64,000 nucleotides of DNA from a virus: IMG/VR virus record IMGVR_UViG_3300044701_001873, positions 43,233 through 107,232 of that record; one strand, given 5' to 3'. Position 1 is the first letter of the stretch; every line of letters starts with the position of its first letter. Position numbers and translations under genes: made by a program. Shown here in pieces: positions 1 through 64,000 of this stretch. The notes beneath the pieces were generated by a model. It was not told where the DNA came from. It saw only the letters and a list, made by a program, of their open reading frames with translations, and ran no database searches.

Positions 1-1742
1 CCTTGAGGTCCTTGAGTTCCCTGGAGTCCTTGAGTTCCCTGGAGTCCTTGAGGTCCTTGAATACCTTGAAGACCTTGAAGTCCTTGAGATCCTGGTGTTC
101 CTGCTCCACCAGAAAGACCTTGAATACCTTGACTTCCTTGAATTCCTTGAATACCTTGAGGTCCTTGAGTTCCCTGGAGTCCTTGAATTCCTTGAAGTCC
201 CTGAGAGCCTGTAGTTCCTTGAATACCTTGAAGTCCTTGAGATCCTGGTGTTCCTGCTCCACCAGAAAGACCTTGAATTCCTTGAAGTCCCTGAAGTCCC
301 TGAGGACCTGCAGTTCCTTGAAGACCTTGAGGTCCTTGAATACCTTGAAGACCTTGAGATCCTTGAACACCTTGAATACCTTGAACACCTGGAGTTCCAA
401 GAGTTCCGGAAATACCTTGAATACCTTGATTTCCTTGAATTCCTTGAATTCCTTGAATTCCTTGAAGACCCTGAGCACCTGGAACCCCAACACCCCCAAA
501 AGTTCCTTGAACCCCTTGAATTCCTTGAATTCCTTGAATTCCTAAAGGACCTTGATTTCCTTGAATTCCTTGAGGTCCTATGGTTCCTTGAAGTCCTTGA
601 ATTCCTAGGAGACCCTGAGTTCCAAAATCACCACTAATTCCCTGTAGTCCTTGAGGACCTGCAGTTCCTTGAATACCTTGAGGTCCTTGAATACCTTGAG
701 GTCCTTGAATTCCCTGAATACCTTGACGTCCTTGAATTCCTTGAATTCCTTGAATACCTTGAAGACCAAAAAGAGCAGCTTCTTGAACGGTTTTCCAAGT
801 AACTCCAAGGCCAGGTCCTTGAGACATTAATACTGAAGTAGTTGTTCCACTAGTTCCATCAATATCATCAGCATCATATGCCAAAAATCCTTCTAAAATT
901 AAACCTATTGAAGTTCCAACTCCGACAATTGCTGCTCCACCACCAACATATAGTGATGTAATAGAACCAATACCACCGATTACATTTCTAGAAGTTTCTG
1001 CAATTCCGCTAATATTTTCTGCTTCCTTTGCCTTATTGACATAAATTGGATAAAATTCACTTGGATCTACTCTTTCTGTGCTTAAAAATCCTCCAGTAAT
1101 ATTCGCAGCACTGGTTAGATTAGTTGCAGTTGTTGCAGTTCCACTTAAATCGCCATAAAAATCGGGAGCAGTAACGGAACTGATAAATCTACCATCACCA
1201 GCAACATCTAATGTAAAAATCGGATTATTTGTTGCTACACCAACCCTACGAGTTGATGCATTATAAAATAAATCAGGAGTTCCAAATGCAAATCCAGTTG
1301 AAGTATTAACAAGGAATTCACCTACATTTCCTTGATTTAAAACTTCATCAACTGCAATTCTAATTGTTGCTACACCAACTCCAGGAAACATTTCAAATGA
1401 GGAAGTTTCTACGGTAACTCCCGTTCCTACAAAATTTAATGCCCCAATTCTAGTGAAGGCATTGGATGGCAAAGTACCTCTATCAAAAACACTTATAAGA
1501 CCTTGAGTAGTTCCAATTCCAATATTGCCTGTGGCCCAATATCGTTCTCCTGGTTGAGTTCCTACTCCAATTACAGTATAATACTGACCTAAAGGAAGCG
1601 GTTTTGCAGTAACCGAAGATGGTCCTACTAAAGGGTCACCGAGATTTGGTTCAGCTTGCTCTAATCCAAGAAACTGATACCTATCGGAAGTAATTCTTGA
1701 TTGTGGAGTTCTTACAACTCTTCCAGAATTTAATCTCGCCAT
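1..1742 (-). CDS. Collagen-like tail fibre protein (3' end outside window)
   Basis: Minus-strand frame open from an ATG at 1742 to the left edge, so at least 580 residues with the C-terminus missing. The first 320 or so residues are non-repetitive and rich in the short beta-type motifs (GIGTT, VGVAT) seen in the neighbouring fibre proteins. From about position 765 to the left edge the protein is almost pure Gly-X-Y triplets (GIQ, GLQ, GPQ, GTQ), the collagen-like pattern that forms trimeric fibres in many phages. At DNA level this is a 9-bp periodic repeat, which also creates long Leu/Ser-rich open frames on the plus strand that are not genes. Likely an adhesin or tail-fibre shaft; the receptor-binding end would lie beyond the window. 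The next upstream gene (1788-2657) has a second, shorter collagen-like tract. Confidence 0.85.
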   Translation of the reverse strand, partial: MARLNSGRVVRTPQSRITSDRYQFLGLEQAEPNLGDPLVGPSSVTAKPLPLGQYYTVIGVGTQPGERYWATGNIGIGTTQGLISVFDRGTLPSNAFTRIGALNFVGTGVTVETSSFEMFPGVGVATIRIAVDEVLNQGNVGEFLVNTSTGFAFGTPDLFYNASTRRVGVATNNPIFTLDVAGDGRFISSVTAPDFYGDLSGTATTATNLTSAANITGGFLSTERVDPSEFYPIYVNKAKEAENISGIAETSRNVIGGIGSITSLYVGGGAAIVGVGTSIGLILEGFLAYDADDIDGTSGTTTSVLMSQGPGLGVTWKTVQEAALFGLQGIQGIQGIQGRQGIQGIQGPQGIQGPQGIQGTAGPQGLQGISGDFGTQGLLGIQGLQGTIGPQGIQGNQGPLGIQGIQGIQGVQGTFGGVGVPGAQGLQGIQGIQGIQGNQGIQGISGTLGTPGVQGIQGVQGSQGLQGIQGPQGLQGTAGPQGLQGLQGIQGLSGGAGTPGSQGLQGIQGTTGSQGLQGIQGLQGTQGPQGIQGIQGSQGIQGLSGGAGTPGSQGLQGLQGIQGPQGLQGTQGLQGTQGPQ

Positions 1743-1784
1743 TTAACTATTTTTGAGGTGAATTATGTTAGTTCTTGTTCTCAT

Positions 1785-1791
1785 TATTTAG
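1785..1791 (-). promoter_or_regulatory. Possible late-promoter variant CTAAATA
   Basis: The minus strand reads CTAAATA about 43 bp before the start of the collagen-like gene. It differs by one base from the T4-type late element ATAAATA found elsewhere here. It overlaps the 3' end of the upstream gene, and the distance is longer than usual, so support is weak. Confidence 0.25.
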
Positions 1792-2657
1792 ACCAGGTTC
1801 AATGTAGCTGATCCAATACCAGCAACAGAAAATACAAGTGTACTTCCAACAACATCAATTTTCACTGGATAGTCTGATGCAGAACTCATAAATCCATTAG
1901 CAGCAATGATAATTCCACTTGCTGAAAGAATTGACCCATCAAAAGTTAGTGATGAAGAACCTGTTGCAACGTTTGATGCATTTTTGTATACTACTTGATT
2001 AGCAGATCCTGCTACGGGACCAGTAGATCCTTGAACCCCCTGAACTCCAACAATGCCGGAAATCCCTTGAACTCCTTGAGCACCTTGAGATCCTATTCCA
2101 CTTGATCCAGTAGATCCTTGAACTCCCTGAACTCCAACAATGCCGGAAATCCCTTGAACTCCCTGAATTCCTTGAGAACCAGATCCTCCAGTTCCTACAC
2201 CACTTGGACCTTGAACTCCCTGAACTCCTTGTGATCCTATTCCCGTAGCACCTTGAACACCTTGAAGTCCTTGTGATCCTATTCCTGTAGCACCTGTAGC
2301 ACCTTGAACACCAACAGAACCTGAGAGACCTTGAATTCCTTGAGATCCAGATCCTCCAGTTCCCACACCACTAGGTCCTTGAACACCTTGAGTTCCTTGA
2401 AGTCCTTGTGATCCTATTCCTGTAGTTCCTTGACGTCCTTGAATTCCTTGGGCACTTTGTCCTAATGAAGACCAACTAACTCCAGCACCAATAGAAGTTA
2501 AAACAAATCCAGTAGATCCAACACCTGCATTAGAATCAATAATACCATTTTGAAATGACATTGGGGAAGTTGAAGACCCAAGAGATACTGAATTGGTAAT
2601 TGTATTAATACCAATAGAACTTCCCAGTATTGATAATATCCTAGTTCTTCGTGTCAT
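1788..2657 (-). CDS. Second collagen-like structural protein
   Basis: 289 residues. Residues 1-70 are non-repetitive, 70 to about 215 are Gly-X-Y triplets with recurring blocks (GSQGIQGVQG, GATGIGSQGLQG), and the last 70 form a beta-rich cap ending in Leu-Val. This shaft-plus-cap layout is typical of trimeric phage fibres. The start overlaps the stop of the upstream 118-residue gene by 4 bp (ATGA), so translation is probably coupled. It is probably a virion fibre protein with the same shaft chemistry as the larger neighbour at 1-1742. The exact role is unknown; the collagen-like nature is directly visible. Confidence 0.8.
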   Translation of the reverse strand: MTRRTRILSILGSSIGINTITNSVSLGSSTSPMSFQNGIIDSNAGVGSTGFVLTSIGAGVSWSSLGQSAQGIQGRQGTTGIGSQGLQGTQGVQGPSGVGTGGSGSQGIQGLSGSVGVQGATGATGIGSQGLQGVQGATGIGSQGVQGVQGPSGVGTGGSGSQGIQGVQGISGIVGVQGVQGSTGSSGIGSQGAQGVQGISGIVGVQGVQGSTGPVAGSANQVVYKNASNVATGSSSLTFDGSILSASGIIIAANGFMSSASDYPVKIDVVGSTLVFSVAGIGSATLNLV

Positions 2658-3010
2658 TGCTTCGCAGTCTCCAGAACACTTAATACCAACTCAAGAACTC
2701 CATTCTCACTTCCTTTAATCTTAATAGAGTCATTAGTCTCAAGAGCAAGTCTTCCATCTGGAATTAAAATGGCACTATCATTAGGTGGAATAGAAACTCC
2801 ATTAGCAAATTTATAATCTCCAGTATCAGTCGATTTATTGCGAGAATGAACCGCAGTTACTGTATGAACAGAAGATCCTGTTCCAATATTAGTAACCTGA
2901 GAAAGAATAATAATGGAAGCAACACCAATAGGGCAAGTGTATATTCCTACCATATTGGTTGTAATGCCAACTCGGATTGTTCTGAATTTATTAAGAGCTA
3001 CTGCTGCCAT
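2654..3010 (-). CDS. Small structural protein of the fibre operon
   Basis: 118 residues with no recognised catalytic motif. The composition is beta-rich (alternating Val, Ile, Thr, Gly), and the N-terminus (AALNKFRTI-like, then TTNMVGIYTC) resembles small virion proteins found beside cyanophage fibre genes. It sits between the 1,820-residue fibre protein (1 bp gap) and the collagen-like protein (4-bp overlap) in a single transcription unit. An accessory head or tail decoration protein or a fibre adaptor is plausible but is only inferred from position. Confidence 0.65.
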   Translation of the reverse strand: MAAVALNKFRTIRVGITTNMVGIYTCPIGVASIIILSQVTNIGTGSSVHTVTAVHSRNKSTDTGDYKFANGVSIPPNDSAILIPDGRLALETNDSIKIKGSENGVLELVLSVLETAKQ

Positions 3011-3011
3011 T

Positions 3012-6000
3012 TTACTTACCTAATGCGATGATGAGTGGAGTTACTGTATTTAACAAACTTTGATTAAATGCTCTACCAGATACGGTTCCAGTAAGCTGAT
3101 TGACGGTTACACCATCACCAATTCTAAAGTTACCAGCCTGGTCTGTGCTGGTATAAACAACTTGTCCGCCGTCAATTTTAACAACTTGATTTTCTGGAAC
3201 AACTACACCACCTAATCCTGGTTTTGCTCTATTAATGTCTGTTCCTGCCCCAACCCATTCAAAAGAAATTGTTGTAGCAATCTGCAAACTTAATCTGGAG
3301 AAATAAACCGTGGTTCCTACACTTACGTTATTATTTAGATTTGTATTCAATATAATTGTAGAAATTCCAGCACTAGGAAGAGTTGCACTTTCAATTGTAT
3401 AATAAATTGGAGTCATTACTGCCTGTGCAGTAGCAGTTGTAATGCCAATTCCCCCACCACTAAATCTAATATCTGGTGGAGTTCTATATTGACTTCCGCT
3501 ACTTACAAGGTCAACTGAAACGACTTTTCCATTTTCTACAGTTACTAATGCTTCTGCAGTAATTCCATTTTCACCTTCAGGATCATCAAAAGTTACTATT
3601 GGAGGATCATCCTCGTTATATCCACTTCCACCATCAGTAATTTCTACTCTTTGAACAGTATAGAACAGTTCACCAAAGTAGAGAGCTTGTCCATCATATG
3701 GTCTATATGATCCAATTCCAGAAACTGTGATTGTTGCCTGTTCAGCGGCAGGTTCATTTCCGTCTTTATTTACAATAATATTTCCAGTATATCTATAAAT
3801 TGATTTACTATCTGGTCCACCAACACCATTGGAAACAAGACCATAATTACCGAATGATGAGTTAGAGTTTGTAATATCACACTGACCGCCAGATCCTGTG
3901 TAAATCGCAATATCATCGCAAATTGTAAAGATAGAAACTAACTGACAATAAGCACCGTTGGTAATAGAAACTCCAATACCACCTTGATTATATTGAGTAT
4001 ATGAGTCAACGCTCATTGCTCCAGTAACACCAATATCGTCTTGGTCTCCTGGTTCAGCATTAACACCATCCACAAGCATTCCAATACTTCCTGGAATAAA
4101 GTTGGTGCAGTTTCTTACATAAGGACCTTGAGTTACAGGTCCAGTTCCTTTGGAATATGGTGGAAGAACAACTCCACCACCCTGATAAGTATGAGGAATT
4201 GTTGATGGTCCAACATTTACAACAAATGTATTGGAACCATCTGAGTCTCCACCAATAATATTAAGAACTTCAAAAGTAAATCCTCTATTACCAGTTGGAT
4301 ATAATGTTGTAGTTCCAGCACCACTTGTGCAAGAAAACTCAAGATCTCTAAGAACAACTAGATCTCCCTTCTTAACAACTGCACCTGCTGCTGTTACTGT
4401 AGTAATACCAGTTACATTATTATAAGAAGCAGTTGTGACACCTATAGAACGCTTAACAATAAATCCACCACCCTCATAATTATGAACAATTGTTGAAACT
4501 CCGACATTAATTGCAAAACTTCCATCTGGATTTATTTTATCAATATTAAAATCATATCCATAATAACCTGATGGAAACTTTAATATGTTTGATGGGTCAT
4601 ATGAACAAGAGAACTCAAGATCTCTAATCTCAATTAAATCACCTTTTTTAACTAGAATTCCTGGAGCAGTAATTGTTGCTATTCCACTTGTATTATCATA
4701 TGTTGCGCCAATTACTGATGTTACTGAATTAAATCCATATCCACTGTTTCCTGGATATGTTGTATTAAATCCAACAGTGGAGAACGCGGTTGATCCTAAA
4801 CCAACAATAGAAGTTACAACTCCGATGCAAGAATGCATTGCAGAAATAACATTTGCACAAGAATTAACACTATTATTAAATCCAGTTTCTGGGTCGACCT
4901 GAATTCCAAGATCTTTAACCTGAGTAAATTCTTGTTGGAAGTTTTGATATTTCTGAACTGTTCCTCCAGTAGTGTAATAATGAGGGAGTGTTGATGCTCC
5001 GCCGACAAAAGTAAATGTATTTGGTCCAACTACAGATTGAACTGGGAATATAACACCATAATCACCTTCCCTTGGGAAAATTAATTGTGTTGCCCCACCA
5101 TCATAACTACAAGTAAATGCTAATCCAACAATTCTAGCTGGATCATCTTTACTCAATCCGTGAGGACCATTAGTTGTAATAGTAGTAATTCCAGTTACAT
5201 GATCATAAACTGCGTTAGAAACGCTAGTTCCAACTCCTACCGGATATCCTCCCCAAGTGCAGTTATTGACTATTGAACGTGCTACTTTAAATGAGTAGTC
5301 TAAAGTCGCAATAGTTTGCTCAACTTCTGATGGGTTCTTAAGAATTCCTGTTTTTAAATTCCAATCTTCATCATAATAGGATTTGCCAGCACCCACAGAC
5401 TTAGAATTTCCACCTCTTGTAATATCAAAACAAATTCCTTTCCAAATATTTTTAACGTCTTTTGCGCAAAGACTTGAGTCAATATTTACTCCATATATTG
5501 TGGTAATTCCGGCAAGAGTGCTATAATCACTGATAATATTCACAATATTATCACGTAGTCCATTTATTTTGGTAATAGTTTCTGGACATCCTCCAGGAAC
5601 AATGATCGGAGAATAACTAAAGTTTTGATTTGTACTTGTAAATGATACAATTCCAGGTTGAGCCTTATAATCAATATTATTGATAATATATGTTGCAATT
5701 CCTACCGCATGGTTAATTGCAGCAACTGTTGCCGCTCGAATGCTATTACCATTTCCATCCTGCCCATTAATATGAAGTAAGTTTCCTGAAGGATCATAAT
5801 AAGATTTTCCTGCTCCAACTGAATTTCTATTGCTATTTGCTTTTAAATCATTCGAAATGGAGCGGATAATGTCCTTAACATCATCCTTACAACTTTGCTT
5901 CACTGTTGCTGGGACTGGAGGGGGAGATCCTGTAAGACCCGTTGTTGTTAAAGCAAGACCTGCTGAACCAAGATATCCTTGTGATGGATCAGCATTAGGA

Positions 6001-8474
6001 GTGTATAACCAAGCAACAGTTTCTTCTGCAATGAAATCGAGATTTAGATCAAGTAGTCTACCAGCATCCTGCTCTCTATGAGTTCCTGCAAATCCACTAA
6101 ATCCACTTGTAAGGAAACCTACGGACTCTTTAGCAATGTAATCAAGATTTAAACGAATTAATCTCGCAGCATCAAAGTATCTACCAGTTGAAACGCCCAG
6201 CAAACGTTCGAATGAAACAATTGCTGCTCCATTGGTCATTTGAGGACCAATGAAACTCAAGTCTGTTAGGTGGCAACCATTGTTTACAAAGAATAAGTCT
6301 TGGTTGGGATACTTTGGAGTAACAACGCAGTTTCTGAGTTCAGTTCCCTCAACTGCGACTGTTTTCTTAAGAAGAATGGGATTTTCTTCAACATAAACTC
6401 CAGGGAATACTTTAATAGTATCTCCAAATAGAGCAGCACCAGCAGCTGCTTTGATTGTTCTCTTTGGATAATTCTCTGCCAATCCAGTATTATTATCATC
6501 ACCAGTTTGAGAAACATAAATTGTTTTACCGATTGGACGATATGCATCAATCTTAACTACACCCTTTCCTTGTGGTTGAGATCCGAAAACATTAACACCA
6601 ATTCCAGCAACAATCTGAGTTACAATCCCTACAAGATTTACACCATCACCATAATATTCTTCTGCAGTTACTGAACCTTCGGCAGTTATATCATTTTCAA
6701 CAGCAAGAGAAGAACCAATTGTAATTCTATCAGTTGTTCCTAAAGAAACTACCGATTGAGTTGGAGAAATTTTTGCCTCTCCAGTAAGGGTATTTGTTTC
6801 TAGAGCAATGTTACCAATTTTGGCATCAATTGCTACTGTTAAATTATAATCCTCTAATATACTAACGCCAATTCCAAGTTTTGGTCCTAATGGGTAATAG
6901 ATAAGACCTGCTAGATCAGCATCAACAAAAGTATCCTTATAAGTTCCTATTCCACCAGTCAAATCAGTAAGATTGACTGCATAAAATGTATTAGCAGTTG
7001 AAACTTGATTAATTAGAACAGTATCTGTAAATGAACTAATACCAGCAACGTCAATTACATAAGTTCCACTCAGAGCAACACCAACAGTAACAATACCAGG
7101 TCCACCTGCTCCAATTACAAACATATTGTCTGTAAAATCAATAAAAGATGCTATACCAGCATTTTCTCCGAAATTACTGACTGTGATTGTTGCACCATCA
7201 ATCAAAATTAGATCATTATCAATGAGAGCATTCATCTCAATAATATCACCTAAATCTGCTGGAGTAGTTAAGGTAATTCCGACTCCAGAAGTTGCAATAT
7301 AATCATCACCTTGAATTAACTTAACTCCATTTAGATAAACGTCAAGATATAATGCTTCTGGATTTACTCCGATTCCGATTCCTGGGGGATCTCCTAAAGT
7401 TGATAAATCATATTGGAATGCAAATTCAGATTGCCCTGCAGATGCAGTAAATACTTCTCTATTTCTAAGAACACCAAAAGATTCCCATTGAACTGCTGGA
7501 CCTCCATCAGATCCTCCAGTTCCTCCTAAAGATTTTAGATATTGACCATAATTTCCATACTGTCTATTATCATCATAAAGAGCACTATTGACGTAAAGTG
7601 AATTTCTAAAAGTTCCTATTGCATAGTTTAATTGCTCTCCGTCAAGAACATTAATAGTCGCTTGTTCTCCACTAAAATCTGTAGCAGTAACAGAAACACC
7701 AACAATATTAGTGAAATTTCCTGCAGAATAAGTAACTGCAGTTCCTGTTAGATTTGTAATAGTTCCATCACTTGAAGTAAATGTAGTAATGGTTCCTGTA
7801 TTATATGTTAAGTTATCCCCTGATACACTAGTTAAAGTGGCATTAGTTGAATTTAATGTTGTGACAATTCCACTTTGTGCATAAAGATTGCTGATGTAAG
7901 CATTAGTATATTCTAAATCTGTGCCAGTGGAAGTTGTAATTGTTGAAATAGTTCCACTTAGATTCGTAATCGTTCCGATACTATAATTTAAATTAGACCC
8001 TATTATTGAAGTTATAAAACCAGTCTGATATCTTAATGTATTTCCGATTCCAAGATCAACCGTTGCAATACCACTTACTATAAGAGGTAAGGAAGCAATT
8101 CCTGGACCAGCATTAATATTTGTTACTGTTAGTGTTGTAATTCCTGCGTTGGTGGAAGTAAAGTTCCTAATAGTTCCAATACCATAATTTAAATTTTCAC
8201 CGATGATATTTGTGATGTCTCCATAGTCTAAATTAATTTCATCATTGGCAACATCAAGAGTACCTTGAATTATGACATCTCCTCTAAAAATTGCAACGGT
8301 CGTTGTTGCAATTCCGACTATAACTTCTCCGGGTTTCGGAATTGCCTTAACGTCTAAAAGATATTCTGGCTGATCAGTTCCAATACCGATTCTTTTGGTT
8401 ACTGCATCAGCGTGGATTAAATTATCACTTACTTCAAGACCATTTTTAACGACAAAATTCTTATCTATGGCCAT
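3012..8474 (-). CDS. Giant tail-fibre-like structural protein with beta-helix region
   Basis: 1,820 residues. The N-terminal third is made of short repeating beta units (IGTITNLSGT-like). Around residues 645-745 there is a right-handed beta-helix / pectate-lyase-like entry (IYVSQTGDDNNTG, then a conserved FPGVYVEENP). Two copies of a helical motif with SVGAGKSYYD follow, and three tandem units of about 90 residues each contain a conserved HxYxxGG end (about residues 1150-1450). No catalytic site is evident. Giant proteins of this kind are long tail fibres or baseplate appendages in cyanomyoviruses. It is preceded by an ATAAATA late promoter and a GGGGGAAC ribosome-binding site, so it probably heads a late operon running to the left edge. 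Confidence 0.8.
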   Translation of the reverse strand: MAIDKNFVVKNGLEVSDNLIHADAVTKRIGIGTDQPEYLLDVKAIPKPGEVIVGIATTTVAIFRGDVIIQGTLDVANDEINLDYGDITNIIGENLNYGIGTIRNFTSTNAGITTLTVTNINAGPGIASLPLIVSGIATVDLGIGNTLRYQTGFITSIIGSNLNYSIGTITNLSGTISTITTSTGTDLEYTNAYISNLYAQSGIVTTLNSTNATLTSVSGDNLTYNTGTITTFTSSDGTITNLTGTAVTYSAGNFTNIVGVSVTATDFSGEQATINVLDGEQLNYAIGTFRNSLYVNSALYDDNRQYGNYGQYLKSLGGTGGSDGGPAVQWESFGVLRNREVFTASAGQSEFAFQYDLSTLGDPPGIGIGVNPEALYLDVYLNGVKLIQGDDYIATSGVGITLTTPADLGDIIEMNALIDNDLILIDGATITVSNFGENAGIASFIDFTDNMFVIGAGGPGIVTVGVALSGTYVIDVAGISSFTDTVLINQVSTANTFYAVNLTDLTGGIGTYKDTFVDADLAGLIYYPLGPKLGIGVSILEDYNLTVAIDAKIGNIALETNTLTGEAKISPTQSVVSLGTTDRITIGSSLAVENDITAEGSVTAEEYYGDGVNLVGIVTQIVAGIGVNVFGSQPQGKGVVKIDAYRPIGKTIYVSQTGDDNNTGLAENYPKRTIKAAAGAALFGDTIKVFPGVYVEENPILLKKTVAVEGTELRNCVVTPKYPNQDLFFVNNGCHLTDLSFIGPQMTNGAAIVSFERLLGVSTGRYFDAARLIRLNLDYIAKESVGFLTSGFSGFAGTHREQDAGRLLDLNLDFIAEETVAWLYTPNADPSQGYLGSAGLALTTTGLTGSPPPVPATVKQSCKDDVKDIIRSISNDLKANSNRNSVGAGKSYYDPSGNLLHINGQDGNGNSIRAATVAAINHAVGIATYIINNIDYKAQPGIVSFTSTNQNFSYSPIIVPGGCPETITKINGLRDNIVNIISDYSTLAGITTIYGVNIDSSLCAKDVKNIWKGICFDITRGGNSKSVGAGKSYYDEDWNLKTGILKNPSEVEQTIATLDYSFKVARSIVNNCTWGGYPVGVGTSVSNAVYDHVTGITTITTNGPHGLSKDDPARIVGLAFTCSYDGGATQLIFPREGDYGVIFPVQSVVGPNTFTFVGGASTLPHYYTTGGTVQKYQNFQQEFTQVKDLGIQVDPETGFNNSVNSCANVISAMHSCIGVVTSIVGLGSTAFSTVGFNTTYPGNSGYGFNSVTSVIGATYDNTSGIATITAPGILVKKGDLIEIRDLEFSCSYDPSNILKFPSGYYGYDFNIDKINPDGSFAINVGVSTIVHNYEGGGFIVKRSIGVTTASYNNVTGITTVTAAGAVVKKGDLVVLRDLEFSCTSGAGTTTLYPTGNRGFTFEVLNIIGGDSDGSNTFVVNVGPSTIPHTYQGGGVVLPPYSKGTGPVTQGPYVRNCTNFIPGSIGMLVDGVNAEPGDQDDIGVTGAMSVDSYTQYNQGGIGVSITNGAYCQLVSIFTICDDIAIYTGSGGQCDITNSNSSFGNYGLVSNGVGGPDSKSIYRYTGNIIVNKDGNEPAAEQATITVSGIGSYRPYDGQALYFGELFYTVQRVEITDGGSGYNEDDPPIVTFDDPEGENGITAEALVTVENGKVVSVDLVSSGSQYRTPPDIRFSGGGIGITTATAQAVMTPIYYTIESATLPSAGISTIILNTNLNNNVSVGTTVYFSRLSLQIATTISFEWVGAGTDINRAKPGLGGVVVPENQVVKIDGGQVVYTSTDQAGNFRIGDGVTVNQLTGTVSGRAFNQSLLNTVTPLIIALGK

Positions 8475-8508
8475 AGTTCCCCCGGGTTTCCCTATCCACC
8501 CTTTTATA

Positions 8509-8515
8509 TATTTAT
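8509..8515 (-). promoter_or_regulatory. T4-type late promoter ATAAATA
   Basis: ATAAATA on the minus strand, flanked by TTTT on its 5' side, about 35 bp before the 1,820-residue fibre gene and just before the stop of the upstream gene. The phage also encodes gp33, the late-transcription co-activator, so this promoter class is expected. Confidence 0.65.
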
Positions 8516-8519
8516 AAAA

Positions 8520-11500
8520 TTAATATGCACCAGTTTTGATAGTCCCAACTGTCGCTGCTCTGGTAGTGCAACTGTTAAGAATTGGAAACGCAGTATCTCT
8601 AATTCTAGTAGTATTGCTTGTTGCTGCTGAGTTAAGGACAGTCTGCCAAGGAGTTGCTCCAACCGCAATTCCAGTATAACTACTGGGGTTAAGATTTTGC
8701 AATAAAGATTCAATCTCAAATTGCGCAGGAGGTCTTTGTGCATTTAAAGTAAATGCATCCCAAATAGCAGATACCAAGTCCGTCCATTGAATAGATGCAG
8801 TAGATCCTTGGAAATTTCCAGATCCTGCAAGTATTGAGTTATAATATGCTGTTGCATCACCTACTGCAACAAGACCTGTAGGAGGTCTACTTTTTAATAA
8901 CGTTTCCCCCGAAATTATTGTTCCCAAAGTATTAGTAAATTGCGCATTAGTATAATAAGTTAGTGTAACATTATTAGCAACTGGACCAACTGGCCATTGA
9001 AATGAATTTTCTTCTGGAATACATTCTCTTGTCGTCACTCTAAATTCTCTTTGGGTTGCAACAGAATTTCCTGAAGGGTCGGTAAAATTTATAAATGCGC
9101 TAGTTGCTGTAAGGAAATCGGTCGAAGCATTTACTCTTAATTGAATGACAGTATTATTAGCAATATTTGAGTTAGTAATAGATCCTGCTACTGGAAGAGC
9201 AAAAGCTGCTCCAGGGCTACCTGTAACTGAACCGGTTATAGCAGCAGTAATTCCAGACACTGTTAAATTACCAGATGAAAGGAGATTGAGAATTGCAGTT
9301 GAAGGCTCTACTCCTGTAAGAGAAGAAAATATGGTTGTATTAGGATTTAAAGTAGGAGTATAATCTTCATTAACAGTAATTGTAACCGATGCCGTTGCAT
9401 ACCTATTAGATCCCTCGACAGTAGTTCCAGTGGTATAAGTAGAAGAAGCTGGATTTACAAATGCCGTGATTGTATAAGTAATAGACCCAGTAGTTACTGG
9501 TGTTTGTGCAGTAGTTCCACTCAGACTTGTTGGTGGAGTTGCAGACCAACTTACTGAGCGAATACTTGTGCAATTAGTAGAAGACCAGGTTAAAGTAGTA
9601 GGTGATCCTATTTCGATAGTTGTGGGACTTGCAGTAAGAGACAATGCCCAAGGAGTAGTATCAGCAACCGTAGTAATAGTAAAGGACGTATTAAATCCAA
9701 CTGATGGAGTGACTCCAGAGGCACTATTGGAAACTGTAATGGTCGATGCTACGCCTGTGATATAAGAAGGGCTAGATCTTACCGTTAATCTAACAGTGGA
9801 TCCTGGTGTAACGTTTGTTAATGTCTTAACTGGAGTTATCGTTGATCCATTTAATTGAGTAAAATTAAAAGCAGAAGATACTGAATTGACAGTGACATTC
9901 ATTTGACAATCAGTGTTATATCCACCAACTGTGAAGTCTATAATTTCGTCAGAATTTAAAGGAGAATTGGTTATATTTGCTATACTGAAGGTAGTAATTG
10001 GACAACTTCTTGCAATAGTGCTAACATTCCAAATATCTTCCTGAAAACCTGTTATAGTTGTATATCCTTCTGGATTATCTATTGGGGTTGAATTATTTAC
10101 TGTTGTGTCTGTTCCATTAACTCTAAAAGTTAGTGTATTATTAGTTACACCATTCGCAGTATTTGCAACAGGAGTTGTCATTCTTACACGGATAATATCT
10201 CCATTTTTAACAGGACCTGGGTTGAGTCCTGCTACCCAAGTTGGACTACCATTTATATTATATTCTGCAGAAACTCCTGCAGTTGAACTTGGTATAGATG
10301 CTACGCCATTTGATCCGGCAATCATGCCACTTAAAGTAATTGGTCCACTTGTGACTACTACACCTCTTCCTTGATCTGTAAGATCTGAAAATGTATATGT
10401 TGCAGGAATAGTATCAATTGGGGCAGGTCTTGTTGTAACAATAAATGCTGCCGATTTATCCGATACGTTCAATGTAGTTGTAGTGGTTGTGCTATAACTT
10501 GTGGAAGAAGGCACCTTAACATTTATTTTATCACCATTAAATGCATAGGTTGATGAGGTTTGAAAATAAGTTGGGGCACTTGGATTTACTGGATCAGTAT
10601 ATCTTAGAGTTCCATCTGATTTCAGAATTTGGAAAGAACCAGTTCCAGTTCTTGACACTAATAACGCAGCTGGATCTCCTGGCCAAGTTAATGGGTCTGC
10701 ATTTGCTGGTCCCGTATCAGCACCAGATATTGTCATAAATCCACTTGTATATCCAAATCCAAGTTGATTTGCGGAAGAAATGCCAGTGAAACTAAATGGA
10801 TCTATTGTAGTAATAGCATCTCTAGTTATAAGACCCCAAGTAGTTGTGAAAGTTCCTACCTGAACAGTAAATGTTCTTGTTGTTGCATATAAATTTGGAG
10901 TTTGTGTTGAAAGGTATATCTGATCAGTATTTGCAACTGTTCCTGAAACTCCGATTAGTGATCCATTTTTATAGATATTAATCGTTGTTCCCTCTCCAGT
11001 TTGATTTGCAGAAGCAGAAATAGGAAAAGAAAATCCTGCCTCTAATCCCAAAACAGTAACAATATTACTTACTGTAGTAATTCCAAGTTGCTGGTCTAAT
11101 AATCCATTAAAAATAAAATTATTCGGAGTTTCGTCAATTGATCTTGTAGAAACTTCCCAAGTCCCTGTTCTTTTTCCTATTTTAACAGGAATTGTATATG
11201 ATTTGTTAAAATCACTCAGAGTTCCTGAAGTTGGTTGAAGTCTAATTTGGATGGTAGTATTATCTCTGACAAATACAGAAGCATCCGTTGACCTTGCTGG
11301 AACATAAGTAACTCCACCATCAATCGATAAAGTTGCATTATCGTTTTCGACAACGACCCTTGCTTTATAGTTAATCCCAGTAATAGTTAAAATGGCAGTA
11401 GCAGCAATTGTTGGGCTTTGTGTTCCTATAATATTTTGGGCACTGAGAGCAGTTGCAAATGGATTAGGCCAATCGTCTAAAGTTCCTCTATAAGCATATT

Positions 11501-11537
11501 CAGAAGAACCTCCAGTAGAACCAAGTAATGGACTCAT
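8520..11537 (-). CDS. Large virion protein with Ig-like repeated domains
   Basis: 1,005 residues, almost entirely beta-rich, built from repeated modules of about 100 residues. The modules carry motifs such as TLTWSSTNC, a bacterial Ig-like domain signature, and recurring phrases like NNTVIQLRVN, NTTIQIRLQP and NGDIIRVRMT that show internal homology. No enzymatic motif is seen. The C-terminus (last 120 residues) is different and contains a GETLLKSRPPTGLVAVGDA stretch. Ig-like modules on phage tails and capsids commonly mediate weak binding to cell-surface carbohydrate. It lies between two giant fibre genes in the same orientation. Confidence 0.75.
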   Translation of the reverse strand: MSPLLGSTGGSSEYAYRGTLDDWPNPFATALSAQNIIGTQSPTIAATAILTITGINYKARVVVENDNATLSIDGGVTYVPARSTDASVFVRDNTTIQIRLQPTSGTLSDFNKSYTIPVKIGKRTGTWEVSTRSIDETPNNFIFNGLLDQQLGITTVSNIVTVLGLEAGFSFPISASANQTGEGTTINIYKNGSLIGVSGTVANTDQIYLSTQTPNLYATTRTFTVQVGTFTTTWGLITRDAITTIDPFSFTGISSANQLGFGYTSGFMTISGADTGPANADPLTWPGDPAALLVSRTGTGSFQILKSDGTLRYTDPVNPSAPTYFQTSSTYAFNGDKINVKVPSSTSYSTTTTTTLNVSDKSAAFIVTTRPAPIDTIPATYTFSDLTDQGRGVVVTSGPITLSGMIAGSNGVASIPSSTAGVSAEYNINGSPTWVAGLNPGPVKNGDIIRVRMTTPVANTANGVTNNTLTFRVNGTDTTVNNSTPIDNPEGYTTITGFQEDIWNVSTIARSCPITTFSIANITNSPLNSDEIIDFTVGGYNTDCQMNVTVNSVSSAFNFTQLNGSTITPVKTLTNVTPGSTVRLTVRSSPSYITGVASTITVSNSASGVTPSVGFNTSFTITTVADTTPWALSLTASPTTIEIGSPTTLTWSSTNCTSIRSVSWSATPPTSLSGTTAQTPVTTGSITYTITAFVNPASSTYTTGTTVEGSNRYATASVTITVNEDYTPTLNPNTTIFSSLTGVEPSTAILNLLSSGNLTVSGITAAITGSVTGSPGAAFALPVAGSITNSNIANNTVIQLRVNASTDFLTATSAFINFTDPSGNSVATQREFRVTTRECIPEENSFQWPVGPVANNVTLTYYTNAQFTNTLGTIISGETLLKSRPPTGLVAVGDATAYYNSILAGSGNFQGSTASIQWTDLVSAIWDAFTLNAQRPPAQFEIESLLQNLNPSSYTGIAVGATPWQTVLNSAATSNTTRIRDTAFPILNSCTTRAATVGTIKTGAY

Positions 11538-11556
11538 TTTTTATTACTCCTTATAA

Positions 11557-14500
11557 TTAAGGTATTTGGGTGTATTGTGCCTGAGAATATAGAACAGTAA
11601 TCTGATTGGATATCGCTCCTGCTGCCGATCCCGCTTTTCTTATGAGAACATATGTATAAACATCAATACCATTCGGATTTCCTGTTGTTATTTTTTCTCC
11701 ACCATAATAATAAGGATTAATATTAGAATTATCAACAAGAATTGTAGGATTATAGTATGGAATTGCTCCTTGATTTGTTATAATCGCAACGGTCATTGTT
11801 TCTCCTACATTTAAGAAACCATTATCTCCAGCTAAGAAATATCCAGGTTCTGTTGTTAATTTAGAACTATCTCCCAAGAAACTTAAAGTCCAATCGCCAG
11901 TGGGTGGATTTACGAAATAATAAACATTATTATCAGCCAAATAAACTGGAATAGTAGTATTTGTTAAAGTTCTGTTATCAATGGTTGCCTTTTCAATGAT
12001 TTCAAATACACGTAAGGATCCATTGATTGCCATAGTTCCTTCAACATACATTGCATACTCTGACTTAGCACTAGTGGTATTAATTCCAATAGGAGTATTT
12101 GTATGAATACCAACTGCATCGGTAACCCAAATATCAGAAACACCTGTAAGTCCAGAACCATCCCCAACAATTTTTCCATTAACTTTTAATGCAGTTCCAG
12201 CTTCTGGCGCAGTTCCAATACCAACTAATCCATTACTTACAGTAAATTGCTGTACTCCAGTTGAAACTTTAAAATCGGAATTATTAATAGTTAAATCATC
12301 AAAAACTCCAATGGATGAAAATTCGGAAAGATTAATTGAACCAAATCTAGACCAATTATTTTGGTTAGTATATACCCAACCAATAGATCCACCAACATTA
12401 GGAGCAGCATCAAAAATAACATCACCTGGATTGCCAGCAACAGTCGGAGTTGATATACCTACAGTATATCTTCTTGAAATTCTTGCATCACCCTGAAGTA
12501 AAAGAGTACTTGCTTCAATTCCATCTGGAGAATTGGATGTAATTTTTTCATTGAAGATTACTGGTCCATTAAAGTTAGAAATGTTATTTCCTTCAACTCC
12601 ACCATCAACCGAGATAGATCTACTTACAGAGATAACATCAGGATTTATGTAATCAATTCCAAGTGTATTAGAAGACTCTGGAGGATCTCCAACAAAGCTT
12701 GGAATTGGCGTATCATAAGTTTCACCCCTTCCTGAAGAACTGACCTTTTTATTTCCAGTATAGGAATCACCATCACTGTTCATTCCAGTGAATATAACAG
12801 CACCTGCGCCAAATTTAGCAGACTGTGCAAATAATTCTTCTTGAGGACTTAACTGCCTATCTTGCCTCTCGGGGAATGCAGTCGAATAATTTCCTGGACC
12901 AAATCCAAGATATTCAAATGTATGTCCAGAAGCTCTTAAAATAGAATTTCTTCTGAATTCAATTGGAATAATATTAATTCTTCTTACTAAAGAACCTAAA
13001 GCGTGATTTTCTGGTGATGTTCCTACCAGAGCACGATCAACTTGTATAACATTACTTGTTACAGTCGTCTTCACTCTCATAATTTCATTGTTAATCAGTA
13101 TAAAATCACCAATTCTCAAATCGTATCTATCAGAAAGTGTAACTTGAGTGCTTGAAAGTTCTGGTCCTAATGTTGCTGAAGTATAAGTTGTTAGATTTCC
13201 ATAATTAAAGATCATTCTTTCGGAAACATTCTCATCTTCAGTAGAAGTTAATTCACCTCTTGAAGATACCCCCTCATAGTTTAAAACAGCACCTCCAACA
13301 CCTGCTGGGGAAAGACCTTTTCCAACATTTACTGAGAATGTATTATTAAGAGGAACTTGATTTACGATAAATGATTGATTATATTCTACTGTCGAACTAG
13401 AAATTGAAATTTTATTTCCTTTGAATAATCCATGAGGAGAAGAAGATGCAAAAGTTGCAATACCTGATGTAGAATTATAACTGGCCGCAGTAATCGTCAA
13501 ACTTTTTCCTGTCAGATTTATGAATGAAGGCTGAGATACTGTAGCTCCTATTCCGGATCCAACAACAGGGGATGAAATAGGATTTAACGATGCAACTCTA
13601 ATTCTGTTAGAAGAGCTATTTAATAATGTAATTTTATAAAGTCCATTATACTTTTTATAAGATGGATCTTTAATATTGGAAATTTTTATATTATCGCCAA
13701 TATTATTATATACATTAGATACTCTTACTGTTCCTGGAGTATGAAGACCTGTAGTAGCAATTCCAACCACAGATAACTCTTCATTAACAAAATATCCAGT
13801 TCCGGGATTCATAATTTCAACTGAAAAAATTGTTCCGGCAGAACTAACAACAACTTTTGCAGATGCTTCTGTTCCAAAACCAGTATTACTAATTAATTGG
13901 GCATTGTAATAAGTTTCGGTTACTCCAGAACCAGTTCCATAATTTGACCCAGGAGTTAAAACAGTTGCTGAAATTAAACGATTTAGACCGTGATCAGATG
14001 AAGTATAAATGTCATGAGTGTTAGCGTCTATTGAAATTATATTATTAATTTTTATTGACTGATTGAAATCTAATAAAGAACTATCAATAGTTTCTTTAGT
14101 AATACTATTTTCTGGATCATCAACTACAACTTTTCCAACTGGATCCGGAACTGCAAAAGAAGAAGCAGAAGGTGCGTCAGAAACTGGTTCATCTCTATTT
14201 GTTCTTGGATAAAGATTTTGAATCGGTTGACTCAATTTAAAAGAATCAAATGGAGATGCTGAAGGTGAGTTTGAAGAATTTGTAATTGTTAAGTGATATA
14301 CTCCATCTTGCTGCCCCTTGATATAAGGTTTAATTTCTTCAGATTTGTAAATTGAGTAAATTCCAGAATACTTTTTACGGGAAAATCTTGGAAGATCGAC
14401 AGTTCTCGCTGAAGTATTACTAGTGAAATTACCTGGGTTTGTAATCAAAGCATATTTAAAAGTTCTTCTAGTGGGAACTGCGGTTACTGTGAATAAACCA

Positions 14501-17202
14501 TTAAATCCAATCTTATCAATTCCTGTAGCATTTCTTGTACTCTTAATACTCTTAATTTCAACTTCGGAACCTACAGATAGACCGTGATCTAGTTCAGTAG
14601 TAATAGTAACATCCTTGTTAGTATTAGACCAAGTTGCATTAGAAATAAATCTGAAATTTCTTAGTTCATTAATATTTCCAAGAGTTGCAGGGTTATTTAA
14701 ATTTCTAAAATATTTTGTAACTTCATCATCACTTGCTCCAATTGTTTTATTAGACTCTTGAAGAATAAATCCTTCGCTTGGAGGTCTTGAAGTAATTGAT
14801 GAACTTGATGGGATTACATATCTAATTTTGTAAAGAGTATCCGATAAAGATCTAGTATCTATTGTTCTTTCAATATAAGTTCTAGAGGTTGCTGGACCAA
14901 GAGTTGCAACTCCTGCAGCAACAATTGCATCATATATCGTATTATTTGCTCCATCTGAAGAAACAGAAATATACCACTGCGACAATGAGATATCCCACTG
15001 AATAGGATGTCCAATTTCGTTTGGTTTTTTATCAGAAACTCTACTTACTACCTTTAATGAACCACCTCTATTATTGATACTTATAAAATTATTGTTTTGG
15101 GCATCATTGAAAGATTTTGCAATCTTTAACTGTGATGTAGTTAATGAAGAACCGGGTAACGAATTTGTTATCGCATAATATATCTGATCTTCTTTAACTC
15201 CATCAGGCAAATAACCATTTTCACTAATAATTCTAATTTTTTCCCCTGTTGAAAAAGAGTGTGGTGAAGAAAAATTAATTATATCGTCAGTAATGTTGTT
15301 TAAAGAATTACTTCTAGAAACATAGGATAATTTTTCTTTGCTTTGAGAAGTTCCTGGGATAACAATGTTAGCAAAATATGTTGAAGTAACTCCACTCTGA
15401 TTTATTGTAAAATAAAGTTTATCGTCAGTCTTTGCTCCAATTCTATATCCATCCAAAATATGATTTGGTGGGGCATCTAAAGATTTTTTATTGTACAAGT
15501 ATAATCTATTGCTTCCCGCAGATCCTCTGGAAATGGTCAATGCTACATCAATCGCATTAAATTCAGAACTTGTTTCAATTGGTTCGATTTCTTTTGGTGG
15601 AATGATGTGAGTAATATAACCAACATCATCTCTTAAAAACGCTTCGTTTCTAAATCCAGTCGCAGTTAATGAGTTTGCTCCAAAGTTGGAGTTTGAGTTT
15701 GTGATCGAAAGGTCTCCACCAGACTCTGTTAAGAAGTGGCGAGTAAATCCAATTGCAAATACGGAAACTACCTGAATAAACGCATTGTTACTGCACTTAA
15801 TATGAATACTTTCATAAGATGGTTTATGACGTGCTAGTGAATTGGCATAAATGTTTTGATCTCCAGTTGCCAGTTCGTCATCATATTCTCCGGTATTTGG
15901 ATTATATTTTACGAATGCCTTATTATCTTTCTGTAGACCAATTCCGGTGAATTGCGCAACAACCATACTCTTAAATCCACCTGCCTTGTCTCCATCTGCG
16001 TGAAGACCACACATACCATACACGGATCTTAGAGAACAGTTGAAAATGTATGGAGAGGCAGAATTAACAGTATCTAAAATAAGACTTAAAGTTGCTCCAG
16101 GAGGAGAAGGGATACTCGGAGTTTCTGGAGGAGTTTGAACCTTATACTGAATTACGCTATCACTGATAACTTTACTTACAACTTGTTGACCATTATATCC
16201 TGCTGGACCAATTCCTTTAATTTGAATAGGAGAGTCAACATCAATGTTTTCAAATGGCTCTGATAACTCAACGGTAATTGTATTACCAGATACTGTTCCA
16301 TTTCCTGCACGAATACTTGTAATACCTATTTCATCTCCACGAGAACCTACGATCAAATATTCATCAATCTTTGGTTGAATATCTAATAAGGATGATGGAT
16401 AATCGTTTGAAATTCCTCTATCACTACTTTCCCCATAAGCAATTCCAACTTTTTCATAGTAAATATCTAAGTCAGTTCGAGTTGTAGAAAAGTTCTGAAT
16501 AAACTCGTCATTGATAGTTACTGGATTTACTCCGTCTGCATATTCAAAACAAGTAAGTTTATGATGAGAAAATCTTGGGAAAAATGTGTTTGTCGTATAA
16601 TCGATATAACAAGGAATATTTGGATCTGCATCAAAAACAGTAAATTGCCATAAGTAACAAGCACCTGTTACTCTAAAAATAGCAGATCTTTCAATATTTG
16701 CTCCATCAACTTCGTCAGGATTTGGGACATACTTAGGACGAATTTTGGTTTTACGAAGATCATAACCGACAATAGAAGTTCCGCGAGGAATAATAACTCC
16801 CCCATGGACACTATTCATTTTGTAGAGAATATTATTTTCTGATGCAATATTAAAATTGGTATTTACATCAAATTGAGTAAAATCATTACTTGAAGTTCCA
16901 TTTCTCAAAAGATAAGTATTCTGTCCGAGGGAAATATCTGGAATCCACCCTGGACGATTATCAATAAGGTGCTCACCTGGATAAAGAAGAATGGTCGTTT
17001 TACCAAACCTATCATTATCTAAACCTTTCTGGTATGAAAATCTTGCTGCTTCTATTAATGCTCTTTGTATAGTTTTAAAGGGTCTAGTTAATGAATTACC
17101 CTTATTTTCTATACTATCTGTAGAGTCGATACTTGATGGATCAACATAAAGAATTTCTCCACGAGTGCTCTTCAGAAAATTATCCAGACGACTGAGACCC
17201 AT
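11557..17202 (-). CDS. Giant structural protein (1,881 aa), pectate-lyase-like N-terminus
   Basis: Residues 14-65 contain ILYVDPSS and a TRPFKTIQRALIEAAR block, the standard opening of a pectin-lyase-fold beta-helix, followed by LLYPGEHLIDNRP. The middle carries modules with the phrase SSPHGLFKGNKISI and related HGL modules that are also present in the 1,820-residue protein. This shows shared ancestry between the two giant proteins. The C-terminal 300 residues have the GIGTAPEAG / GIHTNTPIG repeats common to the neighbouring fibres. No catalytic acid cluster can be assigned, so enzymatic activity is not claimed. It is probably a tail fibre or baseplate spike. Confidence 0.8.
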   Translation of the reverse strand: MGLSRLDNFLKSTRGEILYVDPSSIDSTDSIENKGNSLTRPFKTIQRALIEAARFSYQKGLDNDRFGKTTILLYPGEHLIDNRPGWIPDISLGQNTYLLRNGTSSNDFTQFDVNTNFNIASENNILYKMNSVHGGVIIPRGTSIVGYDLRKTKIRPKYVPNPDEVDGANIERSAIFRVTGACYLWQFTVFDADPNIPCYIDYTTNTFFPRFSHHKLTCFEYADGVNPVTINDEFIQNFSTTRTDLDIYYEKVGIAYGESSDRGISNDYPSSLLDIQPKIDEYLIVGSRGDEIGITSIRAGNGTVSGNTITVELSEPFENIDVDSPIQIKGIGPAGYNGQQVVSKVISDSVIQYKVQTPPETPSIPSPPGATLSLILDTVNSASPYIFNCSLRSVYGMCGLHADGDKAGGFKSMVVAQFTGIGLQKDNKAFVKYNPNTGEYDDELATGDQNIYANSLARHKPSYESIHIKCSNNAFIQVVSVFAIGFTRHFLTESGGDLSITNSNSNFGANSLTATGFRNEAFLRDDVGYITHIIPPKEIEPIETSSEFNAIDVALTISRGSAGSNRLYLYNKKSLDAPPNHILDGYRIGAKTDDKLYFTINQSGVTSTYFANIVIPGTSQSKEKLSYVSRSNSLNNITDDIINFSSPHSFSTGEKIRIISENGYLPDGVKEDQIYYAITNSLPGSSLTTSQLKIAKSFNDAQNNNFISINNRGGSLKVVSRVSDKKPNEIGHPIQWDISLSQWYISVSSDGANNTIYDAIVAAGVATLGPATSRTYIERTIDTRSLSDTLYKIRYVIPSSSSITSRPPSEGFILQESNKTIGASDDEVTKYFRNLNNPATLGNINELRNFRFISNATWSNTNKDVTITTELDHGLSVGSEVEIKSIKSTRNATGIDKIGFNGLFTVTAVPTRRTFKYALITNPGNFTSNTSARTVDLPRFSRKKYSGIYSIYKSEEIKPYIKGQQDGVYHLTITNSSNSPSASPFDSFKLSQPIQNLYPRTNRDEPVSDAPSASSFAVPDPVGKVVVDDPENSITKETIDSSLLDFNQSIKINNIISIDANTHDIYTSSDHGLNRLISATVLTPGSNYGTGSGVTETYYNAQLISNTGFGTEASAKVVVSSAGTIFSVEIMNPGTGYFVNEELSVVGIATTGLHTPGTVRVSNVYNNIGDNIKISNIKDPSYKKYNGLYKITLLNSSSNRIRVASLNPISSPVVGSGIGATVSQPSFINLTGKSLTITAASYNSTSGIATFASSSPHGLFKGNKISISSSTVEYNQSFIVNQVPLNNTFSVNVGKGLSPAGVGGAVLNYEGVSSRGELTSTEDENVSERMIFNYGNLTTYTSATLGPELSSTQVTLSDRYDLRIGDFILINNEIMRVKTTVTSNVIQVDRALVGTSPENHALGSLVRRINIIPIEFRRNSILRASGHTFEYLGFGPGNYSTAFPERQDRQLSPQEELFAQSAKFGAGAVIFTGMNSDGDSYTGNKKVSSSGRGETYDTPIPSFVGDPPESSNTLGIDYINPDVISVSRSISVDGGVEGNNISNFNGPVIFNEKITSNSPDGIEASTLLLQGDARISRRYTVGISTPTVAGNPGDVIFDAAPNVGGSIGWVYTNQNNWSRFGSINLSEFSSIGVFDDLTINNSDFKVSTGVQQFTVSNGLVGIGTAPEAGTALKVNGKIVGDGSGLTGVSDIWVTDAVGIHTNTPIGINTTSAKSEYAMYVEGTMAINGSLRVFEIIEKATIDNRTLTNTTIPVYLADNNVYYFVNPPTGDWTLSFLGDSSKLTTEPGYFLAGDNGFLNVGETMTVAIITNQGAIPYYNPTILVDNSNINPYYYGGEKITTGNPNGIDVYTYVLIRKAGSAAGAISNQITVLYSQAQYTQIP

Positions 17203-17231
17203 TTTATTGCGCTATAAATTCTGTTATAGAT

Positions 17232-17238
17232 TATTTAG
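17232..17238 (-). promoter_or_regulatory. Possible late-promoter variant CTAAATA
   Basis: CTAAATAAT on the minus strand, about 30 bp upstream of the 1,881-residue gene and immediately after a strong terminator. The position fits a late promoter; the first base deviates from ATAAATA. Confidence 0.4.
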
Positions 17239-17245
17239 CAACAAG

Positions 17246-17270
17246 AAAACCTCCCTTTGGGGGAGGTTTT
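17246..17270 (-). terminator. Intrinsic terminator after the Mom-like operon
   Basis: A perfect 10-bp stem (AAAACCTCCC / GGGAGGTTTT) with a 5-base loop, lying 27 bp after the stop of the 211-residue gene. The flanking A/T runs make it potentially active in both directions. Confidence 0.85.
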
Positions 17271-17296
17271 TCAAGTCACACGGAAGGGAATCTGGT

Positions 17297-17932
17297 TTAA
17301 GTATCGCCTGTATTATTATACCACTTTTCTTCTTTCCAAGTCAAGCGTTTTTTAAGTTCTTTGTCGAATAGCATCAGATATCTATGCTTTCGACTTCTTT
17401 CTCTCCATTCACCTTCAGAACCTTTTACAGAACCTCTTGAGTGTTTGGATCCATCAGAATAATAAAAATCCTTTTTAGGATCAGTTAAACCGTAGTAAGT
17501 AAAATTACAAGCTCTGTATATAACTCCAGAGTGGTGATTAGCATCAGCATAGCTAAGAATACAACGAACGCGGGCATCTTTTTTAAACCTCTTTATACAA
17601 CGACTGACAAACCAAGAAGTGATGTTGTATTCTGTTTTTTGAATATCTGGGTGAACACATAATCTCGATAATTCATAAAGACCGTCTTGTTCATCTCTTT
17701 GCAATCCAAATGCCCCGACTGCTATTTCTGGGACGGGGATCTTAGTAAAGATACAAGCAGCGAGGCAGTCACCAATATGCAAAATATCAGAAACACTGGA
17801 TTTGAATAAACCGTAGTTGTATCCACTCTTAAAGTCCTTTGATTCGTCTTTTAAATAATGATAATTATAAAGAAGATTTTTGATTTCTTCTTTACCTACT
17901 CTATCTATAAAAAACTGAGTATTTTTACTCAT
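17297..17932 (-). CDS. Mom-family DNA adenine-modification protein (GNAT-like fold)
   Basis: 211 residues. It carries the arrangement I associate with phage Mu Mom-type proteins: an N-terminal NYHY motif (residues 23-26), a strand-loop with YELSRLCVHP (87-95), the conserved SYADANHHSGVIYRACNF segment (127-144), a DGSKHSR stretch (160-166), and a C-terminal RKHRYLMLFD (181-190). Mu Mom replaces the N6 amino hydrogen of adenine with a methylcarbamoyl group and so shields phage DNA from restriction. The start ATG overlaps the stop of the upstream 56-residue gene (TGA inside CATTC), so translation is coupled. It is the last gene of an operon with an early-type promoter and is closed by a terminator. 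The family assignment is from recognised motifs; the modification itself is inferred. Confidence 0.72.
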   Translation of the reverse strand: MSKNTQFFIDRVGKEEIKNLLYNYHYLKDESKDFKSGYNYGLFKSSVSDILHIGDCLAACIFTKIPVPEIAVGAFGLQRDEQDGLYELSRLCVHPDIQKTEYNITSWFVSRCIKRFKKDARVRCILSYADANHHSGVIYRACNFTYYGLTDPKKDFYYSDGSKHSRGSVKGSEGEWRERSRKHRYLMLFDKELKKRLTWKEEKWYNNTGDT

Positions 17933-18099
17933 TCGTGTGAGGATTTCATCATATATTCTACAGTGTTTGCAACATCATTCATTGCAGCACGAAGATCTGG
18001 TTGTTGACCTGCTTCTTGTTTTAAGATAGGTCTAGAGTCATCAGTCAGTGTCCAACGCCACATATTCATAGATTGGCAATACCACAGATTAATTTTCAT
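17929..18099 (-). CDS. Small protein coupled to the Mom-like gene
   Basis: 56 codons from an ATG at 18099, stopping inside the start codon of the Mom-like gene. It begins MKINLWYCQSMNMWRWTL and contains DLRAAMNDVANTVEYMM. The Trp/Met-rich N-terminus and amphipathic helix look like a real small globular protein rather than chance. It overlaps the upstream gene by 11 bp. Function unknown; tight coupling to the Mom-like gene suggests co-expression and possibly a partner role, but nothing in the sequence proves this. Confidence 0.65.
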   Translation of the reverse strand: MKINLWYCQSMNMWRWTLTDDSRPILKQEAGQQPDLRAAMNDVANTVEYMMKSSHE

Positions 18100-18283
18100 T
18101 TTTGAAGTATTCTAATTTAATCCAATTTATAAGAGCATTAAGTTCCATCATTTTTTGTTCGTCTTGTTCAATGACGGTATCGGAAACAAGTTCTCCTACA
18201 GTAATGGTTAATGGAATTTGTGTTTTATAATACTCTAATGCTTCAATAGCAAGTTTTCGATCTTTTTGTGAAATTAATGACAT
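18089..18283 (-). CDS. Small helical hypothetical protein
   Basis: 64 residues, mostly helical and charged (ISQKDRKLAIEALEYYKTQI; DEQKMMELNALINWIK). No known domain recognised. It lies between the tRNA-Thr and the 56-residue gene, overlapping the latter by 11 bp. Confidence 0.65.
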   Translation of the reverse strand: MSLISQKDRKLAIEALEYYKTQIPLTITVGELVSDTVIEQDEQKMMELNALINWIKLEYFKNEN

Positions 18284-18303
18284 TTTGGAGTTTTAAGAAC
18301 TCA

Positions 18304-18375
18304 AGCCCCCGACTGGATTTGAACCAGCGACCAACGGTTTACAAAACCGTTGCTCTACCACTGAGCTACAAGGGC
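18304..18375 (-). tRNA. tRNA-Thr (anticodon TGT)
   Basis: 72-nt cloverleaf on the minus strand. The acceptor stem is GCCCTTG / CGGGGGC (two G-T pairs), the D-arm GCTC...GAGC, the anticodon stem ACGGT / ACCGT with loop TTTGTAA giving anticodon TGT, and the T-arm has GGTTCAAATCC. No CCA is encoded. It is embedded within a protein-coding operon rather than in a tRNA cluster. It would read ACA (and ACU by wobble), codons favoured by this AT-rich, threonine-rich fibre gene set. Confidence 0.93.
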
Positions 18376-18378
18376 AAT

Positions 18379-18648
18379 TTAATCAACAGGCAACATTTCT
18401 GGATTTTCCAGTTCTAATTCAAACATGAGAGGATGGCACTCTTCCATTATAAGGTAATGTGAAGATTGATACAAGTCCTCAGGTTCAAATTTGAGTTCAT
18501 TGTTTGCCATTTCAACTAATTCCAGATCATCCATACAATAATCTGGAAGTTCATCAAAAGTAAATGGAATTTGATTTATGAAATACATCAAGACTATCTG
18601 CGTTTTTCGGTTATACCAAACATATGCTGCATCTATCCTGTATTTCAT
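18379..18648 (-). CDS. Hypothetical acidic protein
   Basis: 89 residues, acidic in the C-terminal half (FELELENPEMLPVD), with a hydrophobic N-terminal strand (AAYVWYNRKTQIVLMYFI). No known family recognised. Its stop lies 4 bp from the tRNA-Thr acceptor end, so both are probably on one transcript that is then processed. A CTAAATA element lies 27 bp upstream of the start. Confidence 0.65.
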   Translation of the reverse strand: MKYRIDAAYVWYNRKTQIVLMYFINQIPFTFDELPDYCMDDLELVEMANNELKFEPEDLYQSSHYLIMEECHPLMFELELENPEMLPVD

Positions 18649-18673
18649 AGGAACAACTCCTATTACTTTTTGT

Positions 18674-18853
18674 TTATTTAGATGATGTTTTAAAATCAGT
18701 TTCTGGAGTATATGTTGGGGGATGTAAAGTGCAGTATTCGTTAAAAGTAATTTTCATTTCTTTATTAGTTAATCCACAGTTTCTTGCTGCTTCTGGAAGA
18801 TTCCATTTTGCTGAAAACAACATTTCCATTGATTCTTTTGTTTCTGGACGCAT
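18674..18853 (-). CDS. Small hypothetical protein
   Basis: 59 codons from ATG at 18853 (MRPETKESMEMLFSAKWNLP...), containing NCGLTNKEMKITFNEYC, a helix-turn-helix-like pattern of small and hydrophobic residues. It could be a small DNA-binding or adaptor protein, but the similarity is only structural in flavour. It ends 25 bp before the next start, in the early operon led by the 60-residue gene. Confidence 0.6.
   Translation of the reverse strand: MRPETKESMEMLFSAKWNLPEAARNCGLTNKEMKITFNEYCTLHPPTYTPETDFKTSSK
18675..18681 (-). promoter_or_regulatory. Possible late-promoter variant CTAAATA
   Basis: CTAAATAAA on the minus strand, 27 bp before the 89-residue gene and inside the 3' end of the upstream gene. 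It could give late re-expression of the tRNA/Mom operon. Confidence 0.35.
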
Positions 18854-18914
18854 ATCTTAAAAATCCTTATGTGAAAATTTTTACTGGGAAAATTTTTGCC
18901 CTAAAAAATGAAAA

Positions 18915-19097
18915 TCAAAGTGGATTTGCATATGAGAGAGTTTTTTCATCCAAAGTTGCACGAACGAACTCTAGCACATTCATAAACTCATCAACGGTAT
19001 CACAGGACACTTCTCGTTCTGTCCCCTCACTGGAGTAAATATAAACAGTCCTTTTAAGGGGATCAACCACGCATCGGGTCAAATACTCTTCTTGCAT
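18915..19097 (-). CDS. First gene of the tRNA/Mom operon, hypothetical
   Basis: 60 residues: an N-terminal beta hairpin (RCVVDPLKRTVYIYSSEG) followed by a helix (TVDEFMNVLEFVRAT). It directly follows a sigma70-type promoter, so it is likely expressed early. No family recognised. Confidence 0.65.
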   Translation of the reverse strand: MQEEYLTRCVVDPLKRTVYIYSSEGTEREVSCDTVDEFMNVLEFVRATLDEKTLSYANPL

Positions 19098-19120
19098 AGT
19101 AAAAACGTAACACCGATCCT

Positions 19121-19149
19121 AGTGTAGCACTTTCTTGCTGGGAAGTCAA
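19121..19149 (-). promoter_or_regulatory. Sigma70-type early promoter
   Basis: Minus strand TTGACT, exactly 17 bp, TACACT, placing the start of transcription about 17 bp before the ATG at 19097. The -35 box lies just left of the stop of the glycine-rich fibre gene. It drives the operon that ends with the Mom-like gene. Confidence 0.72.
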
Positions 19150-19157
19150 GGAAATAA

Positions 19158-22100
19158 TTATGCTGGTTGAATAAAGGAAATTGCAACCAATCCATTACCT
19201 CCCCCAAGACCTGAAACGTAAGCAGTTCCATTCCCGATAACACTATTACCACCATATCCTATTATACCATCATAAACAACTCCCGGAGAAGTTCCTATTG
19301 CAACAAAATTATCTAAAGCAGAAACTAGTGGATTTATATAATTAGATCCTCCACCACCTCCACCGCCACCAGCGTTATTTCCAGCGCCACCACCTCCTCC
19401 TCCATAATAACCTGCCCCACCTGCACCACCACAGTCTGTAGGAATAGGTGATGTAATATATGGATCTAGATTTCTAGAACTTCCACCACCAGATCCTCTT
19501 ATCCATCCACCAGTTGCATTTGCTCCATATAATGGAACTGATGTTGTATCAGCAACAGGAGAATTTGCACCTCTCCCGCCAGTCAAAAATCCCGATACCT
19601 CAGCAGTATCCCAAAAAAAACCTGCTTCTCCTGGGTTTAGACCAGAACCGAGATTAAATCCACCAGCACCTCCAGAGATAAGAGTTCCTCCACCACCTCC
19701 TGGTCCAGAGTTAAGACCACCTAAACCAGAAAATCCTGGACCACCAGCGCCTCCTCCTCCAGCACCTCCAACTCCACCGGAAGTAGTAGCATTAATAGAA
19801 GCACCACCTCCTCCGCCACCACCTCCGGCGATCAATAAAGGAGTTAATATTCCACCTAGATTATAAAAAATTCCACTATAACCACCACCAGAACCACCAC
19901 AACCTCCTGTTATAATGGAGAATTTTTGAGATCTAGCAGCTCTTAATCCAATAGTAATGGCAGTCCAAGGTTCTCCTCCCCCACCAACATTAAAGGTTGT
20001 TGGATTTTCTGAAGTCCCTGGTATTGTTAATCTATAAGCAGACATAAAGGATGCTTCATTATTTCCATTATTATCAGTTCCGACTCTAACATTAACCGCA
20101 CTAATGAAATTTGCAGGAACTCCTGTTGGTGTAATACTTACATTATCTAAAAATCCAAGAGCAATAGCAGTATCACCTGCCAATAATCCTGTAATGTTTG
20201 GTGGATCTGGGTTTCCTGTTCCAGTTGCTATTGTTGAGGTTGGTGGGCTTGCAGGATCAAATCCCCTAAAAACTAAACAAGCGTGAGCAACACCAGCAGG
20301 ATCTCCATCACCGGCACCGCCATCAATGGCCCCTGCTGGAGTTAATCCTGTTATTAAAGTTTCTCCTGCTGCTAATATTTTATATGATAATTGATAAGAA
20401 ACATTATCATTACCAACACTTGAACTAATCCCAATAAAACCAGGTGGTGGATTTAAAGTTCCTCCATCAGCAACTGAAGAGCAAAATACAATGTCCCCTG
20501 CAGCAGACCCTAACGGAAGAGGAAGTTGGGTTAAAGCACCAGAACTTTGTAGACTGGGTCTTAATGCAACAGTGATTGCTGTGTATGGATTGGTTCCCGA
20601 AACTGTGAAGGATGCTGGGTTTTCAATACCAGTATTAGGTCTTATTCTATAAGCAGTCATTATAGATGCTTCATTAGCTCCATTTGCATCTGTTCCAACT
20701 CTAATATCACCACCACTAACATAACCAGTTGGAAGTGTAGATGGAATTTGACTTACATTATCTAAAAATCCAAATGCAACTGCCATATATCCACCAATAT
20801 TCAAATTTGTTGTTGCTGGAGGATCTGGGTTTCCTGTTGCAGAAGATACTGCACTGATAAATGGGTTAAGTGTGTCTACATTACTAAAAGACATTGCGAA
20901 ATGCGCAACCCCTGCCGGTTCTCCATTAGCAATCCCAGTAAGCCCACTATCAATAATTCCCTCTGTCGATAAGTTGGTTATAGTTTCTGCTAATGAAGAC
21001 ACTCTTCTCCAGGACAACCTATAAGAAGCAGTATTTGTTGCATTGGCATTAGATATGTTTGCGTATGGAGTCGTAGTTATACCATCAAATGCCGATGGAA
21101 GATTTAAAGGTAAGGTAGATCCATCAGCAACTGAGGCAACTAAAAGAAAATCTCCCACTTGAGTGTTTGTTGGTAAAGGTAATGTTGATGAGGGTGGGGT
21201 TATAGTCTTTTGGGGTCTTAATGCTAATGTAAATGAACTATAATTATCATTGTTATCAACTGTAAATTGGTCAGGATTTTCCAATCCACTAGCAGTTAAA
21301 AGCCTGAATGCAGACATAATAGTCACTTCATCATTGTTTGGATTTGCTGGGTCTATAGCATCTGCTATTTGACTTATTGATGGTGAATAACCAGTAGGAC
21401 TGGCAGTAACATTTGCACCAACATCGTCTAAAAATCCAAATGCAACTGACATACAACCAACACTATCCACAGTAACATCTGGTAACAGTATATTAGTTGA
21501 AATGGGAGCATTATTAATAGGAGCGGCAGTTTCAATAATTGGATTTGTTGCAGATACTCCCCTAAAAACCATAGCAAGGTGAGCAACATTTCTTACACCA
21601 GCACCGGTGCCGTTAGTGTCCTGCAAACCAGTAATCTCAGTGTCTGGAACTGCTCCCATCACTTTATATGATAGCGTATAACTTGCTGCTGTTGCATCAA
21701 GGTTAATAAATGTGTATCCTGTAGGTATAATTACAGCATTTTGATCTGCAGCAGATGCTATTATAACAATGTCTCCTTCCTGAGTTGCTGGTAAAGTTAA
21801 AGAAGTTACAGTAGTTCCAGAAACTGAACCAACAAAAGTAATCGTAGAAACTGATAAAGAACTTGAAGAAGAAGACGTTCCTCTGAGAGCAATTGTATTA
21901 TAGGTTGGGGCACTTGAAGCAGATTCTCCTCCAACAAATTCAATAGTAGAAGTGTTTTGGGCTGTATATTCATCTGAAGGTATTGTATAATAAGTTGGAT
22001 TTCCTCCACCACCACCCGATCTTATAGTAAGAGCAGTAATGCCCAAATCAGAAACCGGAATAGACGCAGAAACGTATCCACCTCCACCACCGGCACCACT

Positions 22101-22298
22101 GGTTCCAAAATAACAAGAACCAGAAGCTCCTCCACCACCCCATACTTGAGCGGTAATATTAGAAACTCCGGTAGGAATAAGAAAATTACTTTCTACGAAA
22201 GGAATTACTGTAGTTAATGGTTTAGCATTTCCTGTGGTGGGAAATTCATTACTCAAAAAAGTTCCACCACCAGTGAATAACATCTGAATAATAGACAT
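19158..22298 (-). CDS. Glycine-rich tail fibre with three internal repeats
   Basis: 1,046 residues. A glycine-rich domain begins at about residue 50 (QVWGGGGASG) and resumes near residue 795 (GGCGGSGGGYSG) to the C-terminus with long poly-Gly runs and NAGGGGGGGGSNY. Between them (about 155-790) lie three tandem repeats of 200 or so residues. Each carries VAHxxMxF, a VAFGFLDNV-like phrase and a closing ALRP. Glycine-rich fibre tips of this type (polyglycine sandwich) bind host surface receptors in other T4-like phages. The glycine-rich domain therefore looks interrupted by an inserted triplication. It follows directly after the 829-residue structural gene (2-bp gap). Confidence 0.8.
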   Translation of the reverse strand: MSIIQMLFTGGGTFLSNEFPTTGNAKPLTTVIPFVESNFLIPTGVSNITAQVWGGGGASGSCYFGTSGAGGGGGYVSASIPVSDLGITALTIRSGGGGGNPTYYTIPSDEYTAQNTSTIEFVGGESASSAPTYNTIALRGTSSSSSSLSVSTITFVGSVSGTTVTSLTLPATQEGDIVIIASAADQNAVIIPTGYTFINLDATAASYTLSYKVMGAVPDTEITGLQDTNGTGAGVRNVAHLAMVFRGVSATNPIIETAAPINNAPISTNILLPDVTVDSVGCMSVAFGFLDDVGANVTASPTGYSPSISQIADAIDPANPNNDEVTIMSAFRLLTASGLENPDQFTVDNNDNYSSFTLALRPQKTITPPSSTLPLPTNTQVGDFLLVASVADGSTLPLNLPSAFDGITTTPYANISNANATNTASYRLSWRRVSSLAETITNLSTEGIIDSGLTGIANGEPAGVAHFAMSFSNVDTLNPFISAVSSATGNPDPPATTNLNIGGYMAVAFGFLDNVSQIPSTLPTGYVSGGDIRVGTDANGANEASIMTAYRIRPNTGIENPASFTVSGTNPYTAITVALRPSLQSSGALTQLPLPLGSAAGDIVFCSSVADGGTLNPPPGFIGISSSVGNDNVSYQLSYKILAAGETLITGLTPAGAIDGGAGDGDPAGVAHACLVFRGFDPASPPTSTIATGTGNPDPPNITGLLAGDTAIALGFLDNVSITPTGVPANFISAVNVRVGTDNNGNNEASFMSAYRLTIPGTSENPTTFNVGGGGEPWTAITIGLRAARSQKFSIITGGCGGSGGGYSGIFYNLGGILTPLLIAGGGGGGGGASINATTSGGVGGAGGGGAGGPGFSGLGGLNSGPGGGGGTLISGGAGGFNLGSGLNPGEAGFFWDTAEVSGFLTGGRGANSPVADTTSVPLYGANATGGWIRGSGGGSSRNLDPYITSPIPTDCGGAGGAGYYGGGGGGAGNNAGGGGGGGGSNYINPLVSALDNFVAIGTSPGVVYDGIIGYGGNSVIGNGTAYVSGLGGGNGLVAISFIQPA

Positions 22299-22300
22299 AA

Positions 22301-24790
22301 TTATAGACCAACTCCAGAAATTAAAAATGTATTAGTAAACCCTGGACCAGAGGCTTGCCTATCCACACATAATAAAGTCGCAATACCATTTCTAGATAAG
22401 TTTCTATTTGATGATGTATTACTATTTTGAGCACCTAAAATGAGAGTAGATCCTCCGGTCAAAATACTGATTGTGACAGTATTTCTATTTACGATTGTAA
22501 CTGCATCTCCGACTTGAAAATCTCCATTCTGTATAGTAATATTACTAAGAACTATTCTAGATTTACCGACATCTGCTGATGTAATAGCTGCAGGAGCTGC
22601 TTCTGGTATTGGATCTCTTGGAGGAATTGCTCTGAAATTACCATTTAAATCAGATAATGTTCTAGTTGATGGGCTATATTTCAATCCCCCCGCATACATT
22701 GTTGCCGCAATAGCAACTCCACTCAACGCTCCATCTACATCTTCAGTAGGAACTCCGGGTAAATAAAATTCTCTAGTATCTGTAAGGGGGTCAACTGCTG
22801 TGATAGCAATACCAGTAGTTCCTCCAATAGCAGAAAGAGAAAATTCTGACCAACTTATACCAATTCCAGTGTTGTTAAAATATGTGCTTCCAGTTGCGAT
22901 TAAAACCTGAGCTTCAGAACCAATAAAACCACCACCAAATTGACCAAATGGGGACAGTGCTGCAATTGTCAAAATTCCAACTTGACCTAATGGAGACCCA
23001 TCAGTAGTTCCTAAAGCAAGATTTGTAATTCTTGCATTATCAATTGTTGCAATTCCAATTGTTGCAATTCCAATTGTTGCAATTCCAGTTGTAGGAACAA
23101 TTAAATTTTGAACTGAACCAAACCCAATCGTAGCAACACCTATATTTGCTGCAGTAATAGTTGCATAACCAATCGTTGCTATTCCAGAAGGTAGATTTAA
23201 ATTAGTAACATTAAGATTAGGAACAGTAGCCACTCCACTCACATAAAGGTCATTTAGAGTGGATAGACCACTAACTCTCAACCTTTGCAAGATTCCTACT
23301 TCTTCCAAAGAAGAAGTTGTAACAGAAGATCCGACTGTCGATATACTCAGAACAGTATTTCCGTCTATTTTATATACCTTATCAATTGGGAAAATATTAA
23401 TATTTTCTGAGGATCTTAAAGAATCGGTTATATAATTATACGCAAATCTCTTCTGACTTGCTCCAATACCAATTTCAATTCCAGCATCATTTAGTAAAAA
23501 ACTATCAGATATTGTAGTCGCAATTCCAACTCTAGCATCGGCAATCATAACAACGCTAGAATAGATCTGTGTGGTTCCACCATCTACATAGAGGTCCCCT
23601 TTAATTCTTACAATTCCAGTATCATCACCAACAACTGCAGGATCGATTATAATTTCTTGAGGTCCACTTATAATTCCAGTCGTTGAAAATCCTAGAGCAC
23701 CAATAAAGACACCATCTGCAGTTGTCTCAAGTTTCTTAACATTATCATAGTATAGTTCTACTGCACCATTAGTTGTAAAGACTGCGTAATTTTCTGTTAA
23801 TGAAGTATCTTTAAACTCAATATTATCACCAGCAATTACTAAGTTACCCGTTGTATTATTTTCAAGTATATAACTATTGTTTGTTACTGGATCATGATAT
23901 ATTGAAAGATCACTTGAGACTCCGACAGTTATTTTAGAATCATCTGGAAGAGATAATGTTCCTGCAATTCCAGCATTGCCATTTACATAAAAACGATATT
24001 GTTCATCAATAATATCCGTTGCAATTCCAAGAGATGTAGTAGAAGAATATGCACCTACATACACTTCACCCTTCACAGGCGCAATATGAATGTCTGCAGT
24101 ATCAAGATTTGCGGTTAAGACATTATATTCTCCTGTAGTTCCCAGTCCAATCGGATACCCTTTGAGCGTAAAGCTATTATAATCTCCAAGGTCTGAACTG
24201 TATTCACCTTCTTTACGAGTATCCAGTCGAATAATTCCACCAACTCGACTTGTATCTACGGTTCCAACTTGTTCTACGTTTGCTGCGAGATCAACTAACA
24301 ACCCATCAACTTCGGTAAAAAGACCTGAAGAAACTGTGTTACCTAATCCAGAAAAGAATATGCCAGAGTCTGTAGGAGAAACTAAAGGTCCTGTTCCTAT
24401 GACACCACCAATTAGAATATCACCCTCACCTTCAGTGACAAGATGCATTTCTGCTAATGGAACTGTTGTTCCTACACCAATTCTTCCATCATTTTTAATA
24501 TTAAAGTATGGTGTAGTGGGAGGATCATTCTGATCTGCAAGATCTTTATTATCAATTAAAAGAACATCTCCAGTCCCCTTTTGAATGATTCTAACTGCAG
24601 GAAAAGGATCTCTAGATACAATATGAACTCTTGCATTGACTGCTTGAGAAGTTCCTATTCCGACAGTTCCTGTCTCATTGTCAACATTAAAGAAGACATC
24701 CTGTGTTGCTGCCGGTAGTGGATCGGGGGGAGCATCTTCTGGAACAAGTTGTTGTTCCAATAGCATAGCAAGATATTCTTCTTCATTCAT
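22301..24790 (-). CDS. Structural / tail-fibre protein
   Basis: 829 residues. It starts with a short acidic helix (NEEEYLAMLLEQQL), then a beta-rich body with repeating GIGTS, VGVGTT and TIGIATIGIATI units, the last encoded by a short in-frame DNA repeat near 23040-23090. The C-terminal part carries VGDAVTIVNRNTVTISI followed by a small jelly-like domain. The same GIGT phraseology occurs in the two giant fibre proteins, so these genes share modules. Probably a virion fibre or adaptor; no enzyme motif. Confidence 0.75.
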   Translation of the reverse strand: MNEEEYLAMLLEQQLVPEDAPPDPLPAATQDVFFNVDNETGTVGIGTSQAVNARVHIVSRDPFPAVRIIQKGTGDVLLIDNKDLADQNDPPTTPYFNIKNDGRIGVGTTVPLAEMHLVTEGEGDILIGGVIGTGPLVSPTDSGIFFSGLGNTVSSGLFTEVDGLLVDLAANVEQVGTVDTSRVGGIIRLDTRKEGEYSSDLGDYNSFTLKGYPIGLGTTGEYNVLTANLDTADIHIAPVKGEVYVGAYSSTTSLGIATDIIDEQYRFYVNGNAGIAGTLSLPDDSKITVGVSSDLSIYHDPVTNNSYILENNTTGNLVIAGDNIEFKDTSLTENYAVFTTNGAVELYYDNVKKLETTADGVFIGALGFSTTGIISGPQEIIIDPAVVGDDTGIVRIKGDLYVDGGTTQIYSSVVMIADARVGIATTISDSFLLNDAGIEIGIGASQKRFAYNYITDSLRSSENINIFPIDKVYKIDGNTVLSISTVGSSVTTSSLEEVGILQRLRVSGLSTLNDLYVSGVATVPNLNVTNLNLPSGIATIGYATITAANIGVATIGFGSVQNLIVPTTGIATIGIATIGIATIDNARITNLALGTTDGSPLGQVGILTIAALSPFGQFGGGFIGSEAQVLIATGSTYFNNTGIGISWSEFSLSAIGGTTGIAITAVDPLTDTREFYLPGVPTEDVDGALSGVAIAATMYAGGLKYSPSTRTLSDLNGNFRAIPPRDPIPEAAPAAITSADVGKSRIVLSNITIQNGDFQVGDAVTIVNRNTVTISILTGGSTLILGAQNSNTSSNRNLSRNGIATLLCVDRQASGPGFTNTFLISGVGL

Positions 24791-24801
24791 AATTTAATTC
24801 C

Positions 24802-25470
24802 TTAAAATGACAACCATTGATTTGGGTGAGGCAGTGTCTGATGATATAATTTATATTCTTCTTTTAAACAGAGTTTAATGTCACCTGCTATTACATATCT
24901 ATCAGTTAAATTATCCTTCTTTAAAGTTGAGTGAATTAATTTACTGGGAAATATAACAACCGTTCCTTCGTGAGGGGTAATTGTATAATAATCACAGTTG
25001 TATCGATTAAACTTCCTAATCAAATTATATTTATTACTGGTTTCAAAGAGTGCATCTGAAACCTCATTCAAGTTTTCTTTGTTATGAACACAGAATTTAT
25101 CCGAAGATTGATCGGAAGAAATATAATAACAAAAAGAAATATCAGATGCATTATGAGTATGTGGTTTTAATTGAGGTATATCTTTATTATGATATCCAAT
25201 CCAAGATTTAGTAATATGAAAACTTAATTTATGGGAATCAACTTCCATCAAATCAAGATACTTAGTAACAGATCTTTTTAATGACTCAAAGAAAAATTTA
25301 TAGTTTGGATTTAAATGAAGAGCACATCTCCCGGAGTTTTCGGGAGTCTCATTTTCATATCCATTAAACCAAAGAGTTTTAAGTTCTTCAAAGTATTTGG
25401 TTTTAAATTCTTGATGAACGTCTATTTCGTCTTGGGCAACAACTATGGGAAAAACTTCGTGGATCTTCAT
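24802..25470 (-). CDS. 2-oxoglutarate/Fe(II)-dependent oxygenase-like protein
   Basis: 222 residues. The central motif HTHNASDISFCYYIS (105-118) supplies the first metal-binding histidine region. GTVVIFPSKLIHSTLKKD (169-186) supplies the distal His180, and Arg191 would bind the 2-oxoglutarate carboxylate. This is the double-stranded beta-helix pattern of the putative 2OG-Fe(II) oxygenases common in cyanophages. The substrate is unknown; its place between virion genes suggests modification of structural proteins or of surface glycans, but that is inference. Confidence 0.72.
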   Translation of the reverse strand: MKIHEVFPIVVAQDEIDVHQEFKTKYFEELKTLWFNGYENETPENSGRCALHLNPNYKFFFESLKRSVTKYLDLMEVDSHKLSFHITKSWIGYHNKDIPQLKPHTHNASDISFCYYISSDQSSDKFCVHNKENLNEVSDALFETSNKYNLIRKFNRYNCDYYTITPHEGTVVIFPSKLIHSTLKKDNLTDRYVIAGDIKLCLKEEYKLYHQTLPHPNQWLSF

Positions 25471-25473
25471 AAA

Positions 25474-26262
25474 TCAAGTATTAATATTATATTCACCATT
25501 ATCTCCTGGATATTCATCAGGCGTCAATCCTTCATATTCGGGAATGAGTTTGTCACCATCAACTCTTTCTGCATAGATTGTGTAGAAACAATCAATTGGC
25601 AAACCACCATTTGATTGGAGATAAACTTTTTCATTATCCCAACTCTTTACGATTACACTTTGGTGAGAACCAATTGGAGTCAATGTAACTGTGATATTTT
25701 TAGTATCTACAAAATCTTTCCAGTATTCTGGAAGTTCGATTGTGGTTTTATTTTTAACTCTACCTCGAATATAAACATCATTGGAAGGACTTTCTGGACA
25801 AGTGTGTCTCAGTCTCCAACCTTCTTTTGATGGATGGGGAATATCAAAGTTTTTCTTATTAGATAAACGATGTCCACCACAATGAGAAACAACATCACCC
25901 TGTGCTCTAATATTGCCCCCTGCGAAAATATTAGTTCCTGCAGTAATATTTCTGGAAACATCTAAATGATTAAAAATAGCAGCATTTCCTTTGACTGCAA
26001 GAGAGTATGGAGAATTATTGACTCCTCCACAAGCAGCTAAATTTCCAGGAATTACGCAGGGGGGTGAATCTCTATTCTTATTTGGGCCAATCATTACAGT
26101 TGCCCAAATAGAAGGAAATGCTGTAGCGTTCCCAAAAATAGCAGGACCTTCAGCAAACATAGATCCACGAATTTCTGCTGGACCTCTTCCTAAAATTTCA
26201 GGTTTTCCAAATCCAAGGAAAAATCTTTTTCCTATAGCAATATCATCGAAAGAAAATGCCAT
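25474..26262 (-). CDS. Baseplate/tail spike-type structural protein
   Basis: 262 residues. The N-terminal half is a beta-repeat (GRGPAEIRGSMFAEGPAIFG; AGTNIFAGGNIRAQGDV). The C-terminal half has a motif with KKNFDIPHPSKEGWRLRHTC and GRVKNKTTIELPEYW, a domain seen at the ends of several phage tail proteins that often sits after a beta-helix. It is in an operon with the gp5-like and spike-like genes, with 9-bp spacing to the next. Likely part of the central spike complex. Confidence 0.65.
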   Translation of the reverse strand: MAFSFDDIAIGKRFFLGFGKPEILGRGPAEIRGSMFAEGPAIFGNATAFPSIWATVMIGPNKNRDSPPCVIPGNLAACGGVNNSPYSLAVKGNAAIFNHLDVSRNITAGTNIFAGGNIRAQGDVVSHCGGHRLSNKKNFDIPHPSKEGWRLRHTCPESPSNDVYIRGRVKNKTTIELPEYWKDFVDTKNITVTLTPIGSHQSVIVKSWDNEKVYLQSNGGLPIDCFYTIYAERVDGDKLIPEYEGLTPDEYPGDNGEYNINT

Positions 26263-26270
26263 TTTCTATA

Positions 26271-26855
26271 TTAAACTACAAAGTTTCCTTTATTATGTAT
26301 CTTTGCAATTTTAGATGGATATTTAGATTTTTTAATTTTACAAGCTCCTGTAGCACAATCAGCTAGACCTGCATAAATGTCCATAGAAGCATCTGCTACT
26401 ATTTGCATCGATCCAGAAGAAAAGAACTTACAGACAGAGTCAGCATTCAATCTAATATTCTTAGAGTTTAATGTAATATCTTCGTTAGACTCTAAAAGAA
26501 TTGTTCCAGTTTTATTACTACCGCCTTTAGCAATCAATTGTATATTTTCAGCATCAAGTTTAATTCTTCCATTTTTTGCTTTTAAAACAATATCACCATT
26601 AATTGCTTCAAAATAAATTGAATTTGAATTATATGGAATATCATCACCTGCCTTAACATTAAATGCTCCAGGGCATCTGAGGATCGTCCATCCAGTTCTA
26701 TGAGCATCTGCATCCATTGTCATATAATGTCGATAGTCATATCCACTACGAACCATATAAGCAGATAGAACATTATCGTTATGAATATGTCCTCTCTTAG
26801 TTTCGCTATCCTTTGTCCCTTTTCTATGGGCGTGATAATTTTTCTTTTCTGCCAT
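26271..26855 (-). CDS. gp5-C-like central spike (beta-helix) protein
   Basis: 194 residues. The middle is a series of short strands of the VgrG / T4 gp5 C-terminal type: GDIVLKAKNGRIKLDAENIQ, TILLESNEDITLNSKNIRLN, MQIVADASMDIYAG. That pattern forms the triple-stranded needle that tips T4-like tails. The N-terminus has several histidines (NYHAHRKGT, RGHIHND) that could bind metal. The stop-start overlap with the upstream gp5-like gene is 1 bp, so the spike seems to be a separate gene here, whereas in T4 it is fused to gp5. Confidence 0.68.
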   Translation of the reverse strand: MAEKKNYHAHRKGTKDSETKRGHIHNDNVLSAYMVRSGYDYRHYMTMDADAHRTGWTILRCPGAFNVKAGDDIPYNSNSIYFEAINGDIVLKAKNGRIKLDAENIQLIAKGGSNKTGTILLESNEDITLNSKNIRLNADSVCKFFSSGSMQIVADASMDIYAGLADCATGACKIKKSKYPSKIAKIHNKGNFVV

Positions 26856-29800
26856 TAGAATTTACCTACACAATCAATAACTGAAATTACTTTCTCTCCC
26901 AAGGAAGGACGCATAACATCAATATTATCTCCAACTCTATTTACCTTGAATACTGGAACCAATTCTGCATTATAACCAGTTTCAGTTTCAATATAAATTT
27001 CAGGCATCTCAGTAAATCCTTCTGCACCTCTTATAATATTGACTCCAAGTAAGGATCCAACATCATTAAAAATTGGTTCTAAAATTGCACCTAGATTTGG
27101 TTCCATAACAATTTTATCTTCTGGGTTATACTCAAACCCAGAATTTTTCACATAAACTTCTTCAAGTTCCAATACGACAGGATATTGACCGTTAGATAAC
27201 GTAGGAGATTCTGGTATAATAGAGGTTTGAATTCCAACAGGAGCAGTAATTGTCCCCGAATTGGAAACAGTATATGGAACTCCACCGGGAATAACTTCCA
27301 GAATATTTCCATTTACATCAGAAATAGTTTCCGAAGATCCTATTGGAAGATTAACTGTATCTCCTGGATTTAAATTAATAGTTTGACCAGGATCGTAAGG
27401 TCTATCATAATCTAAAGTCGATCTCCTCACTTCTGTTTGATCTTTTGTTTTCCATATTCTTCCTTCCCCACCAGTATCACCATCGGGGGCGGGTAAATAT
27501 CCAGTTCCAGGATCTATAATAATAACTCTCGCTATCCCCCCTGCAGATGGAGTCTGAGAATTTACAGCAATCCCAGATGCTGGACCTTCAACTTTATCAA
27601 TTCTGAATGTTCCTCCACTACCACCTTCAATACTTACAATATCTCCGACCTTATAATCAACTCCAGGATCATAAATCGAAATACTAACAATTGCTCCACC
27701 TATTGCATCATCTTCGTCCAGATTAATATCATCCTCAGTTTCTATATTGACTGTCAATCCAGTTCCGGATCCTCCTATTGTGGAAACATTTGAAGAATTT
27801 TCATAATCAATTCCAGAAGAACCTAAAGATATTTCTATAGGGACTCCAATAATATTATCATTATTTGGAGTTCCAGTTCCGCCAGTTCCGTCAGTTCCAG
27901 TTCCGTCAGTTCCAGTTCCAGTTCCGTCAGTTCCAGTTCCTCCTGCTGAAGAATTTGGATCCAAATTAGTTGAATTTGAAATCTGATCAAACAATGCTAG
28001 ATTTTCGTCTCCTGACCAAAAATTATTTTGATTAGCTAAGTTAACTAGAGTAGAATCTAAACCAAGTCCTGTTCCGGATCCACCTTTATTAAAGTTATTC
28101 AAAACTACTTTTCCTACTGCACCCCTACCCTTTCCGCAAGGGTCGCTAAAAGAAACAAAAGGAGCATCAATATAACCAGATCCAGGACTAATCATATCAA
28201 CTCCAATAATATCCCCAGATGCACTTACAATAGCATTTGCTGCTGCCCCAAAACCTCCACCTCCAAAAAAGGAAACCTTCGGTGGACCACATAAGATTGC
28301 GCCAACATTACAAGTATCCTCAAATAAATCTGAAAAATCTAAACTCTTTAATGAACTTCCAATAGAATCTCCAAGTGAAGTAACTTGATTTACTGCACTA
28401 ACTGCTTGACTTCCAACTGACTTTGCTTTATCGAATACTGACTTTAATTTTGCAAGAGACTCTCCATTATCACCTGCCCCCTGCCATATACTCCATTGGT
28501 CAGTGACCTGAGAAACTGGTTTTGTTTCACAACTAAAGAAACCACGTAAAGATTTAACTGACTCAAAAACATTTGCAACGGCATCGATTTTAAATCCACT
28601 AAATCCTTTTAAAGAATTTCCCACTGCACCTATACTTGAAACTAACCCAAGTAGAGAATTTAAAGGTGTTAAAATATTATCAAGAGCACCAGAAAGAAAT
28701 CCTGCTATTTTCCCAACCAAACCACCAACAAAATTTTCAATCACACAAGCAGCAACATTTACAATTTTACTAACGAGTGATCCTAAGAATTTTCCAACTA
28801 AACCAAACAGACCCTTAACTACTTTATCAAAGACACAGGAAATTTTATTTAATGCTTTATCCTGTGCTGCTTTTACTTTAGGTCTTTCGTTTGGGAAAAA
28901 GAAATAATAAGTATCTTTTACTGCATTATTAACTCTCTCTACAGTATTTTTTCTTAATTCTTTAACGATCCACTTAACTTTTTCTGAGACAAACTTAGTT
29001 GCCTCATCCATTGCCTTTTGTATTTTTTCGGAATACTTATTAATTAATCCTTTTTGTTCTGTTCCAAATTTTGAAAGATCTCTTGTAATTAATTCTACTT
29101 TTTGAACTAGATTACGAATATCAATTTGCAATCCTTTAATTTGATTGGGACCATCACGTCTTGGTTTTGCTTCAGGTGTTGGAATATTTCCTTCTTTCTT
29201 TTGAGACTCTTCTTGAGCAGAATGATTAGATTGATTTTGACCTACTGTTGATTGTTGAATTGTTGGTTGTGGATCTACAGGAGTTCTTCCTGGTGGTTTT
29301 ACTTGAGTTGCCTGAACCTTTTCCTTTTTTTCTTTAATTGCCTGCTGAGATCTTCTATCTAATTTTTCATATCCATCAAAAGGAAGAAAAGGAACTGGAG
29401 GAACATTACGCATTACTGTGGTATATTCATTATACCCAAGAACTCCCATAATGACGGGAACTTGCCCATCTTCACCATCCATAAAGAAACCAAAGACAAA
29501 AGTTCCTTGTCTAAGTTGGGCCGACTCAGATGCTGTTGCTCCTCCAGAACCTGCAGTCACGGGATACATTATTGTTGCCCAAGGAAGATCATTATCTTTT
29601 AATGCTTCTTTGTCAGCAGTATGGTATCCCATAATACGAACTCTATATCTTTCAGCAAATCCTTTATGATCTGCATTAGTTAAAGTTCTTTTTCCAGGTT
29701 GATTTGTCTTCCACATTTTGGCATCGGCAATCTGCCCGACCCACCAGACAAATCCATCTCTACCTAGAAAATGTTTTTTAAATAATTCCTGTTCAATCAT
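26855..29800 (-). CDS. gp5-like baseplate hub protein (OB-fold), without lysozyme domain
   Basis: 981 residues. The first 130 residues match the gp5 N-terminal OB-fold layout: WWVGQIAD, RYRVRIMGYHT, LPWATIMYPVT, GTFVFGFFMDG, PVIMGVLGY. After a charged linker (QQAIKEKKEKVQ) come amphipathic helices and Gly/Ala stretches (VGKIAGFLSGALDN; LLGLVSSIGAVGN), a Gly-Thr-Asp tract near 27860-27950, and a beta-rich C-terminus with the GSGTGL and YNPEDKIVM motifs. No T4-lysozyme E-D-T triad is visible, so the cell-wall activity of T4 gp5 must reside elsewhere, most plausibly in the 1,415-residue neighbour. Confidence 0.75.
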   Translation of the reverse strand: MIEQELFKKHFLGRDGFVWWVGQIADAKMWKTNQPGKRTLTNADHKGFAERYRVRIMGYHTADKEALKDNDLPWATIMYPVTAGSGGATASESAQLRQGTFVFGFFMDGEDGQVPVIMGVLGYNEYTTVMRNVPPVPFLPFDGYEKLDRRSQQAIKEKKEKVQATQVKPPGRTPVDPQPTIQQSTVGQNQSNHSAQEESQKKEGNIPTPEAKPRRDGPNQIKGLQIDIRNLVQKVELITRDLSKFGTEQKGLINKYSEKIQKAMDEATKFVSEKVKWIVKELRKNTVERVNNAVKDTYYFFFPNERPKVKAAQDKALNKISCVFDKVVKGLFGLVGKFLGSLVSKIVNVAACVIENFVGGLVGKIAGFLSGALDNILTPLNSLLGLVSSIGAVGNSLKGFSGFKIDAVANVFESVKSLRGFFSCETKPVSQVTDQWSIWQGAGDNGESLAKLKSVFDKAKSVGSQAVSAVNQVTSLGDSIGSSLKSLDFSDLFEDTCNVGAILCGPPKVSFFGGGGFGAAANAIVSASGDIIGVDMISPGSGYIDAPFVSFSDPCGKGRGAVGKVVLNNFNKGGSGTGLGLDSTLVNLANQNNFWSGDENLALFDQISNSTNLDPNSSAGGTGTDGTGTGTDGTGTDGTGGTGTPNNDNIIGVPIEISLGSSGIDYENSSNVSTIGGSGTGLTVNIETEDDINLDEDDAIGGAIVSISIYDPGVDYKVGDIVSIEGGSGGTFRIDKVEGPASGIAVNSQTPSAGGIARVIIIDPGTGYLPAPDGDTGGEGRIWKTKDQTEVRRSTLDYDRPYDPGQTINLNPGDTVNLPIGSSETISDVNGNILEVIPGGVPYTVSNSGTITAPVGIQTSIIPESPTLSNGQYPVVLELEEVYVKNSGFEYNPEDKIVMEPNLGAILEPIFNDVGSLLGVNIIRGAEGFTEMPEIYIETETGYNAELVPVFKVNRVGDNIDVMRPSLGEKVISVIDCVGKF

Positions 29801-30008
29801 CGTATACTCTACACTCTAAGGCACTTGGGTTAGAATCGCAATATAACTCTAATGGTGTTGGATCATAATTTTCATCAGGATGATTTACTTGATACTGTTC
29901 AAGTGCCTCAACTTCTTCTTCAAGATGACGACGGCGTTGACCACTAGTAGTTGGGTTATTTAATTCATCAAGATCATCATTAATATGTTGCTGAAGTGTT
30001 CTGTCCAT
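29793..30008 (-). CDS. Small acidic baseplate-operon protein
   Basis: 71 residues from ATG at 30008 (MDRTLQQHINDDLDEL); a longer reading would need a GTG start that overlaps the upstream gene. A charged helix (QRRRHLEEEVEALEQYQ) is followed by a Pro/Tyr/Asp tail with two cysteines. It lies between the gp27-like and gp5-like genes, overlapping the latter by 8 bp. Function unknown; possibly a hub assembly factor. Confidence 0.6.
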   Translation of the reverse strand: MDRTLQQHINDDLDELNNPTTSGQRRRHLEEEVEALEQYQVNHPDENYDPTPLELYCDSNPSALECRVYDD

Positions 30009-30009
30009 T

Positions 30010-31353
30010 TTACTTGATGGTAGTGCTGTTGAACGAATCACGAACGAGTGTTAAACTTGTATAAGTATCATTGGGTGTAATCCTATGACATAAACTGGCA
30101 ATTAAATATAATCCTTTCGTCTCTTTATTTGGCTCTTTACTGTTCTTTTTAGACAGATCTGGAAAATCACATTCAATTATATCACCTGCCCTAAGACTAA
30201 AATCACCTGGAATAACAATGTTAGTCTTAATTGTATATAGTTGATTATATCTCATAATTGCTTGAACCATTGTCTGAGGTGCATCAAAGTTAGGTTGCTT
30301 GGGATTATTTTTCCAAGTTTCAAGTTGTTTGTCTGGCGTTTCTCCAGATGGCAATGCTCCAAGATCCAGAAGTAAATTCATAAATCTTGATGGAGTTTGT
30401 GTAAATTCATCAGGAACAAATAATATATTATCTTCTGCAGGTTTAATTTTATCCTTCTGATCGTTCTTTAAATTATAATTTCTTATTTCATAATCCATTG
30501 CATAAAAATCAAAGAACAAACTACGATTTGCATAAGTTCCCATCAAAAGATTTTGTTGCAAATCCATATCTCTTTCAATAGAAACATAGGTAATCTTTGT
30601 AGTATAATCTGTTGGTCCTTCTATATTTGGTGCGTTAGTATAAACAAATTTTTTCTTATCCTTTGGTGGTTGGGAAAGTAAAACATCAATCGATTTAAAT
30701 TTAAATCCGTCATATGTTTCAAAAAAGAAATAACCGGCAGCACCATTAATTTTTCCGGATGCTTCTGGAACACTTTTAGATGCTAACCAAGTGCAAATAT
30801 AGAAAGGTTTTCTGTCATTTCCTATAAAGTTATATGGAAGAACTGTTGCATCGATATCCAAATTTTTCTTTGTCTTCAGACCTTTTGGGTCAGTCAGTAT
30901 TGTTCTAATACTGTCAGATATTTTTCCATCATATCTTTTAACAACTCTGGCTTGTTCATTTGCCAAAAATTCTCTTGTGCATAATTCCAAAATAAAGACA
31001 TCATTGGATGTTCCAGGATTAACGTTTTTAATCCTATTAATATAAAAACTATGAGTGCCAAAAGATAAAGTAGTTTCTTTCTCTTGAGAGTCTGAAAATT
31101 CTATAGCAACTCTTTCTCCACCTCTAATAGGTATTCCGTCCAAAATACCTATCATATTATCTTTATAAAGTTCCAATCCTCCACTATCCGCAACAATAAC
31201 ACTCAAAGATAATGAGTTTGATAGAACATTTTCATAATATTTCAACTCTTGAATTAAGGCTACAATATCAACTCCTTTATCTTTATCATCTCCATTGGTA
31301 GGAAAGATAGTAAATGTTTTAATATCGGAAGCATTAACCTGTTGATTTGACAT
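30010..31353 (-). CDS. gp27-like baseplate hub protein
   Basis: 447 residues, close to T4 gp27 (391). The N-terminus (DIKTFTIFPTNG) and the sequence ENVLSNSLSLSVIVADSGG fit the hub fold. FILELCTREFLANEQ and a C-terminal FSLRAGDIIECDFPDL are typical of gp27/gpD-type hub proteins, which form the trimeric ring binding gp5. The location between the 1,415-residue protein and the gp5-like gene agrees with this. Identification is from motif style and context, so the family call is moderate. Confidence 0.7.
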   Translation of the reverse strand: MSNQQVNASDIKTFTIFPTNGDDKDKGVDIVALIQELKYYENVLSNSLSLSVIVADSGGLELYKDNMIGILDGIPIRGGERVAIEFSDSQEKETTLSFGTHSFYINRIKNVNPGTSNDVFILELCTREFLANEQARVVKRYDGKISDSIRTILTDPKGLKTKKNLDIDATVLPYNFIGNDRKPFYICTWLASKSVPEASGKINGAAGYFFFETYDGFKFKSIDVLLSQPPKDKKKFVYTNAPNIEGPTDYTTKITYVSIERDMDLQQNLLMGTYANRSLFFDFYAMDYEIRNYNLKNDQKDKIKPAEDNILFVPDEFTQTPSRFMNLLLDLGALPSGETPDKQLETWKNNPKQPNFDAPQTMVQAIMRYNQLYTIKTNIVIPGDFSLRAGDIIECDFPDLSKKNSKEPNKETKGLYLIASLCHRITPNDTYTSLTLVRDSFNSTTIK

Positions 31354-31358
31354 TAATC

Positions 31359-34300
31359 TTAAATTTTATAAAGTGCTGATGCTAGAATTTGACGGACAGA
31401 AAGCGCGGAAACTTCTTTATTATTTAACCCACCAGAAATAGGTGAAATACCCCTACCACCACCAGATTGTCCTGGTGCAGATTGTGCCTGCATAGGTGGC
31501 AACATAACTATACTTTGTTTCCCACTCTGATCATAAGATGGTTTTTGCTTGAGTTGATCAATATTTGCCATCTCCTTTTTATAGAATTCTTTTGATGGAT
31601 CTCCATAGATTGTTCCCGAAGTTAAATCAGATTCAGAGAACTGTAATCCTCCATTATTCGATCCATCTGCATTTGGTTGAGATCCTTGAGCAATATCTGA
31701 AGGAGGAGGTCCACTTCCAACAGGTATTGATCCTCCAAAAAATTCATTTAGAAGTGCTCTAACTTTTCTTGACCCAGCATAATCTTTATCACCAACAGGA
31801 CCACTTCCACCCCATTGATATCCTGGAATATCAAATGCTAAACCGGAATAATGATAAGAATTTATTGCGTGGCCACCAACACTACCAAATCCTTTAAATT
31901 CAGTGACATCTACACCTTTTGATTTAAAGAATTTATAAGCATCTATTGCAGTCTGACGATCATTAAAGGCAACGTGATCGTGATAATTGCCAGGTGTTCC
32001 GTGTCCTGCCCTATCATATGCTTTTCCTGCAATGTTAGGACTATTAGGATCTCCAGTTAAGTATTCTACGATTTTACCTCTAGTTCCAGATCCACCACCC
32101 TTAGCAGGATCTCCATAGATTGTTCCTGAAGTCAGAGCACTATCAGAGAAAGATAATTGATTTGAACTCGAAGTTCCTGGGGAAGTTGAACCAGGTGCTG
32201 CATCGTGGTTGGATGAAGTTCCTGAACTTTCTGGAACAGAACCATCGGATTTAATAGTTCCACCAAAAGGAGCTTCTTTGTTATATCTTGATAGTGGATT
32301 AAATCTTGAAAGAACTGAACTCTTTGGTCTTCCAGTATCTTGTGGATTTGTTGCTGCTTCCCAATGTAAGTGAGGTCCTGAAGATTTTCCAGTGCTTCCA
32401 AGTTCTCCAAGAACAGTTCCTTTCTTTACCTTTTGACCCGCTCTTACAAAAGGAGGCTTGTTCATATGCCCATAGAGATGCCCAATACCATTGCTATCAA
32501 TCCAACTTACCCAATTTCCATAACCAGCAGAAGGTGATGGTGGAGAGGTTGCTTCAACAGTTCCATCAGTAAATGCTTGCAAAGGTTCTCCAGTGGATCC
32601 CGCAATGTCAACTCCCATATGCATACCGGGAGATAGAGCAAAATTTCTCATCCCCATTGATGAAGTTACTACGTGATTTCCACCCATAGCAAAAGATGGA
32701 ACAATATGCTGATGATTAAAACCATATCCACCTCCCATAGAAGATTTAATCTTACTACGAAGTTCATTTCCTCCAGACCAATCAGGTTTTCCTTTTTCCG
32801 TTTGAAGGAAATCCCACCTCATTTGTTTATCACCAGATCCAGGTCCATAACCATCTATCTTTGCAATCTCAGCGTGAGTCATAATATTTTTGGAATTAAC
32901 ATCAGATGCTTTCCAACCCCAAGATTTAGCAATTTTAGCAGCTTCAGCAGTCATTGCTGAAATTTGATTTGCTTTAGGAGGAACACTCCAAGGATCAGTT
33001 TTTCCACCCATAGCAGCAACTGCTAGTCCTACAGAATTTGCATTTCTACGCCAAGTATGCTCTCCTGCCTGATTATATGGGCGAATTTGTTGTTTCTTTC
33101 CACTACCATCAAAAACAGCATTATATCCAAATCCACTAGGATTATCATTATATCCGCCAGCAGTCCAATGTAAGAATATTTTTTTGTCTTTTTGAGCTAC
33201 GTTAGGTTCATTTTTTCCTCCTCCACCACCTCCAGAAGAAGATGATGCAGATGCATTGAAATTGGGGACTAATGCTATTTTATTACCAGAATAATTAAAG
33301 TCCCATCCAAAATAATTGTCACCACTCTTTCTTTGGATTTGACCTCTTCTAGCAGATTTAGCGTATCCAGTAAAATCAGTTCTTCCTTGAACAAATTCTT
33401 TTGAATTTTTTTGAAGGTTTGCATCTAGAATAGCTTTAGCAGCTTGAGAAACGTGGAATTCTGAAGTTCCTGTCGCAGCAGCTGCGCTAGCTAAATCTTT
33501 TATATTAAACCATTCTGGATTAGGATTACCTCTTCCTTTAGTTGCACCACCTGGATATCTCCAAGTTGGTTCATACTGCCAGGTTCTGGTAATTAAATCT
33601 TTTATAGTTTTTCCACCATAAGCACCGGATGCAAGTCTATTATAAATTGACTGCGCAACGTCTGCCTGTCCTTGTGGATCACCATCCTCTCTAGAAACTA
33701 CTGCTGCCAGTGTCCAAAAATCAGCATCTCCTCCCTGTATATTAACTCCTCCACCATCAGTTGCTGGTTGCTGTCCACCCTCACCTGCTTTACCTGCCTG
33801 GTCTTTTGATTTTTCGATTGATGGGAACAATCCTTCTCTTGATTTTACTTCATAAAATATTCTTTTCTTTGCCCACTCAGTTAAATTCTTAGATAAAGGT
33901 CCAATAATTCTTTTGTTTAAACCAGGAACTGAAAACTCATCATCTTCTAATGCTTTACCAATAGTAAATCCAAGGTCTTGAGCAGCAGCATCAGTCTGTG
34001 TCTTTTGAACTTGTGCTCCCATTCCAATATCAATACCCATCTTCAATAACTGACCAATAAATGGAGTTCCTGCAAAAGTTGATGAGAGAGATTTAAATCT
34101 GTTTAAACTTTTCTCATCCTTAAGAATATCTTCCTTTGCCTTACTTTCAACATCGGCAGAAACTTTAGTTGTTGCTACTGCAGGTTTTGCTTGTATATTG
34201 GTAGTCCTACTTGGCATAGATCTAGAACCACCACCAACTCTACCTGCAGCATAACGACGTTCAACGGGAATTGGGTTTGCCTTATCAACTGGACCAGTTC

Positions 34301-35606
34301 TTCCTGACAAATTTTTATAAATTTCTTTTGCCCCCCAATCACCAATAGCACCACCAATACCAGCACCAACAAGAGCACCAAGACCAGGAATTGGAATAAC
34401 ACCTTGTCCTATTAATCCACCAATTGCTGAACCTAAACTAGCACCGGCAGCACCTATAATAGCACGATCCAATGGCTCTCCCATTGCCATATCAATACCA
34501 ATGCCAATCAAAGCCCCAATAACTGGAACTCTTTTAAACATTTTAGAAAATGCTCTAAATCGTTTTAAAAATCTAGCACTAGTTCCTATAGCAGTACCTG
34601 CTTTTGCTGCTGCTTTTCCTGCAAATTTAACAGCACCTTTAGCAGTTGATTTTATACCTTGCTCTAATGCTTCTCCACCAATTCTCTTTACTAAATTTGT
34701 AAGAGGGCCCTTAATTAAATTAAAAACAAGAGTTCCTGCTTTCTTAAATAAGTTCTTAGCGACTCCTCCTGCTTTTAATAAAAGTTTTCCTATCAATCTT
34801 GCAGGGGGACCAATGATCATCCCTGTCAGTTTAGCAAGAAACTTAATTTGTTTCGGGAATAAAGTTGTGAGAGCAATTATTCCTAATCTTAATTGCTGTA
34901 AAGGATTTTCAAGACCTTTAGCAATTTCCCCAAACATTTTAATAATCTGAGGAACATAATTAAATAAGAAATTTGCAAGACTTCCTAATAAAACATTACT
35001 AATATAATTCCAAATCATATCAAAGAAACTTAGTTTCTTTTTAGGACCCTCTAATATCTTACCTTTTTTCTCAGGACCTTTTTTCTCTAATTCTGCCTCT
35101 CTCTTAGATGCCTTTTCTTTACTTCTAAGAATTCTTTGACTTCTTTGATTTCTTAAAGTATTTGCTAAATTAGATCCAAAAACTCCTTTAATTTTAATCA
35201 AAGTTTCTTTGATTGCAATTAATTCCTTGATTAGATCTCCACCATCAAAGGGTTTTTGTTCTTCTTTTTGTTGCTTTTCTTCTACCCCAGTTTCTTTATC
35301 GACGGGTTTAACAAGAGCAGAAGTTGGACGACGAACAATTGCAGATGACTTACGACGAACTAATGCTCCAGTGCCACTACCCTTACTTCCTTTTGGTATT
35401 AATTTATCTGGAGATATTTTCTTATTAGCTTTGGTAGTTTTTTTCTTAATAAATGAGGTCGCTTTTTTCTTTGCCCCATCAACAATACCTTTCTTTACAG
35501 TCTCTTTAATTCCTCCAACAATTGCTCCTCTTGCTGCCCCTGTAGCAGCACCTCTTGCTGCTCCTGCTGCTAACATTCTTCCTGCGCCAAGTAATAAAGG
35601 AAGCAT
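31359..35606 (-). CDS. Tail protein with four cell-wall-hydrolase-like domains (1,415 aa)
   Basis: The N-terminus (1-35) is Ala/Gly-rich. A hydrophobic helix pair (VLLGSLANFLF, about 203-213) and glycine zippers (GASLGSAIGGLIGQG) follow. Domains: (1) about 625-790, SleB-like, with DPQGQADVAQSIYNRL; (2) about 807-950, N-acetylmuramoyl-L-alanine amidase-like, with LHWTAGG, GEHTWRRN and MTHAEI; (3) about 990-1085, M23 metallopeptidase-like, with HMGVDIAG, HLYGHM and GPHLHWE; (4) about 1200-1285, M15-like, with the exact SxHxxGxAxD pattern (SYHYSGLAFD). LTSGTIYGDP occurs at about 1160 and 1330. It probably locally degrades peptidoglycan during injection and may act as tape measure or internal hub. 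It lies between the hub genes and a paralogue. Confidence 0.75.
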   Translation of the reverse strand: MLPLLLGAGRMLAAGAARGAATGAARGAIVGGIKETVKKGIVDGAKKKATSFIKKKTTKANKKISPDKLIPKGSKGSGTGALVRRKSSAIVRRPTSALVKPVDKETGVEEKQQKEEQKPFDGGDLIKELIAIKETLIKIKGVFGSNLANTLRNQRSQRILRSKEKASKREAELEKKGPEKKGKILEGPKKKLSFFDMIWNYISNVLLGSLANFLFNYVPQIIKMFGEIAKGLENPLQQLRLGIIALTTLFPKQIKFLAKLTGMIIGPPARLIGKLLLKAGGVAKNLFKKAGTLVFNLIKGPLTNLVKRIGGEALEQGIKSTAKGAVKFAGKAAAKAGTAIGTSARFLKRFRAFSKMFKRVPVIGALIGIGIDMAMGEPLDRAIIGAAGASLGSAIGGLIGQGVIPIPGLGALVGAGIGGAIGDWGAKEIYKNLSGRTGPVDKANPIPVERRYAAGRVGGGSRSMPSRTTNIQAKPAVATTKVSADVESKAKEDILKDEKSLNRFKSLSSTFAGTPFIGQLLKMGIDIGMGAQVQKTQTDAAAQDLGFTIGKALEDDEFSVPGLNKRIIGPLSKNLTEWAKKRIFYEVKSREGLFPSIEKSKDQAGKAGEGGQQPATDGGGVNIQGGDADFWTLAAVVSREDGDPQGQADVAQSIYNRLASGAYGGKTIKDLITRTWQYEPTWRYPGGATKGRGNPNPEWFNIKDLASAAAATGTSEFHVSQAAKAILDANLQKNSKEFVQGRTDFTGYAKSARRGQIQRKSGDNYFGWDFNYSGNKIALVPNFNASASSSSGGGGGGKNEPNVAQKDKKIFLHWTAGGYNDNPSGFGYNAVFDGSGKKQQIRPYNQAGEHTWRRNANSVGLAVAAMGGKTDPWSVPPKANQISAMTAEAAKIAKSWGWKASDVNSKNIMTHAEIAKIDGYGPGSGDKQMRWDFLQTEKGKPDWSGGNELRSKIKSSMGGGYGFNHQHIVPSFAMGGNHVVTSSMGMRNFALSPGMHMGVDIAGSTGEPLQAFTDGTVEATSPPSPSAGYGNWVSWIDSNGIGHLYGHMNKPPFVRAGQKVKKGTVLGELGSTGKSSGPHLHWEAATNPQDTGRPKSSVLSRFNPLSRYNKEAPFGGTIKSDGSVPESSGTSSNHDAAPGSTSPGTSSSNQLSFSDSALTSGTIYGDPAKGGGSGTRGKIVEYLTGDPNSPNIAGKAYDRAGHGTPGNYHDHVAFNDRQTAIDAYKFFKSKGVDVTEFKGFGSVGGHAINSYHYSGLAFDIPGYQWGGSGPVGDKDYAGSRKVRALLNEFFGGSIPVGSGPPPSDIAQGSQPNADGSNNGGLQFSESDLTSGTIYGDPSKEFYKKEMANIDQLKQKPSYDQSGKQSIVMLPPMQAQSAPGQSGGGRGISPISGGLNNKEVSALSVRQILASALYKI

Positions 35607-35618
35607 CTATCTATCCCC

Positions 35619-38411
35619 CTACATTCCCCAGATGTTATAAAGAGCTGCGGTTGTAATTATAGCAGCCTCACTACTGTCATAAGAATTAAAATAAACAACA
35701 GGTGTTGATCCAGTTTTTGTCATTCCTGATTGTGGGTTTCCTCCTTTCCCAACAGATGGTAGTGGCAACATAGATACACTTGGTTGACTTTCGGGAACAC
35801 CTGGTATATTAGGTGGTTTCCCAGGTGCTATAGAAGGAGAAGTTGTAGGTGAAGAAACAGCAGATGATGCTCCACCTTTCTTTGCTAAAATAGATGCTAT
35901 TAATACTTTCTTTTCTAATACTTCCCCAGTAAGACCTTGTGCTTTACCCTCTTCTCTAGCTCTTGTAGCAGCTTCAAAAACTGCTGGATTAGATGCTCCA
36001 ACTTTTGATGGATCTAACATTTTACTCAATTGATCCACCGACATTTTATTAAGTTGGTCTTCAGATAATGATGAAGATGATGGTGGTGAAGAAGGAATTA
36101 ATGGTGTTGATGGTTGAGATTGAGTTGATTTCTTAGGTTCTCCAGTTTCACTTTGAGGATTTCTAGATCCAGGTCCAGTAGGAATTAATGGAGTAGATGG
36201 ACTTGCATAAGAGTCTTTTGCAGGGTCCCCATAGATTGTTCCTGAGGTTAAAGCGGCATCATCAAATTTTAATGTTTTATCGTCTTTAGGAGCATCTGCT
36301 GCCGGAGAGTCTGCAGATGCAGGTCCCGATAGATTATCAGTTTCAACACCTTGATATCTTAAAGACTCAGGAGCTTTGGATTGTGGTGATCCAGGCAACC
36401 AAGACCCTTTAGATCCTTTAGATTTAGATATTGCAAATTCAGCAGCAGCAACTGATGCCATCTGCTTAGCCTTTTCATCAGATACTCCTAATTTATCCTT
36501 CCAATCATTATAATGTGTTTGATATGCTTGATTATACCAATATTGAATATCCGCATCTTTATCATATTTCAATTCGAGTTTAAACATTTTTGCAGTGCCA
36601 ACTACAGTTCTAAAATAATCAGCAACGTTTGCAGATTTTAAAATAGATTGTCCTTCTGGACTTGATGGAAGAACTCCGGTCAATTCGTCGCTTTTTCCAA
36701 CTAACTTTCCCAATCCAGCAGAAGACACTAGTTTATTGACCATTTTAATAGTATATTTTCCACTACTTGCACTATCTCTAACATATCCAAGAACATATGA
36801 TTTTGGAGGATTTTTACCAACTGTAATATAACGAGTTGATATTACATTCTTACTATATTCTGTCGGGCTAAAAATTCTATCACCAATCTTAAATCCATTT
36901 GAAGAACCTCCAGAACTACTAGCACCACTAGATCCTCTAGCACCATTGGAACCACTGGAACCACTAGATCCTCTAGCACCATTGGAACCACTAGATCCAC
37001 CAATCTGACCTCCAGTCGACTTCGCTTCAATTTTAATATCTCCAAGATTAGCAACTTTTCTTTCAGTTGTTCCACCAAACATCTTATTGATATTATCAAG
37101 ATATACTGGACCTCCTAACCAATCAGCAGCACCTTTCTTTAATACATATTCTCCAGTTGAAAGAGCAGTTAGATGTTTATCGGGACCTAGACCAGAAACA
37201 TTGAATGAAGTAGTTTTAGAAGATACATTTCCACCCTCTCTTGAAACTGTATCATTAAAAGATAATTTTTTCCTATCTGCTGCATTTCCTGGAATAGATC
37301 CACCAGTTTCTTTTTTTACTACTTTTGGAGGTCTAACTTCTCCACCAGTAAATTTAAGATTAATTGGTGGACCTGCAGTTGGTTTAGGTTCTGGGTTCTT
37401 TGGTTCACCAGTAATATTGGGTGCTTGAAGTTCTGGAGCTTGTGGAATGTTAGGAATATTCGCAGACCCTATTTGAGGGGAACCCGGAAGCATTTTTAAT
37501 GCACCATTCAAAAGACCAATAAAACCATTCAATGCAGAATTAATTGCATCAATAAAATTTCTCACCGGTTGAACAACCATCTTATCAATAAATTGTATAA
37601 CTGTATTAAAGAAACCAGTTATACCATCAATCAAACCCTGTATAGGTTTGAGTAATGTCATTGGATTTTGTAAGACAGTAAATAACCAATTAACCAAAGA
37701 CCCAAGAAGAACCATCATTATAAAATTCTTAATCGTATCAAAGATACTCGTAAAGGGTTTAAGAATTTTATTGATTAGTCCTAAACCCTTTTTCTCTTCC
37801 TTCTTGCCTTCTAAATCTTTCTCCTTACCTTCCTTTCCAGTCTTCTCTCTTTCTCTTCTTGATAATTCCGATCCCTTTTTATCAGCAGAAGACTGTTTTT
37901 GTAATATAGAAAGGATACTCTCGGTCAATCCTCTAATTTCTTTTACAATATCAAGTAGAGATCCATTTAAAAACTTTTCTATTTCCCCAATCTTTTTTGA
38001 ATTATTATCTACCTGTTTTTCTTGTTCTTGTTCAGGTTCTGGTGGTTGGTAATTTGCTAAAGCACCTCCAGATCCTGATAATAACTTTGCAGGATCTGTG
38101 ACGGGTTTTTGATTTGTCCCTTGACCTTGAGGTTTCTTATTAAAAAAAGAGTCTACATTTATTCCTTTTTTTGCTGCAGTAAATTTAGATCCTTTAAGAT
38201 CTCTTATTCTCTTTCTTTCGTTAGCAAGTTTTGCTAGATCATCTTCAGATAACTTTGACTTTTCATCGAAGGAACTTTTAACAATTGTTTCTCTCAACAA
38301 TTGCATATACTCATCATATTCTAAGTCAAAGTTATCCTCCAACCCAAGAATTTTGGCAACTTCTGGATCTACTTCTTCTATTTGTTTTTTAGTAGGATCC
38401 TCGACTGCCAT
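35619..38411 (-). CDS. Tape-measure/hub-like protein, paralogue of the 1,415-residue protein
   Basis: 930 residues. A charged N-terminal helix region (ELSRREREKTGKEGKEKDLE) leads into MMVLLGSLVNWLFTVLQ (226-245), which aligns with VLLGSLANFLF in the next gene. A Gly/Ser-rich hinge with a duplicated SGSNGARGSSG block lies at about 475-500. LKFDDAALTSGTIYGDPAKD (about 717-736) repeats the sequence found twice in the neighbour. No hydrolase motifs seen. It follows the gp26/short-ORF frameshift pair, the position held by the tape-measure gene in many tailed phages, so a tape-measure-type role is inferred. Confidence 0.65.
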   Translation of the reverse strand: MAVEDPTKKQIEEVDPEVAKILGLEDNFDLEYDEYMQLLRETIVKSSFDEKSKLSEDDLAKLANERKRIRDLKGSKFTAAKKGINVDSFFNKKPQGQGTNQKPVTDPAKLLSGSGGALANYQPPEPEQEQEKQVDNNSKKIGEIEKFLNGSLLDIVKEIRGLTESILSILQKQSSADKKGSELSRREREKTGKEGKEKDLEGKKEEKKGLGLINKILKPFTSIFDTIKNFIMMVLLGSLVNWLFTVLQNPMTLLKPIQGLIDGITGFFNTVIQFIDKMVVQPVRNFIDAINSALNGFIGLLNGALKMLPGSPQIGSANIPNIPQAPELQAPNITGEPKNPEPKPTAGPPINLKFTGGEVRPPKVVKKETGGSIPGNAADRKKLSFNDTVSREGGNVSSKTTSFNVSGLGPDKHLTALSTGEYVLKKGAADWLGGPVYLDNINKMFGGTTERKVANLGDIKIEAKSTGGQIGGSSGSNGARGSSGSSGSNGARGSSGASSSGGSSNGFKIGDRIFSPTEYSKNVISTRYITVGKNPPKSYVLGYVRDSASSGKYTIKMVNKLVSSAGLGKLVGKSDELTGVLPSSPEGQSILKSANVADYFRTVVGTAKMFKLELKYDKDADIQYWYNQAYQTHYNDWKDKLGVSDEKAKQMASVAAAEFAISKSKGSKGSWLPGSPQSKAPESLRYQGVETDNLSGPASADSPAADAPKDDKTLKFDDAALTSGTIYGDPAKDSYASPSTPLIPTGPGSRNPQSETGEPKKSTQSQPSTPLIPSSPPSSSSLSEDQLNKMSVDQLSKMLDPSKVGASNPAVFEAATRAREEGKAQGLTGEVLEKKVLIASILAKKGGASSAVSSPTTSPSIAPGKPPNIPGVPESQPSVSMLPLPSVGKGGNPQSGMTKTGSTPVVYFNSYDSSEAAIITTAALYNIWGM

Positions 38412-38585
38412 TTACTGTTTTTGCTGTTGTTTTTGTCTTTCTTCTTCTAAGTGCTGCTCTAGAAGCATAACATAAACATCACGTTCCCAAGGCATCAAGT
38501 TTTCAATTTCGGTCAATGAGTATTTATGATACTGCATCAAAGCAAAATTTAATTTATAATAATTCTCAAGGTCCATATGGACCAT
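38412..38585 (-). CDS. Short gp51-like ORF, probably translated as a -1 frameshift extension of gp26
   Basis: 57 codons from ATG at 38585. It contains LENYYKLNFALMQYHKYSL and MPWERDVYVMLLEQHLEEE, a helix pair of the kind found in tail-assembly chaperones; the PWE-x-x-VY-x-x-LL motif is typical of phage TAC C-terminal parts. The -1 frame of the upstream gp26 enters this ORF with no intervening stop after a T TTT TTC heptamer, and the ORF can also start 2 bp after the gp26 stop. In cyanophages this small gene is placed after gp26 and is called gp51-like. A fusion of about 298 residues is predicted alongside gp26. Confidence 0.72.
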   Translation of the reverse strand: MVHMDLENYYKLNFALMQYHKYSLTEIENLMPWERDVYVMLLEQHLEEERQKQQQKQ

Positions 38586-38587
38586 TG

Positions 38588-39307
38588 CTACGCGAAAAAA
38601 CTCGATAGCCCCTCAAGAACAACAGTGCTTTCAACATTTGTATTTGGATTTGTAATCTTAACTTCGTGGGAAAGTTTAGGCATAGTCTCAAAGAACTTTT
38701 CAATTTGTTTAAATTGTGATGAGTTCATTTGATCTAAGAAATCGACAAGTTCTTTCTTAGTCACATCTGATGAAGACCAAACTTCTTCTGCGTTATAAAT
38801 CTTAGCAATACAAGAAACAATCAAATCAAAAGATTGATCCATATTGTTTCCAGAAGAAAAATCAAAATTACTCTTAATGAACTGATCTAATGATGGATAC
38901 TTCATTTCCATCATCAAATTATCATCAATCTTAATTTGATTAGTATGCTCTTCATTCTTTTTAACCTGAATATCATCAACAGCAATCTTAGTTAATACTG
39001 TTGTTTCACTATCATCTGGGCAAATCAAATTAACTTCTATTTCTTCGCCAACTGATTTTCCACGAATGTTAAGGAACAAATATTCAATATCAAATGTAGG
39101 AAGAATTTCAACTTTAATTCCTTTTGATTGAATGCAATTTTTAATAACTGTTTTAATTGCATTCGTAATATCTTTAGTGTTTTCACTCTCAAGGGCAAGA
39201 ACAAGAAGTTTTTCTTCTCTTACTAAGAACGGTCTATATCTAATTGATTCTCCAGTTGATGGCAATTCCAACTCATAAGTCGGAGTAGAAATCTTTGGTA
39301 AAGGCAT
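38588..39307 (-). CDS. gp26-like baseplate hub assembly protein
   Basis: 239 residues with the T4 gp26-type baseplate layout: N-terminal LPSTGESIRYRPFLVREEKLL, then LALESENTKDITNAIKTVI, a beta region (VEILPTFDIEYLFLNIRGKS), and a C-terminal helix ending EGLSSFFA. gp26 acts in assembly of the baseplate hub. The last codons contain a T TTT TTC slippery heptamer, so a fraction of ribosomes may continue into the next ORF. A late promoter lies 26 bp upstream of the ATG. Confidence 0.8.
   Translation of the reverse strand: MPLPKISTPTYELELPSTGESIRYRPFLVREEKLLVLALESENTKDITNAIKTVIKNCIQSKGIKVEILPTFDIEYLFLNIRGKSVGEEIEVNLICPDDSETTVLTKIAVDDIQVKKNEEHTNQIKIDDNLMMEMKYPSLDQFIKSNFDFSSGNNMDQSFDLIVSCIAKIYNAEEVWSSSDVTKKELVDFLDQMNSSQFKQIEKFFETMPKLSHEVKITNPNTNVESTVVLEGLSSFFA
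38594..38600 (-). promoter_or_regulatory. Programmed -1 ribosomal frameshift heptamer (T TTT TTC)
   Basis: On the minus strand the gp26 codons read AGT TTT TTC GCG TAG. T TTT TTC matches the X XXY YYZ slippery consensus, and slipping back one base puts ribosomes in CGC GTA GCA ATG, in frame with the 57-codon ORF, with no stop between. The zero-frame stop follows one codon later, as in lambda G/GT. Confidence 0.72.
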
Positions 39308-39332
39308 AATCTCCTATACAATTCAGGTGTTT

Positions 39333-39339
39333 TATTTAT
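39333..39339 (-). promoter_or_regulatory. T4-type late promoter ATAAATA
   Basis: ATAAATA on the minus strand, 26 bp before the gp26 start and overlapping the last base of the gp54-like gene. It would drive gp26 and the tape-measure/hub operon. Confidence 0.7.
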
Positions 39340-40241
39340 TACGCAAATCCAGAGGTTCCAGGAGTTCCAAAATCACCAACTGGTGGGTTAGAAGCATTTG
39401 GTGCAAAAGAGTTATAAGAAAATGTATTTGGTAAATTTCTTAAACTGTCATTAAAATATTGAGTTCCGTCCAATGCTGTTGCTGCAGTATATAACTCAGG
39501 AACTCCTGGAGTAAATGGATATGAAGGACTTAAAGCATTTCCATTTATTGTAGCTTGATCTGCAGGATCTCCTATGATGGGAGGTTTTCTAGTTGCATTT
39601 TGATAAGAAGGACTAAATCTATTAGTCATTACATATCTAACATAAGAGAAAGAAACCGTAATTTTTAATAAATCACTTGCATCATAAGATATTGGAGTAG
39701 AAACAATATTGATCGGAAATGCTTGTATAAATTGATATTGAAGTGTGGGTCTGGGAGAATTTTTACTTACATCTTTTTCAAATTTAATAAGGTGAATGTC
39801 ACTCTTGTATCTTTTTGGGTATTGCATCCTGTAAAAAGTTGCAGGATTTTTATACTGCTCTGAGTCAAAGTATTCCCCTTCACCAACAATAAAATTCATC
39901 CATCCCTGAAAATATTTAATAACTGCATATTCGTGATCAACATAAAAAGTTAAATCAATAGTGTCATCGTAAATTCTACGATACACCATTTTTTCAGTTG
40001 ATCCGTGATAGTCATTATTGACTTCGTGCGTTGCCAAACTAGATCCAGGAAGACTTGCTTCACAGCAAGCAAGATTAATCATTTCCTTATGTTTTGCTTC
40101 ACTGACTCCCCTACTAGAAACAAAAGAATTTACTTCTTGGTTTGTTAATACCTCTACCATATAAACAGAAGTCTGCGCCGGACGCATCAATTTCTGTTTA
40201 ATTTCCGAAACCTTATAATGCTTTGCTACAGCTCCTGCCAT
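39339..40241 (-). CDS. gp54-like baseplate tail-tube initiator
   Basis: 300 residues. The C-terminal third has FPINIVSTPISYDASDLLKI and VSFSYVRYVM, matching the tail-tube protein fold (gp19/gp54 family). The central region has YRRIYDDTIDLTFYVD. T4 gp54 (320 aa) caps the baseplate and starts tube polymerisation together with gp48, which is encoded divergently next door. The Pro/Gly-rich C-terminus (FGTPGTSGFA) is probably flexible. Confidence 0.65.
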   Translation of the reverse strand: MAGAVAKHYKVSEIKQKLMRPAQTSVYMVEVLTNQEVNSFVSSRGVSEAKHKEMINLACCEASLPGSSLATHEVNNDYHGSTEKMVYRRIYDDTIDLTFYVDHEYAVIKYFQGWMNFIVGEGEYFDSEQYKNPATFYRMQYPKRYKSDIHLIKFEKDVSKNSPRPTLQYQFIQAFPINIVSTPISYDASDLLKITVSFSYVRYVMTNRFSPSYQNATRKPPIIGDPADQATINGNALSPSYPFTPGVPELYTAATALDGTQYFNDSLRNLPNTFSYNSFAPNASNPPVGDFGTPGTSGFA

Positions 40242-40245
40242 TAGG

Positions 40246-40252
40246 ATAAATA
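40246..40252 (+). promoter_or_regulatory. T4-type late promoter ATAAATA (plus strand)
   Basis: ATAAATA 28 bp before the gp4 start in the 38-bp divergent gap. It is one of only two clear plus-strand late promoters in the window, and it serves gp4, gp48 and gp53. Confidence 0.68.
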
Positions 40253-40279
40253 TTTTATTATATATTATGTAGTCAGGAT

Positions 40280-40735
40280 ATGAGAGATCGGGAAAGTAAG
40301 TATCATCAGGGAAGATTTAACCCACAAAATCCTCAAAAATATAAAGGAGATCCAAGAAATATTATTTACAGGAGTTCTTGGGAACTTCGATTTATGAGAT
40401 ATTGTGACCGAAAGGTAAATATTTTAGAGTGGGGAAGTGAAGAATTTTTTATTCCTTATGTAGATCCAACAACTAATAAGGTCAGAAGATACTATCCAGA
40501 TTTTATTATCAAGGTTCAAGAGCAAAATGGATTGATTAAAAAATATTTAATTGAAGTCAAACCAAAAAAACAAACTAAACCACCTGTTCGTTCTCCAAAA
40601 AAACAAAATAAAACATATATAACTGAAGCACTAACTTATGAAAAAAATGTTGCTAAATGGAGAGCAGCAAAAGAATGGTGTGATGATCGAAGAATAGAAT
40701 TCAGAATTATCACAGAGGACGAATTAGGTCTATAA
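40280..40735 (+). CDS. 4: gp4-like head completion protein
   Basis: 151 residues, near the size of T4 gp4 (also called gp50/65). The conserved block GDPRNIIYRSSWELRFMRYC (23-42), NILEWGSEEF and the PDFIIKV...KYLIEVKPKKQ stretch resemble a TnsA-like nuclease fold; D and E-x-K (EVKPK) are visible. This protein completes packaged heads for tail joining and may trim or protect the DNA end. It starts a plus-strand operon behind a late promoter. Confidence 0.85.
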   Translation: MRDRESKYHQGRFNPQNPQKYKGDPRNIIYRSSWELRFMRYCDRKVNILEWGSEEFFIPYVDPTTNKVRRYYPDFIIKVQEQNGLIKKYLIEVKPKKQTKPPVRSPKKQNKTYITEALTYEKNVAKWRAAKEWCDDRRIEFRIITEDELGL

Positions 40736-40762
40736 ATATACATAAAGAACTTTATCGTCAAA

Positions 40763-40825
40763 ATGTCAATAAGGAATAGATCACGTAAAGTTCTTGCATC
40801 CCTTGCGCGTAGGGGGAATTTCTGA
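40763..40825 (+). CDS. Tiny basic ORF (20 aa) coupled to gp48
   Basis: ATG at 40763 encodes MSIRNRSRKVLASLARRGNF and stops at TGA 40823-40825, which shares its last base with the gp48 start codon (TGATG). The product is a highly basic amphipathic helix (7 Arg/Lys). The overlap suggests translational coupling. It could be a leader peptide, an RNA-binding helix, or a chance ORF; at 20 codons the support is mainly the overlap and composition. Confidence 0.35.
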   Translation: MSIRNRSRKVLASLARRGNF

Positions 40826-42186
40826 TGCCTTTTTGGAATGTCAAAGATACTACAATTACAAACGAAAAAACTTTTGTAAATAATACATATAAGGACGCGA
40901 ATGGAAATAATAAATTGGCAACGAATGGATTTGTGCCTTTAGATCCAAATAGTACAGATCCGATTGTCAAAACAATGTATATCTCGATTGCAAACAATGG
41001 AGATATATTATATCGAAGAGGAACAGGTGCTGCAACATCTCAATATACTAGTATTCAAGATGTTGCAAATGGACAAATATCCGGATATAATGCGGCAACA
41101 ACTGAAAAATTAAAAGCATCCGTTCAATCATACTTATCTAACGGTGCTAAAACTGCTGGAGTTGGTCCAGCAACTGCAACTGATCCCCCTGCCCCAGCGT
41201 CAACGGCAGCACCAAATACTGGAGGAACATCTGCTTATGATGCAAATACCAATCCCTTTGGAGAAGCAACCCAGAGAATAAACAATTATGATAAAGGAAC
41301 ACTTCTTGTTTATCCTTTAAATAGGCAAGGTATTGGTGGTGATTATATCCAATTTGAAATTAAATCATATAAAAAATCTGGTCTTGCACCAGCTGGAACG
41401 CAAGGAACAGGTCGTTTTAGTGTTGCCTTAACTGGAATGGAGGATAGAAAATCAGAAACATTGGCAACAATTTGCCTCCCAATTCAATCGGGAATTGTTG
41501 ACTCAATGTCAGTCGATTGGGGATCAGGAGATCTAAATCCAATCACTGCAGCATTTGCAAGTGCTGCTTATAATATAATTGGTGCAGCAGGTGCTGGTGA
41601 TGTGGGTAATTATTTTAAGGAAATTGCTAACTCGACTAGAGATGTAGGAAAATCTTTTGAGTCAGCTGGTCCAGAATTAAGAGCACTTTTAATCAATTAT
41701 TTTACGGAGCAAGCAGTCGGAAGACCAGGATTGCTTTCAAGAACAATTGGAGGAGCAATAAACAATAACCTTGAATTATTATTCAATGGACCGATGCTAA
41801 GAAGTTTTACATTTAATTTTAAACTGACTCCAAGAGAACCAAAAGAAGCACAACTGATTAAAGACATCATCAGATACTTTAAAAAGAGTATGGTTCCTGG
41901 TCTATCTCAATCAAAACTATTCCTATTAGCGCCAAATGTATTCAAAATAAGATACATTTACACTGGAAGAGGAGATAGAGCAGAAAATCACCCATACTTA
42001 AATAGAATTAAAGTAGCAGCATTAAGAGATTTCTCTGTTAATTACTCACCAGATGGAAATTATATGACTTATGCTGAGGGAGGATCAATGACTCAATATG
42101 ATTTAAGTATGACTTTCGGAGAGATTGATCCTATCTACGAACCAGATTATGAAAAGGGCGATGGTAAAACAGGAATGGGATGGTAA
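40825..42186 (+). CDS. 48: gp48-like baseplate tail-tube cap
   Basis: 453 residues (T4 gp48 is 364). The C-terminal third is strongly gp48-like: FTFNFKLTPREPKEAQLIKD, IIRYFKKSMVPGL, RIKVAALRDFSVNYSPDG, YDLSMTFGEIDPIY. The N-terminal 110 residues are extra and contain a Thr/Ala/Pro-rich linker (TATDPPAPASTAAPNTGGTS) that is probably disordered. gp48 sits with gp54 at the base of the tail tube. It is followed by gp53 after 3 bp. Confidence 0.85.
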   Translation: MPFWNVKDTTITNEKTFVNNTYKDANGNNKLATNGFVPLDPNSTDPIVKTMYISIANNGDILYRRGTGAATSQYTSIQDVANGQISGYNAATTEKLKASVQSYLSNGAKTAGVGPATATDPPAPASTAAPNTGGTSAYDANTNPFGEATQRINNYDKGTLLVYPLNRQGIGGDYIQFEIKSYKKSGLAPAGTQGTGRFSVALTGMEDRKSETLATICLPIQSGIVDSMSVDWGSGDLNPITAAFASAAYNIIGAAGAGDVGNYFKEIANSTRDVGKSFESAGPELRALLINYFTEQAVGRPGLLSRTIGGAINNNLELLFNGPMLRSFTFNFKLTPREPKEAQLIKDIIRYFKKSMVPGLSQSKLFLLAPNVFKIRYIYTGRGDRAENHPYLNRIKVAALRDFSVNYSPDGNYMTYAEGGSMTQYDLSMTFGEIDPIYEPDYEKGDGKTGMGW

Positions 42187-42189
42187 AAA

Positions 42190-42861
42190 ATGGCATACTA
42201 CTTTAGATACTTACCAAATTTAGAATATATCAATAGAAATACGTCTCAAGATCAAATATCAAATTACACAAGAACAAAAAATTTATTTAAAAGGGGTAAA
42301 ATTAGAGATGATATTTTTGGAAATCTAATCTTCTTTACCAAATATAACATCATCGGAGACGAAAGACCTGATAATATTGCTGAAAAAATTTATGGAGATT
42401 CTTCTTTAGATTGGATCGTTCTTTTGTCAAATAATATAGTTAACGTATATGATGAGTGGCCAATGAGTCAAGAAACATTCGACAAATACTTACTAGAAAA
42501 ATATAATACTTATGATGTTGTTTATGGCACTCACCACTATGAGACCATAGAAGTTAAAGATAGTTCTGGAAATATTATCGTTAAATCTGGTCTAACTGTT
42601 CCATCATCTTTTAATGTGAGATATTTTGATTATGGTCTAGGTCAAGATAAACAGGAGTTTAATATAACTATTGCGATTTCAAACTATGATTATGAAGTAA
42701 GAAAAGAAGAGAAAAAAAGAAATATTTTTCTACTTAAATCAGACTATGTTCCTGTCATTATGAATGATATGGAAAATACAATGCCATATAAAGAGGGTGG
42801 AGATCAATACATTGACCCCACCCTTAAGAGAGTTGATGATATCAGACTTTACGAGAACTAA
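42190..42861 (+). CDS. 53: gp53-like baseplate wedge protein
   Basis: 223 residues (T4 gp53 196). The N-terminus YFRYLPNLEYINRN, the block KYNIIGDERPDNIAEKIYG, and SLDWIVLLSNNIVNVYDEWP (LysM-like region typical of gp53) identify it. gp53 joins wedges into the hexagonal baseplate. Its stop abuts the stop of gp32, which is convergent; no hairpin separates the two, so the transcripts may overlap. Confidence 0.88.
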   Translation: MAYYFRYLPNLEYINRNTSQDQISNYTRTKNLFKRGKIRDDIFGNLIFFTKYNIIGDERPDNIAEKIYGDSSLDWIVLLSNNIVNVYDEWPMSQETFDKYLLEKYNTYDVVYGTHHYETIEVKDSSGNIIVKSGLTVPSSFNVRYFDYGLGQDKQEFNITIAISNYDYEVRKEEKKRNIFLLKSDYVPVIMNDMENTMPYKEGGDQYIDPTLKRVDDIRLYEN

Positions 42862-43839
42862 TCACTCTTCAGCAAGACGCTTGAAGTAACTCATTGCATC
42901 GTCTTCATCTTCATCATCGGAAGCAGAAGAGGACAGTCGATTGAGTTCTTCTTTGACACTCTGAGGAACTGGGGGAGCAGATTTACTCTTCCGATAAGAC
43001 TCTTCAAGTTCTTCCATCACATTCTCTTCAGAAGAACGCTTAGGCATATAAGACTCGTATTCTTCTTCCACATCAGCAGAAGCAGACTTAGGAGCAACTT
43101 TACCTACGCCAAGAACATAGTTCAGGCGCTTCTCAAGTTCTTCGTAGGTCTTGAATTGATCTGGGGCAATCAAAGCAGAGAGAGAATACTCTTTCTTCCA
43201 GATTGCTTCCATTGCATCGTCATCATCAAGAAGAGGTCCAGAAGAATCAAACTCAGATTTATCGTAGTTCCAATAACCTTCAACCTTACGGATCTTAAGG
43301 CGGAAGTTTGCTCCACCCCAAAAATCAAAGGGATTAATAGGAGTCTCATCTTCAAATTCTGGTTGCATTGCATTCAGAATTTTATCAAAGATTTTCTTAC
43401 CGAACTTAAACAGGAAGACCTTACCTTCGTTCTCAGGGTTGGTAGGATCCTTTACAACATAAATGTTGCTGTAATAAGACAACTTACGCTTTTGCTTACG
43501 AACAGTTTCTTTATCTTTATCGTTACCACTATTCCAAAGACCGCGATTGTATTCGGTTACAGGATCTTTTTGACCAAGAGTAGTCAGAGAGTTCTCAATA
43601 TACCAACCACCAGAACCTTGGAAACCGTGAGCAAACATTTTTACCCAAGGAATATCTTCTCCATCTGGAGCAGGAAGAAAACGAATAACAGCAGAACCTA
43701 CGTTATCCTTACCCATCGTAGGTTTCCAGAAACGGGTATCTTCTCCTGAAGATGTAGAACCCATTTTTTCAACTTCTTTCACCAGTTTATCGGTGAGAGA
43801 ACCAAGTTTAGATTGCTTTTTAAGATTTGCGAAAGACAT
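42862..43839 (-). CDS. 32: gp32 single-stranded DNA-binding protein
   Basis: 325 residues. It has an N-terminal basic cooperativity domain (NLKKQSKLGSLTDKLVKEVEK), the core OB-fold region (GSAVIRFLPAPDGEDIPWVKM, HGFQGSGGWYIENSL, VEGYWNYDKS) and an acidic C-terminal tail (SASDDEDEDDAMSYFKRLAEE) that recruits replication partners. No cysteine is present, so the zinc ribbon of T4 gp32 (His-Cys3) is absent although the surrounding fold is kept. It coats ssDNA in replication, recombination and repair. Its own sigma70-type promoter lies at 43905-43933. Confidence 0.92.
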   Translation of the reverse strand: MSFANLKKQSKLGSLTDKLVKEVEKMGSTSSGEDTRFWKPTMGKDNVGSAVIRFLPAPDGEDIPWVKMFAHGFQGSGGWYIENSLTTLGQKDPVTEYNRGLWNSGNDKDKETVRKQKRKLSYYSNIYVVKDPTNPENEGKVFLFKFGKKIFDKILNAMQPEFEDETPINPFDFWGGANFRLKIRKVEGYWNYDKSEFDSSGPLLDDDDAMEAIWKKEYSLSALIAPDQFKTYEELEKRLNYVLGVGKVAPKSASADVEEEYESYMPKRSSEENVMEELEESYRKSKSAPPVPQSVKEELNRLSSSASDDEDEDDAMSYFKRLAEE

Positions 43840-43904
43840 TTGTATGCTCCGTATTTGGCTTGTGTGGGTTAACTTTGGTGCGGATCCCCCAGCCGCTTGC
43901 CCTT

Positions 43905-43933
43905 AGTATATCAGGGATTGCCCTCGGCGTCAA
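43905..43933 (-). promoter_or_regulatory. Sigma70-type promoter of gp32
   Basis: Minus strand TTGACG, 17-bp spacer, TATACT. The -35 box and spacer lie within the 3' end of the DUF1825 gene and the -10 box directly abuts its stop. Confidence 0.7.
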
Positions 43934-44252
43934 TACGTCCTTTCATCATATCAATAAGAGCTTCCATATTCTTAAAGATAATATTAATGTCAGTTCCTTT
44001 GGGAAGACCCATCATAGTAGCAGATTCCATAACACGTTCTTTCATCTCCTTTGCCTCTGGATCATCAGAAAGACTTAAACGAGTATAAAGAATTTGTTGT
44101 TTTTGAAGAAGTTTTTGTAAAAGATTAACGTGCTCTATTTTATCTTTATTGCTCATTTTAAAGAAGTTAAAAACATTCTTGTAGATCTCTTCCTGGAGTT
44201 CAGAGATCTCGGACATCTCTGCTCTCACAACTTCAGAGTCAAAGAAACTCAT
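43911..44252 (-). CDS. DUF1825 family protein (cyanobacterial/cyanophage)
   Basis: 113 residues from ATG at 44252 (MSFFDSEVVRAEMSEISELQ); the longer reading would need a GTG. The protein is all-helical (EIYKNVFNFFKMSNKDKIEH; ARMMGLPKG-like C-terminus). The family is shared by cyanobacteria and their phages; function unknown, possibly acquired from the host. It overlaps the gp59 stop by 4 bp, so it is co-translated with gp59/gp33. Confidence 0.78.
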   Translation of the reverse strand: MSFFDSEVVRAEMSEISELQEEIYKNVFNFFKMSNKDKIEHVNLLQKLLQKQQILYTRLSLSDDPEAKEMKERVMESATMMGLPKGTDINIIFKNMEALIDMMKGRIDAEGNP

Positions 44253-44845
44253 AATACACACTCCTTTAACATTTTTTTACACTTAAATATATCTGTATGT
44301 AGGAAGGAAGAATATTTTAAAATCCTTAGGGAAACGAATTCCCATACAGGATCTTGAAGTTTTTTATCGAAGTCTGTTTTATAGTTAAGAATGTTGTTCA
44401 AGATAACCATAGTCTCAAGAGAAATCTTCCCTTGAAGATGTTCCTTTAACAGTTGAGGATGTTTATTACCATCGATCATAAACATATTCTCAAAATTCTT
44501 AGACGTAAAAACCGTATCGATTTCCTCTTTAAAGAAATAAGAAATCGACTCGGTTCTTTTTTTCCAATTCTTATATCTAGTTTCACCATCTCTTATAATT
44601 TCACCAATCCAAAGAGACTGTGGATCATCACAACAAACAAAATTGGCAACAAAAAAATTAATAATCTCTTCGTCAGTTTTTTGTCGACTCATTTTTTCAA
44701 ACCACATCCTATCTTTACGCTTATAGAAAGCTTGAAGGGATGCTTTTACTTTTCCGCAATATTTTTGATAATCGTAATTTGGTTTTGTGAAATGATTTTT
44801 GAGAGCAAGATATGTTTTATAACAATTTAGAGGATCCAATTTCAA
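44249..44845 (-). CDS. 59: gp59-like helicase loader
   Basis: 198 residues (T4 gp59 217), mostly helical. It has the N-terminal LDPLNCYKTYLALKNHFT, the VCCDDPQSLWIGEII segment, and a C-terminal helix LQDPVWEFVSLRILKYSSFL characteristic of gp59. It loads the gp41 replicative helicase onto gp32-coated forks. It overlaps gp33 by 4 bp upstream and DUF1825 by 4 bp downstream, forming a coupled replication/late-transcription cassette. Confidence 0.85.
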   Translation of the reverse strand: MKLDPLNCYKTYLALKNHFTKPNYDYQKYCGKVKASLQAFYKRKDRMWFEKMSRQKTDEEIINFFVANFVCCDDPQSLWIGEIIRDGETRYKNWKKRTESISYFFKEEIDTVFTSKNFENMFMIDGNKHPQLLKEHLQGKISLETMVILNNILNYKTDFDKKLQDPVWEFVSLRILKYSSFLHTDIFKCKKMLKECVL

Positions 44846-45111
44846 AATACTAAACGTGCTCGTGAAGTTTTTTTCAAAAAGTTGAGTTCCATTGCTTGAA
44901 ACTTAATTTTTTCTTTCAATGGTTTTGAAAGAAGTTTAGGAACTGACTCTAAATCTATCTTATTCCTTTCACAAAAAATAATCACAGCATCAATATAATT
45001 GACATCGGGATTTTCTTGGACTATTTTTTCTACTTCTTGAGCAAATTTAGTGGGGCAATAAAATTTTTCTTCTAAAACTTTTTCAAACTCTTTTTCGATT
45101 GTGTTCTCCAT
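44842..45111 (-). CDS. 33: gp33-like late-transcription co-activator
   Basis: 89 residues from ATG at 45111 (MENTIEKEFEKVLEEKFYCP); a TTG 24 bp further upstream is a possible longer start. The C-terminus LLSKPLKEKIKFQAMELNFL and KKTSRARLVF is the conserved gp33 segment. gp33 links host RNA polymerase to the sliding clamp at late promoters, matching the ATAAATA elements in this window. It has a sigma70-type promoter upstream, as expected for a regulator made before late genes. Confidence 0.85.
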   Translation of the reverse strand: MENTIEKEFEKVLEEKFYCPTKFAQEVEKIVQENPDVNYIDAVIIFCERNKIDLESVPKLLSKPLKEKIKFQAMELNFLKKTSRARLVF

Positions 45112-45161
45112 TAACTCTAAGATTGTAGGTGACAATTTTTTAACTCATAAACGATTGCAAT

Positions 45162-45190
45162 ATTATAGTTCTTTGATTAAAGAAAGTCAA
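45162..45190 (-). promoter_or_regulatory. Sigma70-type promoter of gp33-gp59-DUF1825
   Basis: Minus strand TTGACT, 17 bp, TATAAT. The -35 box overlaps the stop codon of the exonuclease gene, so the operon restarts transcription inside the previous transcript. Confidence 0.78.
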
Positions 45191-45858
45191 GAAATTTGTT
45201 GAAGTTTGTCATTAACAAACTTTTTAATGTATTTGACAAGAAGTTTTATGTATTTCGTCTTATCATATTCCTCATAAACAACACATTCACCATTTTCACA
45301 CGCCATAATGATCACAAATTTTTTAACTGACAATCCAGTTAATTCGTGAAGCATACAAGCATATGCACAACATTGGACAAAGTATCCTTCAATCCAATCT
45401 CTTGGTTTTGGTTTTGCTGAGGTTTTAAAATCAATTATCGCAAGTTCTCCATCAAATTCTGCAATACAGTCAACTGTTCCTGCAATACCTAAAAATTCAC
45501 TATAAAGAGAACCTTCCAATGCGTGAATATTATTTATACGTCTTAGAGTAGGAATAGAAATCTGAAATAACATTTCTGATATAGGAAGAACATCAGAAGT
45601 GCATTTCAGATTTTTAAGATGATACTCAATTAATGTATGAGCATCAGTTCCTCTACTCGTTGCCTTTTTAGTAATTCGATTTGCTTCTACTTCGCCAACC
45701 TTTTTACGCCAGGACTCAAAGAATTCTTTTTTGAAATTGCTTGTGACTGACGTAATAGATACTAACTTTTTAGATCCGTTTGGTAATTTGTAATAACGAA
45801 CTCCATCAATTAATTCCCGATCTAATGTCGGAAGATCCAATTCAATATGATTAAACAT
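45187..45858 (-). CDS. PD-(D/E)XK exonuclease-like protein
   Basis: 223 residues. The core has GIAGTVDCIAEFDGELAIIDFKTS: D at VDC, then IIDFKTS as the (D/E)XK strand. These are followed by a Gln/Tyr helix (YFVQCCAYACMLHELTG) typical of RecB / MGME1-type nucleases, and the N-terminus has SRGTDAHTLIEYHL. Cyanophages often carry this gene next to phoH; a role in DNA processing or host DNA degradation is likely. The ATG overlaps the phoH stop region by one base. Confidence 0.8.
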   Translation of the reverse strand: MFNHIELDLPTLDRELIDGVRYYKLPNGSKKLVSITSVTSNFKKEFFESWRKKVGEVEANRITKKATSRGTDAHTLIEYHLKNLKCTSDVLPISEMLFQISIPTLRRINNIHALEGSLYSEFLGIAGTVDCIAEFDGELAIIDFKTSAKPKPRDWIEGYFVQCCAYACMLHELTGLSVKKFVIIMACENGECVVYEEYDKTKYIKLLVKYIKKFVNDKLQQIS

Positions 45859-46625
45859 TACAATCCTAATTCCATTTTAGCAAGAATATACTCTTTACAT
45901 AGACCAGAACGAACGATATCTTCTGCACCAAACTCAATAACATCAAAAGAAGGCATAATTCTTAAGATCTTCATAAAATCAATAATACCATTCTTTTCGT
46001 TTGTTTTCAAGAGATCTGATTGAGTTGCATCACCACAGAACATAATTTTAGAATCTTGTCCAACACGAGTAATAATAGAATCCAATTCGTGGAAATTCAA
46101 GTTCTGGAATTCATCAACGATAATGATTGCATTATCCAGAGTTGTTCCTCTAATAAAAGAAGTTGACCAAAAACTGATTGTTCCTTGTGTTTTTAGACCA
46201 CCATAAAGCATTTCGAATGCCGCATCATCTGGCATCTGAAACATAAACTTCACCATATTCTTATATGGAATTTGATAAAGCGATGACTTATCTTCGTGAT
46301 CTCCTGGAAGAAATCCAATCTCACGAGTAGCAACAAGAGATCTTACGATATAAATTTTATCATAAGGAGTTCTTTCATTAAGAACATCACAAAGTGCCTT
46401 GTATAGGGTGATAAAAGTTTTACCAGTTCCTGCTGCACCGTAAGCGACAATATTTTTCCCCGTATCGAAGGAGTCGAATAATTTTGTCTGATTATCTGTT
46501 AAAGGATCAATCTCTAAAAGATTTTCAATATTAATCTGGTTTTTTCTTTTACGCATTGCCCTAGCATTGGTCATCCCAATACCAATGGGTTGAATGTCGC
46601 CACTGCTCTTTCTTCTTCTTGCCAT
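45858..46625 (-). CDS. phoH: PhoH-like ATPase
   Basis: 255 residues. Walker A GAAGTGKT (63-70) and Walker B NAIIIVDEFQN (165-175) are preceded by the PhoH signature LTDNQTKLFDSF, with GFLPGDHEDK in the core. The short basic N-terminus (MARRRKSSGD) is typical of cyanophage versions. PhoH proteins are RNA-associated ATPases of uncertain function, widely used as a cyanophage marker. It sits in the operon with the exonuclease downstream and an 81-residue gene upstream that carries the late promoter. Confidence 0.92.
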   Translation of the reverse strand: MARRRKSSGDIQPIGIGMTNARAMRKRKNQINIENLLEIDPLTDNQTKLFDSFDTGKNIVAYGAAGTGKTFITLYKALCDVLNERTPYDKIYIVRSLVATREIGFLPGDHEDKSSLYQIPYKNMVKFMFQMPDDAAFEMLYGGLKTQGTISFWSTSFIRGTTLDNAIIIVDEFQNLNFHELDSIITRVGQDSKIMFCGDATQSDLLKTNEKNGIIDFMKILRIMPSFDVIEFGAEDIVRSGLCKEYILAKMELGL

Positions 46626-46634
46626 ATTGGTGAA

Positions 46635-46880
46635 TTAAATTTGTGATTTACTAGCGCCTGCTTTTGATGCTTTTTTGAGAACCTCTCCCCATCCGGGATT
46701 TTTATTGATATGCTTATCTCTCCAATCTCCTACCTCGCCGGAGGAAGGGCAAGTTGAAGGGTCAGACCAATCTCTATCCCAATCTGGATTATCTTTTTTC
46801 CACTGATCCCAATCGTGAACACTCATATTAACTTCTTTTTGTTCACCTGTGGTCTTATTAATAACGGGATATGTTGCCAA
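46635..46880 (-). CDS. Small Trp/Asp-rich hypothetical protein
   Basis: 81 residues with repeated Trp-Asp motifs (VHDWDQWKKDNPDWDRDWSD) and a C-terminal WGEVLKKASKAGAS. The first half (PVINKTTGEQKEVNMSVHDW) resembles the opening of small cyanophage proteins near phoH. Function not recognised. It has a late promoter directly upstream. Confidence 0.62.
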   Translation of the reverse strand: MATYPVINKTTGEQKEVNMSVHDWDQWKKDNPDWDRDWSDPSTCPSSGEVGDWRDKHINKNPGWGEVLKKASKAGASKSQI

Positions 46881-46905
46881 TTTAAAACTCCATATTATGT
46901 GAATT

Positions 46906-46912
46906 TATTTAT
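46906..46912 (-). promoter_or_regulatory. T4-type late promoter ATAAATA
   Basis: Minus strand GAATAAATAAAT, 26 bp upstream of the 81-residue gene and overlapping the end of the 52-residue gene. It gives late expression to the phoH / exonuclease block. Confidence 0.62.
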
Positions 46913-47067
46913 TCAATACAAATTGACGGTGCATCGTCACATTCTATACAATCAACGCACTCATCAAAGTCTGGATTTTCTTTGAGGAATTGTTGAAACT
47001 CTTCTTCAGTCATAAGAGTTTTAAATACATGTCCTGTAAGATGATCTTTAATGCACCATGTTTTCAT
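46909..47067 (-). CDS. Small Cys/Asp-rich protein
   Basis: 52 codons from ATG at 47067 (MKTWCIKDHLTGHVFKTLMT). The C-terminal half carries CVDCIECDD followed by a final cysteine, which could bind a metal. Function unknown. It lies 5 bp after the thyX stop in the thyX operon. Confidence 0.55.
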   Translation of the reverse strand: MKTWCIKDHLTGHVFKTLMTEEEFQQFLKENPDFDECVDCIECDDAPSICIE

Positions 47068-47072
47068 ATGAA

Positions 47073-47825
47073 TCAGGGAGAAAGTCTTGCTTTATGTAGT
47101 CTCTTTTCTTCATAATATGTCCAAACATTTGGTGCCCATAGTTTCAGATGTGGAGCAATTGCATCACACAATGCTTGAATTTCAAGTTGAGCATCTAATT
47201 TTGAGCGAAGATCCATAAAGTGAAGAACAGATCTAAGATTGAATGAAACTACAAAGTTCTGACGAATTGCCTGAGGAAGGTAATCACGAATATGTTCTTC
47301 ACACATTCCCTGTTCATAATACTCATAATACTCCTCACACTCACTCAGAATGCGCCCTAGTTTGCGTTGGCGGTGCTGTTGAGTCCATTCATACTTCTTA
47401 CCCTTACGGTTGGTGTAGAACCCCTCAGGACGCACGTAGAAGACCTCTTCAATATCAAGTTCTTTCTTGGCAACTTTAACGACACGCTTTCCAGTATATC
47501 TCTGAGATTGAACATCCCAACTTGTTCCAATACGGTGAGTTCTTGCCTGAACAATTACGTTATGAACAAATCCGGAACAAGAAAAAGTAATTCCAGGATG
47601 TTCAATCGGACCCCAGTGACCTCTGTCATTCGCAAGTAGTTGCTCAACAATCCATTCACCACATTCATGATTATTAGGAACTTGAACCTTATGAATCGGA
47701 ACCTCAGAATAGTCACCCTTTCCTGCCTGCCAAATGACTTGTTCTGGAATGGGATACCCCTGAAGTTTAACCACTTCAAGATGCTTGTCAAGTTCTAGTA
47801 GATCCTTTGCTTTAATAGGTTTCAT
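47073..47825 (-). CDS. thyX: Flavin-dependent thymidylate synthase ThyX
   Basis: 250 residues. The ThyX signature is at 95-109 (ARTHRIGTSWDVQSQRY), and GPIEHPGITFSCSGFVHNVIV and the C-terminal FMDLRSKLDAQLEIQAL match the family. The normal RHR start of the signature is THR here, the first Arg being replaced. It makes dTMP from dUMP with methylene-tetrahydrofolate and FAD, supporting phage DNA synthesis. The start overlaps the stop of the upstream 63-residue gene by 4 bp. Confidence 0.93.
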   Translation of the reverse strand: MKPIKAKDLLELDKHLEVVKLQGYPIPEQVIWQAGKGDYSEVPIHKVQVPNNHECGEWIVEQLLANDRGHWGPIEHPGITFSCSGFVHNVIVQARTHRIGTSWDVQSQRYTGKRVVKVAKKELDIEEVFYVRPEGFYTNRKGKKYEWTQQHRQRKLGRILSECEEYYEYYEQGMCEEHIRDYLPQAIRQNFVVSFNLRSVLHFMDLRSKLDAQLEIQALCDAIAPHLKLWAPNVWTYYEEKRLHKARLSP

Positions 47826-48013
47826 TCAGTTTCAATCTCCCAAGTTTCTTTTTCTTTTTTACGAAGTTTTTTAAGTTCCTTCATCATCTCTTTAATTTCC
47901 TGATATGCAGTCTCAGGACTCATTCTATTGGTAATCTCAAGTCCAATTACATATTGGACCTTATCCCCAAATCTAGCAAGTGCTCTTTCAAAAGCGGTTA
48001 AATCTTCATACAT
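47822..48013 (-). CDS. Small helical hypothetical protein
   Basis: 63 residues with an aromatic/acidic N-terminus (MYEDLTAFERALARFG) and a strongly charged helical C-terminus (EIKEMMKELKKLRKKEKETW). It overlaps thyX by 4 bp and the upstream gene by 3 bp (TAATG). Function unknown. Confidence 0.65.
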   Translation of the reverse strand: MYEDLTAFERALARFGDKVQYVIGLEITNRMSPETAYQEIKEMMKELKKLRKKEKETWEIETE

Positions 48014-48192
48014 TATGGTTCCTCGTAATAGTCTGGTTCATAATCACTCAAATTATCTTGGCGATTGCCGAACAACTCATCTAATTTAATGACATTATTA
48101 GGTTTCTTTTCTGCTTCTTCAATTTCCAATTGAAGAGCTTGAACTAATAATTCCATATTCTTGATAATTAATTTAACTTTTTCAACATTCAT
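48013..48192 (-). CDS. Small coiled-coil hypothetical protein, first gene of the thyX operon
   Basis: 59 codons from ATG at 48192 (MNVEKVKLIIKNMELLVQAL). A helical N-terminus with a heptad-like Leu/Ile pattern is followed by an acidic Tyr-rich tail (NLSDYEPDYYEEP). It is coupled to the next gene by TAATG. Function unknown. Confidence 0.62.
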   Translation of the reverse strand: MNVEKVKLIIKNMELLVQALQLEIEEAEKKPNNVIKLDELFGNRQDNLSDYEPDYYEEP

Positions 48193-48212
48193 TGGCGAAT
48201 TAGTTTTCTTTG

Positions 48213-48241
48213 ATTTTACATAAAAAAAGGAGGATTGTCAA
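48213..48241 (-). promoter_or_regulatory. Sigma70-type promoter of the thyX operon, -35 in terminator hairpin
   Basis: Minus strand TTGACA, 17 bp, TAAAAT, ending 21 bp before the ATG at 48192. TTGACA overlaps the loop and stem edge of the terminator hairpin of the upstream gene. Confidence 0.68.
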
Positions 48242-48247
48242 TCCTCC
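48222..48247 (-). terminator. Intrinsic terminator
   Basis: 8-bp stem GGAGGATT / AATCCTCC with a 3-base loop and a run of seven T on the minus strand. It ends the two small genes at 48254-48516, and its loop region contains the -35 box of the next promoter. Confidence 0.85.
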
Positions 48248-48253
48248 AGTAAT

Positions 48254-48355
48254 TTATGCAACTTGTGGTTGCTTTGCCATATTTAATTGTGCATCTTTAA
48301 GAAGTTTTTCCTTCTTTGCTTTTTTCTTTAGGTAACTAACAAAGTAGGTATTCAT
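48254..48355 (-). CDS. Very small basic protein
   Basis: 33 codons from ATG at 48355: MNTYFVSYLKKKAKKEKLLK, then a short tail with NMAKQPQVA. It contains a Lys-rich helix. Its ATG overlaps the stop of the upstream gene (ATGA), and a terminator follows its stop by a few bases; both support a real gene. Function unknown. Confidence 0.5.
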   Translation of the reverse strand: MNTYFVSYLKKKAKKEKLLKDAQLNMAKQPQVA

Positions 48356-48516
48356 TTCACACCTCCTTTGGATTTTTCCATATGGAGTTTGTTTCCATTT
48401 TCATCAACATAAAACATTGATCCGCGATAGATTTCTACGTGAGGTTCAATTTTAAATTTTTGATTTGGACGATTTGTGGTATCGTATTCAACACCACGAT
48501 ATACAACTTTTGACAT
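48352..48516 (-). CDS. DUF4278-like small protein (cyanobacterial type)
   Basis: 54 codons from ATG at 48516, behind a strong AAGGAG site. The motif VVYRGVEYDTTN and VEIYRGSMFYVDENGN matches the short DUF4278 family common in cyanobacteria (YRG-x-Y plus later YRG). It was probably acquired from a host. Function unknown. It is preceded by a 160-bp GC-rich structured region. Confidence 0.6.
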   Translation of the reverse strand: MSKVVYRGVEYDTTNRPNQKFKIEPHVEIYRGSMFYVDENGNKLHMEKSKGGVK

Positions 48517-48676
48517 TAGGGTTCTCCTTAATTTTGAGGCTAAAGAGCGTTCCTTCAGTCGGCGTTTGCGTTCGCTATTTGCGAATAGCGAATGAACGAT
48601 CCGTTCCGCGTCGGCTTACTTCCGTCCCATAGGGATGAACGTTATTAATATTTACCGGAAAGTTTTGTATAAAAGA
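48517..48676 (-). other. GC-rich structured intergenic element with strong hairpin
   Basis: A 160-bp gap between speD and the DUF4278-like gene. It is markedly richer in G+C than its surroundings, with CG-rich repeats (CGTTC, GCCGAC) and a perfect 9-bp stem at 48571-48592. No ORF of convincing quality. It could be a 5' leader, a processed small RNA, or a remnant of an inserted element. No clear sigma70 or late promoter was found in it. Confidence 0.5.
48571..48592. repeat. Perfect inverted repeat (hairpin)
   Basis: TTCGCTATT / AATAGCGAA separated by TGCG: 9-bp stem with 4-base loop, with no adjacent T-run, so a terminator is unlikely. It may be a protein or RNA recognition structure in the leader of the DUF4278-like gene. 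Confidence 0.75.
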
Positions 48677-49003
48677 CTACCGTTCAATATAACTTAACGT
48701 ATGACTAGTAGCATATAACTGCTGAATAATTATATCACAACCAATCTTTGGATTGCAATCTCCGCAAGTATAGACATCCACTGCCGCTTTACCATCCTCA
48801 GGCCAAGTATGAATACTAATATGACTTTCAGATAAAAGACATAAAACTGTAACTCCTTGTGGTTCAAACTTTTTTGAAATAGTTTGAATTACCGTAGCGC
48901 CACTAGCAGCCGCCGCGTTTTCTAGTAAGTCTATAAGACAACGCTCGTCGTCCAAAAGGACAAACGAGCATCCATACAAGTTAAGTAGATAATGCTTTCC
49001 CAT
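48677..49003 (-). CDS. speD: S-adenosylmethionine decarboxylase proenzyme
   Basis: 108 residues from ATG at 49003 (MGKHYLLNLYGC). LLSESHISIHTWPEDGKAAV (57-76) holds the Glu59-Ser60 autocleavage site that generates the pyruvoyl group. YTCGDCNP (79-86) holds the catalytic cysteine. SpeD makes the aminopropyl donor for spermidine and is common in cyanophages, where polyamines may condense DNA or stabilise photosystems. Full length for the bacterial-type enzyme. Confidence 0.92.
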   Translation of the reverse strand: MGKHYLLNLYGCSFVLLDDERCLIDLLENAAAASGATVIQTISKKFEPQGVTVLCLLSESHISIHTWPEDGKAAVDVYTCGDCNPKIGCDIIIQQLYATSHTLSYIER

Positions 49004-49014
49004 CAATTTTTTTC

Positions 49015-49209
49015 CTACAAATCTATGGGGTCTTGGTTATATTCATCCATGAGTTCCGAAACTACAGTTTCAGTTCCATCCATTACCTTAACTTGGTAAA
49101 GTGGGGATTTCATATATTTACGAAGACCTTTATATTTTTTAATCAGTTTATTTAGTTCTGCTTCACTTAAAGAAACTTTTACTTTTTCACTTCCAAAACC
49201 ATTACTCAT
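49015..49209 (-). CDS. Small hypothetical protein
   Basis: 64 residues: a basic helix (LSEAELNKLIKKYKGLRKYM) followed by SPLYQVKVMDG and an acidic end. The spacing to speD is 11 bp and it overlaps the upstream gene by 4 bp. Function unknown. Confidence 0.6.
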   Translation of the reverse strand: MSNGFGSEKVKVSLSEAELNKLIKKYKGLRKYMKSPLYQVKVMDGTETVVSELMDEYNQDPIDL

Positions 49210-49508
49210 CGTCTTTTCTTCTTCTCAGGTTCTTTATATCCCCACATCTTAGGGCTTACTGTTCCATATCCCCAGTCAATTTTTTTAACTGCACCAGGAC
49301 CATACTTATCATAATACATATCAAAAATACGAACTCTAGAACCTCTAACTAGATCAAGGCATTGTTCTTCACCTACGTTATACCAAATTAAATATGCATC
49401 ATTTGGAAAACTTTTATCCTTTGCCTGCTCCAGAGTTGTTTTTTGGAGAAGAATATCACAACCATATTGCGCAGAATTATTTCCATTCTCTCGTTTTTCA
49501 TCAGCCAT
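49206..49508 (-). CDS. Hypothetical protein
   Basis: 100 residues from ATG at 49508, preceded by AGGAGAATTCT; a longer reading would need a TTG. The middle has YLIWYNVGEEQCLDLVRG and IFDMYYDKYGPGAVKK, and the tail is Lys/Arg-rich (EPEKKKRR). This looks like a small cyanophage protein of unknown role, perhaps nucleic-acid-binding through its tail. Confidence 0.65.
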   Translation of the reverse strand: MADEKRENGNNSAQYGCDILLQKTTLEQAKDKSFPNDAYLIWYNVGEEQCLDLVRGSRVRIFDMYYDKYGPGAVKKIDWGYGTVSPKMWGYKEPEKKKRR

Positions 49509-49549
49509 AGAATTCTCCTGCGCCTTTTTTACTACATCACGAAGTCTAC

Positions 49550-50152
49550 TCACGAACGTCCTCCCCAAACAATATCGGGATATGCTTCTTTTATAACATC
49601 AAAAGATATTTTATATTTATCGGTAAGTTTCTTATCTTTTACAAGGCACATCAATTCTGCTTCAAGGGGATGAAGTCCTTGTAGCATATTAATAAAGATA
49701 TTCTCCTTACGCATCTGAGACATTGAATTACTCCCACCTTTCACAAAAATGTAAAAGTTCTTATACTCATTACGAATAGAAGTCTTTAACATATCCTCGG
49801 CAAAACTTTCAGTCCCGTAATATCCATTACTCTTCATACCTTCATTTTTTGCCTTACTCATAATCATGTCAGTCATATTTCCACCAAGGGAAGTCTGATC
49901 TTCAGCACCAGCATAAGGAACTGGACCTGGTGGAAGAGCACTAATTACACTTTCATCGTAATTCATGATGAAAAGAGTCACAAGACCATCATTACGATAT
50001 TCTTTGAGAACTTCTATTTTTTTCGTATTGCTTCTCTGCTTCGAAGCAAGTTCTAAAATTTCGTGCTGAAATGGATTGGGTTGAAGTTTAGGAATAGGAG
50101 CACTATTCGTCGTCTTCTTCTTCGTTGTCGTCGCTATCATAGTCATTTTCAA
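49550..50152 (-). CDS. Conserved cyanophage protein (DUF6433-like)
   Basis: About 200 residues. The C-terminal half (NEYKNFYIFVKGGSNSMSQ, FINMLQGLHPLEAELMCLVK, ISFDVIKEAYPDIVWGGR) matches a conserved family in T4-like cyanophages that I know as DUF6433. The N-terminus has three Met in the first five codons, and the ORF overlaps the upstream gene by 50 bp, so the true start may be later. Function unknown; strongly conserved, so probably core. Confidence 0.7.
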   Translation of the reverse strand: MKMTMIATTTKKKTTNSAPIPKLQPNPFQHEILELASKQRSNTKKIEVLKEYRNDGLVTLFIMNYDESVISALPPGPVPYAGAEDQTSLGGNMTDMIMSKAKNEGMKSNGYYGTESFAEDMLKTSIRNEYKNFYIFVKGGSNSMSQMRKENIFINMLQGLHPLEAELMCLVKDKKLTDKYKISFDVIKEAYPDIVWGGRS

Positions 50153-50333
50153 ACCTTACTGCTAAAATTTCATCGGGTATTAAATTGCCATTATTATCAA
50201 ACATTTCTGGGTGAGTATATGCAACATAATTTTTTTCAAATGTATATTGCTTTAACATCCAACCCAAAACGCCTCCCATAAAGAAAAACATAATTGATAT
50301 TAATGTTCCTAGAGTAAGAGCTACTGCTAACAT
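50103..50333 (-). CDS. Small membrane protein with acidic tail
   Basis: 76 residues. One transmembrane helix (ALTLGTLISIMFFFMGGVLG, 5-24), then a soluble part (HPEMFDNNGNLIPDEILAV) and a very acidic tail (DYDSDDNEEEDDE). Function unknown; a short phage membrane protein, possibly interacting with the host envelope. Confidence 0.65.
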   Translation of the reverse strand: MLAVALTLGTLISIMFFFMGGVLGWMLKQYTFEKNYVAYTHPEMFDNNGNLIPDEILAVRFENDYDSDDNEEEDDE

Positions 50334-50349
50334 TGTTTTTCTCCGAGAG

Positions 50350-50580
50350 TTACTTCTTAGTAATATCTAAATGAAAATCAAAACTTAAATGTATCTCTCT
50401 TCGAAAGAGAGATAACATCTTACCAAAACGAATGTGAAATGTTTTTGGTCTTGATGGCCTCTCCTTTCTATTATGTGTTCTTAACATCAATTCAAATCCC
50501 CGATTAATATGAGGATCTAACTTATTTAGTTTTCTTTTTGCGCCTTCCTGGTCGTTTATCATAATTATATTTCCAGGCAT
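50350..50580 (-). CDS. Small basic hypothetical protein
   Basis: 76 residues from ATG at 50580 or 70 from 50562. Basic and aromatic (INRGFELMLRTHNRKERPSR, then KTFHIRFGKMLSLFRREIHL). It overlaps the upstream 119-residue gene by 59 bp from the first ATG. No family recognised. Confidence 0.5.
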   Translation of the reverse strand: MPGNIIMINDQEGAKRKLNKLDPHINRGFELMLRTHNRKERPSRPKTFHIRFGKMLSLFRREIHLSFDFHLDITKK

Positions 50581-50881
50581 CTTCTAAAATACTAGACAAA
50601 TAATTTCTAATTTTCCTTGCTTGCGGTTTTGGGATATGCCCATAACCTTCACGAAGTTGTTTATGAATTTCATCTGAACCACCTTCAATATAATCATCTA
50701 AATCTCTAACAAGACTATCGATTTCATTTGCGGTGAAACTTTTGATAAATCCCTCAACTTCACATCTTTTTGTTTTACGAATTTTTAAATAATCATAAAA
50801 TTTCAAAACAAATTTTCCCTGAAAAGCAAAATCGATTGCTTTTTCTACGTCATTATAAACTTCGTAAAAATTAGTTTCCAT
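50522..50881 (-). CDS. Hypothetical protein
   Basis: 119 residues: a mixed alpha-helical core (FLKFYDYLKI-like segment, then SLVRDLDDYIEGGSDEIHKQ) and a basic tail (YDKRPGRRKKKTK). The start abuts the stop of the glutaredoxin (they share one base). Not recognised. Confidence 0.65.
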   Translation of the reverse strand: METNFYEVYNDVEKAIDFAFQGKFVLKFYDYLKIRKTKRCEVEGFIKSFTANEIDSLVRDLDDYIEGGSDEIHKQLREGYGHIPKPQARKIRNYLSSILEDAWKYNYDKRPGRRKKKTK

Positions 50882-51120
50882 TAAACTAGTTTTTTCTCCT
50901 GTAAGTATTGGACTGTATCAGAGCATCCGCCCAGATTTTCATGATCGTTTAAAACAACTTGCGGAAAAGTAGAACCTAAACCAAACTGTTCGTAAAATTG
51001 ATCCCTATTAAAATCGCTTCCAAGAGTGTAAACTACGTGATCAAGACCTGCCAATTCTAGCACTTGTTTGATCTTTACGCAATATGGGCAACCTTGCTTC
51101 GAATAAACTGTAAAATTCAT
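50881..51120 (-). CDS. Glutaredoxin
   Basis: 79 residues with the active-site CPYC motif at 11-14, FPQVVLNDHENLGGCSDTV near the C-terminus (cis-Pro and GG-x-SD binding glutathione), and a standard thioredoxin fold length. It probably serves ribonucleotide reductase, as T4 NrdC does, or cell redox balance. The ATG lies 18 bp after the stop of the glycosyltransferase. Confidence 0.88.
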   Translation of the reverse strand: MNFTVYSKQGCPYCVKIKQVLELAGLDHVVYTLGSDFNRDQFYEQFGLGSTFPQVVLNDHENLGGCSDTVQYLQEKKLV

Positions 51121-51138
51121 TTAAATATTCTCCTTTAA

Positions 51139-52821
51139 TTAATCCATAAACTGCAATGATAATTTATTTTGTTTGTGCAATCTCCAAGAATTCAAAATAG
51201 ATTCATGAGATTCTAAATGTCCAAACTTATGCCCAGAAACAAAAGTAGAATCTATAGAAATATTTTCAATAAATATCGGACAATTATATACTTTTCCAAT
51301 CCCAGTAAAAAGAATATTTTCTACAATTGGAAGTTTATGATGAAATAAACAGCACTCAACACTTACAATTGATTGATCAGGAAACATCCAATCAGGATTC
51401 CAATAACAATGTATTGGAGTTTCGTTTATGGGATTAAGAACATATTTATTATTCTTATAATAAGTATTAACTATCTTTTTAGCATAATCTTTTTTCATAA
51501 GATAAGCAGTTGCTCCCCAAAAATTCCACATTCTTGGTGCTATTTCAAGAGACTCAACTTTAAAATGATCACTTATAATGAATAACTGAATACACTCCCA
51601 ATCTTTTGGCAGTTTACTATAGAATTCGTCCCAAGTAAAATTCCAATAAGAAACTGTTTCTAAACTTAAATCATCCTCACAGAAGAATGCATAGTCATCA
51701 TCAGTATCTTCTATCCATTTATTTAACATATTGATGTGAGACGCCGTGCAGTCAGCACCTCTCAAATTAACTATATCATCATCCAAATAATCAGATTCTA
51801 TTATATGATTATTATCTGGATATTTTTTAGATAACAAAAAATTAATTTCTGCTATATCATATTTAGAAAATTCACTTAATAACATATTCCTTCGAAGAGA
51901 ATTTTCTTCCAAACTTACGCAATATATTTTCGGAAAGTTTTTTAATTTATTTACTGAATTTTCTATCAGACATTTTTCAACTATCTTTTTTATATCATTA
52001 ATTCTATTTTGCCACCATAATAAAATATCTGCTCTAATTGATATTATTTTTTCTTCATCATTCAATAAATCTTTACACGTCTTAACTGCATCCTCCCAAG
52101 AAGTTGCAAAAATCCAAGGAGGATTTTTTTCATATTTAAATGTAGTTTCTATTTCTTTTTTAGAACCAACTACAACAGGAATAGCCCCATTCATAGATGC
52201 CTCATAAAGTCTAAAACAATCCAAAGAAGAATTACCGCGGCCGCATGGAACGAAAATTGATCTAGAATATATTTTACACATTTCATCTTTTGGCATAGAC
52301 CTACCAACAAAATGATTTGGAATGTTTAAAAAACTTGTAATCATTTTGGATCTATCGGATTTAATCTCACCCAAAAAAGACCAATTTAAATCTTTCTTTT
52401 CTTGAAATACTTTACATTCATTCGTATAACCAAGTGGAATATGCACAGTATTATCAGTATAAAAATAATTTTTATGATGATAATTTCTTAAAAATAATTG
52501 ACAGTAATTTGCTAATTTATTATGATCTTGCAAATCTTCACTCACAAACTCATCAGATAATTGTATTATAATTTCTGGATTTGTTTTTAATACAGCCTCT
52601 AAAACTTCATTATAAGTAGGTATATAACTCCAAGAATAATTTTGAGGTTCTCTACAGAAATATACAAAAATATCAAATTTTTCAGTAGTATTTTTAATAT
52701 TTTCTAATGATAGAAAATAATCGTCCCGTTCAACTTGACTAGGAAGTAATTCATTTACGATAAAATCATATTCGCACATATGATCTTTTGTTTCTATACC
52801 AAAGAATAATACTTTTATCAT
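51139..52821 (-). CDS. Two-domain glycosyltransferase
   Basis: 560 residues. N-terminal domain (1 to about 290): exostosin/GT-B-like, with HIPLGYTNECK (127-137), FLGEIKSDRSK (149-159) and the strong RGNSSLDCFRLYEASMNGAI (195-214). C-terminal domain (about 297-560): GT25-like, with KIYCVSLEENSLRRNML (298-314), ASHINMLNKW (360-369) and YAFFCEDDLSLE, with the EDD metal motif at 382-384. The protein could glycosylate phage tail or capsid proteins, DNA, or host glycans. More AT-rich than its neighbours, which suggests separate acquisition. Confidence 0.75.
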   Translation of the reverse strand: MIKVLFFGIETKDHMCEYDFIVNELLPSQVERDDYFLSLENIKNTTEKFDIFVYFCREPQNYSWSYIPTYNEVLEAVLKTNPEIIIQLSDEFVSEDLQDHNKLANYCQLFLRNYHHKNYFYTDNTVHIPLGYTNECKVFQEKKDLNWSFLGEIKSDRSKMITSFLNIPNHFVGRSMPKDEMCKIYSRSIFVPCGRGNSSLDCFRLYEASMNGAIPVVVGSKKEIETTFKYEKNPPWIFATSWEDAVKTCKDLLNDEEKIISIRADILLWWQNRINDIKKIVEKCLIENSVNKLKNFPKIYCVSLEENSLRRNMLLSEFSKYDIAEINFLLSKKYPDNNHIIESDYLDDDIVNLRGADCTASHINMLNKWIEDTDDDYAFFCEDDLSLETVSYWNFTWDEFYSKLPKDWECIQLFIISDHFKVESLEIAPRMWNFWGATAYLMKKDYAKKIVNTYYKNNKYVLNPINETPIHCYWNPDWMFPDQSIVSVECCLFHHKLPIVENILFTGIGKVYNCPIFIENISIDSTFVSGHKFGHLESHESILNSWRLHKQNKLSLQFMD

Positions 52822-52826
52822 ATTAT

Positions 52827-52949
52827 TTAATTACTTTTTAATATTTTAATACATTCTTTAATAGTGATATAAATGTAATGCCACTCATCATATAAAGTAA
52901 TATCAGAGTCTCTTTCAAAGAATTCAATAACTTTTTTTATTTTATTCAT
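52827..52949 (-). CDS. Very small hypothetical protein
   Basis: 40 codons from ATG at 52949: MNKIKKVIEFFERDSDITLY, then an aromatic/Ile-rich helix. Its ATG overlaps the stop of the upstream 90-residue gene (ATGA). The helical, low-complexity composition gives no functional clue; the 4-bp overlap supports translation. Confidence 0.5.
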   Translation of the reverse strand: MNKIKKVIEFFERDSDITLYDEWHYIYITIKECIKILKSN

Positions 52950-53218
52950 ACAACTACAGGTTCTTGTTGTCCTTCTGGAAGTTTTTCCCTATGAGGATTG
53001 AGTTGTTCTACTTTACCTGCAGGAAGTCCTTGTTGACCTGGAAGTTGTTTATCAGTAGTCGAAGTTATATCAATTACCTGATCCATAAGAAAACGATGAC
53101 GACTATATGAGCGATGTTGAGGATCAAAAGAAACCATCATTATCGCATCATTAATATCCCCACAGTGAGCAATAATTCTTCCAGTCTTATTTTCTGTTAC
53201 GATCCAATATTCGTTCAT
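52946..53218 (-). CDS. Conserved cyanophage hypothetical protein
   Basis: 90 residues. N-terminal small domain (YWIVTENKTGRIIAHCGDIN), then HRSYSRHRFLMDQVIDIT and a Pro/Gln-rich tail (GQQGLPAGKVEQLNPHREK). Function unknown. A 46-codon ORF overlaps its 5' end on the same strand in another frame. Confidence 0.65.
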   Translation of the reverse strand: MNEYWIVTENKTGRIIAHCGDINDAIMMVSFDPQHRSYSRHRFLMDQVIDITSTTDKQLPGQQGLPAGKVEQLNPHREKLPEGQQEPVVV

Positions 53219-53327
53219 CTTGTATATTGTTTTTAGTATTATAAGACACTCGTGGATTTCTGTAAAGACCTGGCCAAGTATCTCTTATAATTTCTGCTAG
53301 TTTGTATGGAGTTTCGGAGGTAATCAT
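53187..53327 (-). CDS. Small ORF coupled to the lysozyme-like gene
   Basis: 46 codons from ATG at 53327: MITSETPYKLAEIIRDTWPG, then LYRNPRVSYNTKNNIQDE and a short basic end. The ATG shares a base with the stop of the transglycosylase-like gene (TAATG) and its 3' end overlaps the 90-residue gene by 32 bp. It looks like a coupled mini-gene; function unknown. Confidence 0.5.
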   Translation of the reverse strand: MITSETPYKLAEIIRDTWPGLYRNPRVSYNTKNNIQDERILDRNRK

Positions 53328-53881
53328 TAGACAAATAATGTTTTTCTACTAGTACGTTGCTCTAAAAGAGATAATATTTTAGTGTCCTTTGCAGATTTTT
53401 TTATAGACTCATAATAATCATAATACCCATTATGCAATATAATCGCAGTCTTTAAAGAACCTGTTTCCTTTTGAAGGCGGCGAAGTTTGCTTGCAAGTAA
53501 CCATACAGATACTTCATCATCTTCTAGTAGTTGCTTCTTTGGTGGAAGTCCTTGAATAACTAACTCCTGAACTCCCATCTGCGCAACTCCAAAGGTCTTT
53601 ACATCAACTGGTTTGCGGTGCAATATCTCCTCATAAAGAACTGCAGCAAGAACATTTTCTGGAATATTAAATTGCTGACTTGCTTTTATGATATAAGGGA
53701 CTAAAGTTTCCAGTTTCTTATAACTCATTTCCTTTGTGATAGGAATATTAGAAACTGTATTACTTATCAACGTTGGTGTGATTGTTCTATCCTTCACTCC
53801 ATAATTGTTCAGAGTTTTATTTTGAGACTCTAATGGAACAAAGAATAAAACCAAAAGAATAGCAAAAATTATACGTTTCAT
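53327..53881 (-). CDS. Exported transglycosylase-like lysis protein
   Basis: 184 residues. N-terminal hydrophobic signal (RIIFAILLVLFFVPL, 3-17), then a helical domain with IIKASQQFNIPENVLAAVLY. EEILHR (84-89) offers a catalytic Glu at 84 or 85, followed by TFGVAQMGVQEL (97-107) and an aromatic HNGYYDYYES. The order E, GVAQ, aromatic block follows the lytic transglycosylase (SLT) plan. It could be a second murein hydrolase or a lysis/injection factor. The ATG has no near-consensus early promoter that I could identify. Confidence 0.6.
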   Translation of the reverse strand: MKRIIFAILLVLFFVPLESQNKTLNNYGVKDRTITPTLISNTVSNIPITKEMSYKKLETLVPYIIKASQQFNIPENVLAAVLYEEILHRKPVDVKTFGVAQMGVQELVIQGLPPKKQLLEDDEVSVWLLASKLRRLQKETGSLKTAIILHNGYYDYYESIKKSAKDTKILSLLEQRTSRKTLFV

Positions 53882-53952
53882 AAATCTTGTGTAATAGACA
53901 TAATAAACATAAAAAATCCGAAGAGTATGAAACTTATGAGAATGAATAACAT

Positions 53953-53977
53953 AAAAAAAAGGAGTTCAGAGAACTCC
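53953..53977 (-). terminator. Intrinsic terminator
   Basis: Stem GGAGTTC / GAACTCC, loop AGA, followed on the minus strand by a run of eight T. It ends the psbD / 44-residue transcript. Confidence 0.85.
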
Positions 53978-53989
53978 TCTTATTTATTT

Positions 53990-54124
53990 TTAACTTTGTC
54001 CTTGTGAATAGACGGGTTGTAAAATACCCCCGTCTTGATCATCATCATTATCGTGATCCTCATTGAGAATAATGATAAGAGCAAATACAAATAGAACTAA
54101 GTATAGAAAATACTGAGCGTTCAC
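53990..54124 (-). CDS. Small single-span membrane protein overlapping psbD
   Basis: 44 codons from a GTG at 54124 that overlaps the psbD stop (GTGA). The sequence begins [20 protein letters not shown], a clear transmembrane helix, then an acidic [10 protein letters not shown] and a tail [11 protein letters not shown]. There is no ATG alternative. Overlap with psbD suggests co-translation at the thylakoid membrane. It might be a small photosystem-associated or envelope protein; no named family recognised. Confidence 0.6.
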
Positions 54125-55182
54125 AGTGCGTTACCTCGCGGTAGAACTTCCTCTGGGAACACAAAGTTCTCATGAGGTTGATCTGTAGGTGCCATCCAAG
54201 CACGAAGACCTTCATTGAGTAGAATGTTCTTCGTGTAGAAGGTTTCAAACTCAGGATCTTCTGCAGCCCTGATTTCCTGACTTACAAAGTCGTAAGCACG
54301 AAGATTAAGAGCCAGACCGATAATACCAATGCTACTAGTCCATAACCCCATGACAGGTACAAACAGCATGAAAAAATGAAGCCAACGCTTATTACTAAAA
54401 GCAATGCCGAAAATCTGTGACCAAAAACGGTTTGCTGTAACCATTGAATAGGTCTCTTCCTCTTGTGTTGGTTCAAATGCCTTGAATGTGTTCGCTTGAT
54501 CTCCATCTTCAAATAATGTATTTTCTACAGTTGCTCCATGAATTGCACAGAGCAGTGCTCCTCCTAGTATACCAGCAACTCCCATCATATGGAAGGGGTT
54601 GAGGGTCCAGTTGTGGAAACCCTGAAGGAACAGTAGGAACCTGAAGATTGCTGCCACCCCAAAGGATGGAGCAAAGAACCAACTGGATTGACCCAGTGGA
54701 TACATCAGGAATACAGAAACAAATACTGCGATAGGACCAGAGAATGCGATTGCGTTATAAGGACGGATACCTACCAGACGAGCGATCTCAAACTGGCGGA
54801 GCATAAAACCTATGAGAGCAAAGGCTCCGTGGAGCGCCACAAAAGTCCAGAGTCCCCCAAGTTGGCACCACCTGACAAAATCCCCTTGAGACTCAGGACC
54901 CCAAAGTAGAAGAAGAGAATGACCCATAGCATCTGCAGGCGTCGAAACAGCTGCTGTGAGAAAATTAGCGCCTTCAAGATAAGAAGACGCCAACCCGTGG
55001 GTGTACCAGCTTGTAACAAACGTTGTGCCAGTAAGCCAACCACCAAGGGCCAAATAAGCAGTGGGAAAAAGAAGTAATCCAGACCAACCCACAAAGACAA
55101 AGCGATCTCGTTTAAGCCAGTCATCCAGGACATCGAACCACCCCCTTTGTTGAATAGGTTGAGAAATTGTAGATGAAACCAT
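54121..55182 (-). CDS. psbD: Photosystem II D2 protein
   Basis: 353 residues, full length and uninterrupted. Recognised D2 landmarks are [20 protein letters not shown] at the N-terminus, the [19 protein letters not shown] region, [20 protein letters not shown] around the iron/quinone ligands, and the C-terminal [16 protein letters not shown]. It replaces the host D2 during infection to keep photosynthetic electron flow going. The promoter is a consensus sigma70 sequence fused to a late element. The stop overlaps a 44-residue membrane ORF. Confidence 0.97.
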
Positions 55183-55203
55183 AATCTCCTTAACGATTTG
55201 TAA

Positions 55204-55237
55204 TATTTATTATAAGGTTTTTTATGGAGGATGTCAA
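55204..55237 (-). promoter_or_regulatory. Composite early/late promoter of psbD
   Basis: Minus strand TTGACA (55232-55237), 17 bp, TATAAT (55209-55214), continuing as TATAATAAATA, so the late element ATAAATA (55204-55210) starts inside the -10 box. Both elements are perfect consensus and lie 22-50 bp before the ATG, with AAGGAG as ribosome-binding site. Confidence 0.85.
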
Positions 55238-55254
55238 TGGGTGTTAGTGCTCAT

Positions 55255-55279
55255 AAAAAAGAGACCCTTTCGGGTCTCT
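55255..55279 (-). terminator. Intrinsic terminator
   Basis: Stem AGAGACCC / GGGTCTCT, loop TTTC, followed by a run of T on the minus strand. It ends the 84-residue gene just before the psbD promoter. Confidence 0.85.
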
Positions 55280-55301
55280 CAAATATCAAGAAGATCTTAA
55301 T

Positions 55302-55556
55302 TTACCAATTATCCTGAAGTTCATTACTTCTAGGTCTTCCCGCATCTCTTTTACGTCCTCCTGTTCGTCTATTATCTTCCTCTTTTCTTTTGGACTTTTC
55401 AGGATCATACTTGTCAGCAACCTCACCCATTCTTGCAACTCGTTCTGGGTCTTTATGTCTTGCAGCCTGCTTGAGCATTTTGCCTACGGGAAGTTTTTCT
55501 CTTTGAGCCATTTCAATCAATTCACACTCCAATATAAACCCTCTAAAAGTTTTCAT
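55302..55556 (-). CDS. Basic hypothetical protein
   Basis: 84 residues: N-terminal helix (KTFRGFILECELIEMAQREK), then a strongly basic disordered tail (SKRKEEDNRRTGGRKRDAGR). It could bind nucleic acid. A late promoter lies 21 bp upstream and a terminator 23 bp downstream, so it is a one-gene unit between psbD and the HNH gene. Not recognised. Confidence 0.6.
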   Translation of the reverse strand: MKTFRGFILECELIEMAQREKLPVGKMLKQAARHKDPERVARMGEVADKYDPEKSKRKEEDNRRTGGRKRDAGRPRSNELQDNW

Positions 55557-55576
55557 TTGTATCGATACTTTTTAGG

Positions 55577-55583
55577 TATTTAT
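55577..55583 (-). promoter_or_regulatory. T4-type late promoter ATAAATA
   Basis: ATAAATA on the minus strand, 21 bp before the 84-residue gene, just left of the HNH stop codon. Confidence 0.6.
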
Positions 55584-55587
55584 GTAT

Positions 55588-56022
55588 TCAATCGTCTTTA
55601 TGCCTTTTAACATAATCAATCATACTCTTAATCAACTCAACATCTTCATTAACATATCCAATCGTCCTATTACAAACATTACAAAGAAGACCTCTTACTT
55701 CACCAGTTTTATGATTGTGGTCAACATAGAAAACATCTACTCCACCACCTCTACCAGATTTTCTGCCTTTTGGGTCGGTAGATTTGCAAATAGCACATTT
55801 ATGTCCTTGTTTTTCTAAAAGAATATTATATTCTTCAATACCAATACCATAAACTCTTTTCAAGTTTTCATCTCGTTTTTTAATAGGGTCATAATTCTCT
55901 TGTTGTTTTTTTACATAGCAAGATTTACATTTTCCGTGATGACCATATGGTTTTCCATTTCTTACGGTTTGATAAAAATCCGTAAGTGGTTTTAGTTGAT
56001 TGCAGATTTTACAAGTTTTCAT
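55588..56022 (-). CDS. HNH homing endonuclease (endonuclease VII type)
   Basis: 144 residues. CKICNQLKPL and CKSC near the N-terminus, then GHKCAICKS and a core YVDHNHKTGEVRGLLCNVCN, the HNH / recombination endonuclease VII motif with four CxxC-type zinc ligands. It is free-standing and inserted between psbD and psbA. Endonucleases of this sort are commonly mobile and adjacent to photosynthesis genes, where they promote gene conversion of flanking psbA alleles. It has its own sigma70-type promoter. Confidence 0.88.
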   Translation of the reverse strand: MKTCKICNQLKPLTDFYQTVRNGKPYGHHGKCKSCYVKKQQENYDPIKKRDENLKRVYGIGIEEYNILLEKQGHKCAICKSTDPKGRKSGRGGGVDVFYVDHNHKTGEVRGLLCNVCNRTIGYVNEDVELIKSMIDYVKRHKDD

Positions 56023-56045
56023 AATCGTTTTTAGTTGTTAAAGTT

Positions 56046-56074
56046 ATTATAGCATAACTTTAACTATTTAGCAA
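56046..56074 (-). promoter_or_regulatory. Sigma70-type promoter of the HNH gene
   Basis: Minus strand TTGCTA, 17 bp, TATAAT, immediately after the psbA terminator's T-run. Weak -35, strong -10. Confidence 0.58.
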
Positions 56075-56097
56075 TAAAAAAGGGTCCCGAAGGACCC
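56075..56097 (-). terminator. Intrinsic terminator of psbA
   Basis: Stem GGGTCC / GGACCC with CGAA loop, then a T-run on the minus strand. It lies 22 bp after the psbA stop. Confidence 0.88.
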
Positions 56098-56118
56098 CAT
56101 TTTGATAAGAGTTGTTTA

Positions 56119-57198
56119 TCAACCAATAGAAGGTGCAGTGAGAGCAACAGGAGTTGCTTCAGCAGCAGCAAGGTCTAAAGGAAAGTTATGTGCGTTTCTC
56201 TCGTGCATCACTTCCATACCAAGTCCAGCACGGTTGAGAACATCAGCCCAAGTATTAACCACACGGTTCTGACTATCCAGAATGCTCTGGTTAAAATTCA
56301 GTCCGTTGAGATTAAAAGCCATCGTGGAAACACCAAGAGCAGTAAACCAGATGCCTACAACGGGCCAGGCAGCAAGGAAGAAGTGAAGCGAACGCGAGTT
56401 ATTAAAGGAAGCATATTGGAAAATAAGGCGACCAAAATACCCGTGAGCAGCAACGATGTTGTATGTCTCTTCTTCTTGTCCGAACTTATAACCATAATTC
56501 TGTGACTCGTTCTCAGTGGTTTCACGAACCAGTGAAGAAGTAACCAGAGAACCGTGCATCGCAGAAAACAGTGAACCACCGAACACACCAGCAACTCCAA
56601 GCATATGGAAGGGGTGCATCAGAATGTTATGTTCTGCCTGGAATACGAGCATGTAGTTAAAAGTACCAGAAATGCCAAGTGGCATAGCGTCAGAGAAAGA
56701 ACCTTGACCGAAAGGATATACAAGGAATACAGCAGAAGCAGCAGCAACAGGTGCCGAGTAAGCAACGCAGATCCAAGGACGCATACCTAAACGATAGGAG
56801 AGTTCCCATTCACGACCCATATAAGCATAGATGCCAATGAGGAAGTGGAATACAACAAGTTGGAAAGGTCCACCATTATAAAGCCACTCATCAAGTGAAG
56901 CAGCTTCCCAGATAGGATAGAAGTGAAGTCCGATAGCATTAGAAGAAGGAACAACGGCACCAGAGATGATGTTGTTTCCATACATCAGAGAACCAGCAAC
57001 TGGTTCGCGGATGCCATCAATGTCCACAGGGGGAGCACCGATGAATGCAATAATGAAGCAAGTTGTAGCAGCGAGAAGGCAAGGAATCATAAGGACTCCG
57101 AACCACCCGACATAAAGACGATTGTCGGTTGAGGTAACCCAGTTACAGAACTGGTCCCAAGTATTAAGTTGTCGTTGACGTGAAATTGTAGCAGTCAT
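56119..57198 (-). CDS. psbA: Photosystem II D1 protein
   Basis: 359 residues, full length, no intron. D1 landmarks are [40 protein letters not shown], the ligand region [20 protein letters not shown], and the C-terminal [20 protein letters not shown] with the processing site and a short extension. It replaces host D1 that turns over under light. A long leader (about 160 nt) with two hairpins lies between the promoter and ATG, which is unusual for this compact genome. Confidence 0.98.
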
Positions 57199-57360
57199 TT
57201 GTAAGAGTGTTAGATATGAGTTCGGGGGGACGAACTAGTATCATTATGTTCCACACCACCCTCCAGTGTGGATATGAGAGACGTGATTTACCCTCCCATA
57301 GGTCTCGGTTAACGGGAGCACAAAGATTAAGAAGTTGTAACAGTTCTTAACTTGATGTTG
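57199..57360 (-). promoter_or_regulatory. Structured psbA 5' leader
   Basis: About 160 nt between the psbA promoter and its ATG, with no gene. Hairpins: AGTTCG / CGAACT at 57219-57236 and CCACAC / GTGTGG at 57251-57271. It may control psbA translation or mRNA stability. Nothing resembling a known riboswitch was identified. Confidence 0.6.
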
Positions 57361-57394
57361 TATTTATCATAACACTTCCTGAAAAGGAAGTCAA
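57361..57394 (-). promoter_or_regulatory. Composite early/late promoter of psbA
   Basis: Minus strand TTGACT (57389-57394), 17 bp, TATGAT (57366-57371), running into TATGATAAATA so the late element ATAAATA (57361-57367) overlaps the -10 box. Same architecture as psbD. Confidence 0.8.
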
Positions 57395-57417
57395 GGGGTC
57401 TTCCCCAAATTTTTCGA

Positions 57418-57993
57418 TTACAAGGAAATATTTCTCTTAGCAGCGTGTCCTCTCATAAGACAATAATTAAGTTCATAAGAAGGATATTCAGAATTATTAT
57501 TGTGATACCCCAAAAACTTTTTCTTATAGTAAAGAACATCAAATTTTGAAGCAATATCATTTAATTTAAAATTTGATTTATGAATTTCATAAGTATTATC
57601 TCCCCAATCATCTTGAGGTAAGTTTGTGGGCCAAACAATCATTGCCCAATTTGTTCTATAGAGAATAAAGTCCAAACAATCAATGGCTTCAGAACGAAAT
57701 AAATGCTCTAAGATATCGCCAAAAATAACTAAATCATATCTATTTTGACAATGTTTTGTTGCAAAATCTTGAATTGATGTATTATAAACCTTATTATAAA
57801 TTGTATTTAATTTATACGTATCGATATAAGATTCGGTTGGCTCTATACAATCTATTCGAGAATGTTTAACTGCTTCTCTACAAAGATATCCCATCTTTCC
57901 TGCACCTGCACCTACATCCAAAACTGTGCTTGGATTAATTATTTGCAGATGATCTTTGATCATATCATTGAATACATTTATCGAAGATGGCAT
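57418..57993 (-). CDS. SAM-dependent methyltransferase-like protein
   Basis: 191 residues. Motif I VLDVGAGAGKMG (24-35), an acidic IDCIEPTESYIDTY, and YDLVIFGDILEHL form a class I methyltransferase fold. C-terminal part ends NYCLMRGHAAKRN. Substrate unknown; its neighbours do not point to DNA or protein. Divergent from the plus-strand small genes, with its own sigma70-type promoter. Confidence 0.75.
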   Translation of the reverse strand: MPSSINVFNDMIKDHLQIINPSTVLDVGAGAGKMGYLCREAVKHSRIDCIEPTESYIDTYKLNTIYNKVYNTSIQDFATKHCQNRYDLVIFGDILEHLFRSEAIDCLDFILYRTNWAMIVWPTNLPQDDWGDNTYEIHKSNFKLNDIASKFDVLYYKKKFLGYHNNNSEYPSYELNYCLMRGHAAKRNISL

Positions 57994-58011
57994 ACTAATA
58001 AATTTTTTTTT

Positions 58012-58041
58012 ATACTATCATACTTTTTATAAGTATGTCAA
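58012..58041 (-). promoter_or_regulatory. Sigma70-type promoter of the methyltransferase
   Basis: Minus strand TTGACA, 18 bp, TAGTAT, ending 19 bp before the ATG at 57993. Next to a plus-strand late promoter in an 82-bp divergent gap. Confidence 0.65.
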
Positions 58042-58045
58042 TGCC

Positions 58046-58052
58046 ATAAATA
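58046..58052 (+). promoter_or_regulatory. T4-type late promoter ATAAATA (plus strand)
   Basis: ATAAATA 24 bp before the 33-residue basic gene; second clear plus-strand late promoter in the window. Confidence 0.62.
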
Positions 58053-58075
58053 CTCATGTATCATAAGGACTAATA

Positions 58076-58177
58076 ATGTCTAAGTCGCCTAACAAGAAGG
58101 GAAAAAAAGGACCTTCAAAACAAAATCAAGGTAATGCGACTGCGAAGAAAGCAAAGAACGGCGGAAAGAAAAAGTGA
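58076..58177 (+). CDS. Very small Lys-rich protein
   Basis: 33 codons from ATG at 58076: MSKSPNKKGKKGPSKQNQGN and a Lys/Gly end. Highly basic and probably disordered; it could bind nucleic acid or be a virion or DNA-condensing peptide. A late promoter is 24 bp upstream and the next gene starts 6 bp after. Confidence 0.6.
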   Translation: MSKSPNKKGKKGPSKQNQGNATAKKAKNGGKKK

Positions 58178-58183
58178 GGAATT

Positions 58184-58375
58184 ATGCCAAGAGAATGGAA
58201 TACTCCAAAGCGTGAGCCTTGGAATGCTCCTATCCATAATATTCTAAAAGCCATCGACAATCACACGCAAGAATACTTCAAGAGCGGTGATGAGTGGCAC
58301 CTCGCAAAAGCAGAAATGTTAAGAAAATATTTAGATGAATTGAAGACTTGGATACATAAACAAGAAGGAAGATGA
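58184..58375 (+). CDS. Small conserved cyanophage protein
   Basis: 63 residues: N-terminal Pro/Trp (PREWNTPKREPWNAP), then a helical part (HNILKAIDNHTQEYF; LRKYLDELKTWIHK). Function unknown. ATG overlap with the next gene by 4 bp (ATGA). Confidence 0.65.
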   Translation: MPREWNTPKREPWNAPIHNILKAIDNHTQEYFKSGDEWHLAKAEMLRKYLDELKTWIHKQEGR

Positions 58376-58665
58376 AAATTAAATACCCCACCCTTGACAA
58401 TATTGTCCCAATGTTAGTTGCTTTTGTCGCAGCATCAATCGTTGGTATGACCTTTACAAATTATATAATTTGTAATTTTAAAGTAATGACAAGTCTTCAT
58501 TACTTGTATCTAGTCAAAGCATTTAATCAAACTGGAGCAAAACCACCCAGTAAGTGTGACGATAATACTTCAGAATCCGTTCAAACTCTAATGTCTCTAC
58601 TTGCAACTATCATCGCCCTTAAAGCGGACCTTAAGAGGAAACCTGAGGATAATAAAAATGAGTGA
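58372..58665 (+). CDS. Membrane protein, candidate holin
   Basis: 97 residues. A strong transmembrane helix (IVPMLVAFVAASIVGMTFTN, 11-30), a second weaker hydrophobic segment (LMSLLATIIALKADL, 73-87) and a basic/acidic C-terminus. Size and layout suit a holin or a holin regulator, and T4-type lysozyme and other lysis candidates lie nearby on the opposite strand. No holin signature was recognised, so this is inferred. Confidence 0.5.
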   Translation: MKIKYPTLDNIVPMLVAFVAASIVGMTFTNYIICNFKVMTSLHYLYLVKAFNQTGAKPPSKCDDNTSESVQTLMSLLATIIALKADLKRKPEDNKNE

Positions 58666-58801
58666 AGTAGTTTGGTCAGTGATTATAATGTTAGGTATTG
58701 GATTGCTTGGAGTTGCTTGGATAATCTACTACATACTTAAAGAAGCAACAGATGAATTAAATGTATCAATACAAGATCAAGAAGATCACCAGAGTCATTG
58801 A
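58658..58801 (+). CDS. Small single-span membrane protein
   Basis: 47 residues from ATG at 58658 (overlapping the upstream stop). One transmembrane helix (VIIMLGIGLLGVAWIIYYIL, 8-27) followed by an acidic tail (QDQEDHQSH). Could be an antiholin or spanin-like part; not recognised. Confidence 0.58.
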   Translation: MSEVVWSVIIMLGIGLLGVAWIIYYILKEATDELNVSIQDQEDHQSH

Positions 58802-59096
58802 TGGAGACACTGTAGATTTAGATATTGATTTAGGATTTGGTATTACACTATCTCACAGAGTTCGTCTGAAAGGCATCAATACAGCAGAAACAAAGACCTT
58901 AAATTTAGAAGAAAAGGCAAAAGGATTAGCGGCAAAAGAGTGGTTAAAAAAAGAACTCTCCCGTGAAGGAGAGTGGGTAATTGAAACAACAAAAGAAGAT
59001 AAGTATGGAAGAATACTTGGAACTCTTTATTTTGTGGGAGACCCAGTAACCATTAATGAAAAAATGTTAAATGAGGGTATTGCTAAACCTTACTGA
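58761..59096 (+). CDS. Thermonuclease (SNase)-like protein
   Basis: 111 residues. The staphylococcal nuclease pattern is visible: VIDGDTVDLDIDLGFG, RVRLKGINTAE (Arg then Glu), EDKYGRILGTLYF, LNEGIAKPY. Catalytic-type Arg, Glu and Arg are in these motifs. It may be a small phage nuclease that degrades host nucleic acid. It overlaps the upstream membrane gene by 41 bp and abuts the lysozyme gene convergently. Confidence 0.78.
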   Translation: MYQYKIKKITRVIDGDTVDLDIDLGFGITLSHRVRLKGINTAETKTLNLEEKAKGLAAKEWLKKELSREGEWVIETTKEDKYGRILGTLYFVGDPVTINEKMLNEGIAKPY

Positions 59097-59097
59097 A

Positions 59098-59715
59098 CTA
59101 CTTTTTAGACCACAGAGCACCTTCTGCCTTTCTTCTACGAAGTAATCCTGCCTCCACGTTTGTTCCAGGATTGCGATAAAGTTCTAAAGCAGCAGGAACA
59201 TCACCCCATCTCTTTTCCTTGAGTGCTTTGGTTATCGTATTAAAGTTAGGGCTTCCATAAAAATCAGCGCCAAGATTATAAGCAAAGCTAAGAATTGCGC
59301 CTTGTTGATTTTCATTCATCTCTCTCCAATAAGGTATTTTTTGTAATGAAGGAAGGAACTCACGGCGCAGTTGATAATAAAGTAGATCATCTGCTTCATC
59401 TTGAGTAATAGTATTCCCAATCATAAAACGAGTTCCATCTTTTCTGCGAGTGCTTCCCCACCCAATCGTGATAGGAAGTCCTCCAGTAAGAGGATCGTAA
59501 TATGATTTTAAATGGCATCCTTCAAACTTTTTTATTAAATCTACACCAGGAATTGGAAGTCCTTCTAGAGTAGGGTCTATCTTTTCATTTCTAAATCTTC
59601 TTGAAAACTCATCTAAAACTTCTTTATGAACAGTTGCTTGAAGAAATGCCCAGGCATCATTTTGGTGAGGTAAATCCTTATGGTTTTTTACTGCATCAAT
59701 GAATTTAATTGTCAT
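59098..59715 (-). CDS. T4-type lysozyme (GH24)
   Basis: 205 residues. GVDLIKKFEGCHLKSYYDPL and GLPITIGWGSTR carry the lysozyme triad Glu65-Asp74-Thr83 with T4 spacing (9 from E to D). The C-terminal part has QGAILSFAYNLGADFYGSPN and GLLRRRKAEGALW. It is the main muramidase candidate of the phage and probably the endolysin. N-terminal 50 residues are an extra helical part with no obvious signal peptide, so it would need a holin. It overlaps the C39-like gene by 4 bp. Confidence 0.92.
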   Translation of the reverse strand: MTIKFIDAVKNHKDLPHQNDAWAFLQATVHKEVLDEFSRRFRNEKIDPTLEGLPIPGVDLIKKFEGCHLKSYYDPLTGGLPITIGWGSTRRKDGTRFMIGNTITQDEADDLLYYQLRREFLPSLQKIPYWREMNENQQGAILSFAYNLGADFYGSPNFNTITKALKEKRWGDVPAALELYRNPGTNVEAGLLRRRKAEGALWSKK

Positions 59716-60404
59716 TTGAAAATTCTACCCCAACCAGTCTTATCTTTACCTTTAGTCAACCAACGATACATAAGGTCAGACTTCTTGTAAACAGCACCTT
59801 TACCATTTGTAACAGGTCCTGTATAACCATCATTCAGAGAACCATAAGGATCATTTACAACGTAGTCTTCACCCTTCTTTCCAATCACTACACATATGTG
59901 ACCGCCAGTAGGAGAAGAAAGAGTGCCCCTGTGGAGTATGCCAATAGCAACGGGTCTCCCAGCAGACAACTCACGATCAAGGTCAGAAAACCCAAGATTA
60001 TACCTAAAATCAGAATTAACTCCGTAATCCTTAAGAACACGGGTTTGAACATCGTGATTAGTTGTATCACCAATGGCAAATACTTTCTGAATGTAAGCAT
60101 CATCTCCCTTTGCTCCTTTGAGAGTGCCTGGTTTAAAATATTCTAAACACATTGCACAAGAGGAAGAATTACAAGTGCGATCAGCATCTCTGTAATTATC
60201 AGTTTGTGGAAAATAGGGAACATTTAAAATTCCAGGAATAACTGGATCAACTTTAGTTCTAAAAATTCTAACCCAGTTTGAAGTATCTTCAAGTAAATCA
60301 GGTTCTTTACTGGACAAATCCACTTCTAGTTGTTCTACTGCAGCAACATGCTTTGGATTTTTAGGATCATAATTTAAAAAGAAGTTGTGAAGATCTACTT
60401 TCAT
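59712..60404 (-). CDS. C39-like peptidase
   Basis: 230 residues. Papain-like layout: CNSSSCAMCLEYF (78-90) offers the nucleophilic Cys83; TGGHICVVIG (167-175) the His169; DYVVNDPYGSL (180-190) the Asn/Asp. Preceded by VPYFPQTDNYRDADRT. It may cleave peptidoglycan peptides or process proteins. With the lysozyme it forms a late-promoted pair, which fits an endolysin role. Confidence 0.75.
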   Translation of the reverse strand: MKVDLHNFFLNYDPKNPKHVAAVEQLEVDLSSKEPDLLEDTSNWVRIFRTKVDPVIPGILNVPYFPQTDNYRDADRTCNSSSCAMCLEYFKPGTLKGAKGDDAYIQKVFAIGDTTNHDVQTRVLKDYGVNSDFRYNLGFSDLDRELSAGRPVAIGILHRGTLSSPTGGHICVVIGKKGEDYVVNDPYGSLNDGYTGPVTNGKGAVYKKSDLMYRWLTKGKDKTGWGRIFK

Positions 60405-60426
60405 ACGATTACCTATTCAGCAAATC

Positions 60427-60433
60427 TATTTAT
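60427..60433 (-). promoter_or_regulatory. T4-type late promoter ATAAATA
   Basis: ATAAATA on the minus strand, 23 bp before the C39-like peptidase gene; it directly follows the T-run of the terminator at 60435-60458. Confidence 0.6.
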
Positions 60434-60434
60434 T

Positions 60435-60458
60435 AAAAAAGGAGGGTTTAAACCCTCC
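60435..60458 (-). terminator. Intrinsic terminator
   Basis: Perfect 18-bp palindrome GGAGGGTTTAAACCCTCC and six-T run on the minus strand, ending the peroxiredoxin / hli transcript. Confidence 0.88.
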
Positions 60459-60464
60459 TCAACA

Positions 60465-61055
60465 TCACACCAATTCTTTTTCTAAGATTGTGGATTTAAT
60501 ATATTCAAAAACGTTTTCTGGAGTGCTCTCCACATATGGATCCGTATCGGAGTTGTCACGCATACCCTCCTCAAGGAAAAGTTTACTGATGACTCCGTTA
60601 TCCACAACCATAGCATAACGCCAAGAGCGATCTCCGAAACCAAGGTTAGACTTATTGACAAGCATTCCCATAGAACGTGTGAAGTAAGCATTGCCGTCTG
60701 GAATGAGTTTTACTTTTTCAATGTTCTGGTCTTGTGCCCAAGCATTCATCACAAACCCATCATTAACAGAGATGCAGTAAATATCGTCGATGCCAAGACC
60801 AATAAAGTCGTCGTATCTCTCTTCGAATCCAGGTAGCTGATAGGCACTGCAAGTAGGAGTGAAAGCACCAGGCAAACTAAACACGACCACACGCTTTCCA
60901 TCGAACAGTTCTGCGGATTTACGAGTTACAAACTCACCATTCTCACGAAATACAAATTCAACTTGGGGGATAACGTATTTTTCTTTACGCATAGGAACCT
61001 CCACACCTTGTCCTTTATTATTGTTAATGATTTTATTATAAATGTCACGAATCAT
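60465..61055 (-). CDS. Peroxiredoxin (Prx5-like)
   Basis: 196 residues from ATG at 61055, or 175 from ATG at 60992, the latter behind a strong GGAGG site. The motif PGAFTPTCSAYQLPGFEE carries the peroxidatic Cys69 (long start). It continues with SVNDGFVMNAWAQDQNIEK, typical of the type II family. It detoxifies peroxides, useful when photosynthetic electron flow continues in infected cells. Close to hli (2 bp) and followed by a terminator. Confidence 0.85.
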   Translation of the reverse strand: MIRDIYNKIINNNKGQGVEVPMRKEKYVIPQVEFVFRENGEFVTRKSAELFDGKRVVVFSLPGAFTPTCSAYQLPGFEERYDDFIGLGIDDIYCISVNDGFVMNAWAQDQNIEKVKLIPDGNAYFTRSMGMLVNKSNLGFGDRSWRYAMVVDNGVISKLFLEEGMRDNSDTDPYVESTPENVFEYIKSTILEKELV

Positions 61056-61057
61056 AA

Positions 61058-61177
61058 TCAGAATACTCCAGGGATAATTTGACCAGTTACGGCATAGGAA
61101 CCCATTGCAGCAATAATTCCAATCATAGCAGCCAAACCATTAATACGTTCTGCTTTCTCAGTAAAAAGATTTTTCAT
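61058..61177 (-). CDS. hli: High-light-inducible protein (short Hli)
   Basis: 39 codons from ATG at 61177. The single helix AERINGLAAMIGIIAAMGSY contains the chlorophyll-binding ExxNGxxAM pattern (Arg replaced by Leu in NGR), then AVTGQIIPGVF. Hli proteins bind chlorophyll and dissipate excess light energy. It lies between peroxiredoxin (2 bp) and a 90-residue gene. Confidence 0.85.
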   Translation of the reverse strand: MKNLFTEKAERINGLAAMIGIIAAMGSYAVTGQIIPGVF

Positions 61178-61178
61178 T

Positions 61179-61451
61179 TTAGTTTCCTCCAGTATAGGGG
61201 TGTTGTTGTTTAAGTTCAGGATTGGGTTGGGAAAATACCATAGGACTTCTGGTTTTGTTTTTAATCACAATGAAAGCATCATTGTGATAAGTTACGGTCC
61301 CAAATGGTTTTGCCCATTTCTCATTAGCATCTGGATGAGTTGCAGTTCCTGTTACCGCTACACCACCGATCTCTACAGAGAGTTCATCGTTAGCGTCCCA
61401 TCCAAGTTTTTCAAGAGCAATAGCAAATTGCCCTAACATTCCAGCACTCAC
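61179..61451 (-). CDS. Hypothetical protein of the ferredoxin operon
   Basis: 90 residues from a GTG at 61451 overlapping the ferredoxin stop (GTGA), or 86 from the ATG at 61439. The sequence [20 protein letters not shown] has a Gly-rich beta core, and the C-terminus is [18 protein letters not shown]. Not recognised; operon context suggests a photosynthetic or redox function. Confidence 0.6.
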
Positions 61452-61741
61452 AGGTTTTCTTCCTGTTCAGTAAGGATCACACAATCGCTGGTAGGATATG
61501 CCACACAAGTAAGAATAAATCCATCATCGATTTGATCATCATCCAGAAAAGATTGCTCACTATTATCAACAGTGCCACTTACCAATTTACCAGCACAAGA
61601 AGAACAAGCACCAGCACGGCAAGAGTAAAGCAGTTCAAGACCTGCTTCTTCAGCAGCTTCCAGAATGTATTGGTCATCTTCGCACTGAATTACATTTTCA
61701 GTGCCATCAGGATGTTGAAGAGTAATGTTATAAGTAGTCAT
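61448..61741 (-). CDS. petF: [2Fe-2S] ferredoxin
   Basis: 97 residues. [17 protein letters not shown] (40-56) with Cys41, Cys46, Cys49 and TCVAYPTSD with Cys79 give the plant-type iron-sulphur ligand set. The N-terminus [13 protein letters not shown] and [18 protein letters not shown] match the family. It could feed electrons from photosystem I to phage ribonucleotide reductase or pigment synthesis. Its ATG shares a base with the stop of a 28-residue membrane peptide. Confidence 0.95.
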
Positions 61742-61827
61742 CAGTAAGTTTCAGAAAGTTGATTTACGGAGTGTGCCAGTAAAACAAAAAAGGCAACACT
61801 AGTAATTGTAAAGATGATTGAGGTCAT
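61741..61827 (-). CDS. Tiny membrane peptide upstream of ferredoxin
   Basis: 28 codons from ATG at 61827: [20 protein letters not shown], then VNQLSETY. One hydrophobic helix; size and layout resemble small photosystem or cytochrome b6f subunits (PsbM, PetN-type, about 30 residues), though I see no diagnostic match. The stop overlaps the ferredoxin start (TGATG). A thylakoid or plasma membrane location is inferred. Confidence 0.5.
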
Positions 61828-61836
61828 TGTCAACCC

Positions 61837-62046
61837 TCAGAAGATTCCGAAGAAGAAGTTGCCAGTGATAGAATAAGAAATGATCCCAGCAACAAAACCG
61901 ACCATAGCCCAACGTCCATTCATTTTCTCCGCTTTCTCAGCATAGGGTTCAATACCATAACGCTCAAGATCTTCCTTTGACATATACATCGAAGGTTCTT
62001 TGGCAAACATATTCATTTGCCCAAACTCATTTTTTGTTACAGTCAT
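61837..62046 (-). CDS. hli: High-light-inducible protein
   Basis: 69 residues from ATG at 62046 (MTVTKNEFGQMNMFAKEPSM); the longer reading begins with a non-ATG codon inside the pstS terminator region. The Hli signature is AEKMNGRWAMVGFVAGIISY, with ExxNGRxAM intact. It is longer at the N-terminus than the short Hli and has its own sigma70-type promoter. Confidence 0.95.
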   Translation of the reverse strand: MTVTKNEFGQMNMFAKEPSMYMSKEDLERYGIEPYAEKAEKMNGRWAMVGFVAGIISYSITGNFFFGIF

Positions 62047-62073
62047 TTTCGTTTTATTACGAATTGTTACACA

Positions 62074-62102
62074 ATTATATAGGAAAAATAAAGGGGCGTC
62101 AA
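62074..62102 (-). promoter_or_regulatory. Sigma70-type promoter of hli, -35 inside the pstS terminator
   Basis: Minus strand TTGACG, exactly 17 bp, TATAAT. TTGACG is in the loop of the GGGGC / GCCCC hairpin that ends pstS. Confidence 0.78.
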
Positions 62103-62107
62103 GCCCC
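62093..62107 (-). terminator. Terminator of pstS (short stem)
   Basis: GGGGC / GCCCC stem with a 5-base loop (GTCAA), followed on the minus strand by CTTTATTTTT. It doubles as the -35 carrier of the hli promoter. Confidence 0.7.
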
Positions 62108-62128
62108 CACTCAAAGTTTTGTTTGAAT

Positions 62129-63091
62129 TTACTGACCAATACGCCCAACAGCAATCCTTGCTTTGTTAAGCACAGAACCACTCAAAGGAACATATCCAAG
62201 ATCATCAGCAATCGATTGTGCCTTAGAACTCAGAGCATAATTAAGAGCAGCACGGATATCATTTGTCTTGGCACCATTGCCAGTCTTATAAGCAAGAACC
62301 CAAGTCAAAGTAGAAATTGGATAAGCATTTGCACCAGCAGGATTGGGATTTTCACCAGCAAGGTTTGCATCCAGTTTGATACCATTCAGTGCGGTAGAAC
62401 CAGAAGCTGCAGTAGGAAGAACAAACTTACCTGCCTTGTTTTGAAGTGCTGCTGCTTGGAGTTTATTTACCTTTACAAATCCAGTGTTCACATAACCAAT
62501 AGATCCAGGAGTAGTCTTAACAGTGCCAGAAACACCTTCATTACCTTTTGCACCAATACCAGTAGGCCACTTAACTGCCTTACCTACACCAGCAGTCCAA
62601 CCACCAAAGGCATCCAGGGAGTTGGTAAAGGCAAAGGTAGTTCCAGAACCATCTGCACGATATACGGTGCGAATAGGACCAGCAGCACAACCAAGTGCCT
62701 TCCAATCCTTAATACGTCCAGCAAAGATGTCTACAGTTTGCTTCTGAGTGAGTTTCAAAGTGCATCCTGGTTTGTTATAGGCAATCGCAATCGTTCCACC
62801 CACCATAGGGATCTGAACAACACCACGCTTTACTTTAGCGGCTTCTGATGCTTTGATTGGTTCATCACTTGCCCCGAAGTCAACTGTGCCCGCAAGGAAT
62901 TGACGAACACCAGCACCAGAACCAACGGACTGATAATTAACCCTACTCCCAGAAGTTCGTGCATAATCTTGGAACCAGCGTTGATAAATTGGTGCGGGGA
63001 AGGTGGCACCAGCACCGTTCAAAGTCGTTCCTGCAAGTGCAGCAGTAGGTGCAGCAAGAAGACCAATTGCAAAAATGTGTTTAAGTTTCAT
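62129..63091 (-). CDS. pstS: Phosphate-binding protein PstS
   Basis: 320 residues. An N-terminal signal peptide (LKHIFAIGLLAAPTAALAG, no lipobox Cys, so signal peptidase I type), then LNGAGATFPAPIYQRWFQDY, typical of phosphate-binding PstS. The sequence VGSGAGVRQFLAGTVDFGAS and YRADGSGTTFAFTNSLD are ligand-binding motifs. Periplasmic high-affinity phosphate capture for the host ABC transporter. The promoter region has a Pho-box-like element. Confidence 0.95.
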   Translation of the reverse strand: MKLKHIFAIGLLAAPTAALAGTTLNGAGATFPAPIYQRWFQDYARTSGSRVNYQSVGSGAGVRQFLAGTVDFGASDEPIKASEAAKVKRGVVQIPMVGGTIAIAYNKPGCTLKLTQKQTVDIFAGRIKDWKALGCAAGPIRTVYRADGSGTTFAFTNSLDAFGGWTAGVGKAVKWPTGIGAKGNEGVSGTVKTTPGSIGYVNTGFVKVNKLQAAALQNKAGKFVLPTAASGSTALNGIKLDANLAGENPNPAGANAYPISTLTWVLAYKTGNGAKTNDIRAALNYALSSKAQSIADDLGYVPLSGSVLNKARIAVGRIGQ

Positions 63092-63126
63092 AAAAATTTG
63101 TTAGAAGTAAAATAGACTTCTCCGAA

Positions 63127-63171
63127 ATTATAGAAGATCCGAAAGGAGAAGTCCACTAAGATTTGGTTAAG
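63127..63171 (-). promoter_or_regulatory. pstS promoter with Pho-box-like direct repeat
   Basis: Minus strand CTTAACCA (63164-63171), 3-bp spacer, CTTAGTGG (63153-63160), then TATAAT at 63127-63132. The first repeat matches the cyanobacterial Pho-box consensus PyTTAAPyPy(T/A) fully, the second partly, with the expected 3-bp spacing. This suggests control by host PhoB under phosphate stress. The -35 is weak, as in activated promoters. Confidence 0.55.
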
Positions 63172-63184
63172 AAGTTTATAACAT

Positions 63185-63213
63185 AAAAAAACCACCCCAG
63201 AAAGGGGTGGTTT
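63185..63213 (-). terminator. Intrinsic terminator after the porin gene
   Basis: 10-bp stem AAACCACCCC / GGGGTGGTTT with loop AGAAA and a T-run on the minus strand, ending the gene that enters from the right edge. Confidence 0.9.
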
Positions 63214-63235
63214 CACTCAACCTATGAGTAGTTTA

Positions 63236-64000
63236 TCAGAAGGTAAACTTGGTCTGGATTACACCACCCCACTTGGAGGCATTATCATTCAGACGCTGGT
63301 TGTCACTAGCGTAGAAGATCGCAGGAGTGATGCTGATGTTGTCAGACACCTGATACTTGTAGAAAATTTCAAGCATTGTTGCCTTCTCAAGTTCTTCACC
63401 AGTGGGTGCTTGACCTACAGCGATACCTGCAGAGTTACCCTTGGCAAATACATCAGACCACTGGAGACCTGCCATCCAAGATTGACTGTCAGTAGCAGCA
63501 CTCTCAGTGCCACTTACAGTGTTCCAACCATAACCAACGGTGATTGAAGGAACAATACCCGACTTCTCAGGTTGCCAGTAAGCGTTTGCAGAGTAACCAC
63601 TAGAAGTTTGTCCAGGAACAAGAGTACCAGAGGCACCATCTAGACCGTTATAAGTACGAACACGAGTTCCCTGAGTACCATAACGATAACCAAGTCCGAT
63701 ACCATAGTTTTTACCACGATATCCAAGTTGAACCATAGTATTCAGAGCACCAGTTTCATCAAATACTCCAGTTTCAGAGTTGTCTCCATCTTGGGCAACA
63801 TAGTTTACACCAGCAACAAATCCACTCTTACCAGAATACAGAGCACCAAAACCAGCACCAGTTGCCTTGTTATAGACACCAGGAGCACCAGCAACGGCAA
63901 AGAAGTCAAGAATTTCAGACTTATATGCCGAAGGAACCCACGCCATTTCGGTATTACGAACCTTAGCACCAGCAGTCAGAGTAGTGGTGTTGTTGAACGC
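63236..64000 (-). CDS. Cyanobacterial-type outer-membrane porin (5' end outside window)
   Basis: At least 254 residues, open at the right edge; an internal Met at 63946 is not the start, since the frame continues upstream with NNTTTLTAGAKVRNTE. The body is a beta-barrel pattern (alternating aromatic/small residues) and ends in the outer-membrane C-terminal signature ...QTKFTF. Cyanophages often carry this porin beside pstS and label it phoE; its family is nearer the cyanobacterial OprB / iron-uptake porins. Predicted role: nutrient, perhaps phosphate, passage across the outer membrane. Confidence 0.82.
   Translation of the reverse strand, partial: AFNNTTTLTAGAKVRNTEMAWVPSAYKSEILDFFAVAGAPGVYNKATGAGFGALYSGKSGFVAGVNYVAQDGDNSETGVFDETGALNTMVQLGYRGKNYGIGLGYRYGTQGTRVRTYNGLDGASGTLVPGQTSSGYSANAYWQPEKSGIVPSITVGYGWNTVSGTESAATDSQSWMAGLQWSDVFAKGNSAGIAVGQAPTGEELEKATMLEIFYKYQVSDNISITPAIFYASDNQRLNDNASKWGGVIQTKFTF

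Follow-up and report, generated by a model that had tools for sequence, protein, structure and literature searches.

Gene 26 and 'gp51' of T4-like marine cyanophages are probably one gene, read into two tail assembly chaperones by −1 frameshifting

Results

Layout of the gene 26 locus

The window analyzed here is a stretch of 64,000 nucleotides (positions 43,233 to 107,232) of the IMG/VR virus record IMGVR_UViG_3300044701_001873, and the genes and signals of interest all lie on its minus strand (Table 1). A clearly matched tail-tube-like gene precedes gp26, which is matched by Pfam PF12322 (T4_baseplate, E=5.4e-76) and by PHROG 150 ('baseplate hub', E=2.4e-79). The 3' end of gp26 reads GAA GGG CTA TCG AGT TTT TTC GCG TAG, and direct reading of this sequence bears out, in coordinates and frame, the first-pass annotation, which had noted that the terminal AGT TTT TTC GCG TAG contains an in-frame T TTT TTC. 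After a one-base backward slip on this heptamer the reading continues as CGC GTA GCA ATG GTC CAT ATG GAC and is open to the TAA, confirming that a −1 slip leads without a stop into the 57-codon ORF and joins gp26 and the −1 extension into a fusion of 298 aa. The extension itself matches PHROG 634 ('baseplate hub assembly catalyst', E=4.1e-29). The window has 58 ORFs of 100 codons or more, and gp26 is the only one of them to carry an A/T-type slippery heptamer in its final five codons.

Table 1. Features of the gene 26 locus, with positions as numbered in the window.
Feature	Position	Strand	Remarks
Tape-measure-like protein, 930 aa	35619..38411	−	PHROG matches to tape measures weak (best E=1.8e-4); placed as in lambda and HK97
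−1 frame stop codon TAA	38412-38414	−	
gp51-like ORF as conventionally called	38412..38585	−	57 aa from ATG
−1 frame extension, 60 codons + stop	38412..38594	−	Includes the gp51-like ORF; would supply the C-terminal part of a long chaperone (TAC-NC)
Hairpin GGUCC-AUAU-GGACC	38570..38583	−	Begins 10 nt past the heptamer; possible stimulator
gp26 stop codon TAG, zero frame	38588..38590	−	One codon past the heptamer
gp26 ORF, 239 aa	38588..39307	−	Product of the zero frame; proposed as the short chaperone (TAC-N)
Slippery heptamer T TTT TTC	38594..38600	−	In 0-frame register; read directly from the sequence
SD-like element GAAGGG	38609..38614	−	Ends 8 nt before the heptamer
Tail-tube-like (gp54-type) protein	39339..40241	−	Directly upstream of gp26; Pfam PF23849 E=1e-17, PHROG 45 tail tube E=1.1e-32

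The locus had also been described as lying immediately before a tape-measure-like gene. The adjacency stands, since the ATG of the downstream 930-aa ORF abuts the −1 frame stop TAA (38409-38414, minus strand), while the profile matches of this ORF to tape measure families are weak, making it a candidate tape measure gene. The abutment suggests translational coupling between the −1 frame and this gene. Two features are common to the 930-aa protein and the 1415-aa protein encoded next to it (31359-35606, minus strand), namely the hydrophobic segment LLGSLxNxLF (E=1e-6) and LTSGTIYGDPxK, a repeated motif of the C-terminal part. The two proteins may therefore be partial paralogues. The 1415-aa protein additionally has three matches to cell-wall-degrading domains, a strong one to Peptidase_M23 and weaker ones to Amidase_2 and Hydrolase_2.

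Conservation of the slip site across relatives

In close IMG/VR relatives, TTTTTTC lies at the identical distance from the stop and is accompanied by an open −1 frame in all 80 of 80 cases. We extended the comparison to 155 non-redundant ORFs, comprising IMG/VR relatives, relatives of Methylophilales phage Melnitz-1 and named phages, a set that reaches down to approximately 22% identity. The heptamer and frame relation, whose lack of conservation in related phages the first-pass annotation had named as a refutation, are kept in 154 of these 155, with T TTT TTN at −9 or −6 relative to the gp26 stop and the −1 frame open. Phages of Sinorhizobium, Stenotrophomonas, Acidovorax, Aeromonas, Vibrio and Cronobacter are among these 154, and variants with one extra T in the T-run occur among the relatives. 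Scans of viral contigs with the gp26 proteins of VmeM-32 and BUCT-ZZ01 found no relatives, and a scan with that of ACP17 returned only its match to itself.

The sole relative without the heptamer is Vibrio phage K361 (L092, 3530-3660), in which gp26 ends in TCA CTT TTC AAG TAATG, with overlapping stop and start codons. This phage may have switched from frameshifting to re-initiation.

Homopolymers are error-prone in sequencing and the homologous T4 protein is encoded by a single ORF, observations that would fit a sequencing or assembly error in the T-run that splits one truly continuous ORF. This explanation is refuted by the recurrence of the same frame relation in 154 of 155 independent sequences, including the complete genomes of S-PM2 and P-SSM2, and the zero-frame stop is always retained across the relatives. 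We assign it a negligible probability.

Codon choice at the slip site

When the relatives are clustered at 90% identity, Phe237 is encoded by TTT in 92 of 92 representatives. The share of TTT is 66% elsewhere in gp26 and 34-89% at its remaining conserved Phe columns. The codon before Phe237 always ends in T among these representatives, and the A-site codon is TTC, TTT, TTA or TTG and never CTN, even when it codes for Leu. The fixation of Phe237 as TTT and the invariably TT-initial A-site codon indicate selection on the nucleotides at the slip site. Given the encoded amino acids, the chance of the motif averages 0.39 per lineage, and the product of these chances over 25 lineages (<60% identity) is ~1e-11 when the lineages are taken as independent, which is true only in part.

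Signals flanking the heptamer

Pairing to the anti-SD sequence 8-10 nt upstream of the heptamer is stronger than in synonymous recodings (z −5.3 over 25 lineages and −8.2 over 92 sequences), and the codon of Gly233 is GGG in 40%, against a background of 7.5%. A plain count of SD motifs did not set the natural sequences apart from the recodings; duplex energy and GGG/GAG codon use alone differed. In −1 frameshifting of the dnaX and IS911 type, an SD element stimulates slippage on an A-rich heptamer. The locus described here likewise has an SD-like element ~10 nt 5' of its heptamer, with a spacing and a presumed effect that we read from sequence alone.

Folding downstream of the heptamer is also more stable than in synonymous recodings (mean z −1.48, t −5.4, 35 lineages), the excess being very strong in the P-SSM2-like group, and a hairpin follows the heptamer in many clades. 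In the clade of the window, 54 of 74 loci can form all five pairs of the hairpin, and the paired changes seen include GATCC/GGATC, AATCC/GGATT, AGTCC/GGACT and GGTTC/GAACC. Searches of Rfam and NCBIfam returned nothing relevant.

We considered the window hairpin as a universal stimulator and rejected it in this role. It is clade-specific, being absent in members that encode S-H-M-D, and is partly enforced by the V-H-M-D residues encoded at the same place.

These signals bear on whether it is the ribosome or RNA polymerase that slips. A T6 run could in principle make RNA polymerase slip, which would give mRNAs with one base more or less, some of them coding for the fusion, and the variants with one extra T could be taken in favor of such transcriptional slippage. 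Runs of six bases are, however, short for efficient transcriptional slippage, and the T TTT TTN register, the SD-like stretch and the downstream folding would be expected for ribosomal slippage only. The geometry of a tandem slip is moreover retained in the TTTTTTA and TTTTTTG variants. We therefore consider transcriptional slippage extremely improbable and favor slippage by the ribosome.

Correspondence with gp26 and gp51 of T4

Pfam PF12322 matches gp26 of the window as well as both gp26 and gp51 of T4. A profile built from the zero-frame part also matches both T4 proteins, in agreement with the result of comparing gp26, profile to profile, with the T4-type gp51 family. A profile of the cyanophage −1 extension, in contrast, matches residues 207-246 of T4 gp51 and leaves T4 gp26 unmatched. 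T4 gp51 is matched end to end by PHROG 150 and additionally by PHROG 634, the family of cyanophage gp51, and T4 gp26 ends three residues past the slip-site Phe-Phe. T4 gp26 is thus a homologue of the short product as far as the slip-site Phe-Phe, and T4 gp51 of the fusion, so that each of the two cyanophage frameshift products has its counterpart in a T4 gene. Along with the deep conservation of heptamer and frame and the codon choice, this correspondence supports the first-pass reading of a programmed −1 frameshift in a tail assembly chaperone (TAC) gene.

The two systems differ in gene arrangement. T4 has two separate, divergently oriented genes and no heptamer, whereas one gene with a heptamer is found here; the 107-kb IMG/VR record, which is perhaps incomplete, contains a single gp26-like copy and no T4-style pair of separate short and long genes. 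The heptamer is present in none of ten T4-type genes 26 (T4 and nine relatives), where TTC TTT is the commonest sequence. These genes can be viewed as a natural negative control, and the slip site appears to have been lost in the T4 clade, where it would be unneeded.

Coding start of the −1 extension

The first −1 frame residues past the slip site are conserved at the protein level with synonymous variation; for example, codon 7 is His in 76 of 78 sequences, with both CAT and CAC in use. In about a third of the 92 representatives no ATG, GTG or TTG occurs in the first ten codons of the extension. Since conserved codons precede any possible start in these sequences, re-initiation at an ATG is generally unable to supply the beginning of the extension.

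This observation weighs against the conventional view, in which gp51 is a small gene of its own that is translated when ribosomes re-initiate at the ATG two bases past the gp26 stop, with the T-run being incidental. GenBank records do annotate gp51 as its own CDS, an ATG follows just past the stop in many relatives as well as in the window, and the overlapping stop and start (TAATG) of Vibrio phage K361, which has no heptamer, would suit re-initiation. A separate gene leaves unexplained, however, both the fixed T-run and the fusion of the same C-terminal domain to a gp26-like domain in T4. We regard a separate gp51 as very unlikely, and the gp51-like 57-aa ORF is probably no independent gene.

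Structural comparison with other chaperones

The AF2 models of gp26 (pLDDT 88) and of a natural T4-type gp51 (pLDDT 81) have a similar order of secondary structure. Foldseek found no significant match of the gp26 model in the PDB. Its highest-probability matches, all non-significant, include the HK97 chaperone 2OB9 (prob 0.28-0.33, E 1-2) and YqbN 3KLU (prob 0.23), which we take to be a relative of PBSX-type prophage chaperones; these fold matches are suggestive only. The fold search of the T4-type gp51 model against the PDB returned nothing, profiles of gp26 and gp51 found nothing credible among PDB sequences, and hhalign against HK97 gp13 was negative, with no detectable sequence homology.

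Many distant members of the gp26 family, such as those from Straboviridae and Menderavirus and an Acidovorax phage, have a zinc-finger-like CPKCG near the C-terminus of gp26. Marine cyanophages have NPNT or similar at this alignment position.

Discussion

We consider it very probable that gp26 and 'gp51' constitute one gene that gives two products, the tail assembly chaperones TAC-N and TAC-NC, through −1 frameshifting. The sequence, the frame relation, the conservation, the codon selection and the domain correspondence with T4 were obtained directly. From these we infer the slippage itself, the ratio of short to long product, and the chaperone function. Most ribosomes would terminate at the TAG and release the 239-aa TAC-N, while a fraction would slip back by one base on T TTT TTC and produce the 298-aa TAC-NC, probably with help from the SD-like stretch upstream and, in many clades, from a hairpin that follows the heptamer.

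By analogy with gpG and gpGT of lambda, the short form would coat the tape measure protein, the additional C-terminal domain of the long form would recruit tail-tube subunits, and both would be absent from the finished virion. Such action on tape measure and tail tube is most likely for TAC-N and TAC-NC. T4 gp51, for its part, is required and yet not found in the particle (PMC3004832).

The locus differs from lambda G/GT and HK97 gp13/gp13-14, which use a different heptamer, and belongs to a T4-like contractile tail. The TAC of the Vandenendeviridae phage Adele likewise has a −1 slip close to the TAC-N end, on a poly-T (GTTTTT) that is conserved, and the −1 frame is open in all genomes (PMC12846349); both the phage family and the slip motif are different.

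TAC frameshifting is of a known kind, and the first-pass remark that no published description of a frameshift at this place was known is weakened by earlier work. According to PMC10885494 and PMC12846349, T4-like phages had their TAC genes identified in a previous study (Vladimirov, Gautam and Davidson, 2022; Virology 566:9-15). The second of these citing papers, on phage Adele, attributes to that study poly-T frameshift signals in the TAC-N genes of T4-like phages. Given this identification and the credited signals, the core claim has probably been published at least in part. So far as the citing papers show, the TAC-N and TAC-NC of the 2022 study are the same gene families with short and long chaperones. 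Its title puts the weight on a mechanism that is not frameshifting, which corresponds to the statement of the PRFect paper that in some T4-like phages the short and the long form come from separate genes in place of frameshifting (PMC10885494), whereas at the present locus one gene gives both. Our study adds the surveys of codon choice, of stimulators and of slip-site loss in the T4 clade.

A more tentative proposal, which we hold to be possible rather than probable, is that frameshifting was the ancestral way of making the two tail chaperones of the T4 supergroup. It would have persisted, with a two-part stimulator consisting of the SD-like stretch and a clade-specific stem, in cyanophages and in many deep Straboviridae and related lineages, while in the T4 clade duplication gave rise to genes 26 and 51 and the slip site was lost. 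For cyanophages, such frameshifting may be undescribed.

The frameshift accounts for a published puzzle. Sullivan et al. (2010; PMC3037559) reported that cyanophage gp51 lacks the first ~200 residues and is only ~20% as long as gp51 elsewhere, and it would be short because the frameshift supplies the N-terminal part; the ancestral proposal, if true, would also explain this apparent loss. Related phages would then offer a clear case of two routes to the same two proteins, through a single recoded gene in some and through a duplicated pair of genes in others. For one of the most abundant groups of marine viruses, the annotation would be corrected accordingly, with 'gp51' being the end of a frameshifted chaperone and not a separate hub-assembly catalyst.

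Follow-up and report, generated by a model that had tools for sequence, protein, structure and literature searches.

The psbD promoter of this virus is probably a single 34-bp sequence that can be read twice, once by host polymerase with sigma70 and once by polymerase carrying phage gp55. Judged by sequence comparison, the promoter is real, conserved and functional-looking, and it was partly anticipated in print. It lies in the 64,000-nucleotide stretch analysed here (the window), which is part of a 107,232-bp IMG/VR virus record. The cyanophage genes psbD and psbA are host-derived and are believed to sustain photosystem II in marine cyanobacteria during infection, and the duration of their transcription bears on the energy balance of the infected cell. 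A polymerase handover at one site, if true, would account for the continued expression of a host-type gene past the late switch, and start sites can be predicted precisely from it.

Promoters of the sigma70 type combine TTGACA and TATAAT at 16-18 nt spacing upstream of a gene. On the minus strand, positions 55237-55209 read TTGACA-17-TATAAT, agreeing at 12/12 bases with a spacer of 17. A sequence-only reading of this DNA had described a perfect sigma70 promoter here, and its coordinates (55204-55237) were exact. It was equally right that a late element, ATAAATA, starts inside the -10 box: the element spans 55210-55204 and begins at base 5 of TATAAT, making a composite promoter of 55237-55204. 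The T4-type late core is NATAAATA, located ~12 nt before the start site, and psbD has AATAAATA at 55211-55204. The late core ends 21 nt upstream of the psbD ATG (at 55182), and the upstream sequence as a whole reads TTGACATCCTCCATAAAAAACCTTATAATAAATATTACAAATCGTTAAGGAGATTATG on the minus strand. Coordinates of all features are collected in Table 1.

Table 1. Features of the psbD and psbA promoter regions and of a late-transcription gene in the window.
Feature	Position	Strand	Remark
psbD -35 hexamer TTGACA	55232..55237	-	6/6 match to consensus
psbD promoter 17-nt spacer	55215..55231	-	TCCTCCATAAAAAACCT
psbD -10 hexamer TATAAT	55209..55214	-	6/6 match to consensus
psbD late-promoter core ATAAATA	55204..55210	-	NATAAATA type; overlaps last two -10 bases
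Predicted psbD start sites	55198..55202	-	sigma70 ~55202-55201, gp55 ~55198; from geometry
psbD Shine-Dalgarno AGGAG	55186..55190	-	3 nt 5' of ATG
Intrinsic-terminator-like hairpin and T run	55259..55280	-	just 5' of psbD promoter
psbD, photosystem II D2 protein, 353 aa	54121..55182	-	96% identical to S-PM2 PsbD
psbA composite promoter	57361..57394	-	TTGACT-17-TATGATAAATA; second composite in window
psbA leader, PhotoRC-II RNA	57236..57330	-	RNA family match (RF01717, 80 bits)
psbA, photosystem II D1 protein, 359 aa	56119..57198	-	uninterrupted reading frame
gp33-like late-transcription co-activator	44845..45075	-	61% identical to S-PM2 gp33

We propose that the host's RNA polymerase, bound to its principal sigma factor, would read TTGACA-17-TATAAT at psbD, and that polymerase carrying phage gp55, gp33 and the sliding clamp would later read ATAAATA, whose first two bases are also the final two of the -10 box. 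Because one sequence would be read by both polymerases, psbD could stay on through the phage's switch from sigma70-type to late transcription. Taking the sigma70 -10 box as -12 to -7 and the late core as -13 to -6, the positions it occupies in T4 (PMC1524935), the two polymerases are predicted to start 3-5 nt apart and to yield near-identical mRNAs with a short leader of roughly 16-20 nt. The terminator-like hairpin just upstream is expected to insulate psbD from transcription arriving from that side, so psbD probably depends on its own promoter.

The window contains T4-like genes related to those of S-PM2, including gp33, gp32, phoH, gp4 and others. Together with the close match of its PsbD to that of S-PM2, these identify the virus as a T4-like cyanomyovirus. 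Neither gp55 nor gp45 was found when we searched the 107-kb record, which is a genome fragment. Between psbA and psbD, as in S-PM2, lies an Endonuclease VII family protein (PF02945; 55588-56022, minus strand) that is 38% identical to the homing endonuclease F-CphI. The psbA frame of the window is uninterrupted, and the intron of S-PM2 psbA is absent. The PhotoRC-II RNA of the psbA leader begins ~25 nt past the site where the psbA composite is predicted to start transcription.

For comparison, we gathered from IMG/VR the upstream regions of phage psbD and psbA, with those of phage g23 and of cyanobacterial psbD and psbA as controls. A relaxed composite, defined as [AC]TAAATA with a -35 of 4 of 6 or better, was present in 53/141 phage psbD and 48/75 phage psbA regions, although these counts overstate independence because related phage promoters share descent. 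Of the 88 psbD regions that lack it, at least 47 directly follow psbA and may be served by the psbA promoter. Relatives at both genes kept the pattern TTGAC-N17-TAnnnT-AAATA while the spacer drifted. Among 28 non-redundant psbD promoters, information content was 1.78 bits per base for TTGAC and 1.92 for AAATA versus 0.80 for the spacer; the corresponding values for non-redundant psbA promoters were 1.95, 1.95 and 0.36. Two conserved ends held at a fixed distance around a drifting spacer imply selection on both ends. Dual recognition by sigma70 and late polymerases, as the earlier reading had proposed, is well supported by this comparison: at psbD and psbA of many cyanomyoviruses the late core overlaps the -10 box in fixed register, with the -35 at 17 nt. 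The strict composite is absent from host copies of these genes and from phage g23 (0/76 upstream regions), and the virus encodes gp33.

The part of that proposal that is not supported is the assignment of the sigma70 half to early transcription. Host-like sigma70 promoters of the TTGACA-17-TATAAT type in T4-like cyanophages reportedly drive middle, not early, genes, a result attributed to Doron 2016. Furthermore, in P-HM2, whose psbA promoter is a composite, the auxiliary genes are confined to the middle expression cluster, psbA and psbD included (PMC5082946). Given both reports, we read the design as a handover from middle to late transcription and not as early-plus-late. Late transcription from it may be weak, or it may be masked by the way P-HM2 expression was clustered.

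The exclusively middle expression in P-HM2 also favours an account in which psbD is a middle gene transcribed by host polymerase alone, with AAATA serving as an A+T-rich discriminator or reflecting a preference in spacing or in the mRNA 5' end. The perfect sigma70 hexamers at psbD fit this account as well, yet we consider it unlikely. Sigma70 sites with a spacer of 17 are in excess in the window, Syn9, P-HM2 and S-PM2 (83, versus 19 with a spacer of 16 and 24 with a spacer of 18), but AAATA directly follows only 7/83 of them, compared with 0.15% of all TANNNT words. The composite is thus a special minority of sigma70-type sites. At psbD and psbA, in contrast, AAATA is present in 48 of roughly 50 upstream regions having a sigma70 site with this spacer, although some psbA promoters keep the sigma70 elements without it (e.g., L285 and L292). 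The same [A/C]TAAATA core marks late sites that lack a -35 upstream of structural genes in three reference phages. Conversely, the hli gene of the window (62102-62046, minus strand) has sigma70 elements and no late core (TTGACG-17-TATAAT-TGTG), unlike psbD and psbA.

It is improbable that the gp55 polymerase alone reads the site, with ATAAATA as the promoter and TTGAC as a leftover or another factor's site. Such an account would explain why ATAAATA or CTAAATA persists alongside -10 boxes that depart far from consensus (TAAGAT, TAACAT or TAAACT). However, TTGAC is conserved as well as the late core and at a fixed 17-nt spacing, even though the spacer itself is variable, and late-only sites in the same genomes have no TTGAC. 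The middle-class expression of psbD and psbA in P-HM2 (PMC5082946) also argues against it.

Less probable still is that psbD was taken together with its host's own promoter and that the overlap is accidental. The host origin of psbD and psbA would favour such inheritance. Nevertheless, the same element was not seen at the cyanobacterial genes, with strict composites in 0/77 psbD and 0/20 psbA upstream regions. Inheritance was already disfavoured by these counts, and Puxty 2018 reported no motif common to the S-PM2d and host psbA upstream regions (PMC5931967).

We then considered how often the composite arises elsewhere in cyanophage genomes. In 24 longer cyanophage records it occurred 40 times, as compared to 0 for a reversed control. 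By loci and by matching sequence, 32 of these were assigned to psbA or psbD, and the other 8 precede porin, SLH or outer-membrane genes. Of 30 composites whose loci were fetched, 26 sit ahead of psbA, at ~150-170 nt from its start, or ahead of psbD, in most cases at 21-22 nt. Another five agree in sequence with psbA or psbD promoters, and in S-RIM32 a single composite is located 329 nt upstream of psbD. The remaining 8 precede SLH/OprB porins, an SLH-hli-ferredoxin cluster or members of the Phage_OMP beta-barrel family, 2 of the 8 being placed only by their identical or near-identical promoter sequence. The non-psb loci are L594, L595, L599, L600, L597 and L598, and the Phage_OMP gene corresponds to PF24653. 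Throughout the 107-kb record of our virus, the composite stands only at psbD and psbA, and the reversed pattern gave 0.

The register of the two elements was likewise non-random. The window holds one perfect TTGACA-15..19-TATAAT, that of psbD, versus 0.10 expected in shuffles. ATAAATA alone was not enriched in the window (17 found versus 28 expected from shuffles), and we discarded its frequency by itself as uninformative. Across the window, Syn9, P-HM2 and S-PM2, a hexamer matching TTGACA at 5 or more of its 6 bases stood exactly 27 nt upstream of ATAAATA in 9 cases, against a mean of ~0.9 at other offsets, making 27 nt the sole offset to stand out (Poisson P ~7e-7). Chance overlap in an A+T-rich phage genome, which draws some support from perfect composites in many unrelated viral contigs among the matches listed in a collection-wide scan (from which no frequency can be derived), is refuted as a general account by this phase lock, by the 40 versus 0 composites and by conservation across diverged promoters, and for psbD we hold it to be as remote as host inheritance. 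By these measures, the overlap of sigma70 and late elements at psbD is not chance, and the patterns mark the composite as a selected promoter design for host-type genes.

Within this design, psbD promoters vary in a structured way. Most relatives combine a weaker -10 (TAAGAT, TAACAT or TAAACT) with a spacer containing a 10-bp direct repeat. The psbD promoter of S-PM2 is TTGACC-17-TAAAATAAATA. The repeat takes the form TGTTAAG-N3-TGTTAAG in most phage psbD promoters (e.g., L001, L005, L009 and L016), and in one subgroup the copies have jointly become TGTAAA. Between copies, 80% of positions are identical versus 62% with columns shuffled, and 0/2000 shuffles reach 80%, although relatedness inflates this figure. 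The Pho box was rejected as an identity for the repeat because the published CTTA-N7-CTTA has an 11-bp period, which misfits the 10-bp period seen here. The psbD promoter analysed here falls, together with those of L047, L070 and L071, into a minority with no spacer repeat and a -10 of TATAAT or TACAAT; these promoters either lost the repeat or never had it. A palindromic block of the ATGAGTA-N4-TACTCAT type directly adjoins the -35 in numerous promoters of psbD and in some of psbA. Such conserved palindromes, like ATGAGTACAAATACTCAT, are next to the -35 or a short way upstream of it (e.g., L069, L272, L275 and L278). This palindrome is no genome-wide repeat (7 seen versus 3.6 expected), and covariation was looked for in it and none was seen. 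Separately, several strong sigma70 sites in Syn9 (L201-L204) and S-PM2 (L209-L212) have a recurring AACNCTGYCNGG-like sequence directly after the -10 (L202:2741, L203:23733, L210:24932 and L212:3193), perhaps a separate regulatory element.

The association with porins suggests a logic common to genes of membrane proteins, not one confined to photosynthesis. Tentatively, the composite may define a small class of cyanomyovirus promoters (those of psbA, psbD, SLH/OprB porins and the SLH-hli-ferredoxin cluster), reserved for products that need replenishing in the host membranes all through infection. Such promoters would pass from host to late polymerase with no gap, and the direct repeat and the palindrome beside the -35 at most psbD genes might serve a further regulator. 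We regard this broader scheme as possible, though doubtful.

The psbD promoter shares TTGACA-17-TATAAT with the Doron-type sigma70 middle promoters and differs from most such sites in Syn9, S-PM2 and P-HM2 in having AAATA past the -10. The concept of a composite is already known. For cyanomyoviral psbA, Puxty 2018 described sigma70 -35 and -10 elements with a gp55 site inside the -10 and proposed early and late expression (PMC5931967). The arrangement is therefore not peculiar to psbD: that promoter has the same architecture and proposed role, and the psbA promoter in the window is an example of it. However, the psbA composite is followed by a structured leader of ~150-170 nt, whereas 21-22 nt separate the psbD element from the ATG, and most psbD relatives, unlike the psbA case, have the 10-bp direct repeat in the spacer. 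Earlier still, promoters of RB49 and S-PM2 in which early and late elements overlap were proposed as a 'middle' mode, as reviewed by Clokie et al. 2010 (PMC2984593). Those promoters likewise place early/sigma70 and late elements before one gene in phages without MotA/AsiA. They were described for homologues of T4 middle genes, while the present composite has a fixed register and stands before host-type photosystem and envelope genes. The additions made here, which we did not find in the accessible literature, outside of which most subscription papers fall, are the psbD instance, the strictness of the register, the specificity for certain genes and the members at porin genes. Finally, the T4 late promoter TATAAATA, read with gp55, gp33 and gp45, has the core ATAAATA in common with psbD, and gp33 is present here. 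T4 late promoters need no -35, whereas the psbD promoter has one, and its late core carries A at -13, as is accepted in S-PM2, RB49 and KVP40.
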